A DNA stretch of 64,000 bases from Diplosphaera chodatii (Eukaryota; Chlorophyta; Trebouxiophyceae; Prasiolales; Stichococcaceae), in assembly GCA_032358165.1 (NCBI GenBank), contig JAALGY010000015.1, positions 1,612,001 through 1,676,000 of the forward strand, in the 5' to 3' direction. The notes beneath the pieces are model-generated. The model was not told the DNA's origin. It searched no databases and was given only the letters and a program-made list of their open reading frames with translations. The stretch's first letter is position 1, and the number at the start of each line of letters is the position of its first letter. Both the position numbers and the translations under genes were made by a program. Below, in pieces: positions 1-64,000 of this stretch.

Positions 1-995
1 AGAGCTCTGGTTCATACTGTTATGTCAGCACATGAAGCTTGTCATCGGCTGTGGCAGTGAGCTTTGCAAGCAAGCAGATTGCGAGAAGCAGCACAGCAAT
101 GTATGTGAGGTGTCAAAGTGGCACTCACGCTGCAAAACAGGCCATGAGAGAACGCCAGGCCCTCCAGCCGGATGGGGAACTTCACATCGCAGGATGCCAC
201 CACATTCTGGATCTTGAAGTCCTGCAGCATGATGGCGATCCAGAGTATCATGAAAATTTCAACTGAGGACAACACCTGGTCCAAGCACTGCATAGATGAG
301 AAATTCAATGTCCATGGAAGCGCACCTTGAAGCTGGCTTCGAAACCAAGCTTCTGGATGATCCGGGCGTACTGGAGACAAGAGCATCGCCATTCAGTCAC
401 GACGTTGCGCCTTGATAAGACTAGAAGCATGCAGTGCGCTTTGCAACTACCGCTACACGTACCTTGCGTGCTGCAAGTCTACCTGCCTGCTCTGATTTGG
501 CCCCAGTGACAACCTGCGGTGATCATGGCAAACGTGTCTCCCGTAGCGTATTGTGCATTGTCACTCAACACACATTGCAGAAACGCCGGAGGAGGCACTC
601 CGTCTCTGCGTCACGCGGCAGAAGCCACCCTCACCATCTTGCCAGAAGCAAAGATGAGCGCCGTGGTCTTTGGGTCCCGAATCCGCATGATGACGGCAGC
701 AAACCGCTGTTGGGGATGCATGGAGAGGTAATCAGCAACAGGAAGTTCTACCATGGAGCGTCTTCGCAGGCGACACAGCGGCTTGCCACATGTGAATGAT
801 GCTGCACTGCACCTTTGGGTTGTACTCAGCATTGCGCGCCGTCAGTGCAATCGTCTTCAGATCAAGCTTGGTGTCCAGATTGACCGTCGCCACGATATTC
901 TGCAGCGTCGGCACGATGCCTGACTTGTGCACAGACAAGTCCACGCCCGCTGCCTCTGCTGGCACCAGCTCTTGGGACTGCCCTGGCGCCGCCAT
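1..995 (-). CDS. TBP: TATA-box-binding protein (partial, 3' end outside window)
   Basis: TBP is the saddle-shaped general transcription factor that nucleates pre-initiation complexes for RNA polymerases I, II and III in the nucleus. Exons on the minus strand: 995-813, 706-635, 513-463, 370-326, 221-129 and 16 to beyond base 1. All introns have GT-AG borders and all joins keep frame. A short N-terminus (about 25 residues) leads straight into the first direct repeat ([16 protein letters not shown], then [19 protein letters not shown]). The second repeat follows ([29 protein letters not shown]) and the visible part stops at YEPEL. Roughly the last 40 residues of the conserved core lie outside. 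The divergent neighbour CRNKL1 starts 729 bp away. Identity is certain; only the missing end is unknown. Confidence 0.95.
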
Positions 996-1724
996 GTTGC
1001 CAAGCTGCGGCGGGCGAAAGCTACGTGCAGCACCCGGCCCACGACCAGTGAAGGGCGTGGGCCGGCGATGTTCAACGTCTACCGCTATGTATGGACGGAT
1101 GCGTTTTTCAAGTGTGCAGGAATGTCCCAGCTACAGCCTCTATGTCAGTTCACAGGCTGCAGAGGGGCTAGACTCTTCAAGCGTGTATGGCGCTTAGCTA
1201 GCTGCAAGAGCTCCGTTCGCTTGTGTAGACGACCGCCAACAGGATGGCGCAAATTGGTGAATGCGCCTTGCAGACAGCATGGCCAAGTCTGTGAATGTAT
1301 GAAGCCAGAGAATGAGCAAGACCCTGCAGAGCTTGCAGCATGCTGTACTTTGCCGCAAGAGCCTGCTCTCTCGGTCCCACACCGACACTTCGTAAAGCAA
1401 AGGCTTGTGACAGTTCTGGCTCTGCTGTTGCTGCGGTCGCAGCTGCTGATACATCCGGTCTGGCAACTGCAACCGCATCAGTTTGACAACAGCAACTTTT
1501 ACACTTTGTGTTCTGAGGGCAGGCCTTAGTGTCAAGAGGCCAGGCGCAAGCGTCAAGGCGTCTGAATTGCAGCCCTTCAGACCGTTGCAGGGCGCTGACG
1601 GTCGGCAGCGCTCTGTGCGCCAACTGTGTCGTTCATAATGCAGCGGGGGTGACTCAAGGCGCAGAGCACGCCTGTAGCTGCGTCCCAGCTGCTGCCACAA
1701 AGAAGCTCGACAGCCACAGCCGCC
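996..1724. promoter_or_regulatory. Divergent promoter region TBP / CRNKL1
   Basis: This is a 729-bp gap between the start codons of two head-to-head genes, so it must hold both 5' UTRs and probably a shared bidirectional promoter. No convincing TATA box or repeat was recognised. Open frames here are short and do not resemble known proteins. Confidence 0.55.
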
Positions 1725-4700
1725 ATGGCGGCCAATGTGGGCATCTCGGAGCGCGACACCGAGATCCGGCTGCCGCGCGCCACAGCCGTCAAGAACAAGT
1801 CCGCCGCGCCCAAGCAGGTGCAGCTGCCGCAGCCTATGGTGCAAGCGTCACACTGCACAGCGTGCAGTCAGTACCTGGTGCTTCCCTGGCGCCATGGCGC
1901 AGCTGCTGACACAGTTGTTGCCGCTGCGTCCTCGCAGATCACCTCGGAGCAGATCGTGCGTGAGGCGAAGGAGCTGCAGGAGAAGGACTTCAAGGCGCCC
2001 ACCCAGATCATCACCAATGAGACGGAGCTGGGCGAGTACCGGCTGCGCAAGCGCAAGGAGTACGAGGACACGCTGCGCATGAAGCGCTGGAACCTCAACT
2101 GGTGGATGAGGGTGAGCAAAGCTTATGCACCGAGCGTGGGGCATTAGCCGGCAGGGGTCCCTATGCCTGTGTTGTGGGAAGCTGTTCTGCAGCCAGGGGA
2201 GCACATCACTGCTGTCCGCCCAATGCAGTATGCGCTATGGGAGGAGAAGCAGAAGGACTTCCGGCGGGCGCGCTCGGTGTTTGAGCGCGCGCTGGACGTC
2301 AACTACAATGCGGTGAACGTGTGGCTCAAGTATGCGGAGATGGAGATGCGGCACCGCTTCGTCAACCACGCGCGCAACGTGTGGGACCGCGCCGTCACGC
2401 TCATGCCGCGTGTGGACCAGCTCTGGTGGGTCTCCAAGCCAGTGGTCTGGGTATAGTCAAAGTACCATTTGCCACCACGTGACAGCAAGCTGCATCGCCG
2501 TGCACGCCACAGCTGCAGGGAGACTGTGCAGTGAAGCAAGCCGGCACGCCGCAGGTACAAGTACATCCACATGGAGGAGATGCTCGGCAATGTGGCTGGT
2601 GCGCGCCAGATCTTTGAGCGCTGGATGAAGTGGGAGCCAGACCACAATGGCTGGGCAGCGTACATCAAGGTGAGGCAGCATGGAGTTCGCTGGTAATACC
2701 CAAGTGCATGTCTGTCGACATCCCGTCTCAAGTCAGACTTTGGAACGCCGCTCCTGCCGCCCGCCCCGCAGATGGAGCTGCGGTACAACGAGGTGGAGCG
2801 TGCAAGGGGCATCTACGAGCGGTACGTGCGGTGCCTGCCCGAGGTCAAGTCGTGGGTGCGGTACGCCAAGTTCGAGATGAAGAGCGGCGATGTGGCGAGG
2901 GCGCGGGGGGTGTACGAGCGGGCCGTGCAGGAGCTGGAGGGCGAAGCCAACATGGTGGGTGATGCTGCAAGCTGTTTCATGTGACGGTCCTGGCCCTGGG
3001 ACACCATGTGCAGAAGCCCAGCTGCAGGCAGGCCACTTGCTGGCAGCTGCTGCACTGCTGGCTTGCGAAATGTGTTTGCAGCAGGACTGACTGCATGACA
3101 TCCGGACGATGTCGGCTCGTCCACATCTGCAGGAGGAGCTGTTCCTGAAGTTTGCCGAGTTTGAGGAGAAGGTGAAGGAGGTGGAGCGGGCACGCGCCAT
3201 CTACCGCTACGCCCTGGACCACATCCCCAAGGGCCAGGTGCCCCACCGCAGGCCTGCTCCTCATTGCACAGTCCGGTCCATGACCACAACGCCCAACCAA
3301 TGCCTGCTGCAGAGCAGCTGGACGCCTGCAACCCTGCACAGCCTGTGCGGCAGACGCCTGGCCTGCTGACGGCTGCAGGCAACAGCTGTGTACGCAAGGG
3401 CGGTTGCATTCGAGAAACAGCACGGTGATCGTACTGGTATTGAGGACATCATTGTCGGCGAGCGGCGGTTCCAGTACGAGGATGAGGTACGGCAGTCAGC
3501 AGCTTAAAGTTGAAGGCTGCCAGTTACCGGGTCTGCTTTGGAGGTGCCGAAAGCCCTGGCCATGGCCAGCGTGCAAGCTTGCTGGCCAACGCTGCAGGTG
3601 GCAGCCAACCCACAAAACTACGACACCTGGTTTGATTATGCACGACTGGAGGAGAATGCCGGCGACCCCGACAAAGTTCGCGAGGTGAGTCCAGACCTCA
3701 CCCGACCCCGTGATGACAGGTGCCACCGCAGGTCGCAAGGTGGTGGACGCATCAACCTGTCCCCTGTCAGCTGCTTCAGAAGCACGATGTCAACGGAAGT
3801 GCAACCCGTGCAGGTGTATGAGAGGGCCGTGGGCAATGTGCCGCTGCCGCTCGACGCGCCGGAGAAGCGGTACTGGCAGCGGTACATCTACCTGTGGCTG
3901 AACTACGCGCTGTGGGAGGAGATGGAGGCGGAGGACCCCGCGCGCACGCGGGAGGTGTACCGCAACTGCCTGAAGCTCATACCCCACCGCATCTTCACCT
4001 TTGCCAAGGTGGGAGCCCGCCCCTGCAGCAGTGCGCATGCAATGCAGCAGCTTTGATGACAGTCGAGGGGGTGAGGTCAGAACCTGCACCATGTCAAGGT
4101 CTGGTTTTGAACAGGTGTGGGTGATGGCGGCGCACTTTGAGATCCGGCAGCTGCGGCTGGATGCGGCGCGGCAGATCCTGGGCATGGCCATCGGCAGCTG
4201 CCCCAAGGACAAGCTGTTCAAGGCATACATCGACCTGGAGCTGCAGCTGGGCAATGTTGACCGGTGCGTCCCGGAGGTTGCACTGGCTCCAGCCACCCTG
4301 GACACCCCATTTGCACAGCAGCAAATGGGGCACCTCGGAAATGCGCTGTTTGGTTTGCCCGGGTGTTGAGAGAGCTCAAAGTGCACATGGACGGAGCACT
4401 GCATGTACGCGCACAGGTGTCGGAAGCTGTATGAGAAGTATGTGGAGTGGGACCCGACGCGGTGCTCAGCGTGGGCGCGCTTTGCGGAGCTGGAGAGGTC
4501 GCTGGGCGAGCTGGACCGGGCGCGCGCCATCTACGAGCTCGCCATCTCCCAGCCCCAGCTCGATATGCCGGAGGTGGACTTGGCTGCACGGCGGCCGGAG
4601 GCGCCCGTCGGTCGTCCAAGAGGACACTGCATTCTTGCGGCAGCCAGAGGAGGACAGGTGCAGCCAGTGGAGGCTGCTGATGCTGCGCCCGCCGCCCCGC

Positions 4701-5861
4701 AGGTGCTGTGGAAGGCGTACATCGACATGGAGTCGGGCGAGGGGCAGCGGGACGCCACGCGCGCCCTGTACGAGCGCCTGCTGGAGCGCACCGGCCACGT
4801 CAAGGTGTGGCTGTCGTACGCCGCCTTCGAGGCGACGCCGCTGGCGCAGCTCACCGGCGCCGCTGATGACGATGGACAGCCGTGCGCCGCCCTCCCCTGC
4901 TGTTGCACCTGCTGTACCAGCTCCAGTACCAGCAAGCCTGCCGGTGTCCTGGCAGTTCCAAACTGCAAGTTGGATGCGCTTTGACTGCATTTAATCATGC
5001 AATACACATACTACCATCGAAGCAAGTGTGCTGTTCAACAGCATGGTTGAGCATGGTTGGTGAGCTCCGGCGTGCCACAAGCTGCAGGGATGGAGCAGCA
5101 GAATCAGCAGCGGCAGAGGCAGCGGAAGGCGAGGAGGCAGCAGAGGCGCGGGAGAGCGCGACGCGCAGCGTGTATGAGCGGGCCCTGCGGCGGCTGCGGG
5201 CGACGCAGCCAGACGCCAAGGAGGAGGCTGTCATGCTGCTGCAGGCCTGGCTGGCCTTCGAACAGTCCACCTCCAGGTGCGCCCAGCTGACTGCAGGTCG
5301 CTGTTTCTGTGATAAGTGACTATAGGCTGCCGTTGCAGCCTTTAAGGAGTCTCACAAGGAGTGGGCGTGGTCCTTGCATCTGCACTGAAAAATGTTGTGG
5401 CGCTCACTGCAGCCACCTACAGTACGACCACAGACATCTGATCGACCTCCTGAAAGTTCTGTGCCACAAACAGGCCGGAGGAGCAGCGCCTGGCAGCGGT
5501 GGCGGCGGTGGAGAAGAAGATGCCGCGGGCCGTCAAGCGCAAGCGCCGTGTCGTCACCGAGGACGGCATCGACGCCGGGATGGAGGAGTACCTGGTGCGC
5601 CGGGCCGCTTGTGCACTACCCCACCCTTTTTCAACGAAGATGTCCTGCAGGGCACACCCTTGCTGGCGACGCACGTGAGGGCGGACCAGCATCTGCATCT
5701 GTCAAATCTCTCACAGTGGGCATGGCTGACTTGTTGTCCCTGTGTCACAGGACTACATCTTCCCAGAGGAGGCAGGCGCAGCGCCAAACCTCAAGCTGCT
5801 GGAAGCGGCTCAGCGGTGGAAGCAGGCACAGGCAGCAGCAGCGTTGGCAAATGGCAGCTGA
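1725..5861 (+). CDS. CRNKL1: Crooked neck-like pre-mRNA splicing factor (HAT repeats)
   Basis: This is the homologue of Crooked neck/Clf1/Syf3, a scaffold of the Prp19/NineTeen complex needed for spliceosome assembly in the nucleus. Fifteen exons: 1725-1838, 1938-2111, 2229-2425, 2555-2669, 2772-2954, 3133-3237, 3379-3486, 3598-3684, 3814-4008, 4115-4263, 4417-4573, 4703-4881, 5088-5276, 5474-5594, 5751-5861. The product is about 727 aa. It is almost wholly HAT (half-a-TPR) repeats, for example [63 protein letters not shown] and [19 protein letters not shown]. The C-terminal signature [20 protein letters not shown] is conserved with animals and plants. The exon 12/13 join (an Ala/Glu-rich stretch) is the least certain part. 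It lies divergent to TBP. Confidence 0.93.
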
Positions 5862-6245
5862 GGCCTGAGGACCGCTTCCGATGCTGCTGACTAGTGTCGG
5901 GATAATGCTGCATCACAGGCTCGTGGCGCCCCAAAGGCGCATGTGTGGATGTGTGTGCGCCCGCCCGGCAAGCCTGATACTGCTCATATGCCTAGCTCAG
6001 CTCAGCTCAACGCTTGCTATACTCGCACAAGCATCAGCAACAACGTGCGTGATTCGTACGTCATCTCTGGTCTATGAACGAGAGCAAGCTATATGGGTCC
6101 ATGCCTGCGTTCCCCTCAGGGTTTGGGCAGCGCCACCTGGTCCCATGCATGCATCTCACCTGCCTCATTCATGCTCAAGGTCGGTGTCCCCACTGACCAC
6201 CATCCGATAGGGGACTTGGCACTCTGCTTTCCGGTGCCATATCGC
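5862..6245. other. Intergenic, CRNKL1 3' region and pseudouridine synthase 5' region
   Basis: This 384-bp spacer separates two tandem genes. It must hold one 3' UTR and one promoter plus 5' UTR. Nothing specific was recognised. Confidence 0.4.
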
Positions 6246-8685
6246 ATGGCCGAGGCGTCAGCCAGTGATACTCGACCCGTGAAGCGGCAGCGCATGCACG
6301 CACCTGCCTCCATAGCTGACGTCCACAAGCCACGCCTTGACACAGCAGTCGAGCAGCAGGACACACCGATCAAGCCAGAGGATTTTGTGACGCACAACGG
6401 TCTGCTCTTGGTGCGCTTTGCATCCTTCAGTGTTCAATGCAACCCCTGGCGGTGATGAATGCCATGTATTGCTGAGGAGCTGACTTGCGGATGTGATACC
6501 CGGCACGACAATGTACCACGAGGGATGCAGGTTCGACCCTACTTCTTCGACTTCCGGTTCAATGTGAAGCAGCGGCATGTTGGCCGCAACATCATCGACA
6601 TCATCACCGGGGTTGGCGCAACAGCACCCACTGTGCATTTGTGTCAGTATCCCTGTTGTGACTCACCACCTGGAAACCGCGCATGATTCCGGGTTCGGCT
6701 TCCCACCAGGAGTTTCCACTGCTGTCGAGGGAGTACGTGGAGCAGGCATTCGCAGATGGGCGGATCCGTGTGGAGGGATGCAAGGTGATCCGATCGCTGC
6801 CAATGCCTGCAGCTTCCAACCCCCTGTTGGTGGGGCAGAGCATTACCACATGGCATGCGGCATGCGACACATATGATAGTATGACAGGTCGAGAGGGACA
6901 CGCCGCTGAAGGACGGCCGGTGCATGCGCCACTTTGTGCACCGCCACGAGCCGCCGGTGCTGGACACCCCCATCGAGGCACGTTCGGTCGGATGCATGCA
7001 CTGCCCGCAGCCGTTGTATCAGCAGCGGCAAATATTTTTGGTGGCGGTTCGGACTATACTTGTGTTGGCGGCAGGTGCTGGGCATGACAGACGATGTCCT
7101 GGCGGTGTCCAAGCCGGCATGCATGCCGGTGCACGTCGCAGGCCAGCATCGCAAGAACACCGTGTGCGGACGGCTGCAGGTGCCAGCACCTCGTTCCCGC
7201 AGCACGACCTCTGTCAGGAAAGCCGCCACTCAGCATGCAAGCGCAGTCAAGCGCTGTTGCCGCCAGTATGTGCAACTGTCATCAAGTAGGCAGCTCCTTG
7301 TGTGGGCTTGCCCAGGCGCTCCGGCCGGACCTGGGCCACCTGCACCCGGTGCACCGCCTGGACAAGCCGGTCAGCGGCGTGCTGCTGCTCGCGCGGACGC
7401 CTGCCGCCGCCGCGCGCCTCAACGCCAAAGTCGCAGTACGAGTTCTGCCAGTGTGCATGACGCAGCTGCATTCCCTGCTGTGGCAGCGCGATGCCAGGGG
7501 ACTACAGCAGGGCACTGAGCCGTGCTGTGAGGCATGACGACCACGCTGTTGCCGGCAGCTTGGCAGTGTGTTGCTGCAGGGTGGGGAGCTGGACAAGGTG
7601 TACCTGGCAAGAGTGGCCGGCACCTTCCCAGAGCAGCCGCTGACGGTGGACGTGCCGCTGCTGTGGGACCCAAAGCGCAACGCTGCAACGACAGCGCCGG
7701 GGTCTGCCGTGTCCAACACCAGATCGGGCCTGAGTGCCGCCAAGTCTGCGGTCACAGCATTCCGGCGGCTCAGCGTGGCGGCAGACGGCGCCACAAGCCT
7801 GGTGGAGTGCCGGTGAGCGCGCCTCCCTTGACAGAGCGCCAGGAGCTGGACTGGGGTCATGTCGTCTGAAATGTCCGGGTCTGGACCTGTCAAAAAATTG
7901 AAGCAGAGCCTGGTCGGGCTGTTGGCTGCGCAGGCCGAAGACGGGGCGCACCCACCAGATCCGCGTGCACCTGCAGTACGCCGGCCACCCCATCGCCAAC
8001 GACTGGCAGTATGGCGGTCGCCTTGGCGTCGGCAGGAGCAGCACCGCAGACGGCGGGCAGCCTGCAGCGAAAGCCAGGCAGGCAGCCAGTGGACTGACAC
8101 CCGCGCTGCCACCAGCGACCGCACAGCCAGCTGAGCAGCCTGCGGAGTCTGCGGGGCGCGCGGCTGCAGCCAGTGCAGGGCAGCAGACTGCAGCAAATGG
8201 GAGACGCAGTGGCAATGGCAGCACGGGTGGCCCTGATGCTGCCAGCCCAGCCGCGGCGCAGCCTCCCGTGCTGTGCAGGGAGGTTCGGCCGCCGCGGCAG
8301 TTCGTGATCGATGATGCAGACGAGCTCAAGCGGGCGGCCGCAGAGTTCCTGGTGGAGCCCGGCGATCGGGACGACCTCTGCACGCACTGCCCCAGCCTCA
8401 TACCCCGTGGTGGGCAGCACATGCATCATCCTGCAGTGTCCTTGGTTCTTGTCCAGGGGCAGCGCAGGGCATAGTCCCCCTACACCCCACCATTGGTACC
8501 GTCTGTGAGCACATGCAGTCATTCACAGCACCGGCTGGTCTGCAATCGCAGGGTGGCCAACGGAGCTGAGCGTGCTGTGGCTGCATGCTCACAGCTACTC
8601 GTGCGAGGAGTGGTCCTTCACATGCCCGGCGCCAGAATGGGCTGCAGAACTCATGCCCTGCGAGGCTGTGTCTCAGGCAAAGTAG
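6246..8685 (+). CDS. RluA-family RNA pseudouridine synthase (RPUSD2/Pus9/plant PUS7-like)
   Basis: It isomerises uridine to pseudouridine in RNA; relatives modify tRNA position 32. Model exons: 6246-6410, 6531-6611, 6710-6784, 6888-6986, 7075-7179, 7316-7435, 7580-7812, 7934-8409, 8552-8685 (about 495 aa). Family landmarks in order are VRPYFFDFR, MRHFVHRHEPPVLDTPIEA, VLAVSKPACMPVH, the catalytic HPVHRLDKPVSGVLLLAR (Asp of HRLD), ELDKVYLARVAGTFP, and TGRTHQIRVHLQYAGHPI. The C-terminal tail has CTHC and LWLHAHSYSCEEWSFTCP, as in plant and animal homologues. Between the core and the tail lies an Ala/Gly/Gln-rich insert of about 90 residues. The exon 2 donor is weak (GTTGGC) and could instead sit a few codons downstream. 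No deaminase domain, as in fungal Rib2, is present. Confidence 0.88.
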
Positions 8686-9317
8686 GACTCACACCATGCT
8701 GCTAGGCATGCGTCACTGATTGCTATTAATTACAAGATTCCCTCGGAGCGTTTCACGCTGAAGTATGCTGGCTATGGGCATGACGTAATTGAGGAAATGA
8801 GGCCGCTGATCAAGTCACGGCAGTTTATGACACAAAAGAAAGTAATAAGAAAATGCCGTGCAAGTTGCACAGCAAATGAAGACCTGGCGTTCTACAAAAC
8901 ACCATGAAGTCTCGGTGCCACTGATCATAAGCCGCTGGCTTCACAGCCTGATCCGCACCAAGCCAATGCAGGTTTTGCAGCCGCCAACCGGCATGTGAAG
9001 TCACGATCAGTGCTGTCAGCAACGCACGGCGTTTCCCGTGTGTTGCAGAAGACGCCAGGCTGCCGCCTGCCCCTGTCAAGGCAGCCCGTCCTGTGCACGC
9101 CACCTTAGCGGGCCATGCTCGCCGCCTAAACTCGTTTCGGATGTCTCTTGCGAGACGCGGTTATGGATGGCAGCGGCCCTATGCCAATTGCTGCCCATCT
9201 GCATGGCTGTCGCCCCCAGCAGGACCGTCGTTCCTCCACGCTGCACTTGACTGCACTGGCAATATGACTGCTGCTCTTCAGCACCTCAGCACCGCCGGGG
9301 TGCTGTGTGCGCTCAGT
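8686..9317. other. Convergent intergenic region, pseudouridine synthase / SnRK2
   Basis: 632 bp between two convergent stop codons, so probably two 3' UTRs. The local sequence is AT-richer around 8700-8900. Small frames here have no recognisable homology. Confidence 0.4.
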
Positions 9318-12240
9318 TTACCGCCCGGGACCACAGCAGGGCAGGACTGCCCTCCAGCGTGGCGTCTGCGCCGCCACATCAGCGCCAGCGGCCGAGGTGA
9401 CAGACGGCGGCGCTGCCACTGCCTTGACCAGCGGCGGCGGCGCCAGCTCTTTGGCAGGCACCGCGGGCGCCACGTCGCCAGGGCCGCTGGAGGGCTGCCG
9501 TGCCGCCACCTCATCTGCGGTGCGACGAGTCTCCGATGCCGCTGTGGCCCGAAAGTGAGACCAGGCCCACGCCTGCGAACAGTCACAGGCAGGCTCTGCA
9601 CAGTCTGGCACTCTCACACGGCTTGCAACAGCACATAAGACGGCACGTTTTGCAGGCTACAGCAGCCTGAGTGAGGCCGGGACCCACCTGTGTCGTCTAC
9701 ATCATAGCGCGCATTCACGCTGGGAATCTTTGCAGCGTTGACCACATGCCGAATCTGCTCCGCTGTCTGCATCGCGTCGCCACCCTGCTGCAGCTGGAGG
9801 CACGTGTTGTTCATCTCCACCACCCCTGGCGGCAGCCCCTGGATAGGAATTGTGCCGCCAGCTCAGGCACACACAACAGGCACACTGAACATGGGTGCCC
9901 AGCAGCTCGCACTGAGGTATTGCTGTCATTTGCATCCACCTCAGCAGCTTGCAGGCAAGCTGCAGAAGCTCGATGCAGCCGCACCCTCTGGTACCATGGG
10001 TGCCGCAGGATCTGCTGCACTGTGATCCGCTTGTCGGGGTCGGCGATCAGGATCCTGGCCAGCAGGTCCTTGCACTCTGGCGACACCAACGCGTTGGGTG
10101 GGAAGCTGTAGTCGACCTGCAAGCATGGCAGCACAGGTTTGAGGCCGTGTGCATGACAGCGACGGTCACCATGGCGCACAACTACCCGAGAGGCGCAAAA
10201 TGAGCATCAAGCTAACCAGACCTTCAGAATACGCTGCAGGATCTTCTGGAAGCGCCTGTTGTCGTTGCGGTCTGCAGGGCGCTCGAATGGGTACCTGATG
10301 CACAGGCAGTCAGGTTTGTGCACCACACGATCTGCCAGGTGCTCGTGCCAAGCTGCAACTTGGGACACTGTTGCCAGCTTGGGTGCCAGCTGCGACTGTG
10401 CGGACAGGGCCTCTGCATGCAAGTAGACAATGCCTATTTGGTCGGCCTCACTCGCAGAAGAGCATGACGTAGAGCATGACGCCCGCTGACCACACGTCGG
10501 CCTGCTTGCCGTCATAGTGCTTTTTGTTGGAGATGATCTCCGGGGCTGCAGCAATGCACGAGCGTCTCTCAATCGTCGGCCACCAGCAGAGCTGCAGCAG
10601 ACTCAGTGTGTTCCCCACGCATGACACACGCACTGCATGGTGACCTGCACACCTGTGTAGCCTGGCGTGCCGACCTTCGACTTTGGCAGGCTGTCTTTCT
10701 CGTGCTTTGAGTAGCCAAAGTCGCAGATCTTCAACAGGGGCCGCCTGCTGCCGTCCAGCAGCGTGTTCTCCAGTTTGATGTCCCGATTCACGATGCCCTG
10801 CGCCCAGTGGACGAGCTGAGATGAGCAGTGCGCAATGCATGTGAGATGCAGCGGATGCCAGGCCGCACCTGTGCACTGCAGGTGTGCACAGTTTGTACGG
10901 CCCACACACCATTTTGTGGCAGTAGTCCAGCCCCAGGACCAGCTGCTGGAAGAACCAGCGCGCCTCGTCCTCGGACAGGCCCCGCTTGTTGGTCACATGC
11001 TGGAACATGTCGCCCCCCGCCGCATACTCCATGGCAATCCCCAGGTAGTCTGGCGTGAGGAACACCTCCCGAAACTGCACAGGGATGCGGCAGAATGTGG
11101 GCGAGTGTGCACCGGCTCACGGCCAGTACCGCCGCACAACCGATCACTGAGGCTGACAGAATGCCAGCCGGCTGGCAGCACTGCCAGGTTATGCTGACAC
11201 CAAGGCAGCCGACGGTTTTCCACGAGGTTGGTCGACTGGCAATGCCACCTGCACGATGTGGGGGTGCAAGAGGTGGCTGTGGTTGATGAGCTCCCGCTCC
11301 ACGTACTTTGTGATTTTGCTCCCCCGCTCCATGAGCTTGATCGCAACCTGCAGCAGCAATGGTTGCACGGGCATCACCAGGTCAGCCTGCTGCAGCATGG
11401 CTTCTACAGGCGACAGGACCCTTCACACGTGGCAGGCAAGCATGACGACGCTGCACTGCAATCCCTCTGACGGCTGCGCCGCAAGTGTGTAGTAGCGGTG
11501 GTAGCATTGCACAAAGTGTGCTGTGGCCTGAACAGCGGGCCACCCGGGGGTCACCTGCTCATTGGTCGTGCGGTCCACAGCAAGAGCCACGGCGCCATAG
11601 CTCCCTGTGTTGATGTCCCTGCAGCAGACGCCAGATAGTGCTTGTCACGGTGGAATTTCACACAGTGCCTGCCAAGCGCTTCGCACAAGCAAGCGCACGG
11701 TCGGGTCGACCGAACTGCTCTGCAAGCCCGCATGCAGGCGAGGTTGCAGGGCCATTTCACAAGCGGCGTAACTGTCCAGCCTGACACTGCTGCATTAATC
11801 CCAGGCCGGCAGTCGCTGGCGGCATAATATGCTCACATATGCAGGACATCAAGGCTGGGCATGGTCCCAGCCCCGAGCGTCTGCTGTTGCTTAGAGAGTG
11901 TGTACAACGTGATCCACTGCGAGGCACGTAACGCCCACATGTCGCCACAGGTGGGCTCTGTCTTGGTGAGTGTGCGACTCCTGGGTCATCTGGCTACCCC
12001 AGCGCACGTGAGGTCGCCACAGCATCAAGCTGCGTGCTGCTGCGCTGTGATGCGAGTGTTGCGGTGCGCCTGCACCCGTGTGTACAGGCGTGACAAGTCC
12101 GAGGTGGCCGAAACGGGGCAGGAGGGGTACCTGATCTTCTTATACTTCTGCTGCCCGTTGAGCGCCTGCGATATCGGAAGTACGCCCCTGGGTCTGCGTT
12201 CGCGTCCGCTGTCCCGGCTGTCTCTGCTACTGCTAGACAT
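9318..12240 (-). CDS. SnRK2-type serine/threonine protein kinase
   Basis: This is a plant/algal SnRK2 kinase; relatives act in osmotic-stress, sulfur-starvation and ABA signalling. Exons on the minus strand: 12240-12131, 11618-11555, 11347-11249, 11074-10910, 10797-10653, 10545-10452, 10294-10222, 10116-9985, 9838-9688, 9595-9318 (about 436 aa). Domain order: glycine-rich loop DINTGSYGAVALAV; VAIK with the ATP-binding Lys near residue 62; HPHIVQ; EYAAGGDMFQHV; catalytic loop NRDIKLENTLLDGS; DFGYSKHEKDSLPKSKVGTPGYTAPE; DGKQADVWSAGVMLYVML; C-terminal RILIADPDKRITVQQILRHP. The catalytic loop has Asn in place of the usual His of HRD, and the first Gly of the P-loop is Asn. The first eight exons are phase-consistent. 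The last exon (Ala/Pro-rich) is a guess. It is divergent to TLS1. Confidence 0.88.
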
Positions 12241-12776
12241 GCCTGGAATGCATAACACGGGAAGACTCCAGAGTGTTACAGTCTGCGACACGCAGCCTGC
12301 CGTCAGCGCATGCGGCCCTGCGCCCTCATCGGCATGCGTCTCACAATGTATGGCCTTGCGCAGCCTGCATCCTCTGGTGCGCCGTGTTGTGCGTGCCGGG
12401 TCGGTCCATTAAGAAACTTGTGAGGTAGGGTTTTGGGGGGCGATCAGTGTGCAGCTGACTGCTGACGCTCCAGTGGGAGAAGCCCACAAAGGCTGGTACA
12501 CGTCTTGCAAATCGACATTGCTGATACGCTCCCTCTGCTGCGCACTGCACCGTAGCTGACCTGAGCTTTTGATCAGTTTAGAATTTGCCGGATCAAGCAC
12601 GATCTGCGGTGGCATCTGCAGCGGAGTGGCGCAGCTGGTGTCCGGTCCTGCATGTCCTGCTACCAATCCCGTGGCTGGCGCATTGCACCTTCCTTGTGTT
12701 AACAAGTGATCGCAAGCTGGGTGCCAAGGCGTCGGTAGATTCACACAGGGTTGGCGGCATTACCGCATGCAGCAGA
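12241..12776. promoter_or_regulatory. Divergent promoter region SnRK2 / TLS1
   Basis: 536 bp between head-to-head start codons, presumed to hold both promoters. No motif was recognised with confidence. Confidence 0.5.
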
Positions 12777-14239
12777 ATGCCGCCGGGCAGGCAGCGTAAC
12801 ATACGCAAACGCAGAGCTGGCGATTCTGATGCAGAAGCAGATGCTGAAGACCCTGTATCTCTTAAGTGAGCTGACTGCATAGGCCTTACGTAGGACCAGG
12901 GCATGTGTCCCATTCTGCTGCGCCAGACCGCCTCTGCTTGCATGGCGTGTGCGGCACTTCCTTCTCAAAAGCTCTCTGACTGAAACATCACAGACAGCGT
13001 GTGGAGGCGGCCAAGCTTCTGCAACGGCAACGTGCAAGGCCGCCAGTGAGACTGTGTTCACACGGTGCCCTGCAGACTTGGATGCTAATCTGTCTGACAG
13101 GACAATTCTCACGCTGGTGCTGTAATCACCTGCAGGGAACAGATGCGGCTGCCCTTGCCGTCCAGAGCAGCTCGCAGTCCACGGTGGGCGTGCGCATGCT
13201 TGCCTTGCCTTGCACCGCATGACAGCCTTGTTGCTGCTTGCAGTCGATGAAGGCCTGCACCCTGCTCCTCTGGCAGGCATTGGAGCGCGGCGTGCGGCCC
13301 CAGAACGACGTGCTGGACTCGTTCTCCAAGGAGCAAGTGCGCGAGTTTGGAGACGTCGAGCTGGACCCGCACATGTGAGCCTGCGGCACACGGCGGCATG
13401 GGGGCACCCCGCATGTTGACAGCCCGGCCATTGCACAGGCACCGACATCTTGTCTGGACCGCCTGAGGATAGCTTGCACAGGCTGAGCCGTTCTGTATGG
13501 ACGTCTGGCGTTGTGGGGCTGCAGGCAGAAGTATGTCGACGAGCAGATGGAGAAGCGGATGGGGGTGAAGAAGGACGACCCCTCGGCAGCCCGCGGCGGG
13601 CCGATGGACCCCGAGCAGCAGCTGTACATCACCCCTGATGAGCTGAAGGTCTGAATGGAAACCTCCTGTCCTGCTCCCCGCGAGCTTGCTCGTGTGAGAT
13701 GCAATGTCGGCGCTGCCTCTCAGTGCGCAGGGCGTACAGCCCCAGTCTGCTTGGCTCTGCACAGCCTGCAGGCGTGCGCGGTGTCGCCAGCTGAGCGTGT
13801 CATGCTTGCTGCCGGGACAGATCGCGCCGATCAGGCCTGCGGAGGTGCCGGGCTCCTGGCTGACGGGCATCTCGGAGGTGCAGCTGCCAGCGCACTACAA
13901 GCTCAAAAACATCGAGGAGACGGAGGCCGTCAAGCAGCGCATGCTGCAGGGCGGTCACGACTCCAAGTGCGCCACACCCATCCTTGCGCCCAGTCACTCA
14001 GCGAGTTTTTGGCAATGCCTTACAAATAGGCTCAGGGTGCTGCATGCGAGCCCGTGTTGATCCACAGGATTGAAGCGTGTTAATCGCTGCTATGACCCAG
14101 TGGCGAGGGGTCGGGACCAGAGGATGGCAGGCTGCCGCGCGGCGCCTTTCCGCGGGGCTTTGGCAGGGAAGGCGACAAATTCAAGAAAGTGCGCACCGAG
14201 AATCTCGTCAAGAAATCTGGTGGGAAGGCACGGAGGTAG
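12777..14239 (+). CDS. TLS1/C9orf78 (HCA59) homologue, spliceosome-associated
   Basis: The match is to human C9orf78 and fission-yeast Tls1, nuclear proteins that associate with the U5 helicase Brr2 and influence splicing. Model exons: 12777-12865, 12994-13045, 13136-13183, 13277-13374, 13525-13648, 13821-13966, 14101-14239 (about 231 aa). The N-terminus (PPGRQRNIRKRR, then an acidic Asp/Glu run) matches the family start. QKYVDEQMEKRMGVKKDD corresponds to the MMKYIETELKKRKG block. SGIPEVDLG-like TGISEVQLPAHYKLKNIEET is also clear, and the end is Lys/Arg-rich (GDKFKKVRTENLVKK). Exons 3 and 7 rest mainly on phase and splice borders. Identity is good; exact borders are moderate. Confidence 0.75.
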
Positions 14240-14731
14240 TAGAAGGATCAAGTTCTGTTGTATCCTGTACATGCTCATATGCTGATGTGTTGTGCGTGTA
14301 GCATTGGGAGTATTGTGGTGTTACACACTCAGTGTCATACATATCGTACAATAAATGACTGCGCCAATTGAACTGGCACGACAAATGCCTGCGCCTCGGA
14401 TGGATACTTCAAACCCTGGGCGGCCACCAGGAGGGACTAGCGGCACCACACCCGCAACATGCCCGCTGCATGCATGCACTTGTGGGCCTTCTGACTTCAG
14501 ACGGGGGATCCCATTTCCTAACTTCCAAGAAAGAGCTGGTAGTGTCACAACGCTTGCACTGCTCCATTTGATGTGCTGTCCAGCGGCTTCCCCTTGATAC
14601 ACCTGCACAGCAAATGCAGGGCTGCCATCAGCACCAGCCGGACAGACGTGCGCATAGTCGGACACGCTGTCACTGCACACCGCAAGAAGTTTACCATCAA
14701 CTGCAGCAGTCATTCCACATCGAGCCAGGCC
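14240..14731. other. Convergent intergenic region, TLS1 / Ca2+-ATPase
   Basis: 492 bp between two convergent stops. A 130-codon minus-strand frame at 14713-14321 is open but lies downstream of the ATPase stop and resembles nothing known. It is best read as 3' UTR. Confidence 0.4.
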
Positions 14732-17700
14732 CTAAAGGCACCTGTCTTTCGCGCACCGGGTGACAAACTTTGTCAGGAAAGCAACCACCATGGCGCCAGA
14801 GCCAATGGCGATGGCAGCCAGCCACTCCTTCCAGTTCTGGCTGTTGACCTTGAAGATGCCCCCAAGCAGCTCCATGAAAATGATCTGCATGTGGTCACAT
14901 GTCGCCATGATACACCAGTGGGGGTGATGCACTGACACACAGCATCATAATGCCCTTGGATGTCGAACAGTACAACACATAGATGGTGCAGCACATACCT
15001 GAGCACCGACGATGAACGCCAGGATGGCCAGGAAGATGTAGCTCTTGTGGAGGCCCTCAAAAATGTTGTATTCGTTGTTCAGCTTGCGAGCATTCAAGAA
15101 ATTGAAAACCTGCAGCACACGCCCGTGAGCATCAGTTGGAATGTCCAGCACCCGAGGCACCCTATCAGGCCGCATCTTCTAATTTAAGCCAGCACCCACC
15201 TGGCACCAGATGAAGACGTTGAAGATGACAGAGTTGGTGCGCTTCTGGCCATCTGTCTCCACATTGTCCCACTGCTTGTCTGCTTGGCCGTGCAGGTCGT
15301 GCAGCAGCTCCTGGCGTTGGCTGCAGGCCGCGGTGGGCGACTCGCCGCACAGCTTGTCCTCGCTGGGCGCCTCGTGCGTCTTGGTGCTGGGCGCCAACGT
15401 GGTGTTGCCGCTGGTCGTCTCCCGTCGGTACTCGCACAGGAACTCCGTCGCTGTCACAGGGAAAGCAGCAGCCTTGTCAGCTCCTCTGCTGTGAGGTCGC
15501 ACACTTCTGCCACGCAAAGCGTGATGCGCAGCTTGTTGCTGGGTGCAGCACCGGCACACAGCATGTGTGCGTCATCTCGGATCTCAGACACACCATTGGT
15601 GTACGGGAAGTTGACGCGCGGGTTGAAGTTGGGGTCGGTCGTCAGGCAGTCCGAGCCGGGCAGGCAGCACAGGTCGATGCGCGGGCCCTTGCCATCGTTG
15701 TTGTTGTACGTGGGGATGCCTGCGGTACACAGCATTCGTCCAGTTCATGCTGGTCTGTACAGGTGTGTGTGCAGAGGTATTGCAAATGGCAGGAGAGTGC
15801 TGCCAGGCAATGGTATGCATAAACAGCATGGCCGCACCAGTGAGGGGAGGCACATCCTTGGGCAGGCGCTGCGTCATGACGCCGGCATACGACAGGTAGC
15901 CGGGCGCAGTGGAGCCCTGAGTCGGCAGCTCGTACTCCGAGAAGAACTGTGGCAGCCCGTACAGGATGAGGAACAGCCAGAACATCTGGTACAGCCCCTG
16001 CAGCGCATGGTCAGTTGCAGTCGTCAGCAGGAAGCAACCCAGCGAGGTGGCAGCTCGCACACTGGGGCCAGGGGCAATTGCGCCCCACTGACCAGGCTGT
16101 GGCTGCACCTGTGTGAGGATGTGCCACCACATGTGCGGGCTGATGAGGGACTCGCGACGGCCAGCCGGCTTTTGCAGCAGCAGGTCGGGCGTCGGATCCT
16201 CCGTCGCCAGCGCTGCAGAACACAGGAGCAGCATGAGGCGCTGTTGCAAGATGCACCACAGCAGTTTCAGAGCAGCATCCAGCCAAGAGCTCGAAAAAAC
16301 TTCCGACAGGCAGCACGAGGACGCACCAAGGGCGCCCAGGGAGTCCATGATGAGGTTGACCCACAGCAGCTGCAGCACGTTGAGGGGCGTCTCGCCAGAG
16401 CCAACAGCAGCCACGAAGGCCACCACCAACGCGACGAAGTTGACGGTGAGCTGCGGGTGGCATGCACAGGGCATGTCAGTCAAGCCCGGGTGCGCTGTTC
16501 AGTGTCATGCTGCAACATGTGATGCAAGGCATGCTTATTCGCACATTATGTGTTTGACAGCTCACCTGGAACATGAGGAACTTGCGGATGTTCTGGAACA
16601 CCGAGCGTCCCCAGAGCACGGCCTTGACGATGGAGCGGAAGTTGTCGTCAAGGATGACGATGTCTGCCGCCTCCTTTGCCACCTGTCGGAAGTGCCAACG
16701 CTGGGCTCAGGCGTGCCTCACACATGAACTTGCATGCCACTTGTGTGTCACAATGAAGCACGGCCGACAGCATGGAAACGGTGCACTTGATGGACAGGAC
16801 GACCACGACTCTTGCAGCACCTCTGTGCCGGCGATGCCCATGGCCAGGCCGACGTCCGACTCCTTCAGTGCCGGGGCGTCGTTGGTGCCATCGCCCGTGA
16901 CGGCCACCACCTCGCCCATCTCCTTCAGCAGGTGCACCAGCTTGAACTTGTCTGCTGGGCTGCTGCGCGCCAGCACCTGTTGTCACAGCACGGAAGTGTT
17001 TGCTTGGCAAAAACACGGCAAAGGGCCGCGTGAACATGGTCACATACTTGATAGACGTGTGCAAGTCTAGAATAGCAGCATAAACGGCAGGGCAGCAAGG
17101 CATCCAAGTCGAAACGCACCTGGACGGAGGGCAGCAGCTCCTTGAGCTCCTCGTCGGAGCGGTTGCGGAAGTCGGGGCCCTCCAGCGCGACGCCGTCCTC
17201 GCTGAGGATGCCGCACTCGCGCGCGATGTGCTGCGCAGTGTACGTGTTGTCGCCGGTGACCATGCGCACGGTGATTCCAGCGCGCTTGCACACCCGCACC
17301 GCGTCCGGCACCTCCGCCCGCACCGGGTCCTGCACACATGCAAGACCCTAAAAAACCAGGTCGAAAGCTGAGATCCCAGCCAGCAAGCCTTGGGCTGGCG
17401 TGGTTGGCCTGCAGTCCAGGATGGCACCGCACCAACGCCGTCACTTTGCAGGGCACGGCGCCAAGCGCCAGCGCACCTTGATGCCCACGATGCAGTTGAC
17501 AACCAGGTCGTCATCGTGCGAGGTCTCGAAGAAGTCCTCTGGGCGGCCAGGCGCAGTTGCAGCAAAGTCTGTGTACGTCAGGCACAGCGTACGCAGCCCC
17601 CGTGACGCCATCTGCGTCCCAGCAGGAGCACTTGAGTAACTGCTTGCAGCTGGTGCTGTCAATGTGCTGCGAGCATTAACTCGCCAAGCGGGGGCTGCCA

Positions 17701-20700
17701 GCAGCGGCTGCCCAACGCAGGAGGCAAGTCGAACGAGTGCCTCGAGCCTGTTGCACACCTGTGTGATGGTGGCCTCCAGCTCTGCCCGCTGGTCCGCGCC
17801 CAGAGGGACAGCCAGCCCCTCGGTGTTGAGCACGCGGGTGGCGTTGTTCAGCACGATCTCCGCAGCACCCTACAGCCCAGGGAAGCAGAGCAGATGTCTT
17901 GCATGCGATCTACCAGTGCAGGGCCAGACAGACCAGCAGGTAGAAGGCAGCAATCGCAAGGCAGGCACCAGGCAGTGCGGCACCTTGTTGTAGAGGCGGA
18001 AGCCATCATCGGTTCTGACCAGCACCGAAGCCATCTTCTTGGCCGATGAGAAGCCATACAGGTTGGCGACCTGCGGCTCGTGCTTCGCCCGCAAGTCTTT
18101 GTAGCTCATCTGCACAGAGCACATGTCTTTCAGATGCACTGTGCATGGCGTCTGCCATCAGCAGGTGTCACATCAATGTGCAGGGATGTGCACAGTGCAT
18201 TGTTGACTGCTCACCTCCCACTTGCGCAGCATCATCAGGAGCGCGCACTCGGTGCGGTTGCCCACAAAGTCGACATGCTTATCCTCGTTCTCAATGAGGA
18301 AGGCCTGCAAAGTAGTGGTGTGCTCGAATAAATGTGATGGAGGATTCGCATGGGACACGACCCACCATTGCAGCGGCCAGGTTGTTAGCCGCACATCATC
18401 AGACCCAGCACACAACGCACCTTTGAGTTGAGGGCGCAGTTGAGGGCAATGTCCCTCAGCGCGGACGCTGGCAGCTCAGACGGCACGGGCAGCTGGTCGT
18501 ACTTCTTGCCCGCAAACCAGCCCTCGACCACGGTCATGCGGTTCTCAGTCAGCGTGCCAGTCTTATCGGAGCAGATGGCCGAGGCGCCGCCCATGGTCTC
18601 GCAGGCCGCAAGCACGCGCACAAAGTTGTTGTCCTGGAGTGGGAGACAGGAAGCAGGTTGGACACAGAGCAGCATATTTTACATAAGAGGCAGCAATCAA
18701 GATGCACACCCATTTGAGGTGCTAGAGCCAGAGACAGCCTGGTCACCTTCATCATCTTCTTCATGGAGAAGGCCAGGCTGATGGTCACAGCCAGGGGCAA
18801 GCCCTCCGGCACCGCCACCACCAGGATGGTGACCGAGAAGATGAAGAACTGCAGCGGGCCCTCTGAAAACTTCGAGATTGGGAAGCCGCTGTTCTGGATC
18901 ATCCACCTGTCGCACGCATTGCCACGATGATGGCTTCGCGTGGGGCATTCAGAAGTGGACAGCTTTGCGTTGGCGAGCACAGCAACAGCTGGGCGTGCAG
19001 AAGGCGAGCTACAATGCGCTGCACTGCCCACACCTGATCATGAGGACGACGAAGCACAGCAGCGCGACGGCGAAGCCGACCTTGCCGATGGCAGCAGCCA
19101 GCACGGTCAGCTTCTCCTGCAGCGGCGTGTCAGCTGACTCGCCGACGACCAGGGCCATCGTCTGGCCCCACTCGCTGTGCTCGCCGACGGCTGTGATGAG
19201 GACCTTGCCGTCACCCTCTGTCACCTGCGTGACACCTCAGCTGCAATGCTTACAACCAAGTCAAGGCAAGCCGCCATCCGCCCCCTCTCGACAGTGATGC
19301 TGTGTAGCTCGATCTGTCCAAAGACACACCTGCGTCCCAGAGCGCACAAAGGGCCGCTCCTCTGTCTTCCGCAGCGGCTCTGACTCGCCAGTCAGCGCCG
19401 CCTCGTCAATGACCAGGCCGTGCCCCGATATGTACACACCGTCAGCTGTCACCTGCACTCACACGCCGCAACTGTCAACACCATTGCATAAGCTGTCACT
19501 GCCAGCTGTTGTTGCCAGAGGTGCGCGTGCCACGCCTGACATCAATGCGTACCTTATCGCCGGTATCCAGCAGGAGAACGTCGCCCACGACAATCTCCTC
19601 GTTACCGATCAGCTGGTCTTCCCCATTGCGCAGCACCTTGACCTCGATGATGTCTTTCTGCGCATTGAGCTTTTTGAACTGCAGATCCTTCTGGTAGTCG
19701 TTGACAGCACCTGCACATTCAACAGTAGAGTTTGGTATTGTGTCATGGTTGCAACCGATTCTCGTCATTGCATTGCAGCGCACCAACACTCGAGGCAGGT
19801 ATCACTGGCACATGACGCACCCACTCCGCTGACAACGAAGACGGCCACCCAGATGGCCACACCCTCCGACCATGCGCTTTCTTCCCTCTGATCTTTGACC
19901 GCAACGCCCAGGATAGTGGAAATCTGCAGGTGTAGTGGAGCAAACATCATGCTACCAGCAATTTTCCTGGAGCGCAGCTGGCCAGTCTACATCACACCTA
20001 TCTGAGCCTCACCATTGCTGCTGCCATCAGCAGGATGAGCGTTGGATCCTTCAAGTTCCCGATCAGAAGGGCGAAGAAGGACTTCAGCGGCACAGCCTTG
20101 AACCTGTTTGACACCCAACCTCTCAGCGCCACATGGAGGGTTGCAGCGTCTGGGAAGTGCAGCCACTGGGCATCGGCGACACAGCGCCCAGATGCAGCAG
20201 ACCGTGCGGCTGGAACAGCGGGCACCTGTTGAAGCCGTACGCTGCCTGCCGTGACTCCACAGATGTGCCGCCCGTTGCGCCACTGTCTATGCCCTCTGTG
20301 ACGCTGGAACGCAGAGCCTTCGCCAGGCCCTCCACCCCGCCAAACTGCTTCTGAATCACCGCAGCGTCCTTGTCCTGAAGCAAGGAAGGTGCTACCGGGT
20401 TGATAGCAGGCTGGCACTGACAAACCTCCCTGCAGTGCGTCTGCCGCAGACACACATCTTACTCCAACCCAGGAAAACTGCGGCTGTGATTACATACAGT
20501 GTGTACAGGTGCGTTGGCTGAACCTTCTGCTAACGCTTGCTGCCGAACAGCACGGTTCTGCGAGGCATTGACCGCGGCACGACTTTCGTGCACCTGGCAG
20601 GCACACTCGGCAGGACGGAAAAAGTGATGTATGTATGCAATCTGAACGTCGCGCAAGCTATCGGCGGGCGTGTCCCAGCGTGCGAGGCCGGCGACAGCGC

Positions 20701-20893
20701 ATGGGCTGCTATGTGCCCGGTCTCGCACGGCAAAAGCAAGGGCGGGCAACCAGGGCCCCACCTCATTCAGACGGAGCAAATCTGCAAGGGGCACATCAAA
20801 CGCCCCAGCTGCTTGCTCCTGCTGGGCTCTCGCGTGCGCTGCGGCCGCCTGCGCCTTGGCGCTGGGCTGCTTCTGCTTTTTCTCCTTGGCCAT
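14732..20893 (-). CDS. P-type IIB Ca2+-transporting ATPase (PMCA/ACA family) with enlarged M7-M8 loop
   Basis: This is a Ca2+ pump exporting Ca2+ from the cytosol across the plasma membrane or an endomembrane. Model exons (minus): 20893-20762, 20374-20226, 20103-20013, 19923-19821, 19710-19553, 19452-19330, 19224-19034, 18906-18747, 18633-18421, 18304-18215, 18109-17984, 17869-17759, 17611-17477, 17329-17120, 16976-16821, 16682-16566, 16450-16327, 16212-16109, 15997-15838, 15719-15552, 15450-15200, 15109-14999, 14884-14732 (about 1111 aa, every join in phase). Diagnostic motifs: IIB-type [13 protein letters not shown] (M4), [10 protein letters not shown] (phosphorylated Asp near 392), [40 protein letters not shown]. 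About 150 residues with seven Cys separate M7 from M8, where relatives have a short loop. The tails are short: 44 residues in exon 1, and about 12 after M10. No calmodulin-binding extension was recognised. Confidence 0.9.
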
Positions 20894-21591
20894 GACAGCC
20901 CGCGCGGGCGTCACCCGCGTTTCTGGGGCCGTCCGGCTAGCTGAACTGTGTTTGCAGATGCCTGGCTCGCAGAGTCTAGTGCGTCCGTGTGAAAAGGTCA
21001 CAACTGTTGCTCGCACACAAGCTTAGGCACTCGCCGATCCCGTGTATCCGTCGCAGCTTGTTGGTCTGGCAATATGCGCAAGGACAACACGTCTGTCCAC
21101 CAGCAAAAGTGATGTTTCTGGGAGCCGGGTGGCAGTACGCGCCGTCGAGTCGATGACGCCTGCTCGGCCGCTTCACAGTTGCTCGCCAGAGCCATCGTTG
21201 GATTCATTGGCACGTGCTTGCAGGTGCATATAGATGACCACTGAGGCGAGAAATTATGTAACCCCTGACGGTGGAGACTTGCATGGAGATCGACACTGAG
21301 GCGAGACCGCTCACAACAACAGTGCAGAGGACGTGCTGCCTATTCATGCGCGTCTCGAGGTGCAGCTGCGAGCAGCACGTCTGCACACGTTCCATTATGA
21401 ACAAGCTTGATGAGTAACGTCGTCCCTTGTTCTTCTGCCATGGACAGACAGCCGGTCTCGCGCTTGCATACACGCCATCGTGGGTTGACAGTCTGCTGTC
21501 AGCCGTGATGGCCTGAAGTCACAAGCGTTGCAGGGTGCGGGCGATTGCTCGTCGTCTGGTGCGGTAGGTACCTCACAGCCCCAGGGCAGCC
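20894..21591. promoter_or_regulatory. Divergent promoter region Ca2+-ATPase / CobB-BtuF gene
   Basis: 698 bp between head-to-head start codons. This is the place to look for a metal- or corrinoid-responsive element governing the CobB-BtuF gene, but none was identified by eye. Confidence 0.45.
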
Positions 21592-24500
21592 ATGCAGGAG
21601 GCACAGCCATCAGGCGTGATCGTGCTGGCGGGTACTTCCAGCGGAGTTGGAAAGACGACGCTATCTGTGGGCTTGATGGCCGCGCTAAGGTGTGTTCTGC
21701 CGCTTCTGCCCTGTCGTTGTTGTTTCAGATGGTACCATCAGCAATAGGGGCATCCTGCCGATCAGTTAGCATCTTAGCTTGCTGGTGCACTACACGCTGC
21801 CTCTGCGTGTAACGTGCAGGCGACGAGGCCTCACGGTGCAGGCCTTCAAGGTTGGTCCAGGTGAGGCGCGCTCCGCCAAGGCTGTGCCGCGCACACACAG
21901 TCTGCTGTGTTCGTGGCGATGATGTATCGAGCTGCTGCACGACGCATCCAGGCCGTGCTGTTGCTGGTGCAGACTTCTTGGACCCGCTGCACCACGAGGC
22001 CGCGACGGGGCGACCGTCCATCAACTTGGACGGCTGGATGATGGACCGGGAGCAGAATCTGGCAGCCTTCCGCCGCGCCACTGCGGACGCAGACATAGCA
22101 GTGGTTGAGGGCGTCATGGGCCTGTTCGACGGCCGCGACGGTACCAGCGAGGATGGCAGCACAGCTCAGATGGCCAAGTGGCTGGGGGCGCCGGTGTTGC
22201 TGGTGCTGGACTGCTGGGCGCTGGCACGATCGGCGGCCGCCATGGTCAAGGGCTACATGGTGACCGGCTCCACTCGCAGCGCTGCAAGCTTGCCGCCCAT
22301 TGCAAGTTGCTGCTCGCCTACTCAGCGTGCTGGCACGTCTACAGCCTCTCCACCTGCCATGTGCGCTGCCTTCGCAGGAGTTTGACCAGGAGCTGCGTGT
22401 AGGCGGGTTGCTGCTGAACCGTGTGGGTGGCGCCGCGCACACGAAGTGGCTGCAGGATGCCATCAGCTCGTCGGGCGTTGATGCGCGGTTTCTGGGCGGC
22501 ATCCCCAAGGTGGGGGCTGCGGGGGTCCAAACACTTGGGAAGTGCTGGAGGCCCCGAACACCAGAGTGTTGGGCGCTTGACACAAGTCACCAGTCAGTGT
22601 CATGCGCTGTGCACATGGTCACTGCAGGACGACAGCGTGATGGTCAAGGAGCGGTACCTGGGCCTGCACATGCCCGGGGAGGAGGGCGTGCCCGTTGACT
22701 ACCTGCAGCGGCTGGCAGAGCTGCTGGAGAAGAGCGTAGACATGGACGCGGTGTTGGACGTCGCCAGATCTGCCCGCATACCAGCAGCACCAGCTGGCGC
22801 TGTGCCGCGGCCCGTGGCAGCGCCTGACGATGCACTGACCATCGCGGTGGCGCAGGATGCCGCGTTTGGCTTCTACTACCAGGAGTAAGCTCCCTGTGCC
22901 TGGTGCCAACAGTCATGTTCTCACTATCAGTTGCTGTAATCAGTAGTGCCAGCTTTGGGTGCTGATCACAGCCTGGACACCTGTCTAGGAACCTGGCACT
23001 GCTGGAAGCCGCTGGCGCCCGTCTGGTACGCTTCTCGCCAATGGAGGAGCCGCTGCCGCCCGGCATCTCGGGTCTGTACCTGGGCGGTGGCTACCCAGAG
23101 CGCCATGCGCGACAGCTGGCTTCCAACCATGGGGTCAAGGCAGCCATTGCGGCATTCGCGTGCGCTGGTGGCGTGGTGTATGCCGAGTGTGGCGGCCTAA
23201 TGTACCTCAGCCAGAGCCTGCAGCCACTGGATAACCTTCCGGCAGCCATGGGTGCGATGTGCACCGTGCTGTTATCGTCAATCAGCAGTGCCATGAGAGG
23301 TCCTTGTACATCTAGTACATCTGCAAGCAACCTCAAACCCTCTTCAAGGATACCTGTCATCGTGCAGTGGGCGTGTTCCCCTTCCGCACGGTCATGACAG
23401 CTGGCTCCATGAAGATGGGGTATGTGGAGGTGGAAACGCAGCAGCACTGCCGGTTATTCCCGCCAGGCGCACGTGTGCGGGGCCATGTGTTCCACTTCTC
23501 AGAGATGGTGCAGGAGCAGGTGAAGCCGACAACATAATGCAGTTGTGCACTAGTCCAGTTCGGCACGTGTTGGACGCCTGGCTCACAATGTTGATGTCCA
23601 ACTGTACCAGATTGTCAGCGGGCTGAGTGGCCTTCCGGATACCAGCGGCCGCGGCGCATGGGAGCACGCCTATCGCGCCACCTTGCAGACGCCTGGTGTG
23701 TCCCCCCTTCCCGCTGAGCTTGGCAGATGCAGTGTAGGCGTGCTTCAGCAGTAGTTGCTGCAAACTTGTGCTTCTGACTGTCATTAGATCACGGGCAGTT
23801 CTTCAGCACAGGCAGGCACTGCCAAATGTGCTGGACTTGCAGGTGCAGAGCCTGTGGACGAAGGCTATGCCTTTGGGAACGTGCTGGCCAGCTATGTGCA
23901 CCTACACTTTGGCAGCGCGCCCAGCTTTGCAGCAGCCCTTGTTGCACGGTGTCGCGAGGTGGACATGGCCGCAGCAGACGCAGCAGCAAAGGCAGCAGCC
24001 CAGTCAGCCACCCTGCACCACTGTGGCAGCCATGAGGGGCACCACAGCCGCGGCAGCCACGGGAGCCAGGGCAGTGGTCGACGGCTGCATCACTCTGCCG
24101 GGTCCATGGTGCATGTGCGCAGCACGCCCAATCTGGCAGACATGGCACACCAGACGCAGCTGCCTGGGCAAAGGTGAGCGCCCTGCAGCACCGTCACAGA
24201 AGCAAGGCGCTGAGCCATACATCATATGATGCTGGCCATCACATCGTGCTGTTATGCCTGCTGCAGGCGGACCACGAAGAGTGACCAGTCTTCAGAGGAT
24301 GACGGTCACTCATCCAGCTCTGATGTCGTTTCAGCAACCAGCATGCGGCAGTATAGCGGCAGCAGGCATGAGGACACCAATGCTGTCAATGCGCACTTAC
24401 AGGACGCATTCTGGGCAGACAGCAGGGTACGTTTTCGACGGCTGTCATCGCACTTGCCTGACAGCAGCAGCACTGCTAGTCATCAATACCTGATGCATTG

Positions 24501-27330
24501 CAACGGGTGCGACCTGTCGCTTCAGCTCGATACACGACGTGGTCCAGGAACTCAAGCGACTGCTCAGCAGGCCAGGCTCACCTGCGACGACACTGCAGCA
24601 GGTCGGCAGCATGACAGACGTGTACAGCGCAACCAACGGCTCGCTACCTGCGTCACCCCGGATGGGTCAGTCGACTGCCGTAGGCGCAGGGTGTCTGCAA
24701 TGCCTATGGAATTCGATTCCCTGAGGCTCTGCTTCAGCTTATGTCAGTAGATACTGCTCAATAATCGCGCCTTGTATAGACAAACCACTGTCCAATGCAG
24801 GTCGCCAGCATTCAGCGTTTTGCGAGAGTCGGCATTCAGCCAGCATGTCACGGTCAGTCAGCGGCATGCTGCCAGGCAGCCCATCCGCAGAACCGCTCAA
24901 CCTCCAACGCAGTGCATCTGCTGTGAGTGCGCGTCAGCTCTGCTGCTGTGAAAGATCTTGACAACCTGACACCTTTGAGGTCCTGTGGGGTGCCTATCCC
25001 ACAAGCATGCCGTTGCCAGGCCGAGTGCTCATCTGGTTTCTACAGCAGGTGTCGCCCTCCGGACATGCTGGTGGTGCTGGGCGGTCAGGCAGCCACCACA
25101 GCAACCACGGCACACATCGGCCGACCAACCTTATGCGGGATCGCATGCACGCCAGTGCCTCAGTCCCAGGCGCGCCAGGGTCGTCAAGATTCATAGGCCA
25201 TGTCATGCAGCTGGTCACAAGCATGCCAATGAAGCAGTGTACTGCACAATCACACACACATCTCCAGTGCCGTCGGCATGCATGCTGCGTCATGTAAGGC
25301 AGCTGGCGTTGTACACTGCAGACCACATGGACAAGCGGGGCCGGCACCCCAGGACCTGGCCAGGCGCGGGCAGGAATGGCAGCCTGCAGATGCCGGATGG
25401 CCTCATGCACTCGCGCTCAGCGCCGCTGGTCAACGACCACATCGTCAGCCTGCTGCCCAGCGGCACAGAAATGCTGTTTGCCCTGGGGCTTGGCAACAGG
25501 TGCTGTACTCGACATCATGCTTCGTTCATGTGTTCCTCATGCAGAAACATTGTGTACCGGCGCAATGTTCCTGAACGTCTGCGACCTCGATCAACATATG
25601 GCTTAGTGTATGCAGCGCATGCTGATGCAGGGTGGTCGGCGTGTCAGACCATTGTGACTGGCCGCCCGAGGCGGCGCAGCTGCCCAGGGTCAGCCGCTCC
25701 ACGGTGGACTGCAGGTCCATGTCGCCCGCCGAGGTGGAGGCCCAGATGCAGCGCTGCAAGCAGCAGGTGTGGTTCGTCACGGACCTGGCCCTCTGTTCTG
25801 CGGGCTGGGTGTGCGCATGCCGCGCAGTGATCCTCCAAAGTCAGTCCAGCTGGAGCACCTGGTTCCTGCAGAATGGTGCCAAGCTGAAGCCAGAGTATAA
25901 TCAGAAGTGCAAGCGTGGCCTGTGCCGTGTGTTGCAGGGCGTCAGCCCGTTCGAGGTGGACGAGCAGGCGCTCGCGACGCTGGCACCGGGGCTGGTGCTC
26001 ACGCAGGACGCCTGCGCGACGTGCGACGCGGATGCCGGCGGCGTGGCGGCGGCCCTGGATCGGGCCGGGCTGGCGGGGAGCGACGCCAGGGCGCCCGCCT
26101 GCGTGCTGACCCTGGCGCCCCGCACCCTCGCGCAGGCGCTGGACAGCATCCTCGAGGCACGCCCACCGCAGCACCCCCCGCGCACCCTGCCATGCGTCTG
26201 TGAAGCTGGGCACGGTTCAACACACTGTGCAGTCAGCGTCGCTGAGAGTCAGGGTGGGCAGGGGGCCCCGTGGGTGGCGTGCAAGGTAGCAGCAAGCTGC
26301 TGCAACCGGCGTCACAGTGCGTTGCAGGTGGGGCATGCTGCGGGTGCTGCGCACGAGGCGGCTGTGCTGGTGGAGCGCCTGCGTGCGCGGCTGCGGGCTG
26401 TCGCCGCCGCAGTGGCGCCGGCACAGCGACGGCCGCGGGTCCTCTCGCTCGAGGGCATCACGCCCCTGGTCCTGGGTGCGTCGTGCAGTCCAGTACATGT
26501 GCGCGCCATCTAGCGCCCGCATGCACGCTGCAGCAGGGGCTCGTTCGCTGCCGTGGTGTTGCTCGACCATGATTGGCGTGCCCACTGCAGGTGGCCAGTG
26601 GCTGCCGGACGTCAAGCAGCTTGCCGGCGGCTCCGATGAGTGGCAGCAGCCCGGCGACCCGCCGCTGCGCATCAGCTGGGACCAGGCGAGCGTTCTGGAC
26701 GATTCCCAGCATGCAGCGGGGGTCCAGCATGGCTCTGAGCTCCTGTGGGTCATCTGTGGGAGCGGACAGCTTGCATGACACCTGTGCTGACAGTCTGTCG
26801 ACCTGTACCGGCACAGGTGCGGGCGTATGCGCCGGAGGTGCTGGTGCTGTCGCCGTGCGGCGCAAACCTGGAGTCGGGCGTGCAGCAGGCCGCTGAGCTG
26901 GCGGCGCTGCCGGGCTGGTGGGCGCTGCCGGCGGTGCGCTGCGGCCGCGTGTTCGTGGCGGACCACAGCCTGTTCAGCCGCCCCGGCCCCAGGTCAGCCA
27001 TCCCTTTCATTCAAAGACTGCTGCATCCCAGTTCGGACGTGTGTGGAGGCATTCCAGCGCCTGTATGCACTTGCAAGCCAACTCCACGAGATGCACGCCT
27101 GTCAGCATGGTCGTCTGCGCCATGCTGTTCGTCCGTCGAGAAGTAGAAGGAGGTCGTGCCCGCCTTGCTGGTGCAGGCTGGTGGACGGCGTGGAGGCGGT
27201 GGCGAGGATGCTGCACCCGGAGCTGGTCAGCTGCCGCATCCCAGAGGGCGCCGTGCGCAAGCTGTCGCTCAGCGGCGGCCAGCGCTGCCGGCAGTCCACG
27301 CTCCCTGGCTTCTTCACCGCGTACACCTGA
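21592..27330 (+). CDS. Cobyrinate a,c-diamide synthase (CobB/CbiA) fused to a BtuF-type corrinoid/siderophore-binding domain
   Basis: Model exons: 21592-21689, 21820-21860, 21973-22259, 22378-22509, 22628-22884, 22989-23251, 23368-23519, 23611-23695, 23843-24173, 24267-24426, 24548-24665, 24801-24922, 25049-25182, 25299-25499, 25631-25766, 25938-26195, 26328-26475, 26591-26685, 26817-26992, 27177-27330 (about 1115 aa, all in phase). Residues 1 to about 465 match CobB/CbiA, which amidates two carboxylates of a cobyrinic-type macrocycle using ATP and glutamine. Visible are P-loop GTSSGVGKTT, KVGPDFLDPLHHEAATGRPS, GLYLGGGYPE, glutaminase nucleophile in VYAECGGLMYL (Cys near 339) and GNVLASYVHLHFGS. 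A Ser/His/Arg-rich linker follows. From about 770, a BtuF-like fold: HIVSLLPSGTEMLFALGLG, GVSDHCDWPPEA, LAPGLVLTQDACATCD, GQWLPDVKQLAGG, VLVLSPCGANLE, RPGPRLVDGVE. No secretion signal is obvious at the N-terminus. The exon at 26591 ends at a GC donor or a weak GT donor. If the linker exons are wrong, these are two adjacent genes. Confidence 0.82.
24174..25328 (+). other. Low-complexity linker region between CobB and BtuF modules
   Basis: This stretch decides whether the locus is one gene or two. A frame-preserving exon chain crosses it (24267-24426, 24548-24665, 24801-24922, 25049-25182, 25299 onward), encoding Ser/Arg/His/Asp-rich sequence with no known fold. Against this, the CobB reading frame meets a TGA at 24175-24177 if the donor at 24174 is not used, and an ATG at 25329 could start a separate BtuF-like protein about 40 residues before its conserved domain. 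The fusion is favoured because four consecutive introns fit in phase. Confidence 0.5.
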
Positions 27331-28212
27331 CTCCACAGGGTCGGCATGGGCGATGGACACTTGGCGGCTTGCTGCACTGCTCCGAGAGCAAACATCCGGC
27401 AGTGGGTGTTGCATGCTGAAGTGTTGGTTTTGTAAGGTGCAGCAGCAGTAGCTGCGCCATTTCGGGAGATCGCCCTGCGCAAAACCGATGATATGCCAGC
27501 GCGTTGTGACAGGGTATCGGCAAGCTGTTTCTGAGCGATCGGTTCGTACACCTCAGCTTGAGTGGGTGCAGTCCTGGGTGGATATTCTTTGCTAGGCAGA
27601 CACTTCAGCATTGTGTGAGTTTGCGCAAGTATGATTCAGTTTGGGGGATTGTCTCTGTACAACATGCACCATGGCTGCTGATGGTTTGTTGTGATTCCTC
27701 GGCTCTAGACATTGTTGTGGTGGATGTTCTATCAAATGTTGCATGCATGTCAGCCACACTGCTATATTTCTAGGCACTTCTGGTCAACAGCAGTGTGTTG
27801 ACCTAATAACAGCATAGCAGGCTCAGTAGTTATCACTGCACTTCTTGACGCACCATGCAGCACATGACCACACACCAGCCCTGGCAATCACCAAAGCAGC
27901 TCAGCAGAGGCGGTGGAGGCACCCAAGGAAGCCACATCGATAGCCCAGAAACACAGGTAGCAATGCGCGGGTCTGCACTAGAGCGCCAGTACTTCCAAAA
28001 TTGTTGCTGCTAATATAATTGCTGCGCGATGCATCTGGAAACCCAGATCAGCACTGCGGAAGAAGCAAGCCCGCTGCCGCTCGCCTTATGTCGCCCTATG
28101 GATCATGCTCGCTGATACTTCAAAGAGTCGCGCTAGCCCAGGATGTGATGCGAGCGTGTGCATCAGCCTGCTTGTGTGGTGGCTGTTGCGTCCGGTCAAG
28201 GGGTCACCGCGT
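27331..28212. other. Convergent intergenic region, CobB-BtuF / citrate synthase
   Basis: 882 bp between two stop codons, AT-richer than its surroundings, with only short unrelated frames. A TGTAA, the usual green-algal poly(A) signal, occurs about 100 bp after the CobB-BtuF stop. Nothing else is recognisable. Confidence 0.4.
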
Positions 28213-29610
28213 TCAGCCCCGCATTGCGGCTGCAGCACGGGTGGACGTGGTGCGGTGCACCTCGCGATCACCATTGGTCTTCTCGTCGGCGTTGCCATCG
28301 TCGCCATTGTCTGTGCGCTCGCGGTCCATCTCGCCCATGTAACGCTGGCGTGGGCGCGCGATCCGCTTGGTGGACTCCTCCATCATCTCCCTCCAGTGGC
28401 AGCTCCATCCCACCGCGCGGGCAACGGCAAAGAGAACCGTGAACATGCTCACGGGGATGCCCAGCGCCCGCAGCACAATGCCCGAGAAGAAGTCCACATT
28501 TGGGTACAGGCCCCGCTTCACAAAGTACTCGTCCTGAGTGGCAATCTTCTCCAGCTCCACCGCAATCTCCAGCAGCGGATCCTCCTGAATGTCCAGCTGC
28601 TTGAACAGCTGGTGGCAGATGCTCTGCATGACCTTGGCACGAGGGTCAAATGTCTTGTAGACGCGGTGGCCAAAGCCCATGAGGCGGAAGGAGTCCTCCT
28701 TGTCCTTGGACCGTGCAATGGCCTTTTCTATGTTGTCCTTCGTACCAATTTCCTCCAGCATTTCGATGACAGCCTCATTTGCGCCACCATGCGCAGGGCC
28801 CCAGAGCGTAGCGATACCAGATGCGATGCATGCATACGGGTTTGCCTGGCTAGACCCTGCGTTGCGGACGGTGGAGGTGGAGGCGTTCTGCTCGTGGTCC
28901 ATGTGCAGGATCAGGAACAGCTCCAGGGCGCGCACTTTGATTGGATTGATCTCATACGGCTCCGTTGGCACGCTGAACATCATCATCATGAGGTTCTCCA
29001 CATAGCTCAGATGGTTCCGGGGGTACATGATTGGCTGCCCAACGGCTGTTTTGTAGGCAATGGCCGCCAATGTCGGCATTTTGGCAATGATGCGCAGCAC
29101 AGCCATATCCCGCTGCTCGGGATCGTTCACATCGGCAGCATCGCGGTAAAATGCGGACAGCGCCCCCACAACACCCACCATGACTGCCATTGGCGCAGCG
29201 TCATGCCGGAAACCCCTGTAGAACTGGATCAGCTGCTCTGGCACCATCGTGTGACGTGTGATGTCATGGTTGAACTCCTTTTTCTGTGAGGGTGTGGGCA
29301 GCTCGCCATTCAACAGCAGGTAGCAGCTCTCCACGAAGTCGCCAGCGCCACCTGGCGCGGGATCTGCCAGCTGCTCGATCGAGTACCCGCGGTACAGCAG
29401 CTTGCCCTTCTTGCCATCAATATACGTGATGGTTGACTCGCAAGCGGCTGTGCTGTTGAACCCGGGATCAAAGGTGCAAATACCATGCCCGTTGTATAGC
29501 TTCCGGATGTCGACAAACTTCTGCCCTGCCGAATCCACCAGGTATGGCAGCTCCACCTCGGTGCCATCCGGCATCACGAGCTTGGCGCTTTGTTCGCCAT
29601 CCTCCACCAT
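28213..29610 (-). CDS. Citrate synthase, bacterial GltA-like type II, intronless
   Basis: It condenses acetyl-CoA and oxaloacetate to citrate. A single uninterrupted frame encodes about 465 aa from the ATG at 29610. The sequence follows bacterial GltA almost block by block: [91 protein letters not shown] and [17 protein letters not shown] (catalytic His residues), [10 protein letters not shown] (catalytic Asp), [11 protein letters not shown] hydrophilic tail of about 40 residues follows and does not end in a peroxisomal tripeptide. The frame stays open about 33 codons upstream without an ATG, and a splice acceptor-like AAAG at about 29632 could link a short targeting exon, so the true start and the compartment are open. 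Most neighbours have an intron every 100-200 bp. Confidence 0.9.
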
Positions 29611-30035
29611 GTTGGCGCCTATTCCGTGAACCTTTGTGAGAAGTAACCTAAGTTCACCTGCGCGTTCTGATTTAGTCTTACCGCAGCGATCGCAAACGGC
29701 CTTTGTCACGTTTGCGTTTGATAGGTGCTGACTTGGATTCCTTGCAGGTGCAGACCATCAGGCAGGACACCTCAAAGAGCATTCCCATGCCACCTCTGAT
29801 GATGACGCTGTTTGTCATCAGTTTCAAGTTTCACTCGGAACACCTGACGTCACAAAGGGTTACATGGCCAAGACCTCCAGGCATACACGATGCATGACAG
29901 GCTGATGACTGCGCTAGGTACGGTACAAACATGCAGGCGGTCCAGCCAAGTAAGAATCATCCTGACTGCCAGCAACATACACGCACATGATGGCAGCGAC
30001 TGCAATCTCGCTGGCAGTGCAAAGATCGTCAGCCA
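29611..30035. other. Intergenic, citrate synthase 5' region / E2 3' region
   Basis: 425 bp between two tandem minus-strand genes. It should hold the citrate synthase promoter and possibly a short leader exon. Candidate leader ATGs lie near 29790, but none is convincing. Confidence 0.35.
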
Positions 30036-31485
30036 TCAAAAGAGCCGCCTAAGAAAGAATGCTGCAAGTGAAACCACTGCCGCTCCAAGCAAGAGGATTG
30101 GCCACCGATGCCGTAACTGAAAACCAGGCGTCTTCCGCTGACGCCGCTGCAGCACATGACTGCCTGCGACTGGCGATGTCTGGCACGGCTGACCATGCAG
30201 CTCTGGCTGCGTGGGGCAGACGAGCACCTCTCAAGCCTGCAGCTGATGGCGATGTTGCATCAGGCAACATACAACCTTGCATCCTGGCCATGAGCAGTGG
30301 CCCACACTGCTGCAAAGGATGCGCTCATTGGATATACCTGCGTCTGACCCTGCTGCTGTTGGTGTTTGCCCTGTTGTTTCCGCTCAACCCAGCCAGGAAA
30401 CAGCCTTCTGAACTGCAAGTTTTGCACCTGCACAGCATGCAAACACTGGGCCCTCCCACTGGGGTGACCTTGCACGAGTATCTGCATGCCACAAATTGCA
30501 CAGTGCGCCGCTTACGTTAAAGTCCAGAGACTGGGCTGCCAGCTGCTGCTTCTCTTCCGCTGTGGTAGTGACGCTGCCACTGGTGGGCGCCTCCTCAAGC
30601 ATGAAGCTCAGCTGAACGATGCAAAACAGAAAGGGTGACTACTGTGTGGCGAAACTTCCGCCATGCGGTTCAGCAGCCGTCTCACTGGCTGTGACTGTGC
30701 AAAACAACGAGGTTGGATGTATAGCTGACAGTGGATGCATGGGACTTAACTTACCAGCCCAGTCAGTATTGTTCCAACACTCCAAGCGGGCTGCCAGCTC
30801 TCCGGGTGAAAGTCTGCATACGAGGCAAATGATGCCTGCAGTGGTGTCCTCCTGCAGTCAAGTCTATCTGCGATCATGCGAGCATACCATCTGCCGTCCA
30901 TGCTACCTGTCATGGACATGCAGATCTTGGCATTCGGCGCAAAGCGGCCGCTTGGCGTGCACATGACGATGCCTGCAAACACGGAAGCAAGGTGTCAGCT
31001 GGTCCTCATAAACAACTCCACACAAAGCGGTCCAGATGCTCCTTCATCAAGCACCATCCAACTGCTTACTGGGGGCCTTGAAGGGGTAATCGGCTGGGAA
31101 GATAACCTTGCCTGCAGATTGTTCACAGCACGTCTCAGTGTGGGATCCAGACTTGTGACGGGGAGTGCAGTGGGTCAGCGAGCATGTCACTGGTTGTTGC
31201 AGTCTGACTTGCCATGATAGACGCCGCCGAAGTATGGTGTCTCAGCCGGACCGGTGAGCACATAGTGCCTGCAAGGCACATCCTGCCTTGGGGATCAGTC
31301 GCCTGGCAGTCTACGCACCAGCATGCAGGGAGCAAACCAGCACATTCAATGTTACGCATCGATACTCTGGCTCACCACTCAAGAATGTTGCTGGGATTCG
31401 GGTGCGCCTCAATATTTGGACGCGGCTCCGTTAGTAGTGCGCGGTATTCTTTCTGCAGCCTTGAACTGCACGCCTTGCCGACCAT
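30036..31485 (-). CDS. Tail-anchored ubiquitin-conjugating enzyme E2, UBE2J/UBC6 type
   Basis: This is an ER-membrane E2 of the ER-associated degradation pathway. Exons (minus): 31485-31376, 31268-31213, 31111-31070, 30972-30907, 30813-30755, 30611-30516, 30412-30338, 30146-30036 (about 204 aa). The N-terminal helix SSRLQKEYRALL leads to PSNILEWHYVLTGP, TPYFGGVYHGKVIFPADYPF, APNAKICMSMTDFHPESW (active-site Cys in ICMSMT) and VGTILTGLLSFMLEEAPTSG, the UBC6-class signature. The last exon gives a hydrophobic segment, WPILLLGAAVVSLAAFFL, ending in RRLF, a typical C-terminal tail anchor. The second intron begins GC (GCAAGT), forced by the conserved YHGKVIFP. A stretch seen in animal homologues between the E2 fold and the anchor is shorter here, so one small exon between 30146 and 30338 may have been missed. 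Confidence 0.88.
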
Positions 31486-32456
31486 GGCTCCTGCCAGCAA
31501 CTCAGCAGCAGGGAATCGGGGCACCTCCTAGTCAAGGCGCTCCTCAGCGTGGTGCGGCTGCAACGTGGTCCCTTCGCCCTGCTGCTCAGCTTCTGAGAGT
31601 GTGTGCTTTTCCAGCCTCAGTGGCATGTACACCAATGTGCTGACATGTGTCCACAACGCATGCCACTGCTTGACGCGATGACAACTTGTCCTTGAACTTC
31701 GATATGCTGTGCCAAGGCCACAGCCCACAGGAATACCAATGCCACCTCAGTAGGTAGCACAGCTCAGCAGGCTACCCGCTGCCTAGTCTCCCTCTTCCTT
31801 TGCAAATGCCTGTCATGTACAAGTGTGTATGTGACTTTGCGACTGAGTAGCACCGTCACATCGGAATGATGGCGACATGATGTGTCTGGTCGCCACCTGC
31901 AGGTAGCATTTGCCGAGGTCCGCTGCATGCCGATTACCGCTTCACAACGAGGTTGCGGTGCTGCACCAGTGGTGCTGTGACGTAGACAAGTGTGTACGTG
32001 GGCCTTGCTGGACATTGATCGCCAGACACTTGCTGCCCTGGCCGCTACCCCGTGCGCGACATTTGCCCATTCCACCTGCGGCACAGTTTGAAAGGCAGGT
32101 TCAGTTGTCCAGGTTGAGATATTCAACCGCGGACGTCGACATCTGGATAGCAGCACGCTGACTGAACGCATCAGGCCCGAAAATGACTGGTCGAGTGGCG
32201 GCAGCAGTATGGCTGTAATCTGATGTGCCCGCAGTGGTCGTAGGGATCCAGCTTGAAAGAGCACGCTTGAGGCGACAGCGACGCCCCTACTGCACGACCA
32301 GTTGGCTGCTGAGAGAAGTCCAGGTGCTACCGTCTGCTATTGTGCAGAGCGTGCATTGCAATCCTTGCATGGCCCGCTCACAGCATGCATGTTTGGAGCG
32401 CAAGTCCAGCTTGTGCCGATGCTTTGTGGATATTGTCACCAGGCGCGCGGAGCAAG
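31486..32456. promoter_or_regulatory. Divergent promoter region UBE2J-like E2 / Lys-rich protein
   Basis: 971 bp between head-to-head start codons, the longest divergent gap here. An open minus-strand frame (32264-31764) shows no family resemblance and is probably chance. No RNA gene or repeat was seen. Confidence 0.4.
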
Positions 32457-33228
32457 ATGGGGAAGAACCAGCAACACAAGGCGATGCAGCAGCAGCGGCA
32501 TTCCGCTGCAAATGCAGATGGCGAGGCAGTCCTTGACACTGGGGACGGAACGGTGGATGTGACCTTCCACAGCCCGGAATGGCATGCAGCGCGCATTGCG
32601 GCGCTTACTACCGAGCGCATGTCCTGGGAGGACTTCAAAAAGAAGCAAAAGGATGAGGCCAGCATGGCAGCGGTAGAGGCAGAGGTGATGCGCAGTATGT
32701 GTATGGCCTGCAGGTGGAACTCGTCGTCATGGTGGCACCGGCTCATGCAGCAGCTGTCTTCCTTCGCCACAGTGCTGGAACGCTGGTGATCATTGTCATC
32801 TCCTGCAGAACGAGGAGGAGGCAATGCGAAAGTACCGGGCGCAACTGGATGCAGACCGAGCATCCAGGTTGAAGGTGACATTTGCCTGAATGTCACCTCT
32901 GTTGTCATCTTGTAGGTGGCTTGTGCTGCGGGTTATCACCTTACTCTTGCATGCATGTGGGCAGGGTTCCACCGCCGTCTCAACAACCGACGGCAGCAAG
33001 AAGCGCAAGCGCGAGGAGAAAGACAAGAAGCGCAGCAAGGACAAAAAGCGTAGTAAGGACAAAAAGAGCAGCGACAAAAAGCGCAGCAAAGAGAAGAAGG
33101 CCAAGAAAAAGCGGCAGCGCTCTGTCACCTCGGACGATGATGGCAGCAGCAGTAGCGGCAGCGAGGCTTCACAACACAAAAAACGGAGTAGCCCGGTGCG
33201 GCTTTCAGAGTTCCTTGCTGGCAAATGA
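32457..33228 (+). CDS. Lys/Ser-rich nuclear-type protein, MGKNQ family (plant splicing-associated hypothetical)
   Basis: Three exons, 32457-32684, 32809-32874 and 32965-33228 (about 185 aa). The N-terminus MGKNQQHKAMQQQRHS and the block FHSPEWHAARIAALTTERMS resemble a conserved uncharacterised plant family. EDFKKKQKDEA and EAMRKYRAQLDADR suggest a helical segment. The third exon is a run of KKRSKDKK-type repeats followed by a phospho-rich Ser/Asp tract and the conserved end SPVRLSEFLAGK. The strong basic repeats suggest a nuclear protein of the RNA-processing type, which is inference. No catalytic motif is present. The first donor could also lie 10 bp downstream, but only the chosen one keeps frame. 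Confidence 0.75.
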
Positions 33229-33324
33229 CTGCCGAGCAATGCGGGCTGGCTGTTGTGGTGGGGAACACGGTGACATCGACACTTTCAGCAGTAATTATAG
33301 TCATCAGACCGAAGTCAATGCAGA

Positions 33325-35764
33325 TCAGTGCAAGCCTGCAGTTTGCAACAGCTGTGGCAAGCAGACTATCTTTTCGCGAAGCTTCCCCAGCTGCTGGCCC
33401 TGACGTAGCTCCGCTGCATCGATGTTGCACCAGCCATCGAAGGAGGTGGGCCTGACGCCCCTGCTGGCAAGCGCGCTGAGCAAAGTGTCCGTGCCGCCCT
33501 CTGCCCCTCGTATCAGCCGCAGGTCCTGGGTGTCACCTCCAATGACGTCTGCTACCAGCTCTGCATTCGCACTGTTGGTGCCTGCAGCACGAGGTTGAAA
33601 GCAGCTGCCACACTATTTGCACGAGAAAAAAACGCTGACAGTACGCACGCCACATCGCTCTTCTGTCTGGTGAGGACAGGAGCAATGTGTACCTATGATG
33701 CCAGTTGGGCCCCGCATCAGCCATCCACAGGCGTAGGTGCCGGGCAGAGCCCGCCCCTCCGAGTCCAACACCCGGCCGCCCCTGCTGGTGACAAGACCAG
33801 CCCTGCTGAAGTTGCCACAGGGTGCCTCAACAGAGGAGCTGCTACAAGGCTGCAGACACCAGTGCAGCTGGACCGACCTGTTCAGGACGACCCCCCTGTC
33901 TGCGTCGAAGCCGGCACCCTCGATCGGCACCGAGCGGTAGCCGATGCTCACGAGCACCAGGTCTGCTGGGATGGTCTCGAACTGCCCGGTGCCTCGCGCA
34001 AGCACGCGGCCGTCGTCCCCCTGCCGCAGCTGCGTGCGCTCCAGCCTGACGGCCTGCGCTGCCCCGCTGTCCCCCGTGACTATCTCCACCGGCTGCCTCA
34101 GGAAGTCGAAATGCAGCTGACGGGCTCCTGGCCTGCAGGGGGTGATGCCACGGTGATCACAGATGTGATCCATTTTGCGGACCCAGAAACAAGCCAAGCA
34201 GGACGGACGCCCACTCTGGGTCGGCTGCAGCGGCTGCCTTCGAGAAAATGTCGTGCAGGCGCCGCTTGATGCGGTCTGCTGTGCCGGCACCCTGGCTGCC
34301 CTTGCTGGCAGGAGGGATGTCGGTGTTGAAGCGCACATTCCTGCCGGCCAGCCCCAAGATCTCCCGCAGCTCCTTGGGCGTGCAGGCAGCCTGCCAGAGA
34401 GAAGGAGGCCAACTTGGACAGGGCTATCACTGCAGCCGAGGACAGGAAGCAGACCCGCCAAAGGCAGCATGCCCCTTTTGAGCCTAGTCGTGTGTACCAT
34501 GCACATCAATTTCACCTCTGCGGGGCTGCGCCGCGCTACCAGATGGACATCCTGCACATTGGACTGCCGCAGCTGGCTCAGGGCGCGGTCCGCCACGTCT
34601 GTGGGCGCCAGCCGCTGCGCCGGCGCCAGCAGCAGCCGCGCACAGTCCAGGGCCACGTTGCCAAGCCCCAGCACCGCAACGCTGCGCACGGCGGCGAGAT
34701 CCACATGGACATCACCACCATGCGGGTGGCCGTTGTACCACCACACGAACCTCCGTGCGGGCACCACGCCCGGCGCATCCTGCCAGTGTCATAACATCGC
34801 GCCTTTCAAGCCTTGACAGCTACAGCTCCGATGCAATGCTCAGGTGTGTGCCACATGACACCCTGCGCAGGGGTGAGAGCCCACCTCCCCTGGGATGCCG
34901 AGTCTGCGGTCGCTCTCTGCGCCGTATGCGAGCACTACCTGACCACAGAGACCAGCAGTCAGGCGTCGCCGTCTGAAACGCCTCCGTGCACGCCGTGCCC
35001 AGGTGTGGGGCTTACCCCACTGTACATGGACTGCAGCTCTGACAGCTGGATGTCCTGCCCAACTGTGACGTTGCCGACGAATGTGCTGCGTGGGTCCTGT
35101 GCAACGCCTGTGAACTGGTGCTCCACGTTCTGCACCACCAAGTGAAGATCGGTTCGTCACTCCGCAAGGCCCTGCTGCTGGCGTGCAATCAGACCCTGCT
35201 CATTTGGCCTGCTGCACACCTTGGTTTCAGGATGATCGGGTGCGACCCCTGACCGCACGAGACCAAAAGGGGTGGGTAGCTGGTCCTACATACAGGACGG
35301 GGCCGTACGTGAGATCAGTTGCATACGAAGATGTGTAGGATGCAGTGAAACCGTGACAGTCATGCCGGCGCACCAGGATATCAATCCGGACATGCTGCCC
35401 ATAGCGCTTCAGCAACTGCACCAATACAACTTGCCCTATCGTTTCCAAGTTACAGAGGAGCAGGTACACTCTGCAACAACTCCAGGGGAACACTGCATGT
35501 TATGTGATGTCACTGGTATGATCGCTCTATCATAGCGCGTGCTGCAATCACCTTGTCGGCAATGTAGAAGCCGGCAGGGCCAGCACCCACAACACAGAAG
35601 TGCAGCCTTGCAGGAGCTGCTGCGGTGGACAATGTGGATGCGTGGACAGGTGCCGGTGTGCCCCTGACGTCCAACCTGCTGGGCTGCACCGCTGCAGCAA
35701 TGCGCAGCTTGCAGAGCACGCCCGCACCATGGTTGGGTGTGAGGCGCCGCAGAAACATCAACAT
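33325..35764 (-). CDS. FDXR: Adrenodoxin-type NADPH:ferredoxin reductase, mitochondrial
   Basis: This flavoenzyme passes electrons from NADPH to mitochondrial ferredoxin for Fe-S cluster and related biosynthesis. Exons (minus): 35764-35552, 35415-35374, 35279-35220, 35129-35016, 34938-34885, 34779-34516, 34390-34209, 34132-33878, 33805-33693, 33581-33325 (about 517 aa). The first about 50 residues are Arg/Ala/Ser-rich and fit a mitochondrial presequence. Then come the FAD fingerprint VVGAGPAGFYIAD, PTPFGLVRSGVAPDHPETK, VVLAYGAESDRRLGIPGE, ARRFVWWYNGHP, the NADPH fingerprint VLGLGNVALDCARLLL, LVSIGYRSVP, and CGWLMRGPTGIIGTN. The C-terminus GVRPTSFDGW...LGKLREKI matches animal FDXR. Exon 2 joins exon 3 without the Tyr-Glu of relatives, so that border may be slightly off. 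It faces importin alpha across 393 bp. Confidence 0.9.
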
Positions 35765-36157
35765 CAGGACAGAACCTGAAGCTCGTGTGGTTGGTGCGAC
35801 ACCAGTACGATGCCGACAAGGCGGTGTCCAGAGTTCTGGTCAACTGACATGCGAATCAGGTACAGAACAGCTGCTGGTACAGTTGCATGCACTGTGTACA
35901 GACCGCTTCGGTTGTACCCTCCTGACCCTGAGCAAATGCAGAGAGCCAGCCTGCCTGTCGATCGCAATCATAGACAGCACTTTCTATGCAGCAACAACCA
36001 GACATTTCGGTGTATGTGTGCATGTCCCTGCATGCAGTGGAAGCAGGTGGGCAGGGTTTTGGTGCGAGTAGGGTTTGAGGCCAAGCTCGCTGCCTTTGCA
36101 ACCGCGCAGCGGGGTCAGTCACCCACCGCCAGCAGCTGTACCCGCAAAGCTGCCATC
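35765..36157. promoter_or_regulatory. Divergent promoter region FDXR / importin alpha
   Basis: 393 bp between head-to-head start codons. The importin frame remains open upstream of its ATG as far as 35810, but that part lacks importin similarity and is taken as 5' UTR and promoter. Confidence 0.5.
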
Positions 36158-37765
36158 ATGAGCTTGAAGGGAGATCGTCGCAAGGGGTTCATGCGCACGC
36201 TGGACCCTGAAATCTCACGCAGGAAACGCGAGGACAACATCGTAGAGCTGCGCAAGAGCAAGCGTGATGAAAACCTGCAGAAGAAGCGTATGGTGTTCGC
36301 AGCCGGCCACGACTCTTCGGCGATGGAGGATTCCACCCGGAATGGCGGCGCTGCCATGCAGCAGAAGCTGGAGAGCTTGCCGGCCATGGTGCAAGGCGTC
36401 TGGAGCGAGGATCCGAAAGCCCAGTTGGACGCCACATCACAGTTTCGCAAGCTCCTTTCGATCGAGCGCAACCCGCCCATCGAAGAGGTCATCAGCCAGG
36501 GCGTAATTCCACGCTTTGTCCAGTTCCTGCAGCGAGGGGATCTGCCACAGCTACAGTTCGAGGCAGCCTGGGCGCTTACAAACGTCGCCTCAGGCACGTC
36601 TGAGCACACGAACGTGGTGATTGGCAGTGGCGCCGTGCCCATATTTGTGCAGCTACTCAGCTCGCCCAGCGATGACGTCCGTGAGCAGGCAGTGTGGGCG
36701 CTGGGCAACATCGCGGGGGATTCCCCCAAGTGCCGGGACCTGGTGCTGGAGGCGGGCGCGCTGCTGCCACTGCTGGAGCAGCTGAAGGTCAACTCCAAGC
36801 TGTCCATGCTGCGGAACGCGACCTGGACGCTCTCCAACTTCTGCCGCGGCAAGCCACAGCCCAACTTCGACCAGACGAAGCAGGCGCTGCCGACGCTGGC
36901 GCGGCTGATCAGCTCCCAGGATGAGGAGGTGCTCACAGACGCCTGCTGGGCGCTGTCGTACCTGTCTGACGGCACAAACGACAAGATCCAGGAGGTCATC
37001 CAGGCCGGCGTCTGCCGCCGCCTTGTGGAGCTGCTCATGCACCAGTCGCCGTCTGTGCTGGTGCCAGCGCTGCGCACAGTGGGCAACATTGTGACGGGGG
37101 ATGACCTGCAGACGCAAGTCATCATCAACTGCGGCGCGCTGGGCTGCCTGCTGCACCTGCTCACCACCAGCCAGAAGAAGAGCATCAAGAAGGAGGCCTG
37201 CTGGACGATCTCAAACATCACGGCGGGCACGAAGGAGCAGATCCAGGGCGTGGTGGATGCCGACATCCTGCCGCCGCTGGTGCACCTGCTGGGCACCGCA
37301 GAGTTTGACATCAAGAAGGAGGCGGCCTGGGCGCTCAGCAACGCCACCTCAGGCGGCACGCACGACCAGATCAAGTATCTGGTGCAGATCGGTTGCATCA
37401 AGCCGCTGTGCGAGCTGCTGGTGTGCTCCGACGTGCGCATCGTCACAGTCGCCCTCGAAGGCCTGGAGAACATCCTCAAGGTGGGCGAGTCTGAGAAGGA
37501 GCTGGGGGGACCGGGCGCCACCAACCCGTACGCCCGGCTGGTGGACGAGGCGGAGGGGCTCGACAAGATCGAGGAGCTGCAAAACCACACCAACGAGGAC
37601 ATCTACGAGAAGGTCGTCGCCATCATGGAGACCTTCTTCGATGTGGAGGATGGCGAGGTGGAGAACCTGGCACCCCAGGTGAACAGCGGCCAGAGCACAT
37701 ACACATTCCAGGCGCCAGCAGCAGGCGGGCAGCCCAGCTTCAACTTTGGTGCACCCATGAGCTGA
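36158..37765 (+). CDS. Importin subunit alpha, intronless
   Basis: This adaptor recognises classical nuclear-localisation signals and hands cargo to importin beta. The single open frame encodes 535 aa from the ATG at 36158, chosen because [18 protein letters not shown] starts the importin-beta-binding domain. The IBB is rich in RRKREDN and [15 protein letters not shown]. Ten armadillo repeats follow with the cargo-binding WxxxN arrays, for example [88 protein letters not shown] and [14 protein letters not shown]. The acidic [16 protein letters not shown] end binds the export factor CAS in relatives. There is no intron over 1.6 kb, unlike nearly all neighbours. Confidence 0.95.
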
Positions 37766-38857
37766 ACAGCTCATACAGTGCGTGGCTTGGCGGCAGTGCG
37801 TGGCTTGGCAGCGGCACTTGTGCCAAGCGGCATAGCGTAAGGCACAGGCAACAGGCAGTGGGCACAGCAGTCCGCGCACACAGCAGGCTGCCTGTCCGCA
37901 TGAAGGCACTACATCAGCAAGCTCATCTTGCTGGCCAGCGGCAGGTCGGGCCTCTTTCTTGCGGCAAGGCTCGAAGGAGCACGAAGAAGTGACGGACCGT
38001 ATCACCAACCAGACCCACGCGTGGCTGGACCAATGTACGAGAAGACATGGGACACAGGCATGACTAGACACTAGACACAGCCAGCATGCAGGGCTGGTCC
38101 ACCTGAGGGTAGACACTGCTGGCTGCTTGACAGCTGACAACCAGAGGAGTGCATGACGGCTGAAATGACCAAACGATTGACAATGAGGAAGTTTTGGGCG
38201 ACCATCCCTGCAGTCAGTGCTGCGCGGCGCCCTGACACGAACATTGACTGCGGAACCCGAACCATGCTGACAGGGTGTTTTACACTGACGGCAAGACGTT
38301 GACAGACGTGACTTCCTACAGACAGAGAGGGGAGTGTGCCAGGTAGCAGCACGGTCTAGGACCTTCAGACTGATTTCGAGGAACAGTGACAAAGTGGCAG
38401 CGCTTTTGCTCAGACACGACAGTCTGACGATATACTACTGGATGGGGTGTCTTGTGTTTCATCGAGCAGAGCTTGCTGCCCGGTGTAGCATGCGCACGGT
38501 TGGCTAGTGAGCATACGACAGCAAAGTGAGCATCCGCTGCATCATCTTTATTGGTTCATGCCAGCCACAAGCAGCACAGGTGCATTTCTGTAATACCAAG
38601 TTCTGAACCAAAGAAGATGCGATTGGACCGCCTTGATTTGCTGGTCAAGTGTGACAGGACCCAAGTATGGTCCGCAGATCAGCCAAATAAGGGGGACTGT
38701 ACTATGGCGAGCTTGATCCGCAGCCAACGACAGCTTAGCCACCGGTGCCATGTTGGCATGTAAAACCTTTCTAATTTTGTGATACAATGCGGTGTGATCT
38801 ACTGCGGGTTCCCAGGATGCCCAACACACAACCCACCTTTCCCGTGTCTGACCCTGC
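37766..38857. other. Convergent intergenic region, importin alpha / PHT4 transporter
   Basis: 1092 bp between two convergent stops, the largest gene-free gap in the window. It holds a short imperfect tandem repeat at 37776-37808 and otherwise no recognisable feature. Long 3' UTRs are the simplest explanation. Confidence 0.4.
37776..37808. repeat. Two-copy direct repeat, 18-bp period
   Basis: The 15-mer CAGTGCGTGGCTTGG occurs twice, separated by CGG, just after the importin alpha stop codon. Confidence 0.8.
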
Positions 38858-41625
38858 TCATTTAAACTCCCGCCGCTCGCTGCTGCCAAAGATGCTGAAG
38901 ATCACGAGGCCGACTGCATAGCATGCAGCTATAGGCAAGAACAACGCCGTCGTCCATGAGCCAGTGCGGTCTAGCAGCAGCCCCACTGCTGAAACGCCCA
39001 GGATGCCCGGCAGTGCGCCGGCTGTGTTTGTGATGCCCAGCAGTGCGCTTGCATACTTGGGGTTCATGTCCTGCAGCACACCAGTGGTGTGAAAACCCCA
39101 GTGCGGTCGCCACTGCGCAAGGTGTCACAAATGCATGTGCATGCTTTGAGTCACCCTGCACTCGGAGCAGTGTTGATCACGTTGCTCAATCGTCACCTGG
39201 TGCACACAGTACAGGCCGCCCCGGCTGAAGGAGCCGCATGCAAATGAGACTGCAGCAGCAGGACAACGTCGTTGCGCCCCAGGATAGATCTTGCTGAGTG
39301 ACAATACAGGTGAACAGCCAACAGCCGTATGATGCAGTCAGGTGTGCAGGTGCCTGCAAAACGCCTGACACGGCACCTGATAGTATGCCCACGATCATCG
39401 CTGTGAGGCGGGGCGTGACAGCCCCAGCCGCGGGCGTCAGGACAGCGCAGGCCAGCATGCACACCAGTGGCCCCGCAAATGCGATGCCCTGCTGTGGAAT
39501 GAGCAGGCTCGACTCCAGTCCATCAGAAGCGTGAAGCAGACCGGTGGCACAGCGCGCAGGCGAGTCACACGTCAGCTTGGTGGAGTCACAGCACCTGGCA
39601 CAGTTTCCGCACACGAGTCAGGCTCCACCCCTTTTGAAACAGCCCGTCTGCCACTGGCCCGACGAAGGGAGTCGCAGCTATCATCGCCTGCATGCATTTG
39701 GATGGTGGTGCATCACCGGTAAGGAAACAGTCTACAGAGAGGAATGGTGACAAACCCTGAAAAGCACACACATAGCAACAGGCCACAGCCTGCGGCTGGC
39801 TATGCCCGCGAGCAGCTCACCAGATATGGGATGAGTGTGTACAGGCTGCTGCTCTCTATGTTCAGCCCCAACGATAGTTGAAAGTAGCTGGGAAGCCATG
39901 CTAAGGACACATAGTAACCATAGCTGCATGTAAACCAGGCACAGCATCCATGAGCACGGCGCCTCAATACCAAGATGGTCCTTCGAGTGGCAGAGGGTGA
40001 TGATACATGCCAGCTTTGACGCTGCTGGCAATTTTGCAGAAAGACCAAGCGACGCACTTGAAGCAGAAGTGGGCAACGATGACTGCCCATACGGCTGAAG
40101 ACTGCATGAACTTCCCCCAGGGCAACCCTGCTGCCGGGTCATCTGCATGTGTGCCAGACGCTGCACTGTGAGAGCGGGCTGGTCGAGAGGTTATCCACGA
40201 GTGCACTGTGCAGCAATTGAGCGTGCAGGCACCCTGTACCCAAGCAGCCCACCTGCAGACTCTGCCTGCGCTGCCGTTGCCGCCTGCGGCGCTGCCTGCT
40301 CGTCCATGCTGACCGCTGGGTCGCTGCTCTCGGGTTTCAGCATCGGCCACCACAGGCACCATGCCAGCCCAAGGACGGCGAAAAGGTAGAACACCGATGG
40401 CCAGCCGGCTGTTGCGATCAGCGGACCGCAGATGACCAATCCCACCGCGCTGCCAATGTCGAGGGACCCGAAGACGACTGTTACGGCCCGCGCCCGCTCC
40501 CGCCTGCAGGGTGCAACGTGTTTGGTCACTGTGCAGTATCACACCACATCGAATAGAGGGCCACAGATTCTCCCGACACACCGACACATCTGCAGGCAAA
40601 GCCCGGCGCGAAGGACGTACTCTGGCACCAGACGTGCGAGCACGTTGGTCGCTGCGGAGGGTGCGAAGCCCTCGCCCAGGCCCACCAGCACACGCGTGGC
40701 TGACAGCGCCAGGATGCCTGTGCATTCAGACAGCACCACGTGTCACTCGGGGTGAAGCGGGGGAGGGACACAGCCATGGGGTGGTCACACCGCGCTGCGC
40801 GTTCACCCATCTTGGCGGCGGGGGGCGCGAGGAGGGTGCCCACGCTCCAGATGGCGACGCCGGCCAGCAGCACCTTGGTGCCCCCCACCTTGGTGGATAT
40901 CCAGCCCGCAGGGATCTGGGTCAAGGCGTATCCGTAGAAGAACGCCTGCAGCAGCCCAAACATACTTGTGCATCGGCGGTTCACCAGAGTACCCCAACAT
41001 GTGCATGACCAGATCTGAAACCATACCGAGGACACGAGGCCACGCTCCAGGCCAGTCCAGCCCAGCTCCTTTGACATTGGAAGCACGGCAACGCTCATGT
41101 TGACTTTGTCCATGTTGCATAGGACAAAGGCGACGCCTGCACATGCAGCACACACGTCCATTGCCTCCAAGGCGCTGGTACGTCATCTGCAAGGGTGGCC
41201 GACGGCCAGTGCATCGAGGAAGGACGACATGGGGTCTGTGGCGCCACAGCACCTATCGCAATGACCACGCGCCAGCGCTGGGGGATGCCAGAGCCCGGTG
41301 GCCCGCTGCCGTTGCTGCTGGTGGCCGCTGCGTCCAAGGAGGCTGCAGCGTCTGTTGAAGCTCCGAGATCATCCTGCGATGACGTCTGCAGCGCTGTGTA
41401 TGCGAACGAGGCGCTGGCGTCGCCAGGCAGGTTGGGATAGATGTATTCCGGTGGCTGCGGCGCAGCATCTGCGGCATCTGCATGTAGCGGCCGTGGCGTG
41501 CGGTGTCGGCCATGACTGTGTGCCCGCCGCGTGATCACGTGGCACGCTCGGTGAACCGTGAGCCTTCTTGGCGTCAAGATCGAAGCTGCAGCCCGGCAGC
41601 AGGGCCGCAGTGCCCCCTGCTGCAT
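38858..41625 (-). CDS. PHT4/ANTR-type anion (phosphate) transporter, MFS/SLC17 family
   Basis: This is a major-facilitator transporter related to plastid PHT4 phosphate and ascorbate carriers. Exons (minus): 41625-41253, 41136-41027, 40945-40807, 40717-40621, 40503-40253, 40142-40058, 39923-39821, 39687-39595, 39491-39377, 39249-39197, 39070-38858 (about 543 aa, all in phase). The first about 110 residues are Arg/Ala/Ser-rich without membrane helices and fit a chloroplast transit peptide. The core starts at PQRWRVVIAIGVAFVLCNMD and KVNMSVAVLPMSKELGW. Further matches are FFYGYALTQIPAGWISTKVG, RVLVGLGEGFAPSAA, NYGYYVSLAWLPSYF and MNPKYASALLGITNTAG. A hydrophilic Ala/Gln/Ser loop follows the sixth helix (end of exon 5). 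The substrate cannot be fixed from sequence; phosphate is the family default. Confidence 0.87.
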
Positions 41626-42205
41626 CCTGCTGACAGCTGCAAGTGTGTCGCTGCACTTAATGCATGGCAGGCTGCAGTGTGCCACACGACGCGGCCTTGT
41701 TGTTTCACGAACTGCACGCCTCGGCCAACAGCAAGACGGCCTCTGATCACCAGCAGTCAGGAATAGGAACGATCACGTTGCTGCCAGGCCAGCTACAACA
41801 GGATCCTGCAGGTTGCAGAGCAGCCCTGGCGGCGATCTCTGCTGACTACGTGTAGCGACCTATGATGCACTTCGCACAATGGTGGCTTGTGAACCTGTGA
41901 TCGGTGCGCAATTGCTTGCGCTGTCTTGGCGAGCACCGTTTTCGATCACGGGTGGCTTCCAGGTGGGGAAGGATGGCCAGACAACAGTCCATCGAGCACC
42001 ACAGTTCAGGACTTCAGTATTACCTCCGTTGCAGCCAGTTTGGCAAGGTGCAATAAGGCTGCTCGGCACGACAAGACCCATCGCCAGCAATCTGTGGAGC
42101 TGCGTCCATCCCGCTGGCACGCCGCTGCTGGCGGCAGTGTGTGTTGTCTGATCTATCTCGCACGTAGCAGCACGTGCCGTCATCTGCCGAACTTCACTGG
42201 GCAGT
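41626..42205. promoter_or_regulatory. Divergent promoter region PHT4 / bL9
   Basis: 580 bp between head-to-head start codons. No specific element was recognised. Confidence 0.45.
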
Positions 42206-43331
42206 ATGCAGCAGAGAGGCACAGCGTTTGCTGCGCTCGCGCAGCTGGCCGCCAAGCAGAGCAGTCGCAGCCTGCGCAATGCGCACACGGGCACAGAGGT
42301 CGTCCTGCGGGAGGTGCGCTTCAAGCCGTGGCATTTAACCTCTCCTGCATGTGTGCACTTGATTCCTTGACAGTGCTTACGTGTTGCTTCTCCCCTGTCG
42401 CAGGTTGTGGACCGGCTGGGCGAGGCTGGCCAGCGTGTCACAGTCAACCGCGGTTTTGCGCGCAACCACCTGGTGAGGCCTTTACTGCTCTGAATTCTAC
42501 CATCAAGAGTGTGAGCTGAGGCTTTCTGCTATGTGAGCACGGGCCACAAGCGAGGCCACCGCGACATTCCTGTGCAGGTGCCAAACAAGCTGGCAGCTCT
42601 GGTGCCGAAGGAGGTGGTGCGCCGGCCGCCACGGTCCAAGGTGTAGTAGCGTGCGACGGCATAGCTAGCTGGCAGGTGTACCACCTGAGCGACTGGACTT
42701 GTGCCTGACGCTGTGCACTTCTGATGACAGGTGGGCGACGGGGCGACTGCCGCTGGGCCCATGACCAGCGCCTCACAGCTGCAGCTGGCCTCCGTTGTCA
42801 ACACACTGTGCTCAGCTCCCCTGGTGAGCAGGCAGTTGACCCGCTGGCCGACTCCTGGCAGTGCATCGTACACGTCTATCGATTCTGATTCTGTGCACCG
42901 GCATATACATGAATGCACCATGCTCGGCACCGCAAATCTGCAGGAACTGGTTCGGAAGTCTGCCTCTGGCACGGCTTCAAGTGGCGGGAAGCTCGCTAAA
43001 CCAGTCACGGCAGCTTGCATCAGCAAAGAGGTGAGCGAGGCCAAGGAGGCATGCATTTCGACGTGATAGCGGGGTGCAACTTGGCACTCTCTTGGCATCC
43101 TGTGACAGTCATGCACACTTGCAGGTGCTGCGCCAAAGGCATGTGCTGCTGGCGCCGCAGCTGCTGGCAATGGACCAGCCGCTGGTGCAGATGGGCCAGC
43201 ACCAGGTGCCGCTGCGACTTGTGATCCCCTCTGGCGAGCAGATCAGCATGCCGGTCACAATCCTCAACAGTCGACAAGCGTTCGGGGAACGTGTAGCAGC
43301 AGCAGCCCCTACGCATACGTCTAGACCGTGA
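42206..43331 (+). CDS. Organellar ribosomal protein bL9
   Basis: This is a bacterial-type large-subunit protein L9 of the mitochondrial or plastid ribosome. Exons: 42206-42313, 42404-42472, 42578-42640, 42731-42823, 42944-43030, 43125-43331 (about 208 aa). After a 28-residue Ala/Arg/Gln leader, TEVVLREVVDRLGEAGQRVT and VNRGFARNHLVPNKLAALVP are the classical N-terminal L9 domain. SGGKLAKPVTAACISKEVL and MGQHQVPLRLVIPSGEQ match the C-terminal L9 domain, separated by the usual linker helix. The leader looks short for a targeting peptide, so an upstream start is possible. The last exon runs to the stop without further homology after SMPVTI. Confidence 0.8.
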
Positions 43332-43889
43332 CAGGGCAACGCAGTGCCGTCCGAGGGCACCTGCAAATTACTCCCGTGGGAATGAGGACATAATGATGCA
43401 CATCTTGACCCGCCTGCAAACAGGCTTGTGCCATTTGAGGGGAGCATGGTCCATTGACATCGTGTAATGCGCGTAAGTACACGCAACCCAGAAAGTCGGA
43501 CGCCCAATTCCAGCAGCTTCCACTGCCGCCATCGATTGCCCTGGCTGCTGACATCATCAGCAGCCTAATGCCATTCAGCAGGACTATGCCATGCAATGCA
43601 AGTGCATGACGAATTCAGCGTGACTTGTTTCAAGCGCAGCCTGGTGATACATCTGCCGACCTCCAGCGATGCCTGAGCCAGCCGGTGAGACGTTTCGGCA
43701 TGCATGAGCACACCATGAGTACCGATGCATATATCACCGTATGCCACCCCACGCTGTGCGCCATTCATGAGCGCATAGATGTACAATATGGCACATGTGT
43801 TTTGCAGAGGCAGTCGATGAGGCCCGTGGGCATGGAGACATTCCTGCAGCTCCAGCTACCGACCATGCCCGCAGCTCTGCAGGTGCGTC
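43332..43889. other. Intergenic, bL9 3' region / GCK-domain gene 5' region
   Basis: 558 bp between two tandem plus-strand genes. An upstream leader exon for the GCK gene was sought (an ATG with a GT donor lies near 43669) but no frame-consistent join was found. Confidence 0.35.
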
Positions 43890-44608
43890 ATGCTGAGCTC
43901 CAGCTGCAGCAACGGTGAGGTCGTTGACAACGGCAAGTGGGTTCTCAATACGCCCACTGGTATCAATGCCAAGACAGTGTCCTTGGCCAGCACCGCAGGC
44001 GATACAGCAGAGGAGCGGCAGAATGCAGCGGCGCCGCCCGACGATGATGACGATGACGATGAGACCTGCGGCTTTTGCATATTCATGAAGGGTGGCGGCT
44101 GCAAGGATGTGTTTAAGGTCTGTTGGCGCCACGGTTCAGGAGGCACTGCGGCTCACATTGCACATATGTTGTCATCTGGAGTAGGTGCTGGCTGACTCGG
44201 AGTGCCCAATGCAATCTGCTGCTTTGTAGGACTGGAGTAAATGCGTTGACTCCGAACGGAAAACAGGCGGCGACTTTGCAGCAGATTGTCGAGAGCAGGT
44301 GCTTGATTGTCGAGAGCAGGTGCACCTGCATGCATGCTGAACAGCTGCAGGACATCGGTTGGTTGCAGGCCATCCATGCTGACCCAGTTTCCGCAATGTT
44401 GGCCCCGTAGACGTATGCCTTGAGAGAGTGCATGCTGAAGCACAGAGAGTACTATGCGCCAGTGCTGGAGGAGGAGGTGAGCTGTGCCGTCACAGCATCA
44501 TGTGGTCTACACTCCAGAGAGGGGCCCTGAACAGCGGTCCACTTGTAATGATCGTGCTGCGTGCAGGCTGACTTCGTGGCCGACAAGGAGGAAGCTGCAA
44601 AGTCCTGA
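43890..44608 (+). CDS. GCK-domain protein (small acidic Cys protein)
   Basis: It matches the plant GCK domain family, small proteins of unknown function with a CHCH-like Cys pattern. Exons: 43890-44117, 44230-44298, 44411-44476, 44567-44608 (134 aa). An acidic run (seven Asp) precedes the signature TCGFCIFMKGGGCKDVF. DWSKCVDSERK, AADCREQ and YALRECMLKHREYYAPVLEE follow, reproducing the family's paired Cys helices. The donor of exon 2 is duplicated 21 bp downstream. Use of the second copy would add seven in-frame residues. The start is the first ATG of the open exon; no homology constrains it. Confidence 0.82.
44284..44323. repeat. Tandem duplication of a splice-donor segment, 21-bp period
   Basis: The 19-mer GATTGTCGAGAGCAGGTGC is present at 44284 and again at 44305, separated by TT. 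Each copy contains the exon end GAGCAG followed by GTGC, so the splice donor of GCK exon 2 is duplicated. Confidence 0.9.
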
Positions 44609-44908
44609 TACGCGGGAGGCCACACCCTCTACAGTTGTCACATTCGTGACTGCAGCACAGGCCTGCTGCTTCCTCAGTTGCTCGACGTGTTGGACGTGAG
44701 AGTGCATGTGTCGCAGTGTAGGAAGGCAGCAGACAGTTGTTAGGCAGCATTTGAAGTACAGGGGCAATACGCTCCAACTTGGCTGTTGTCACCTTTGATT
44801 CGACACGACCATCGGATTGCATCATGTCACATGTCGCAGATCATCCAAAGGGTGACCATGTTGTTGAAACACCAAGGACCCTGGAGGCGCCAGCCAAGGT
44901 TTCCAGCA
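44609..44908. other. Convergent intergenic region, GCK-domain gene / HUS1
   Basis: 300 bp between convergent stops, presumably two overlapping or abutting 3' UTRs. Nothing else is visible. Confidence 0.35.
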
Positions 44909-46505
44909 TCAAGTCTCCCACACTGGCATCTTGTAGGACAGCTCCAAGCCCTCTCCGTCATCGCGGCCACTCTGCCGCGGCGTGAATGTGAACAGCATGT
45001 GCACATAGGTGCACTGCGAACTGATCCCACACCACAGCTGCTGCATCTGCATCAGGCCGGTGCTGATCAGGCATTTCTGTAGGTGCTTCAGCTGCACGGT
45101 CACTGCTGTGGCGTTGCCCACCAGCACCTCATCCCTCAGCCGATCCTCTGCTGTCTGGCCTCTGCAGTGGAGCATAGGGTCCAAAGTGACATCACTTTCC
45201 TGCAAGGTTGTGCAGACTCACGGGCATGACGTGCCCTGTATGCATGTACGATAACACTCCTGAAAGTCGGCTCCCTTACGTGCACTCTGCCGCATCGCTC
45301 TTGGCTGTCGCCGGCAGCACTGCCAAGTCTCGAAATTCTGCGCCCAGCTGCAGCTGTGGATTCACCACCTGGATATGCGTGCTGCCACTCTTCGTTGTTG
45401 CCAATGTTAGGCTGCTGCCGAGAGGCTTGAGCCTGTCTACCAACGCCTGATGCAGCAGTAAGTGCAGTTGCTGCCATGACACATGTCAGTGTACACAATA
45501 CCATCAACACCAGCTGGAAGAGAAGCCGTGTACATCCAAAATGATGCATCACCACCTGCAAGTTGGCCATCTCTGGCTGCAAGTCCAGGTAGAAGGGGCA
45601 GACCTCTGACTCCAGATCCCGCACCAGCCGATCAACCTCTGCACACATATCACAGACACGAGTCACTTGGCCAGACGACACACGCCACAGCTGGATGACG
45701 CCGCACAGACTGCCAGACATGGCAAGACTCCCTTCAGGACGCGGAGGCGTCACGCACGTGAAGGGGCGAATGGCTTCGTGATCGGCAGATCCTGCACGAT
45801 GCTGACGCTGGAGCGGTGGTCCGCCGTCGAGAACGACAGGAATGGGCGGCTTTGGTCGGGTGCATCGCCGCCACTCGGCACGCTCCGCAATGTCAGCTTC
45901 ATCTCCACAGTGTCTACATCGTTGCGCGTTGCCGCTGACAAGACCTGCGAGTGCAGCAATATGTGCACATGGAGCAAGTACGCAATCCAAATGAGCCTGC
46001 ATTAGGCAGGGTCACAACTGCCGAGGCGCGGCTTTGGGCAGGCAGACTCACCCGCCTCAGGAGGCTGAGATCAAACCCAAAGGCAATGAAATCTTTGTAC
46101 CGCGCCTGCAGTAGGTAGCTCCCTTCCTCGAAGAAGAGTTCCTGCGAAAGTAGCAAAGGCGGAGCCTAAAGCTTGTGCAGGCCAGACCATGATGACGGCC
46201 GCACAATGTGCAGAGCTTGATAGCGATCATGTTACCTTACTGCAGCGTGCGGTGACCTGCATGCCGTCTGCATCGACAGGCTTCTGAATGAAGTGCACGT
46301 CTCCGGGACGGAACAGCACCATGCATGTCTTGCCAAACTTCTCCAGCAGCGGCAGCAGCTCTGCAAGCACTGACATATGTCCATGAAGCATCTGATGTTG
46401 AAGCCAGCGTGTTGAGGGGACCTCACGGTTGGCAGGGCGGTGACCTTGTGCACCTCTGTCCAGCAGCCTCACGCCCTCGTCTTGGAGCGCGCCTTTCAGC
46501 CGCAT
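44909..46505 (-). CDS. HUS1: Checkpoint clamp subunit HUS1
   Basis: It is a subunit of the RAD9-RAD1-HUS1 sliding clamp loaded at DNA damage to activate ATR signalling. Exons (minus): 46505-46454, 46360-46236, 46141-46052, 45944-45758, 45638-45556, 45446-45280, 45194-44909 (about 329 aa). Alignment blocks: MRLKGALQDEGVRLLDRELL, KFGKTCMVLFRPGDVHFI, ELFFEEGSYLLQARYKDFIA (matching the ENFFNEF region), DVDTVEMKLTLR, DHRSSVSIVQDLPITKP (matching SRIVTHDIPIKV), LVDRLKPLGSSLTL, and the C-terminal VTVQLKHLQKCLIST...LWCGIS...VHMLFTF. Similarity is modest, as usual for HUS1, but spans the length. The exon 6/7 junction needs an atypical AAAG acceptor and could be wrong by a few residues. Confidence 0.8.
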
Positions 46506-46955
46506 GAGTGCCAATGCTTCTGATCATCATCTCAGTGACCTGCTCCCAGCTTTCATGTATGAGTGCTCGTCGATATCCTCATGAGAAACCTGTGCTTCTG
46601 AGGACTGCGCAAGAGCGTTTGTAAGATGCGCGTAGTTCAGACACTCATGAACATGAGCAAACTCAAGTGCCAGACACACGAGGATCGACAGACACTTCGA
46701 GAAGGCGCAGGTGACAAAACGGTGAAGGAATTTAGCGCGATCGTCTGAAGTGCATGCAGCAGATGTGCTTTGGCGATCTGGTCTGATGTCGGCATGCTGG
46801 GCGTGCTAGGCTCCTTTCGGTGTGTGGGAGCGAACCGCGAATGATATTGGTTGCAGCTTTACAGGATCACATTGACCTGCACAGCAGCAGGATGTTCATG
46901 CGCTGAACCGAGGTCCCAAAGGGTGGACTGCTTGACTGCCGGGCGTGACGCGCAA
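46506..46955. promoter_or_regulatory. Divergent promoter region HUS1 / FAD oxidoreductase
   Basis: 450 bp between head-to-head starts (624 bp if the oxidoreductase starts at 47130). No specific motif was recognised. Confidence 0.4.
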
Positions 46956-48944
46956 ATGACCGCAACTCATCACCAGCAACATGCACAAGCCTTGCCGAGA
47001 TGTCAGCGGGGTGCCGGCTGCATTCACGCAAGTCGATGTCGTCCTTTGACAGCTACCTATGCCCACCGCACGCATGATCGTGCCAGGCTGCCAGCCCACC
47101 GCCCATGCGCACACAGCGGCAGTGCAGACATGACAGTGGACGTCGTGGTGGTTGGGGCAGGCATTGTCGGTCTATGCACAGCTGCAACGTTGCTGCGGCA
47201 GCAAGACTCAGCGCTCACAGTTGCTGTGGTCGACCGTGAGGTGCCCTGCGCTGGCGCCACAGGAGCAGGTTGGGCCTGACTGAAGCCGTCAGACGGTATG
47301 TATGCTGGGTGCGTGCTTGATAGCTGAAGCACACAAACTTTCACCTGTGACCGTGTGTAACTGTCAGTGCTCCAGGCCAGGGCTACATCTGGCTTGCGCA
47401 CCGAAGCATTGGCGATGTTGCCTGGGAGCTTGCCAAGCATAGCAAGGAACGGTGGCAGGCAATGCTGGACACGCCGCACCGGGGCTCCACCTACTCCAAG
47501 GCGGTGCAGTGGCAGGTAACTAATGAGCTGCGCTCTGGTGAAGCACGCTGGTGTACTGGTCAATTGCATACGAGCCTTGCTCACCTTGTGCATCCTGATG
47601 TGCAACAGGCCAATGGCAGCATCTTGCTGGCTACGGATGCCGCAGGAGCAGATGCTTTGGAGGCGAGAGCAGCGGCGCTGCATGCCCAGGGCATTGCTGC
47701 TGAAGTGCTGTCGGCGCAGCAAACGATGCACGCCGAGCCGGCTGTCATGCTGCCAGCAGCCGGTGGCGGCTTGCTGGTGCCCTCTGACGCCCAGCTGGTG
47801 AGGTGGCCTCTTGCTTGCCAAAACACTCGCGCATGTATGCTGGCCTCTGTTCAGAGTGGCAATCAAGCTGTTGTTTGGCGTCCTGGGACAGGACGGCAGA
47901 GCGACAGCCGCGGCGCTGCAGCACGCATGCATGGAAGCCGGGTCGCGGTGCAGCCTGCTGTTTCACGAGGCCTGTGAGGAGCTGCTGATGGACGGCCCTG
48001 ACGCTGGCAGCGAAGGGCATCGTGTGCTCGGTGTACGCACGGCAGCGCGCAGGTGTGCTGCAGCAGACGGCAGGGCTCAGCCGAGGTGTTGCTGTTTCCA
48101 AGTGCGACCAGGTAGCACATGGCGTGGCCTGCCATGGTGCAGGATCCACGCCCGGCGGGCAACCATCCTGTGTGCTGGCGCCTGGTCGGGGCAGTTGCTG
48201 GACCGTGCCCTGGGGTGCTCGAGCTATGCGCAGCTGATCACACCAATGCGCGGACACCTCTTGCAAATACCTGCAGCAGCTGTGCATGGCCTCAAGCTTG
48301 CGCGCGGCGTGATGGAGACTGCCTACTGCGCGGTGAGTCATGTCACCGTCCGTTACGGGGCTGCCCCACATTGTTTGCCTCCTGCGACCTCCTGGTCACA
48401 TGGCTGAGCGTGATCTGTGCTGCAGCACTATGCGAAGTGGGATGCACAGCCTCCAGCAGTTGCCGAGGCAGTGCAACTGGAACAGCCCAGCAGCGTTCTG
48501 GACATCACCTTTACGGCGACAACACAAGTCAACGGCGACCTGCTGCTGGGCAGCTCCCGGGACGCGGTGGGCTTTGATAGCTCCCCTTCGGAGCCTATTG
48601 TACAAGCTATTCTCGAGCACAGCAGTCATTTTCTGCCGAGGTTGAATACTGAGCAAGCTCGGGAGGCAGCGCGTGTCAGAGTAGGTCTCAGACCCCATGC
48701 ACCCCAGAAAGGGTTGCCCCTTGTTGGCAGTGTCCCAGGAGTGGATGGCTTGTTGATGAATGCGGGCCACTCGGGATCAGGCCTGATTCTTGCACCAATC
48801 TCTGCTGCACTGACGGCAGCCATACTAGACATCGAAGGCGCATCGGATGTGCTAGAGGATGCTGCACTGACAGCAGCAGCCGCTCTCCTGGTGCCGCCAG
48901 GTCCACAGTGGGACGGTGACAGAGAAGAGGCCAGAACCGTCTGA
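46956..48944 (+). CDS. FAD-dependent oxidoreductase, D-amino-acid oxidase (DAO) family
   Basis: Exons: 46956-47268, 47376-47515, 47609-47797, 47892-48052, 48143-48332, 48426-48944 (about 503 aa). DVVVVGAGIVGLCTAATLLR is the GxGxxG dinucleotide-binding fold. GATGAGQGYIW, SILLATD, GVRTAARR, ATILCAGAWSGQLLD, LITPMRGHLLQI and GLLMNAGHSGSGLILAPISA are typical of the plant/algal branch of the DAO superfamily, where the substrate is unknown. The Arg/His/Ala-rich 58 residues before the fold could be an organelle-targeting peptide. If not, the ATG at 47130 is the start. The exon 4/5 join was chosen because it alone restores RRATILCAGAWSG in frame. Confidence 0.83.
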
Positions 48945-49146
48945 GCTATATATGTAGTGTTATGTAAAAGCTTACACCGTGGTACAGAACATGTCCCAAA
49001 TTCTTCTCTCATAATGCTGCGCACAAACTGATACGGTACACAAAATTGGATATACGGTAATGTACAATCTGCCTTCCACTGGATGCTCAATCTGGCATAA
49101 ACCGCTTCAAGCATCCCCGACGAGAGGATGGCAATCCGCCGGCATC

Positions 49147-50145
49147 TCAAGGCAGCAGGTCCGGTGTCTCAAATTCGTCCAACGATGATTTGATGTCATA
49201 CCGCACCTCAAGGCTACGCAGCATGTAGCCTGTGGCTGTCGTCCAGAACAGCTGTGGGGCAAGCTCTTGTACATTGTACTCTGTGATGGCCGCCAGGTCG
49301 GCATGCTCATTCGACCCCATGCAACGGTCAATGAATGACGTCATGGCATCCAGCACATCCTGCGAGGCGTTGGCTGTCAGCAGGTCCGCATCTGCCCCCA
49401 GGCTCTGGATGTACTCCAGCAGCTCGTTCTGGTTGGATGACCCCACACGCACGCTGGCCACCTGCTGCTTGAGGCTGCGGATCTCCGCCTCGAGATCCTG
49501 GATGTACTGCGCTGCAGGCACAGTCTGCGTGCCGTGCTCAATGTGCCACCGCATCACGTCGCCAGACACCCGCGTCAGCTGCGAACCCGGGGCCCACAGG
49601 TCCAGCTGCTCCTCTGGCTGCACCTTGCCGTCATGCTGAGGCACATCGCCAGCTGGCAGAGCTGGCAGAATCAGCGCCCCACGAAGCTCCATCCGAAACA
49701 GGGCGTTGCGAAACATGTATCCTGCCATCATGTGACTGTACAGCAGCTGGGCAAAGCTGTCGGCGCGGGAGCGGATCTGGACGTTGAAAAACTGTGGCGG
49801 CAGGGTCCCGAGAGCGCCGCGCACGGTTGTCCGCATGGCATCCACAACAGTTGCAGGGGCCTGCTCGCTGAACTTCTCAATCAGCGACGGCTCCACGGTG
49901 CTAGCATACTCCAGCAGAGCAGCGCGCTTCGGCAAGGCCTGCGTGTCCAACGAGCCAGGCGCCCAGCCCGCATCATACTGTGCCCTGCAGCTCGCACGTC
50001 GCCGCCTGCTGAGCTGCTGTTGCCGCTGCACGCGGAGGCGAGTTGTGCCCTCGGCAGGGCGCAGCCTGCCCAACCCACTGCCGACAACCTGCCTGCCTGC
50101 TATCATACTGCCGAGACTGTGTACTGTGCAAGCGACGGCATTCAC
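49147..50145 (-). CDS. DUF760-domain protein, plastid-type, intronless
   Basis: The single open frame encodes 332 aa. It carries two DUF760-like units of the plant At3g17800/At1g32160 type. The first is VVDAMRTTVRGALGTLPPQF through FAQLLYSHMMAGYMFRNALF. The second is ELLEYIQSLGADADLL through DVLDAMTSFIDRCM, then PQLFWTTATGYMLRSLEVRY. A predicted coiled segment (AAQYIQDLEAEIRSLKQQVA) lies between them. The first about 55 residues are Arg/Gln/Ser-rich and acid-free, fitting a chloroplast transit peptide. Function is unknown. No intron interrupts 1 kb. Confidence 0.85.
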   Translation of the reverse strand: MNAVACTVHSLGSMIAGRQVVGSGLGRLRPAEGTTRLRVQRQQQLSRRRRASCRAQYDAGWAPGSLDTQALPKRAALLEYASTVEPSLIEKFSEQAPATVVDAMRTTVRGALGTLPPQFFNVQIRSRADSFAQLLYSHMMAGYMFRNALFRMELRGALILPALPAGDVPQHDGKVQPEEQLDLWAPGSQLTRVSGDVMRWHIEHGTQTVPAAQYIQDLEAEIRSLKQQVASVRVGSSNQNELLEYIQSLGADADLLTANASQDVLDAMTSFIDRCMGSNEHADLAAITEYNVQELAPQLFWTTATGYMLRSLEVRYDIKSSLDEFETPDLLP

Positions 50146-50434
50146 TGTGCCACCGCTGGGGAAGCGGCAGCGGACCCACGCCAGCGGGATGCAGGCAGCG
50201 CGGGGCGAGCCGGCCTAACGGTGGCTGGCGCTGCCTCAAGGGACCCGGCGCGGCCTGCCGACCCGAGACCTGCCCGCGACAAGGCTGTATTGCGACACAG
50301 CCGTGGGTCTCACCGTCTCAGCAAGCCCAGGCCTGTTGCTTTGTCAGGGGCAGAAGAATGCATTGGTAGCTGGACATGTTTGCCACATGCCACTCCTGCA
50401 CATAGCAGGTTGCCAAAGCCTCCAAAGCAGCAGC

Positions 50435-50817
50435 ATGGGTCGTGTGTTGGCGCTTACTGTGCTGGTGGGTCTGCTGGCACTGCAGGCGAGCGTGGCCTTG
50501 CATCCAGGTAAGGGCACTCAGGTGCATGCATTGCCAGCCTGTGTGCTGCATGCATGCAGGAGCACTCTTGTCTCCAACCCGTCCATATGTGGCTTGGTGC
50601 AGAGCAAGGTGGACAGCGGCTGCACGCAGCTGGGGTTGTTGATCCTGATGGGTGCGAAGGCACCGCTTCTGAGGATGCCTGCCTCGCGCTGAAGGACTGC
50701 GCCTGGTGCACCAGCGGCGCCGTGGGCAACTTCTGTGCAACATCCGAAGAAGCCAAGCGCCTGCCGCCCGCCGTGTTCACTTGCAAAGTCAGCGCTTCGC
50801 CAGCAGTGCTGCAGTAG
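50435..50817 (+). CDS. Small secreted Cys-rich protein (unknown)
   Basis: Two exons, 50435-50507 and 50603-50817 (95 aa). Exon 1 encodes a clear signal peptide (MGRVLALTVLVGLLALQAS, cleavage expected near SVA-LHP), so the product should enter the secretory path. The mature part is about 70 residues with six Cys: DGCEGTASEDACLALKDCAW, CTSG, NFCATSEEAKRLPPAVFTC. The spacing recalls small disulfide-knotted modules, but no family is recognised with certainty. The stop codon lies 16 nt before the start codon of POP4 on the same strand. Confidence 0.7.
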
Positions 50818-50833
50818 CAGCGCCACCAGGCAC

Positions 50834-52280
50834 ATGGCCGACAAGGCTGCCAGCCCTAACCCGGCGGTGTCGTCAGCGAAGAATCGAAGGCTGGACGCAC
50901 TGCATCAGAGGTTGGGCAGCAAGCGTCCAGGTCTGGCGCAAACCTCAGGTAGCCGGTCATTGTTTCGATCACAGCAGGGTTGTTGTAGAACCGGGTCGTT
51001 CTATTGGGCATGCTACCCTTCACTGTTGTGTGCACGTTGTGCCATCAACGAATGGCATGTGTGGCATACTAGGCAGCCCACCGTCAAACAAAAAGCTCAA
51101 GGCCGGCACGGCAGAGGCAATGCCGCCTCCAGGCAAGCAGCGCCCGGCAGCCTTTCCATATGACGCGCTGGACCACGTGCGATTTGATACCGCTGTTGCC
51201 AGGCGGCTGCAGGTAGCTTGTGCTTTCTGAGCATGTAGGTACCTCCCCCCATGCTTGCGAGAGTTGCTACAGGTTGCTTCCAGTGGCAGCTAACAGTGAC
51301 AAGATGTTTCTGAATGCAGGAGCCTTCTGTGAACAAAGATGCAGCAGCTGCATTCTTGAATGGCCTGCTGACCAGGGCAGCCAATGAGAGCACCGGCGTG
51401 CAGACCATCAGGCAGAAGGTACACTCCAAGCCGCTGTTGCCGTGGTGCTCTGCGCAGCATGCAGGATGTGACGCGGTGTGCACCAGCAAGCGCCTGCCTG
51501 CCTGCCGCAGTGACAGCTTGGCTGTGCTGCTGCAGGTGCAGGATCGTGTGCTGCAGCTCGACAATCCAGCTACAGTCAAGGTGCCAAAGACGCAGCGACA
51601 GCAGCGGCAGCACAGGGTGTCAAATGCGCCAAGTGTAGGGTCTGCACCTGTCAGGCGGGCAAATGTGAAGGAGCTGTCTCACTTGCCACTTGACCAGCAG
51701 CGGTGAGGCTCTGATTGCATCGCGACAGGAAACACCTGAAACTGGCACCTTGCACTGCACTGCACCCTGCTGGGTCAGCATTGATGCTACTGTTGTGGTT
51801 GCAGGTACGACCTGTACAAGCCGCTGAACGTGTTGTGGCAAGCGTATGCCAGAAAGCTGCTGCAGAGCCCCAACCTCGAGGATGACCTCCTGCAGGTGGG
51901 TGCTGGGCTCGTGAGTGCAGTGTGACCCGTCTGCTGCTGCAACTGCACCCACCCTCTGCAACAACAGCCGGATGCTGCACACTGCAGGCAGATCTGCACG
52001 GGTGCCAGCTCACCGTGCTTGACAGCAAGGTGCAGCGCCATGTTGGCAGGCAGGGCATCGTGGTGCAGGTGCGTCAGCGTCGAGCAGGCGTGCGACAGCT
52101 TGCAAGACAATGGCACCCTGATGTTTTCCCTGGCTTTTGCAGGATCAGGGCAACGTTTTGTTGATGATCACGCCTGACAACCAGCAGCTGTTGCTTGCAA
52201 AGAGGGGAGGGAAGTTTCGAGTGCAGCTGGACGCGTTGCATGCCATGGAGTTGCAGGGCAATGCAATGGCCGCATCCTGA
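50834..52280 (+). CDS. POP4: RNase P/MRP subunit POP4 (Rpp29)
   Basis: It is a protein subunit of RNase P and RNase MRP, acting in tRNA 5' maturation and pre-rRNA processing. Exons: 50834-50930, 51073-51212, 51320-51418, 51536-51702, 51805-51895, 51988-52068, 52143-52280 (270 aa). The family core is in the last three exons: YKPLNVLWQAYARKLL, then the Sm-like barrel ADLHGCQLTVLDSKVQRHVG, RQGIVVQDQGNVLLMITPDN and QQLLLAKRGGKFRVQL. The N-terminal half is basic and poorly conserved, as in other eukaryotic POP4. The ATG at 50834 is only 16 nt after the stop of the upstream secreted protein, leaving no room for a separate promoter. A later start is possible. Confidence 0.87.
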
Positions 52281-52507
52281 TTTCAGCAGAGCGAGTTGTA
52301 TCATATGACGACGTTTGTTTGACAGCAGTGGGATGAGTGTCCGCTTACAGGAACTTGCTGCAATTGACGTCTGCTGGTTTGGTTTGTGTGATGCATGTGC
52401 ATTGTATAATCAGAGAACTGATGATGGTACAATGGATGTCGGCAGACGATGGTCGACTGCCCACTGCCCAGGTCTGCCCCTGCCCCATCGCTCGACCAAG
52501 ATCCACT

Positions 52508-53396
52508 CTACACATGCACAGCGCGGGACGCCGCTGTGGTTGCGCCTTCCGACTGCTGCAGGGTCACGCCCTCATCGCAGTATCCTGGCTGACTGCGGCG
52601 CCAGCGGAAGAACCGTCGCATCAGCTCGGCGCTCTCCTCCGCCATGACGCCACGGCGCACCTTGGAAAGGCAGTCATGGCGCCTGAGCGGCAGCTGCACA
52701 GAGTGCCATCTGCCTACATGCTGCGTATGGGGACGTGCACTGCAATCAGCACAACCATGTCGCTTGACGCTGTACTAAACCACCTGCATGTCTGGGTGGA
52801 AGGGGTGCGGCCGCTGTACAGGCCGCAGCCCGGGCTGCTGGGGTGCACCTGAGAACAGGTCGGCCCAGCTGCCATCTGCGCCTGCACATGACAGCGGTGC
52901 ACAGAATGAGCAATGGTGTGCTGTGACGTGCGATGCCTCATCGTGACTGTCATCGCCCACCGCATGCTGGCCAGGATGTGCAAGCCGCACCTGCCAGCGC
53001 ATTGCGGGCGCCGTAGACCAGCGTGCCGACGCGCGATTGCAGCATGGCACCCGCGCACATGACGCACGGTTCCAGGGTGCAGTACAACGTTGCATCACAC
53101 AACCGCCAGGTACCCAGCTGCCTGGACGCCTGCTGGATGCACGCCATCTCTGCATGTGCTGTCGGGTCGCCGCTGCCAGCCGTGCTGTTGTGGGCACGAG
53201 CAATGACCTCGCCGCGAAGCACCACCACGGCTCCAACTGGCACTTCGCCCGCCGCTGCCGCCTTGTGAGCTTCTGCCATTGCTGCTGACATGTACAGCCG
53301 GTCGTGCACACACTGCAGTCCGGGAAACCACTGGTGCTTCGGCCAGTTGATCAGAGAGCGCATGTAGGGTGAATGATTCTCGGCATGACCAGGCAT
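52508..53396 (-). CDS. TadA-type tRNA adenosine deaminase (organellar A34-to-I34 editing)
   Basis: Exons (minus): 53396-52991, 52875-52784, 52660-52508 (216 aa). It is a zinc deaminase that converts the wobble adenosine of tRNA-Arg to inosine. The bacterial-type core is complete: EVPVGAVVVLRGEVIARAHN, the HAE zinc/proton-shuttle motif in DPTAHAEMACIQQAS, the PCVMC zinc pair in CTLEPCVMCAGAMLQSRVG, and VYGARNALAG. The C-terminal helix is ESAELMRRFFRWRR. Its bacterial flavour suggests the plastid or mitochondrial enzyme rather than cytosolic ADAT2, but the N-terminal about 35 residues do not look like a clean transit peptide, so an upstream exon may be missing. It is convergent with POP4. Confidence 0.88.
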
Positions 53397-54013
53397 GACT
53401 CGCCTGCTGTGCCGGTGCTGGTTCAGTCGGCTGCTGCTGTACAGGGTCCTGCCGCAACACCGCTGTGCTCGCTGTGCTGCATTGTGCGCTGCTGCTGCAT
53501 TTGAGGCGCTGCAGACCTCCAGCGTGCGCTTCGCGAAACGCGCACGGGCACCCGGAAATGTCTCGCAGGTTGATCAGCTGTGGGACGGCCGAGATAGGCT
53601 GGCGCCAGAGTGCCTGCTGCTGCACAGCTGGCAGCAGCATTGCCGCAGACAGACGCCGGACAGACCCCGAGGCGGACAGCGCCTGCATGCACCGTACGCG
53701 TTCCACAAGGTCAAGCAACACACACTCTGCAACTGCTGATCTGCGTATTCTTGGCTGGCACAATGCAGACTTTCACCAGTGTTCACTGCAGGGCTGCAAA
53801 TGTACCAGCACATGCTGTGTGCTTTGTGTGTGCATGCCGTCGCTTGGTCGCTGCTTTACACGCCGATTCCTGTCACCAGTCACAACCTCATCATCGCACT
53901 ATCAGGAGTCCCGCGCAGCGCACCATATGGCGATCTTTATATGGGAGTCCTGCGGTGATACGGCAGCGCAATAGCTGTCTGCTTGCAACCAGGACCGTCA
54001 GCACCTCCACGGC
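53397..54013. promoter_or_regulatory. Divergent promoter region TadA / DDX42
   Basis: 617 bp between head-to-head starts. It may include a targeting exon of TadA. No specific element was recognised. Confidence 0.4.
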
Positions 54014-57000
54014 ATGGCAGGCCACAAGCGGTCCTTCCCGTACTATTCAGAGATCGACGACTTCGAGATCAAGCGCCCTGCAGTGGGTGTCAACCCCAGT
54101 CATGTGGCGGCAGAACCGCGCGCATTTGAGCCGCGGGCATTTGATGGCAGCGAACCACACCAGGTTGGCAATGTGTGTGCAGTTCACGGCGGTGGAGACC
54201 AGCAGGTCGTCAACCTGCTATAGCCGACAAGGCTACTGCTTACATATGGCACTTCGCTGCAGAACCATCATTCCGCTGGCGGCACGGATTTTGCCTCCTG
54301 GACAGACGGCCAACTGAAGGTACAGTTGCCTAACAAAGAAAGCATGTTGACCACATCTACACCTGATGACAGACTGCCTGTTAAAGGGTCTTCCCGCTGT
54401 GCAGGCTTTTCTGGATCAGCGTGGCGAGGACTTCGAACCGGACGCGCAGCATGCAGAGCTGGTGCGAATGCACACCGACGCCTGACACGCTGACGCCTGA
54501 CGTCTGCGGTGCGTCGGCTCACCTCCGCATCAACAGCGTGCAGATTGCCCGACGATGCTGTGGCAAGCGCAGGTGGCCAAGGCGCAGGAGTGCGAGGCCA
54601 ACACCGGCCCAGCTGGCGAGCCGCCCGCCGCGGAGGGCGCCGGCGCTGCAGAGGAGGTGTGCAAGCCGCAAGCAATGGCGGCACGCACAAGCGCTATGGC
54701 CGCCGTGCTGGCCCCGTGTCAGACCGTTGCAGCAGAGGAGTGAAGTGACGGCTTTGCTGCGATGCTGCACAGGAGGACGACCCGCTGGAGGCGTACATGA
54801 GCGCGGTGCAGCAGGAGGTGGCGGAGGGCCGGCCCACCAACCGCGCCCGGCCGGGCCTGGAGGTGGACGAGCAGGACAACGTGGCCGAGTACCTGGAGGC
54901 GCGCAGCCCGCCCCGCCGCTCAGTCTGTGGACTGTAATGGAGAATGCGGTGTCCTGCCTGCAGCGTGCTTTCTGCCAGCTTGGTGCGCTGAGGTGGGGGT
55001 GCACTGCTGCGTGCAGGTGCGGCGCAAGAGCAGGACCGCCGTGGGACTCGCGGCAGCGCAGGCTGCTGCCGGCGGCTACGGCTCCGACGAAGAGGCATGC
55101 AGCATCCGCAGCCAAACTGCCTTCCTGTAGCTTCAGCAAGCATGCATTGGCAGGTGTGCAGTGGCCGATGCATGGCATCATCTTGCTTGTCGCAGTGTGT
55201 TGCAAGCTCCTGTCTTGCCCCTCGCAGGTGTATCAGACCGCCAATGCAGTGGACGCCGCTTCGAGGGCGCAGGCACCCGAGTATGATTCAGACGACAACC
55301 TGGTTGTGCCTGACAAGTTCAACAAGACCATTGAGCCGCTGAAGCCGCTGGACCATGATCAGATTGAGTATGAGGACTTCAACAAGGACTTCTACAAGCC
55401 CGCCGCCGACGTCGCTGCACTGACCGAGGGCCAGGTGACCGTCAGCATGCTGCTGAACGGCGTGGCCCCCGTTCTAGAGAAGCATTGCTTTCAGATGGTC
55501 GGGGTGCAGAACTACACTCTCTGTACACACAGGTTCACGAGAGGCGGCGGCAGCTGGGCGTGCGGTTGTCGGGCTTCGACGCTCCCAGCCCAGTCACCAC
55601 ATTCCAGCAGTGTGGCTTCGACGGCGCGCTGATGGGCGCCATCCGCAGGGCCGGCTTCACGGCGCCGACGCCCATCCAGGCGCAGGCACTGCCGGCGGTG
55701 CTGTCTGGCCGCGATGTCCTGGTGCGCACCTCACCCTGTGCTAAAATGTGCAGACCCCGCCTTGATCCCCACACTCGCGTGGCCTGGCCTGCGATACATC
55801 GGTGTGAGTAGACCATCGCTGTTTGACTATGCACCGCCAAATGCCGCAGGGCATTGCGCAGACCGGCTCTGGCAAGACAGCCGCCTTTGTGCTGCCGATG
55901 TTGGTGCACATCATGGATCAGCCAGAGCTGAAGAAGGGCGAGGGCCCCATCGCCACCATAGTTGCTCCTACCCGGTGCCACGACAGCAAGCCTGCCAGAT
56001 GTCATGTCCACAGTTGGCATACTGGCATAGCACCTGCACTGCTGAATCTCACACTAAGCTGTATTTGACGGACCGCATGTGAGCTGACCCATGCGTCATC
56101 GGCTGTCACAGGGAGCTTGCAGAACAGATCCACACAGAGTCTCGTCGCTTTGGCAAGGCGTACAACTTGCGCATGTGTGCTGCATTTGGCGGCTTGAACA
56201 AGCACGACCAGTTCAAGGCCTTGAAAGCAGGGTCTGAGGTACATGAATCTTTGAGCCCAAGCAACGCCATCCTCGGTGCATTTCGAGATTGTGTCAAAAA
56301 TTGGGATGCACGGCCTGGAATCAAATTTGCTGACACTCGAGGCTGCCTGTTGATGTTCACCCCATTTTGCATTGTCAGGTAGCGGTGTGCACGCCTGGCC
56401 GTATGATCGACCTGCTGAAGATGAAGGCTTGCACAATGCGACGCGCAACCTACTTGGTCTTCGATGAAGCCGACCGCATGTTTGACATGGGCTTCGAGCC
56501 CCAGGTGGGTCGGCATCAGGCCCAAGTCGGGTGGATGTGGACCACGTAGAGTGTGTTATCTAGAATGCCACCTGTTGCAACTATCAATCGCTTTGTTGGT
56601 CATCCTTGTGTCACCGCCATATTCGGCACCGATCAATGTTGCTCCTTGTGCTGTGCAGGTCAGGTCGATCCTGGGGCAGGTGCGGCCAGACCGGCAGACG
56701 CTGCTGTTCTCGGCGACGATGCCGCGCAAGGTGGAGGCGCTAGTGCGAGATGCACTCACCGCCCCCATTCGTATCTCCATTGGCGCGGTCGGGTGGGCCA
56801 CTTCACTGGCTGTCTCTGCAAGTTGTGCTAGGTCGGCCAGGTCGGCCGACAGATAGATAGATGGACAGACACAAGGACAAGCGGTCCTATGTACAATTCC
56901 TGCTGCCCTGCAGGGGTGCCAATGAGGACGTCAAGCAGACTGTGGAGGTGTGCCTTGCTCTCCTGTACACCTACAATGTAACCGGATTTGGACCCTGGCA

Positions 57001-59538
57001 TCTGCCCAAACCCACTGCTGATGACACGACCTGTGCCTGGCCAGGTTGTGCCCAATGATGCCGCCAAGATGCCTTGGCTCAAGGCCCAGCTTCCCGCCTT
57101 TATTGACGCTGGCGATGTGCTGGTGTTCGCCAACCAAAAGGCGCGTGTGGACAGCGTCTGCGAGCAGCTGGTGGCCAGTGGCTTCAGGCGCGCAAGCTAC
57201 AATAGCCAGCCTCTGCAGTGGTGGCATTCTTTGCAAAGACTTGCTTGCACGCTTGCGCGCCTCCGTTGGTGTCATGTGTTCCTTTTCAATCACACATGCA
57301 TGCCACTGCAGGGCAGCAGCGATCCACGGCGACATGGACCAGAGCTCACGCATGGCCGTACTGTCAGAGTTCAAGGGGGGCCGACATCATGTGCTTGTGG
57401 CCACAGACATTGCGGCACGTGGCCTTGACATCAAGTGAGTCATTGCCATTTTTGTGCCTGGTGTGGTAGTGGCATGGGTCACTGGCTGAATGACCAGATG
57501 CAGCACATGTTGTTGGGCTGCAGGTCGATCAAGAGCGTGGTCAACTATGACACAGCCAAGGACATCGACACACACGTGCACCGTGTCGGCCGCACCGGGC
57601 GGGCTGGCGACAAGGAGGGCGTCGCCTACACACTGGTCAACGCCAACCAGGTCAAGGCTGCAGGTCGGTAGGCATGCTGCGGCAGGCATCGACCGGCGTG
57701 GGTAGTCAGTGTCACTGCTGCACACCCAATGTACAGGCAGTGACGATCGGGAATACGATCGGCTGCTGCGTTGCTTTCTATGCAGTCGACCTGGTTGGCA
57801 TGCTGGCGGCGGCCCACCAGGAGGTGCCTGAGCAGCTGCACCGCCTGGCACAGAAGGACCCCCGCTTCAGGTGCCCAACTGGTCTGCTTGGTGACCACGA
57901 GGAGGGCTGATCCCTGTGAACACATGGTCGCGCTCGGCAGTGCACAGACCCTGACCGAGGTGGTGTCTGCTGGCAGGGGAGCACGCAAAGGCCGGGGCGG
58001 CGGCGGCGGCCGGGGCGGGAAGCGCGGCGTCGGCGGTGTGGGCCTCGGCTTCGGGAATGCCCCGCCGGCACCCGCCAATTCACAGCAGGCTGCAGAGCGG
58101 GGTATGGCCCTTGCTTCATGCTGGTCGAATGCTTGGGCACCAGGGTTGTGGGGATCATGGATGCGTTACAGCATGCACCATGTGTCATGTTGCGCAGGGC
58201 CCTACGTGCCACCCGCTGGAGTCACGCGTGAGACAGCGATGGGCTTTGCCGCATCCAGCGAAGCGGACGCCTTTGCAAAGCAGTATCAGGCTCCTGCAGC
58301 CGGTGTTGTACCGCAGTCTAGCGGGAACGCCGTCGACCCAGGGGGCCCACTGCCGCCGCCGCCCCCCCGACCAGCCCCCACAGGTGCAGTGGGTGCGAAA
58401 CCGTGCGACATCAATCATGGTGCCGTCGCACGCCGTCGTCAGGCAGGTACCGAAAGGCTGCGTTGTGCCACGGCTACCATGGTGATGCAGGCCAAGCAGG
58501 CGCCTCAGCGCTTGGCGGAACAGCAGAACAGCGCCCGATGCTGCAGCAGCAGCAGCAGCAGCAGCAGCAGGCGGCACAGCCGCCACCGCAGCCGCCTGCG
58601 CAGGCAGCAGTCCCTCCACCAGCCGCTGTGCCATCTGCTCCATCTCCGGCAGGGGGCCGCACCGGCGCCATGCAGAGCATGTTTGCGAGCAAGTACAAGA
58701 GTAGCTTTGTGGCGTCGGGCAGCACTCAGGGCGATCTCAGCGCCAAGGCGACGGTGGTGATGCCGAAGGTGCACACAGGGCGTGCGCTGGCACCGCCACC
58801 TGTCCCCATCAACCAGCAGCCGCTGTACCTGCGGCGGCAGCAGCAGGGCTTTGCTGCGCCGCAGTCTGGTACAGAGTCCGCCTCGGCACAACAGGTGCGA
58901 GTAACTGCTGAGGTAATCGGATGTTGGCATCCTGCTTACATGATGCTGCTGCGGCGTAGAATGAGGCGTCAGTGAGCAGCCCTGCTGCGTGACTGCAGGC
59001 GATTGCAGCAGCACGTGCAATAGCAGAGCGCATGTCGCAGCAGGCCGGCCAGTCATCGCTGTCTGCGTCAGCAGTCGCCACCGGGAGTGGCAGCTACAAC
59101 GCTGCGCCGCCGCCAGCAGCTCTGAATGTCGTAAGCATGCCCAGGCTCCCTACAGCTGCTCCAGCCGTGGGCAACCTCAGCGCAGCTCAGCAGGCAGTGG
59201 CGGCCGCGCAGGCGATTGCAGCCCGCTTGGCAGGCGGTCAGAGTGGGTCCACACAGCTGCCGTCTGGCAGTGCTTACAGCCCTGCGGCTGCACCCGGGCG
59301 CGGAGCCCCTCATGGTGCAGTCCCGCCGCCCAGCAACGGCTATGCACCTCGGCAGCACGGACGGGGTGGCGGCGGTGCAATATCAGCTCAGGGGTCTTCG
59401 GCCAATGTGTGGCGCTCAGTGCTGGACCAGGATGAGCGGCGAGGCAGCGATGATGACCGGCATCGCCAGGACCAGCACCACAGCCCAGAGCGAAGCCGGT
59501 CTGCGCGCCGTGACAAGTGGGACCGGCCATCAAGATGA
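54014..59538 (+). CDS. DDX42: DEAD-box RNA helicase DDX42/RH24
   Basis: ATP-dependent RNA helicase; DDX42 associates with the U2 snRNP/SF3b. Exons: 54014-54163, 54263-54319, 54405-54461, 54573-54656, 54773-54922, 55017-55094, 55228-55434, 55533-55721, 55850-55974, 56112-56238, 56379-56504, 56659-56792, 56914-56947, 57045-57187, 57312-57434, 57524-57663, 57786-57870, 57977-58101, 58198-58383, 58491-58894, 58999-59538 (about 1087 aa). Helicase motifs in order: Q (FTAPTPIQ), I (AQTGSGKT), Ia (PTRELAEQ), Ib (CTPGR), II (DEAD), III (SAT), IV (VLVFANQK), V ([10 protein letters not shown]), VI ([10 protein letters not shown]). DDX42-specific blocks flank the core: [28 protein letters not shown] upstream, and [17 protein letters not shown] downstream. 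The tail has an RG-rich patch and a nine-Gln run. Two introns (after 55094 and 57187) appear to start with GC. Confidence 0.92.
58544..58570. repeat. (CAG)9 microsatellite within DDX42
   Basis: Nine uninterrupted CAG triplets encode nine Gln in the low-complexity C-terminal region of the helicase. Confidence 0.95.
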
Positions 59539-59594
59539 TCGTTGGTCATGTGTTGGCACTTCGGAGCTCAGTGGCTGTCTAGGTTGCAGAGTAT

Positions 59595-59638
59595 GCATCA
59601 GCATGCGCTCAATTGCGCATCAGCATGCGCTCAATTGC
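59595..59638. repeat. Perfect 22-bp tandem duplication
   Basis: Two back-to-back perfect copies of a 22-mer beginning GCATCAGCATGCGCTC lie between the convergent DDX42 and DUF2358 genes, in presumed 3' UTR sequence. Confidence 0.9.
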
Positions 59639-59755
59639 AGCAGATGGTAGCCACTCTGACTAGAAAACAGACGCCGACCTGACCTCGCCCACACCCGGTC
59701 CTAACCCAAAGCCGCTGCCGCACAGTGAATCACATATCGTAGTGCATACCGCATA

Positions 59756-61224
59756 TTACTGAGGACGGTTGTCCTGGCCCGTGGCCACCTTGATAGTCTC
59801 GCTGATGAATGCTGCTGCAAATACGGCCCATGCGCTGAGCGCCAACACATCAAAGAATGATCCCTGAAGGCAGCACAATTACACATTGCATCTTGCAGCA
59901 AAGACAATGGTGTGACTACACCGCATATGGCTGCACGCTCATCAGTACACACCTGGAATGAGCCCTCTCCGCGATATTGCCGGGCTGCTGCCAGTGCGGC
60001 AATCACGGCACCAGAGGGCAGGATGGCATAGTTCGATATCGTGCCCCACGCCGACAGGATCCGCCCTGACAAGCCACATATACACTGGTGCTTGTCCCGA
60101 TGCCGTAGTGATGTGCACTTCCAGCTCAGGGCCTTGCAGCAATCGCACAAACCCACCGCGCGCAAGATTGTCCATGAACTTCTCGATGTCAGTCGTTGGC
60201 TTGCCCGCCGGCTTCAGCAGCTGCTGGAATACCTTCCGAGCCTCCACATCCCACTCTTCAATGTGCTGCACCACAAGCCCTGTTCCCTCGTCGAACACAT
60301 AAGTGGTCGCGCCGGCAGCCGCCAGCCGCGGGCGCCAGGGCAGCTTGAGAATGGAGCTGAAGCGCCACTTGGCCTGCACATGACTGGCAGAGGCTAGGGG
60401 GCAGTGGAAAGGAATGACACACTGACGTTCAGCAGGAGTTGGATGCAGTATGCTGTGCCGACGACCTTGAGCGAATCATCCCTCTCCTCCCAGCCTGTGA
60501 CTTCCAGCTGCACATCCTCTCTGTATCAACACAGCAACCAACTGGTCAGACATTGCTCGATTGGTTCGCCAGCAGCAGGTGGAGATCACGATTGTTGAGG
60601 CGTTGGACTCACGTGAGCCCGCCAAGGTTGCTGACATTGTTTCTGAAGCGCTCTGCACGAGCGTGGCACGCCTCACTCAACCATAGCAGTCATTTGACAC
60701 TGGCTTGAATCCAGCAGATTGCAATGTCGACGACAGGACGTCCGTAGCAGATGTGGTGCTGAACTCACCAACCCCATTGAAAGCAGCAAAATCATCCCTG
60801 AACTCGCACTCTGGGTCGTAGGCAGCCAGCTCTCCCTCCCCACTCACAAAGTAATTGCGCTCATAGTCTGCTCTGATGCTGGCAAGCGCATCCTCCCTGC
60901 TGATGTGCCTCTGCAGCACGTCCGGAAATTTGCTGGATATATGCCAAAATTCGACTGCCATGGACCAATGCATCGGTGTGCCACTTACGTCAATGTCACC
61001 TTTTGTTCTGCAGGGGCCTTCCCATCCTTCTTGCCGCCTACCAAGTTGCCATACTGCTCAGCCGCTGCCCATGCTGCCTTCAACCCAATGCCTGGCTCCT
61101 CTTTCTGCTTTTGCTTGTCTGCATACACAACCACCTGATGCCGCTTGTGATGTTGTTGCCGAGCGGAGCTGGTTGAGCAGTCTGGAAGAGACTGCCGCCG
61201 CGAAGGGTGTGCCTCTGTGTGCAT
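59756..61224 (-). CDS. DUF2358-domain plastid protein
   Basis: It matches plant DUF2358 proteins (At2g46220-like), NTF2/SnoaL-like chloroplast proteins of unknown function. Exons (minus): 61224-61000, 60910-60769, 60652-60613, 60520-60466, 60373-60157, 60065-59953, 59863-59756 (about 299 aa). The N-terminal 30-40 residues are His/Arg/Ser-rich, then VVVYADKQKQK, fitting a transit peptide cleaved near VVYA. The fold is ALASIRADYERNYFVSGEGE, YDPECEFRDDFAAFNGVERF, EVTGWEERDDSLK, KWRFSSILKLPWRPRLAAAG, YVFDEGTGLVVQHIEEWDVE. The last two exons add two hydrophobic segments (NYAILPSGAVIAALAAA and ALSAWAVFAAAFIS), unlike soluble relatives. The exon 4 donor could instead be 39 bp downstream, still in frame. 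Confidence 0.8.
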
Positions 61225-61867
61225 GGTTGCTGGGATAGCCTGCCGAGGGGGTCCAGCATGACCCGCGGACACAACATTTCAGCACAGTTGTTGCGCGCGG
61301 ATCACAAATAGATGGTCTATTGACTTGTCGGACCTGGTCTGCAGGTGATGTGTGCAGACGTGAGGTCGTGTACAACGCTCGATCAGGGTGGGGTGTAACG
61401 GCAAACTGCATGCATTGATGCGTTTACCGCGATCACATTCTGCATCTTACTCCCCTGTGCCCCCGTTGCTGGAGGCCTGAAGCAGTGAAGCTGTATATCT
61501 ATACCCAGCACAGTTGAGCAGTCCCAAACCGGTTCAAGTGTTCATTGATCTGACTTGCTCAATAGGCGCCGCGTGAGTCGCGTGCATGCACAGGAACCAG
61601 ATTTGCATTCCACTGATGTAGCCGACACATTCTAGTCGGTGCGACTGACGTTCGTGCATATAATTGTGTTCATGTGCAGTATGCTGGTGCCCGTTATTGT
61701 GTCTGCTCAGAACGGCAGAGTTTCACGTGCGCATGTTCATGTGTATAGCTGCGGCCATGTCACCCCGCATGGCTGCGGCTTCTGGTGCAAGCGGCACTGC
61801 ATGCACCTCCATGTGTACGCAGGGACAGGACGGTGACGGTGGCCAGAAGGTCACCGTTGCTTCATCG
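61225..61867. promoter_or_regulatory. Divergent promoter region DUF2358 protein / isoleucyl-tRNA synthetase
   Basis: 643 bp between head-to-head starts. The synthetase frame is open upstream to 61664 with further in-frame ATGs, but homology begins only at 61868. Confidence 0.45.
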
Positions 61868-64000
61868 ATGCAGTCCGTGTGTGAGGGCAAGGAGTTTGAG
61901 TTCCCTGCGGAGGAGCTGAAGACGCTCAGCTTCTGGGACGACACTGACGCATTCAAGTACGGGCCGGCGGAACATGTTGTACCTGCTGGATTGTTCCCGT
62001 GCCCCACTAGGTGGCGCCCTATCTGTCCACCCTGACTACCGGCATCGCTGGCATGCAGGGAGCAGCTGCGCCGGACAGAGGGCAAGAAGGAGTTTGTATT
62101 CTATGATGGCCCGCCATTTGCGACTGGCTTGCCGCACTATGGTCACATCCTGGCCGGCAGCATCAAGGTGAGCAGCGATGTACCAGGGTTGGGAACAACT
62201 ATCCTGGCATGGCGACGGACGGCCAGAAACGGCATCAAGCTTCACGTGATGGTGTGACCGAGACCATCGTGCGCTGCAGGACATTGTGACACGCTATGCC
62301 AGCCAGACAGGCTGCCATGTGGTGCGCCGATTTGGTTGGGATTGTCATGGCCTGCCAGTGGAGTTTGAAATCGACAAGAAGCTCGGTGAGCTTGCAGTTG
62401 TGGTGTGCTGGGACCATTTGCTTAGCAGGCAATCACCGGACGGTGCGGCCTGTAGGTCTGCATGTGTTGATATTGCAGGCATCAAGTCACGGGATGATGT
62501 TCTGAAGTTCGGCATTGGCAACTACAATGAGGAATGCCGCAGCATTGTCATGAGGTTGGTCGAGTCAGGCCACCTGCAGTTGGGACATTATGGTTACCCC
62601 GCCGACCGGGGCCGATGTGGCAATGGCCTAGCATATCATGTGCTGCTGAGCAGGTATTCGGGGGAGTGGGAGAAGACAGTTCACAGGTTGGGACGCTGGA
62701 TTGACTTCGAAAATGACTACAAGACGCTGGACCCAACTTTCATGGAAAGCGTATGGTGGGTGTTCAGCGAGTTGTACGCGAAGGGGCTTGTATATCGCGG
62801 GTTCAAGGCAAGTGTAGCACAATGCGAGACACTGAGTGCTGGTGCTCACTTATATCGTCATAGCAGCGCACTCTGCTGGCGTGGCTGATTGGCAATGCTT
62901 TGTGCATCCAGGTAATGCCCTATTCGACAGCCTGCAGCACAACACTGTCGAATTTCGAAGCGGGGCAAAACTACAAAGATGTTGATGACCCCGCTGTGAC
63001 GGTGAGCATGACGCTGTGGCTCCACACATGTGGCAGCTAGGATGCGATCCGCTTGTTCAATTGTATACTGACCGGGCAATGCTCTTTTGAATGTCGATGG
63101 ACTCTGGCTCTGATCCAACCGCTGGTGCAGGTCGCCTTTGCGCTGGACAACGACCCAGATAATGCGCAGATGGTGGCGTGGACCACCACCCCTTGGACAC
63201 TACCCAGCAACCTGTCACTGTGTGTGCACCCGGAGCTGATCTACGTTCGGGTGCGCCAGCCTCTGCCGTCGCTACGGCTCTGCCCATCTGGACAACATCC
63301 AGGGAAAGCATCCAGACTGTCACGGCTCAAGTGATTTGCCATGGTTCCTGCGCCTGCATGATCACAGGTGAAGAACCCCACGACAAGCGCTGTGTACATC
63401 CTGCTGGAGGCACGGCTTGCAGAGCTGCCAGGCGCAGTGCCCAAGGCCAGTAAGAAGAAAAGCAAGGACAAAGCAAATGCGCCTGAGCAGTTGCCGTTCG
63501 AGGTGCACAGATGTCTGGCGCTAATGTTGTGCTTGGCAAGCAGACCGTTTTGAGATGGTCAACATGGCATGGTAAGGGAATATGTGCTAAGACGTGGCAG
63601 ATTGTCAAAAGGTGACCCTATCCATGACAGGTGCTGTCGAAGTTTCCGGGCAAGGAGCTGGAGAACAAGACGTACACGCCGCTCTTTCCGTACTTCAAGC
63701 ACTTCAAGGAGCGCGGGGGGTTCCGTGTGCTGTGTGATGGCTATGTTCGCGCTGACAGCGGCACGGGCGTTGTGCACCAGGCACCTGCCTTTGGTGAAGA
63801 CGACTACCGCATCGGCATTCAAAATGGTAAGCCAAGCCCGCGTCGGTGCAGTCGGCCCATGTCCGTTTGGTGACTGAAGAAGTTTGGACGCAAAGCATTT
63901 AGACGCTGCTGGCTGCGGTTAGTTTCATGCTTCTTGCTTCTTGATCCCCTTTGTATGTCACTATGCATAGGCATTGTCGAGAAGGGTGGCGAGCTGCCCT
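61868..64000 (+). CDS. IARS1: Isoleucyl-tRNA synthetase, cytosolic type (partial, continues past window end)
   Basis: A class I synthetase charging tRNA-Ile. Exons so far: 61868-61956, 62059-62167, 62280-62385, 62479-62554, 62654-62807, 62912-63001, 63131-63250, 63368-63502, 63631-63826, 63971 to the window end. The start [16 protein letters not shown] aligns with the eukaryotic cytosolic enzyme. Visible are the HIGH-type motif in [72 protein letters not shown], and the editing (CP1) domain [16 protein letters not shown] and [17 protein letters not shown]. The intron after 62807 starts with GCAAGT; conserved [13 protein letters not shown] leaves no alternative. The KMSKS loop, anticodon-binding domain and C-terminus lie outside. 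An extra Lys-rich insert ([13 protein letters not shown]) sits in the editing domain. Confidence 0.94.

Follow-up and report, generated by a model that had tools for sequence, protein, structure and literature searches.

What would a green alga do with a cobyrinate a,c-diamide synthase (CobB) joined to a corrinoid-binding domain of the BtuF type? A first-pass annotation of DNA from Diplosphaera chodatii proposed such a fusion and suggested that the product may amidate or remodel a sirohydrochlorin-type or corrinoid compound, a suggestion that we retain as something it may do. Eukaryotes are not known to make B12, and the groups in which we find the fusion are not known as makers. We describe here the gene, its relatives, and its possible function. 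The window, that is, the whole stretch of DNA analyzed, comprises 64,000 nucleotides of one of the 55 contigs of the 85.6-Mb D. chodatii assembly, with a GC content of 0.555-0.641 in 2-kb steps.

The gene (21592..27330, forward strand) begins with an ATG at 21592, and its stop codon ends at 27330, so that the coordinates proposed earlier were exact to the base. The region was spliced by hand into 20 exons (21592-21689, 21820-21860, 21973-22259, 22378-22509, 22628-22884, 22989-23251, 23368-23519, 23611-23695, 23843-24173, 24267-24426, 24548-24665, 24801-24922, 25049-25169, 25322-25499, 25631-25766, 25938-26156, 26328-26475, 26591-26685, 26817-26992, and 27177-27330), which yield a coding sequence of 3273 nt, or 1090 codons, in one open frame; exons and frame are matched by a second copy in the same genome. 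All 19 introns have AG acceptors, with GT donors in 16 and GC donors in 3. The second copy stays in frame only if exon 13 ends at 25169 (GC donor), and this end was adopted in place of 25238 (GT donor, 1113-aa model). The Pfam, NCBIfam, PDB sequence, and homolog searches were run on the 1113-aa model, whose linker is 23 residues longer than the final one. In the predicted protein, a low-complexity linker connects the CobB domain (aa 10-475) to the PF01497 binding domain (aa 761-1075), and the motif blocks reported earlier for both halves were all found in this single spliced frame.

The CobB/CbiA domain, made up of a CbiA ATP-binding half and a GATase_3 glutaminase half, is encoded by exons 1-9 (21592..23952, forward strand). 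It scored 473.5 bits with NCBIfam CobB (NF002204; cutoff, 254), 106.9 bits with Pfam GATase_3 (PF07685; cutoff, 27), and 69.2 bits with Pfam CbiA (PF01656; cutoff, 25.4), and its placement is supported by the CobB tree described below. On the forward strand are the P-loop AGTSSGVGKTT (aa 13-23; 21628..21660), a KVGPDFLDP block split by an intron (21848-21986), the glutaminase block YAECGGLMYL (aa 336-345; 23179..23208), in which the Cys is the presumed nucleophile, and an ASYVHLHF block that closes the GATase_3 domain (aa 454-461; 23887..23910), whose His we take to be catalytic by analogy with other class I amidotransferases. The window gene keeps its P-loop, glutaminase Cys block, and C-terminal His block, and together with the NF002204 score these bear out the first-pass identification as CobB. 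A PDB sequence search with this half returned weak PdxT matches only (E about 0.002). The algal protein shares ~50% identity with bacterial CobB/CbiA proteins (NF002204, TIGR00379) and has the same two-half layout with P-loop and Cys blocks, but it is fused to a binding domain, an Arg before NLD that is frequent in bacterial members is replaced in the fusions, and its eukaryotic host has no further corrin synthesis gene among those searched exon by exon. In the homolog CfbB, the substrate of this a,c-amidation is Ni-sirohydrochlorin, and CfbB has been called very similar to CobB (PMC7242693); the algal protein scored 388.5 bits with the CfbB model (NF033195), under its cutoff of 560.

Exons 14-20 (25435..27282, forward strand) encode a corrinoid/heme-type domain of the class III periplasmic-binding-protein (PBP) fold, as judged from Pfam, identity to PBPs, and fold neighbors. 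The domain scored 43.1 bits with Pfam Peripla_BP_2 (PF01497; gathering cutoff, 27.5) and 30.6 bits with the BtuF equivalog (NF002894; cutoff, 234). Of the earlier description as BtuF type, the B12/heme-binding fold therefore stands, on PF01497 and the PDB neighbors, and the assignment to BtuF proper does not. Its blocks on the forward strand are DHIVSLLPSG (25435-25464); a GVSDHCDWP loop (25638..25664), whose Cys is invariant in a 36-row alignment (A3); a TQDACATCD loop (26001..26027) with a CxxC pair, both Cys residues being at least 90% conserved in A3; and GGQWLPDVKQLAGG, split by an intron (26475-26631). The CxxC loop is absent in Marchantia, for one, and the pattern used to count it undercounts, missing SQDTCEQCD in Physcomitrium. 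From another alignment (A1) the row for window positions 25350-25499 was left out, as it was in the wrong reading frame.

The closest database relatives of the binding domain are PBPs of "Candidatus Entotheonella" and SAR202-type bacteria, the best bacterial PBPs being ~50% identical to it. Compared with BtuF and heme-binding class III PBPs, the algal-type domain has the Cys loops CD[WYF]P and TQDxCxxC, falls under the BtuF equivalog cutoff, and has relatives without a leader: of the 18 best relatives examined, among which P0217 is eukaryotic, 8 start directly at the first strand, and the remaining 10 carry N-terminal extensions that may or may not include signal peptides. The top match in the PDB sequence search, to the binding half, was the vitamin B12-binding protein 5ysc. 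An AlphaFold2 model of a bacterial relative (P0140; pLDDT, 93) matched heme PBPs and BtuF about equally. The model of the Myrmecia fusion (P0002) has a folded CobB domain to residue ~489 and a folded binding domain, with pLDDT under 50 for residues 491-661, the counterpart of the linker; at a pTM of 0.53, the relative orientation of the domains is not reliable. Its best PDB match was again BtuF (5ysc), with CTP synthases and MurT/GatD lower down. In these models, fold likeness does not separate corrinoid from heme binding. CBA1, the algal B12 uptake protein, is reported to have a BtuF-like structure and to serve algal B12 use, but it is described as having a signal peptide and endoplasmic reticulum targeting, and CobB is not named in the main text as available (PMC10828217).

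Searching the D. chodatii genome for GATase_3 in six frames, exon by exon, gave two places, the window gene and a second copy on contig C53 (locus L085) that can be aligned over the whole gene length. The second copy keeps all 20 exons and, with the corrected exon 13, has 1088 codons without a stop; it has AG acceptors throughout and shares GC donors after exons 16 and 18 with the window gene. Calculated with the first exon 13 boundary, nucleotide identity between the copies is 78-98% in exons (ungapped columns) and 49-86% in introns. At the protein level, the copies are 96.6% identical in the CobB domain (dN/dS, 0.051), 83.4% in the linker (0.222), and 94.6% in the binding domain (0.141; all NG86). 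The linker (23953..25434, forward strand; parts of exons 9-14) comprises 285 aa, is Ser/Gly/His rich by eye, and is in frame in both copies; from this and the dN/dS pattern, it is coding and under selection. A gene that appears citrate synthase-like by eye (an open reading frame at 28213..29757, reverse strand) neighbors the window gene, and matching DNA adjoins the second copy. Because of the 20 exons, the diverged second copy, and the common neighbor gene, bacterial contamination is very unlikely, and we rejected it; the same facts support the first-pass view that the gene has long resided in the algal genome.

The first-pass annotation did not recognize a two-domain protein of this kind, and we looked at whether it is a one-off. 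It is widespread: among the best 120 of the 403 homologs found, 113 have both domains, and 112 have CobB followed by the binding domain, which rules out a fusion peculiar to Diplosphaera. The order is reversed in one (P0097), and no binding domain was detected in seven (P0022, P0087, P0092, P0094, P0100, P0103, and P0117), of which P0022 is labeled partial and P0117 groups with bacteria. The fusion is predicted in chlorophytes, streptophyte algae, liverworts, mosses, lycophytes, a haptophyte, dinoflagellates, and oomycetes. Labeled holders include the green algae Myrmecia, Trebouxia, Micractinium, Ostreobium, Bryopsis, and Chloropicon; the land plants Marchantia, Riccia, Physcomitrium, Ceratodon, Selaginella, and Diphasiastrum; and Pavlova, Prorocentrum, Polarella, Aphanomyces, Achlya, and Saprolegnia. 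Chlorokybus, Spirogloea, Mesotaenium, and Tetraselmis striata are further holders by names read from portal codes. No seed plant is among the organism-labeled entries, a minority of the best 120 of 403, and a group missing from these 120 may still hold the fusion. No description of a CobB-binding-domain fusion was found in the literature searched (partial coverage, without subscription journals). A CobB-like predicted protein is reported from the haptophyte Chrysochromulina brevifilum, with no mention of a fusion in the part of the text available (PMC4057078).

Maximum-likelihood trees with midpoint roots were built for CobB (61 rows) and the binding domain (63 rows), many rows being metagenome proteins called eukaryotic because the fusion is present. 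The 32 sampled fusion-type CobB domains lie on one side of a branch with support of 100/99, as do the 22 sampled eukaryote-type binding domains in their own tree (100/99). The phylogeny that had been suggested for finding donor lineages thus gives one eukaryotic clade for each half, adjoined in the binding-domain tree by "Candidatus Entotheonella" and SAR202-type proteins. Streptophytes except Chlorokybus form one clade in the CobB tree (100/100). In the binding-domain tree, a dinoflagellate-oomycete pair and P0052 fall weakly beside Spirogloea among the streptophytes (89/75), a placement that differs from that in the CobB tree, and Pavlova falls with the chlorophytes in both trees; these odd placements count against simple descent. 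Both trees would fit a single fusion event, after which the fusion may have spread through descent alone or through transfer among eukaryotes as well.

The catalytic residues vary across this distribution. The pattern for the glutaminase Cys was readable in 111 of the 120 first-search homologs (nine were unreadable); the residue is present in 98 and absent in 13, namely, Elliptochloris, Riccia (two), Ostreobium, Bryopsis, Selaginella, Diphasiastrum, Tetraselmis GSL018, and five others. Some of these losses may be gene model errors. Ostreobium and Bryopsis also lack the P-loop Lys. All 115 new proteins from a CobB-only search, by name mostly bacterial with at least two algal, have the Cys. Among readable proteins, an Arg precedes NLD in 106 of 114 from the CobB-only search but in 2 of 103 from the fusion search, and one of these 2 is the bacterial P0117; that nearly all fusions lack this Arg may mean that the substrate has changed. 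As a marker to tell corrin from Ni-sirohydrochlorin enzymes, the Arg proved unusable, because archaeal CobB-like proteins differ among themselves at this position and no protein over the CfbB cutoff turned up in the 145 genomes searched. Among 89 homologs with a pattern-found P-loop, this motif begins within 15 residues of the N terminus in 54 and within 30 in 74, so that a plastid transit peptide is not evident.

Among land plants, mosses and vascular plants are reported to have lost B12 metabolism, and liverworts perhaps as well, depending on CblB and CblJ; METH is reported from hornworts only, not from mosses or Marchantia, in the available part of the study by Dorrell et al. (PMC11439496). 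The missing Cys in Riccia, Selaginella, and Diphasiastrum fits this reported loss, whereas mosses and Marchantia keep the Cys, which does not fit. By these sequences, the gene seems to be decaying in land plants.

Genome contigs scanned with the binding-domain alignment gave 66 loci, many ending at contig edges. Corrin genes (CobB or others) are near the binding-domain relative at 12 of them. At L001, the bacterial binding domain overlaps CobB, and at L037, it directly precedes CobB at a contig end. At L050 (Thermoplasmata), the NCBIfam cutoffs are exceeded by CobB, cob(I)yrinate a,c-diamide adenosyltransferase, CobS, and CbiB but not reached by a CobQ fragment or by the CbiS- and CobY-like genes; L051 has BtuR-, CobQ-, CbiB-, and CobS-like genes nearby, and L060 has a CobS-like gene. 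Seven Chloroflexota loci have CbiF- and CbiG-like genes nearby, which in the representatives are CobM/CbiF over the cutoff and CbiG-like under it. Left out of the 12 were L002 (weak CbiF-like match, 42 bits) and L024, L042, and L054 (CobD-like aminotransferase only). The 12 are a minority, with seven from related Chloroflexota. CobB was matched in 11 of the 13 genomes holding such loci, over the cutoff in 9; the other two of the 13 searched (G002 and G013) gave no CobB match. The L001 and L037 pairs consist of the same two kinds of protein as the fusion, adjacent to each other, but as separate genes in the opposite order, and the L001 CobB is not sister to the eukaryotic CobB clade. Neighboring genes in bacteria and a single protein in eukaryotes argue for one pathway. 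The commonest neighbors were a flavin reductase-like protein (38 of 66 loci; representative, PF01613) and an MFS protein (37 of 66), which do not by themselves indicate corrinoids.

The D. chodatii genome has METH (PF02965 exons over the cutoff on two contigs, C15 and C47), METE (PF01717 exons on two contigs), and adenosyltransferase (PF01923 exons on two contigs). Exon-by-exon searching of the genome, which can miss genes, found no match to methylmalonyl-CoA mutase and, in six frames, none to CobS, and its GATase_3 matches were limited to the two fusion copies, leaving no candidate for CobQ; these negatives are weak, because the same method missed PF01497 in this genome, a false negative. With no match to CobS or a second GATase_3 gene, neither a standard synthesis or remodeling route nor a known enzyme to take an a,c-diamide further is evident. 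CobT, CobS, and CobC are reported from the remodeling algae Chlamydomonas reinhardtii and Pavlova lutheri, and CbiZ and CbiB are reported as absent from the algal genomes analyzed, with CobB not in the text as available (Helliwell et al., PMC4850488). Adenosyl cobyrinate hexaamide is named among Chlorella metabolites in the part of a further report available (PMC11356416); it was not used as evidence. The corrinoid link proposed at the outset thus gains from the bacterial neighbors and the B12-related genes and is left in a near-tie with heme binding by the fold.

We assign a probability of roughly 0.45 to the reading that the gene encodes a nuclear-encoded, probably cytosolic corrinoid-handling amidotransferase that acts in B12 salvage or repair, not in de novo synthesis; the probable cytosolic location follows the position of the P-loop near the N terminus. 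The C-terminal domain would capture a corrinoid, or a close tetrapyrrole, inside the cell, and the flexible linker would present it to the CobB domain, which, with ATP and glutamine, would amidate whichever acetate side chains of the macrocycle, a and/or c, are free. In B12-importing algae, incompletely amidated or damaged corrinoids could in this way be salvaged or repaired for methionine synthase; that the compounds repaired may include B12 in its c-acid or lactone form is our own idea. The CobB score with the CfbB cutoff missed, the kept catalytic blocks, the BtuF/heme-PBP folds of the two relatives modeled, the corrin neighbors at 12 of 66 loci, the presence of METH, METE, and adenosyltransferase, and the seeming decay of the gene in land plants, with their reported loss of B12 metabolism, point to a corrinoid. 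Pointing away from it are the missing CobS and second GATase_3 matches, the 13 of 111 homologs without the Cys, the replaced Arg, the undecisive fold, the minority of corrin neighborhoods with 2 of 13 genomes lacking a CobB match, and the Cys kept in mosses and Marchantia with METH among land plants reported from hornworts only.

The last of these observations would suit an enzyme that amidates metallo-sirohydrochlorin or siroheme to an unreported amidated isobacteriochlorin, a CfbB-like chemistry in a eukaryote. The likeness of CfbB to CobB and their common a,c-amidation make such an enzyme conceivable, the near-absent Arg allows a new substrate, and CobQ would be unnecessary; we nevertheless think it unlikely, since the CfbB cutoff is missed and the bacterial neighbors point to corrinoids. 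Siroheme, moreover, is made in plastids, and the P-loop position gives no evident transit peptide; seed plants need siroheme, and none is among the labeled entries of the best 120 of 403 homologs. We are similarly doubtful that the CobB half is noncatalytic or becoming so and that the protein serves as a corrinoid chaperone, sensor, or store. Homologs that retain the protein without the Cys, the two without the P-loop Lys, and the Kelch and DUF5522 parts added in other lineages, which suggest an adaptor role, would agree with this, but in this alga constraint is strongest on the CobB half, whose catalytic blocks are intact, 98 of 111 readable homologs keep the Cys, and gene model errors could account for some losses. 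Two adjacent genes in place of one fused protein would be a most improbable arrangement. An MMETSP-labeled protein (P0217, 422 aa) is a binding domain alone with its own Met and may be a fragment; against it stand the linker, in frame over six exons in both copies and under selection, the 112 of 120 listed homologs predicted to be fused in the same order, and P0052, which is labeled a complete open reading frame, apparently from a transcript accession. The open 1090-codon frame, the in-frame second copy, and the widespread fused homologs uphold the proposal of one fused gene, presumably transcribed as a single mRNA.

Fusions of a B12/heme-type binder to a CobB whose catalytic motifs are intact are thus predicted from algae into mosses, liverworts, and lycophytes. 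Either imported corrinoids would be amidated, in a salvage or repair step of which we found no description, or an unknown amidated tetrapyrrole would be made, and both ideas can be tested on the fusion and its predicted partner in a METH-using green alga, Marchantia, and Physcomitrium. A bolder proposal, which we put forward as a long shot of about the same standing as the sirohydrochlorin and noncatalytic alternatives, is an ancient eukaryotic tetrapyrrole-tailoring system in which the one-chain CobB and binding domain would work with a Kelch-DUF5522 protein to make or restore an amidated corrinoid or sirohydrochlorin-type cofactor new to eukaryotes, inherited early or spread among algae and decaying in land plants. 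That protein is a predicted partner because its parts, joined to the fusion in some lineages, form a protein of their own in this alga, which suggests a working partnership. The oomycete and dinoflagellate fusions additionally carry Kelch repeats and DUF5522; the DUF5522 motif CCGxxCRHC occurs in 39 of the best 120 of 403 homologs, and the Kelch repeats were confirmed in both proteins scanned (P0047 and P0041). Diplosphaera has a separate Kelch-DUF5522 gene, with DUF5522 exons on contigs C45 and C17 beside Kelch-like exons; these exons match the C-terminal halves of their oomycete and dinoflagellate counterparts strongly in DUF5522 and weakly in Kelch.

In the Diplosphaera chodatii genome, each of the five families with matches in the family searches is located on two contigs: GATase_3 on C13 and C53, METH on C15 and C47, METE on C13 and C22, PF01923 cobalamin adenosyltransferase exons on C32 and C21, and DUF5522 on C45 and C17. 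Because the families are paired in this way, and because the two fusion gene copies differ by a dS of ~0.3 and have a neighboring gene in common, these data suggest a doubled or hybrid genome.

GC donors are used by 3 of the 19 introns of the fusion gene (starts at window positions 25170, 26157, and 26686). The introns after exons 16 and 18 have a GC donor in the second copy as well, and the remaining one has GT at the matching place.

The separate Kelch-DUF5522 gene was found at C45:2099925-2100026 and C17:1826931-1827032, both with the motif RPCCGNACRHCPWGHENV. It corresponds to the C-terminal half of the CobB-PBP-Kelch-DUF5522 proteins of oomycetes and dinoflagellates.

Although PF01923 exons are present, no methylmalonyl-CoA mutase was found in this genome by the exon-by-exon search, which can miss genes, and no adenosylcobalamin user is apparent.

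Among the 66 loci encoding relatives of the fusion's binding domain, neighbors of the bacterial binding protein include an MFS protein in 37 and a flavin-reductase-like protein in 38. These surroundings are conserved in L002 to L054, mainly from Chloroflexota. In the gene group of bacterial locus L001, CobB is followed by a second, distinct PF01497 protein (7119-8132).
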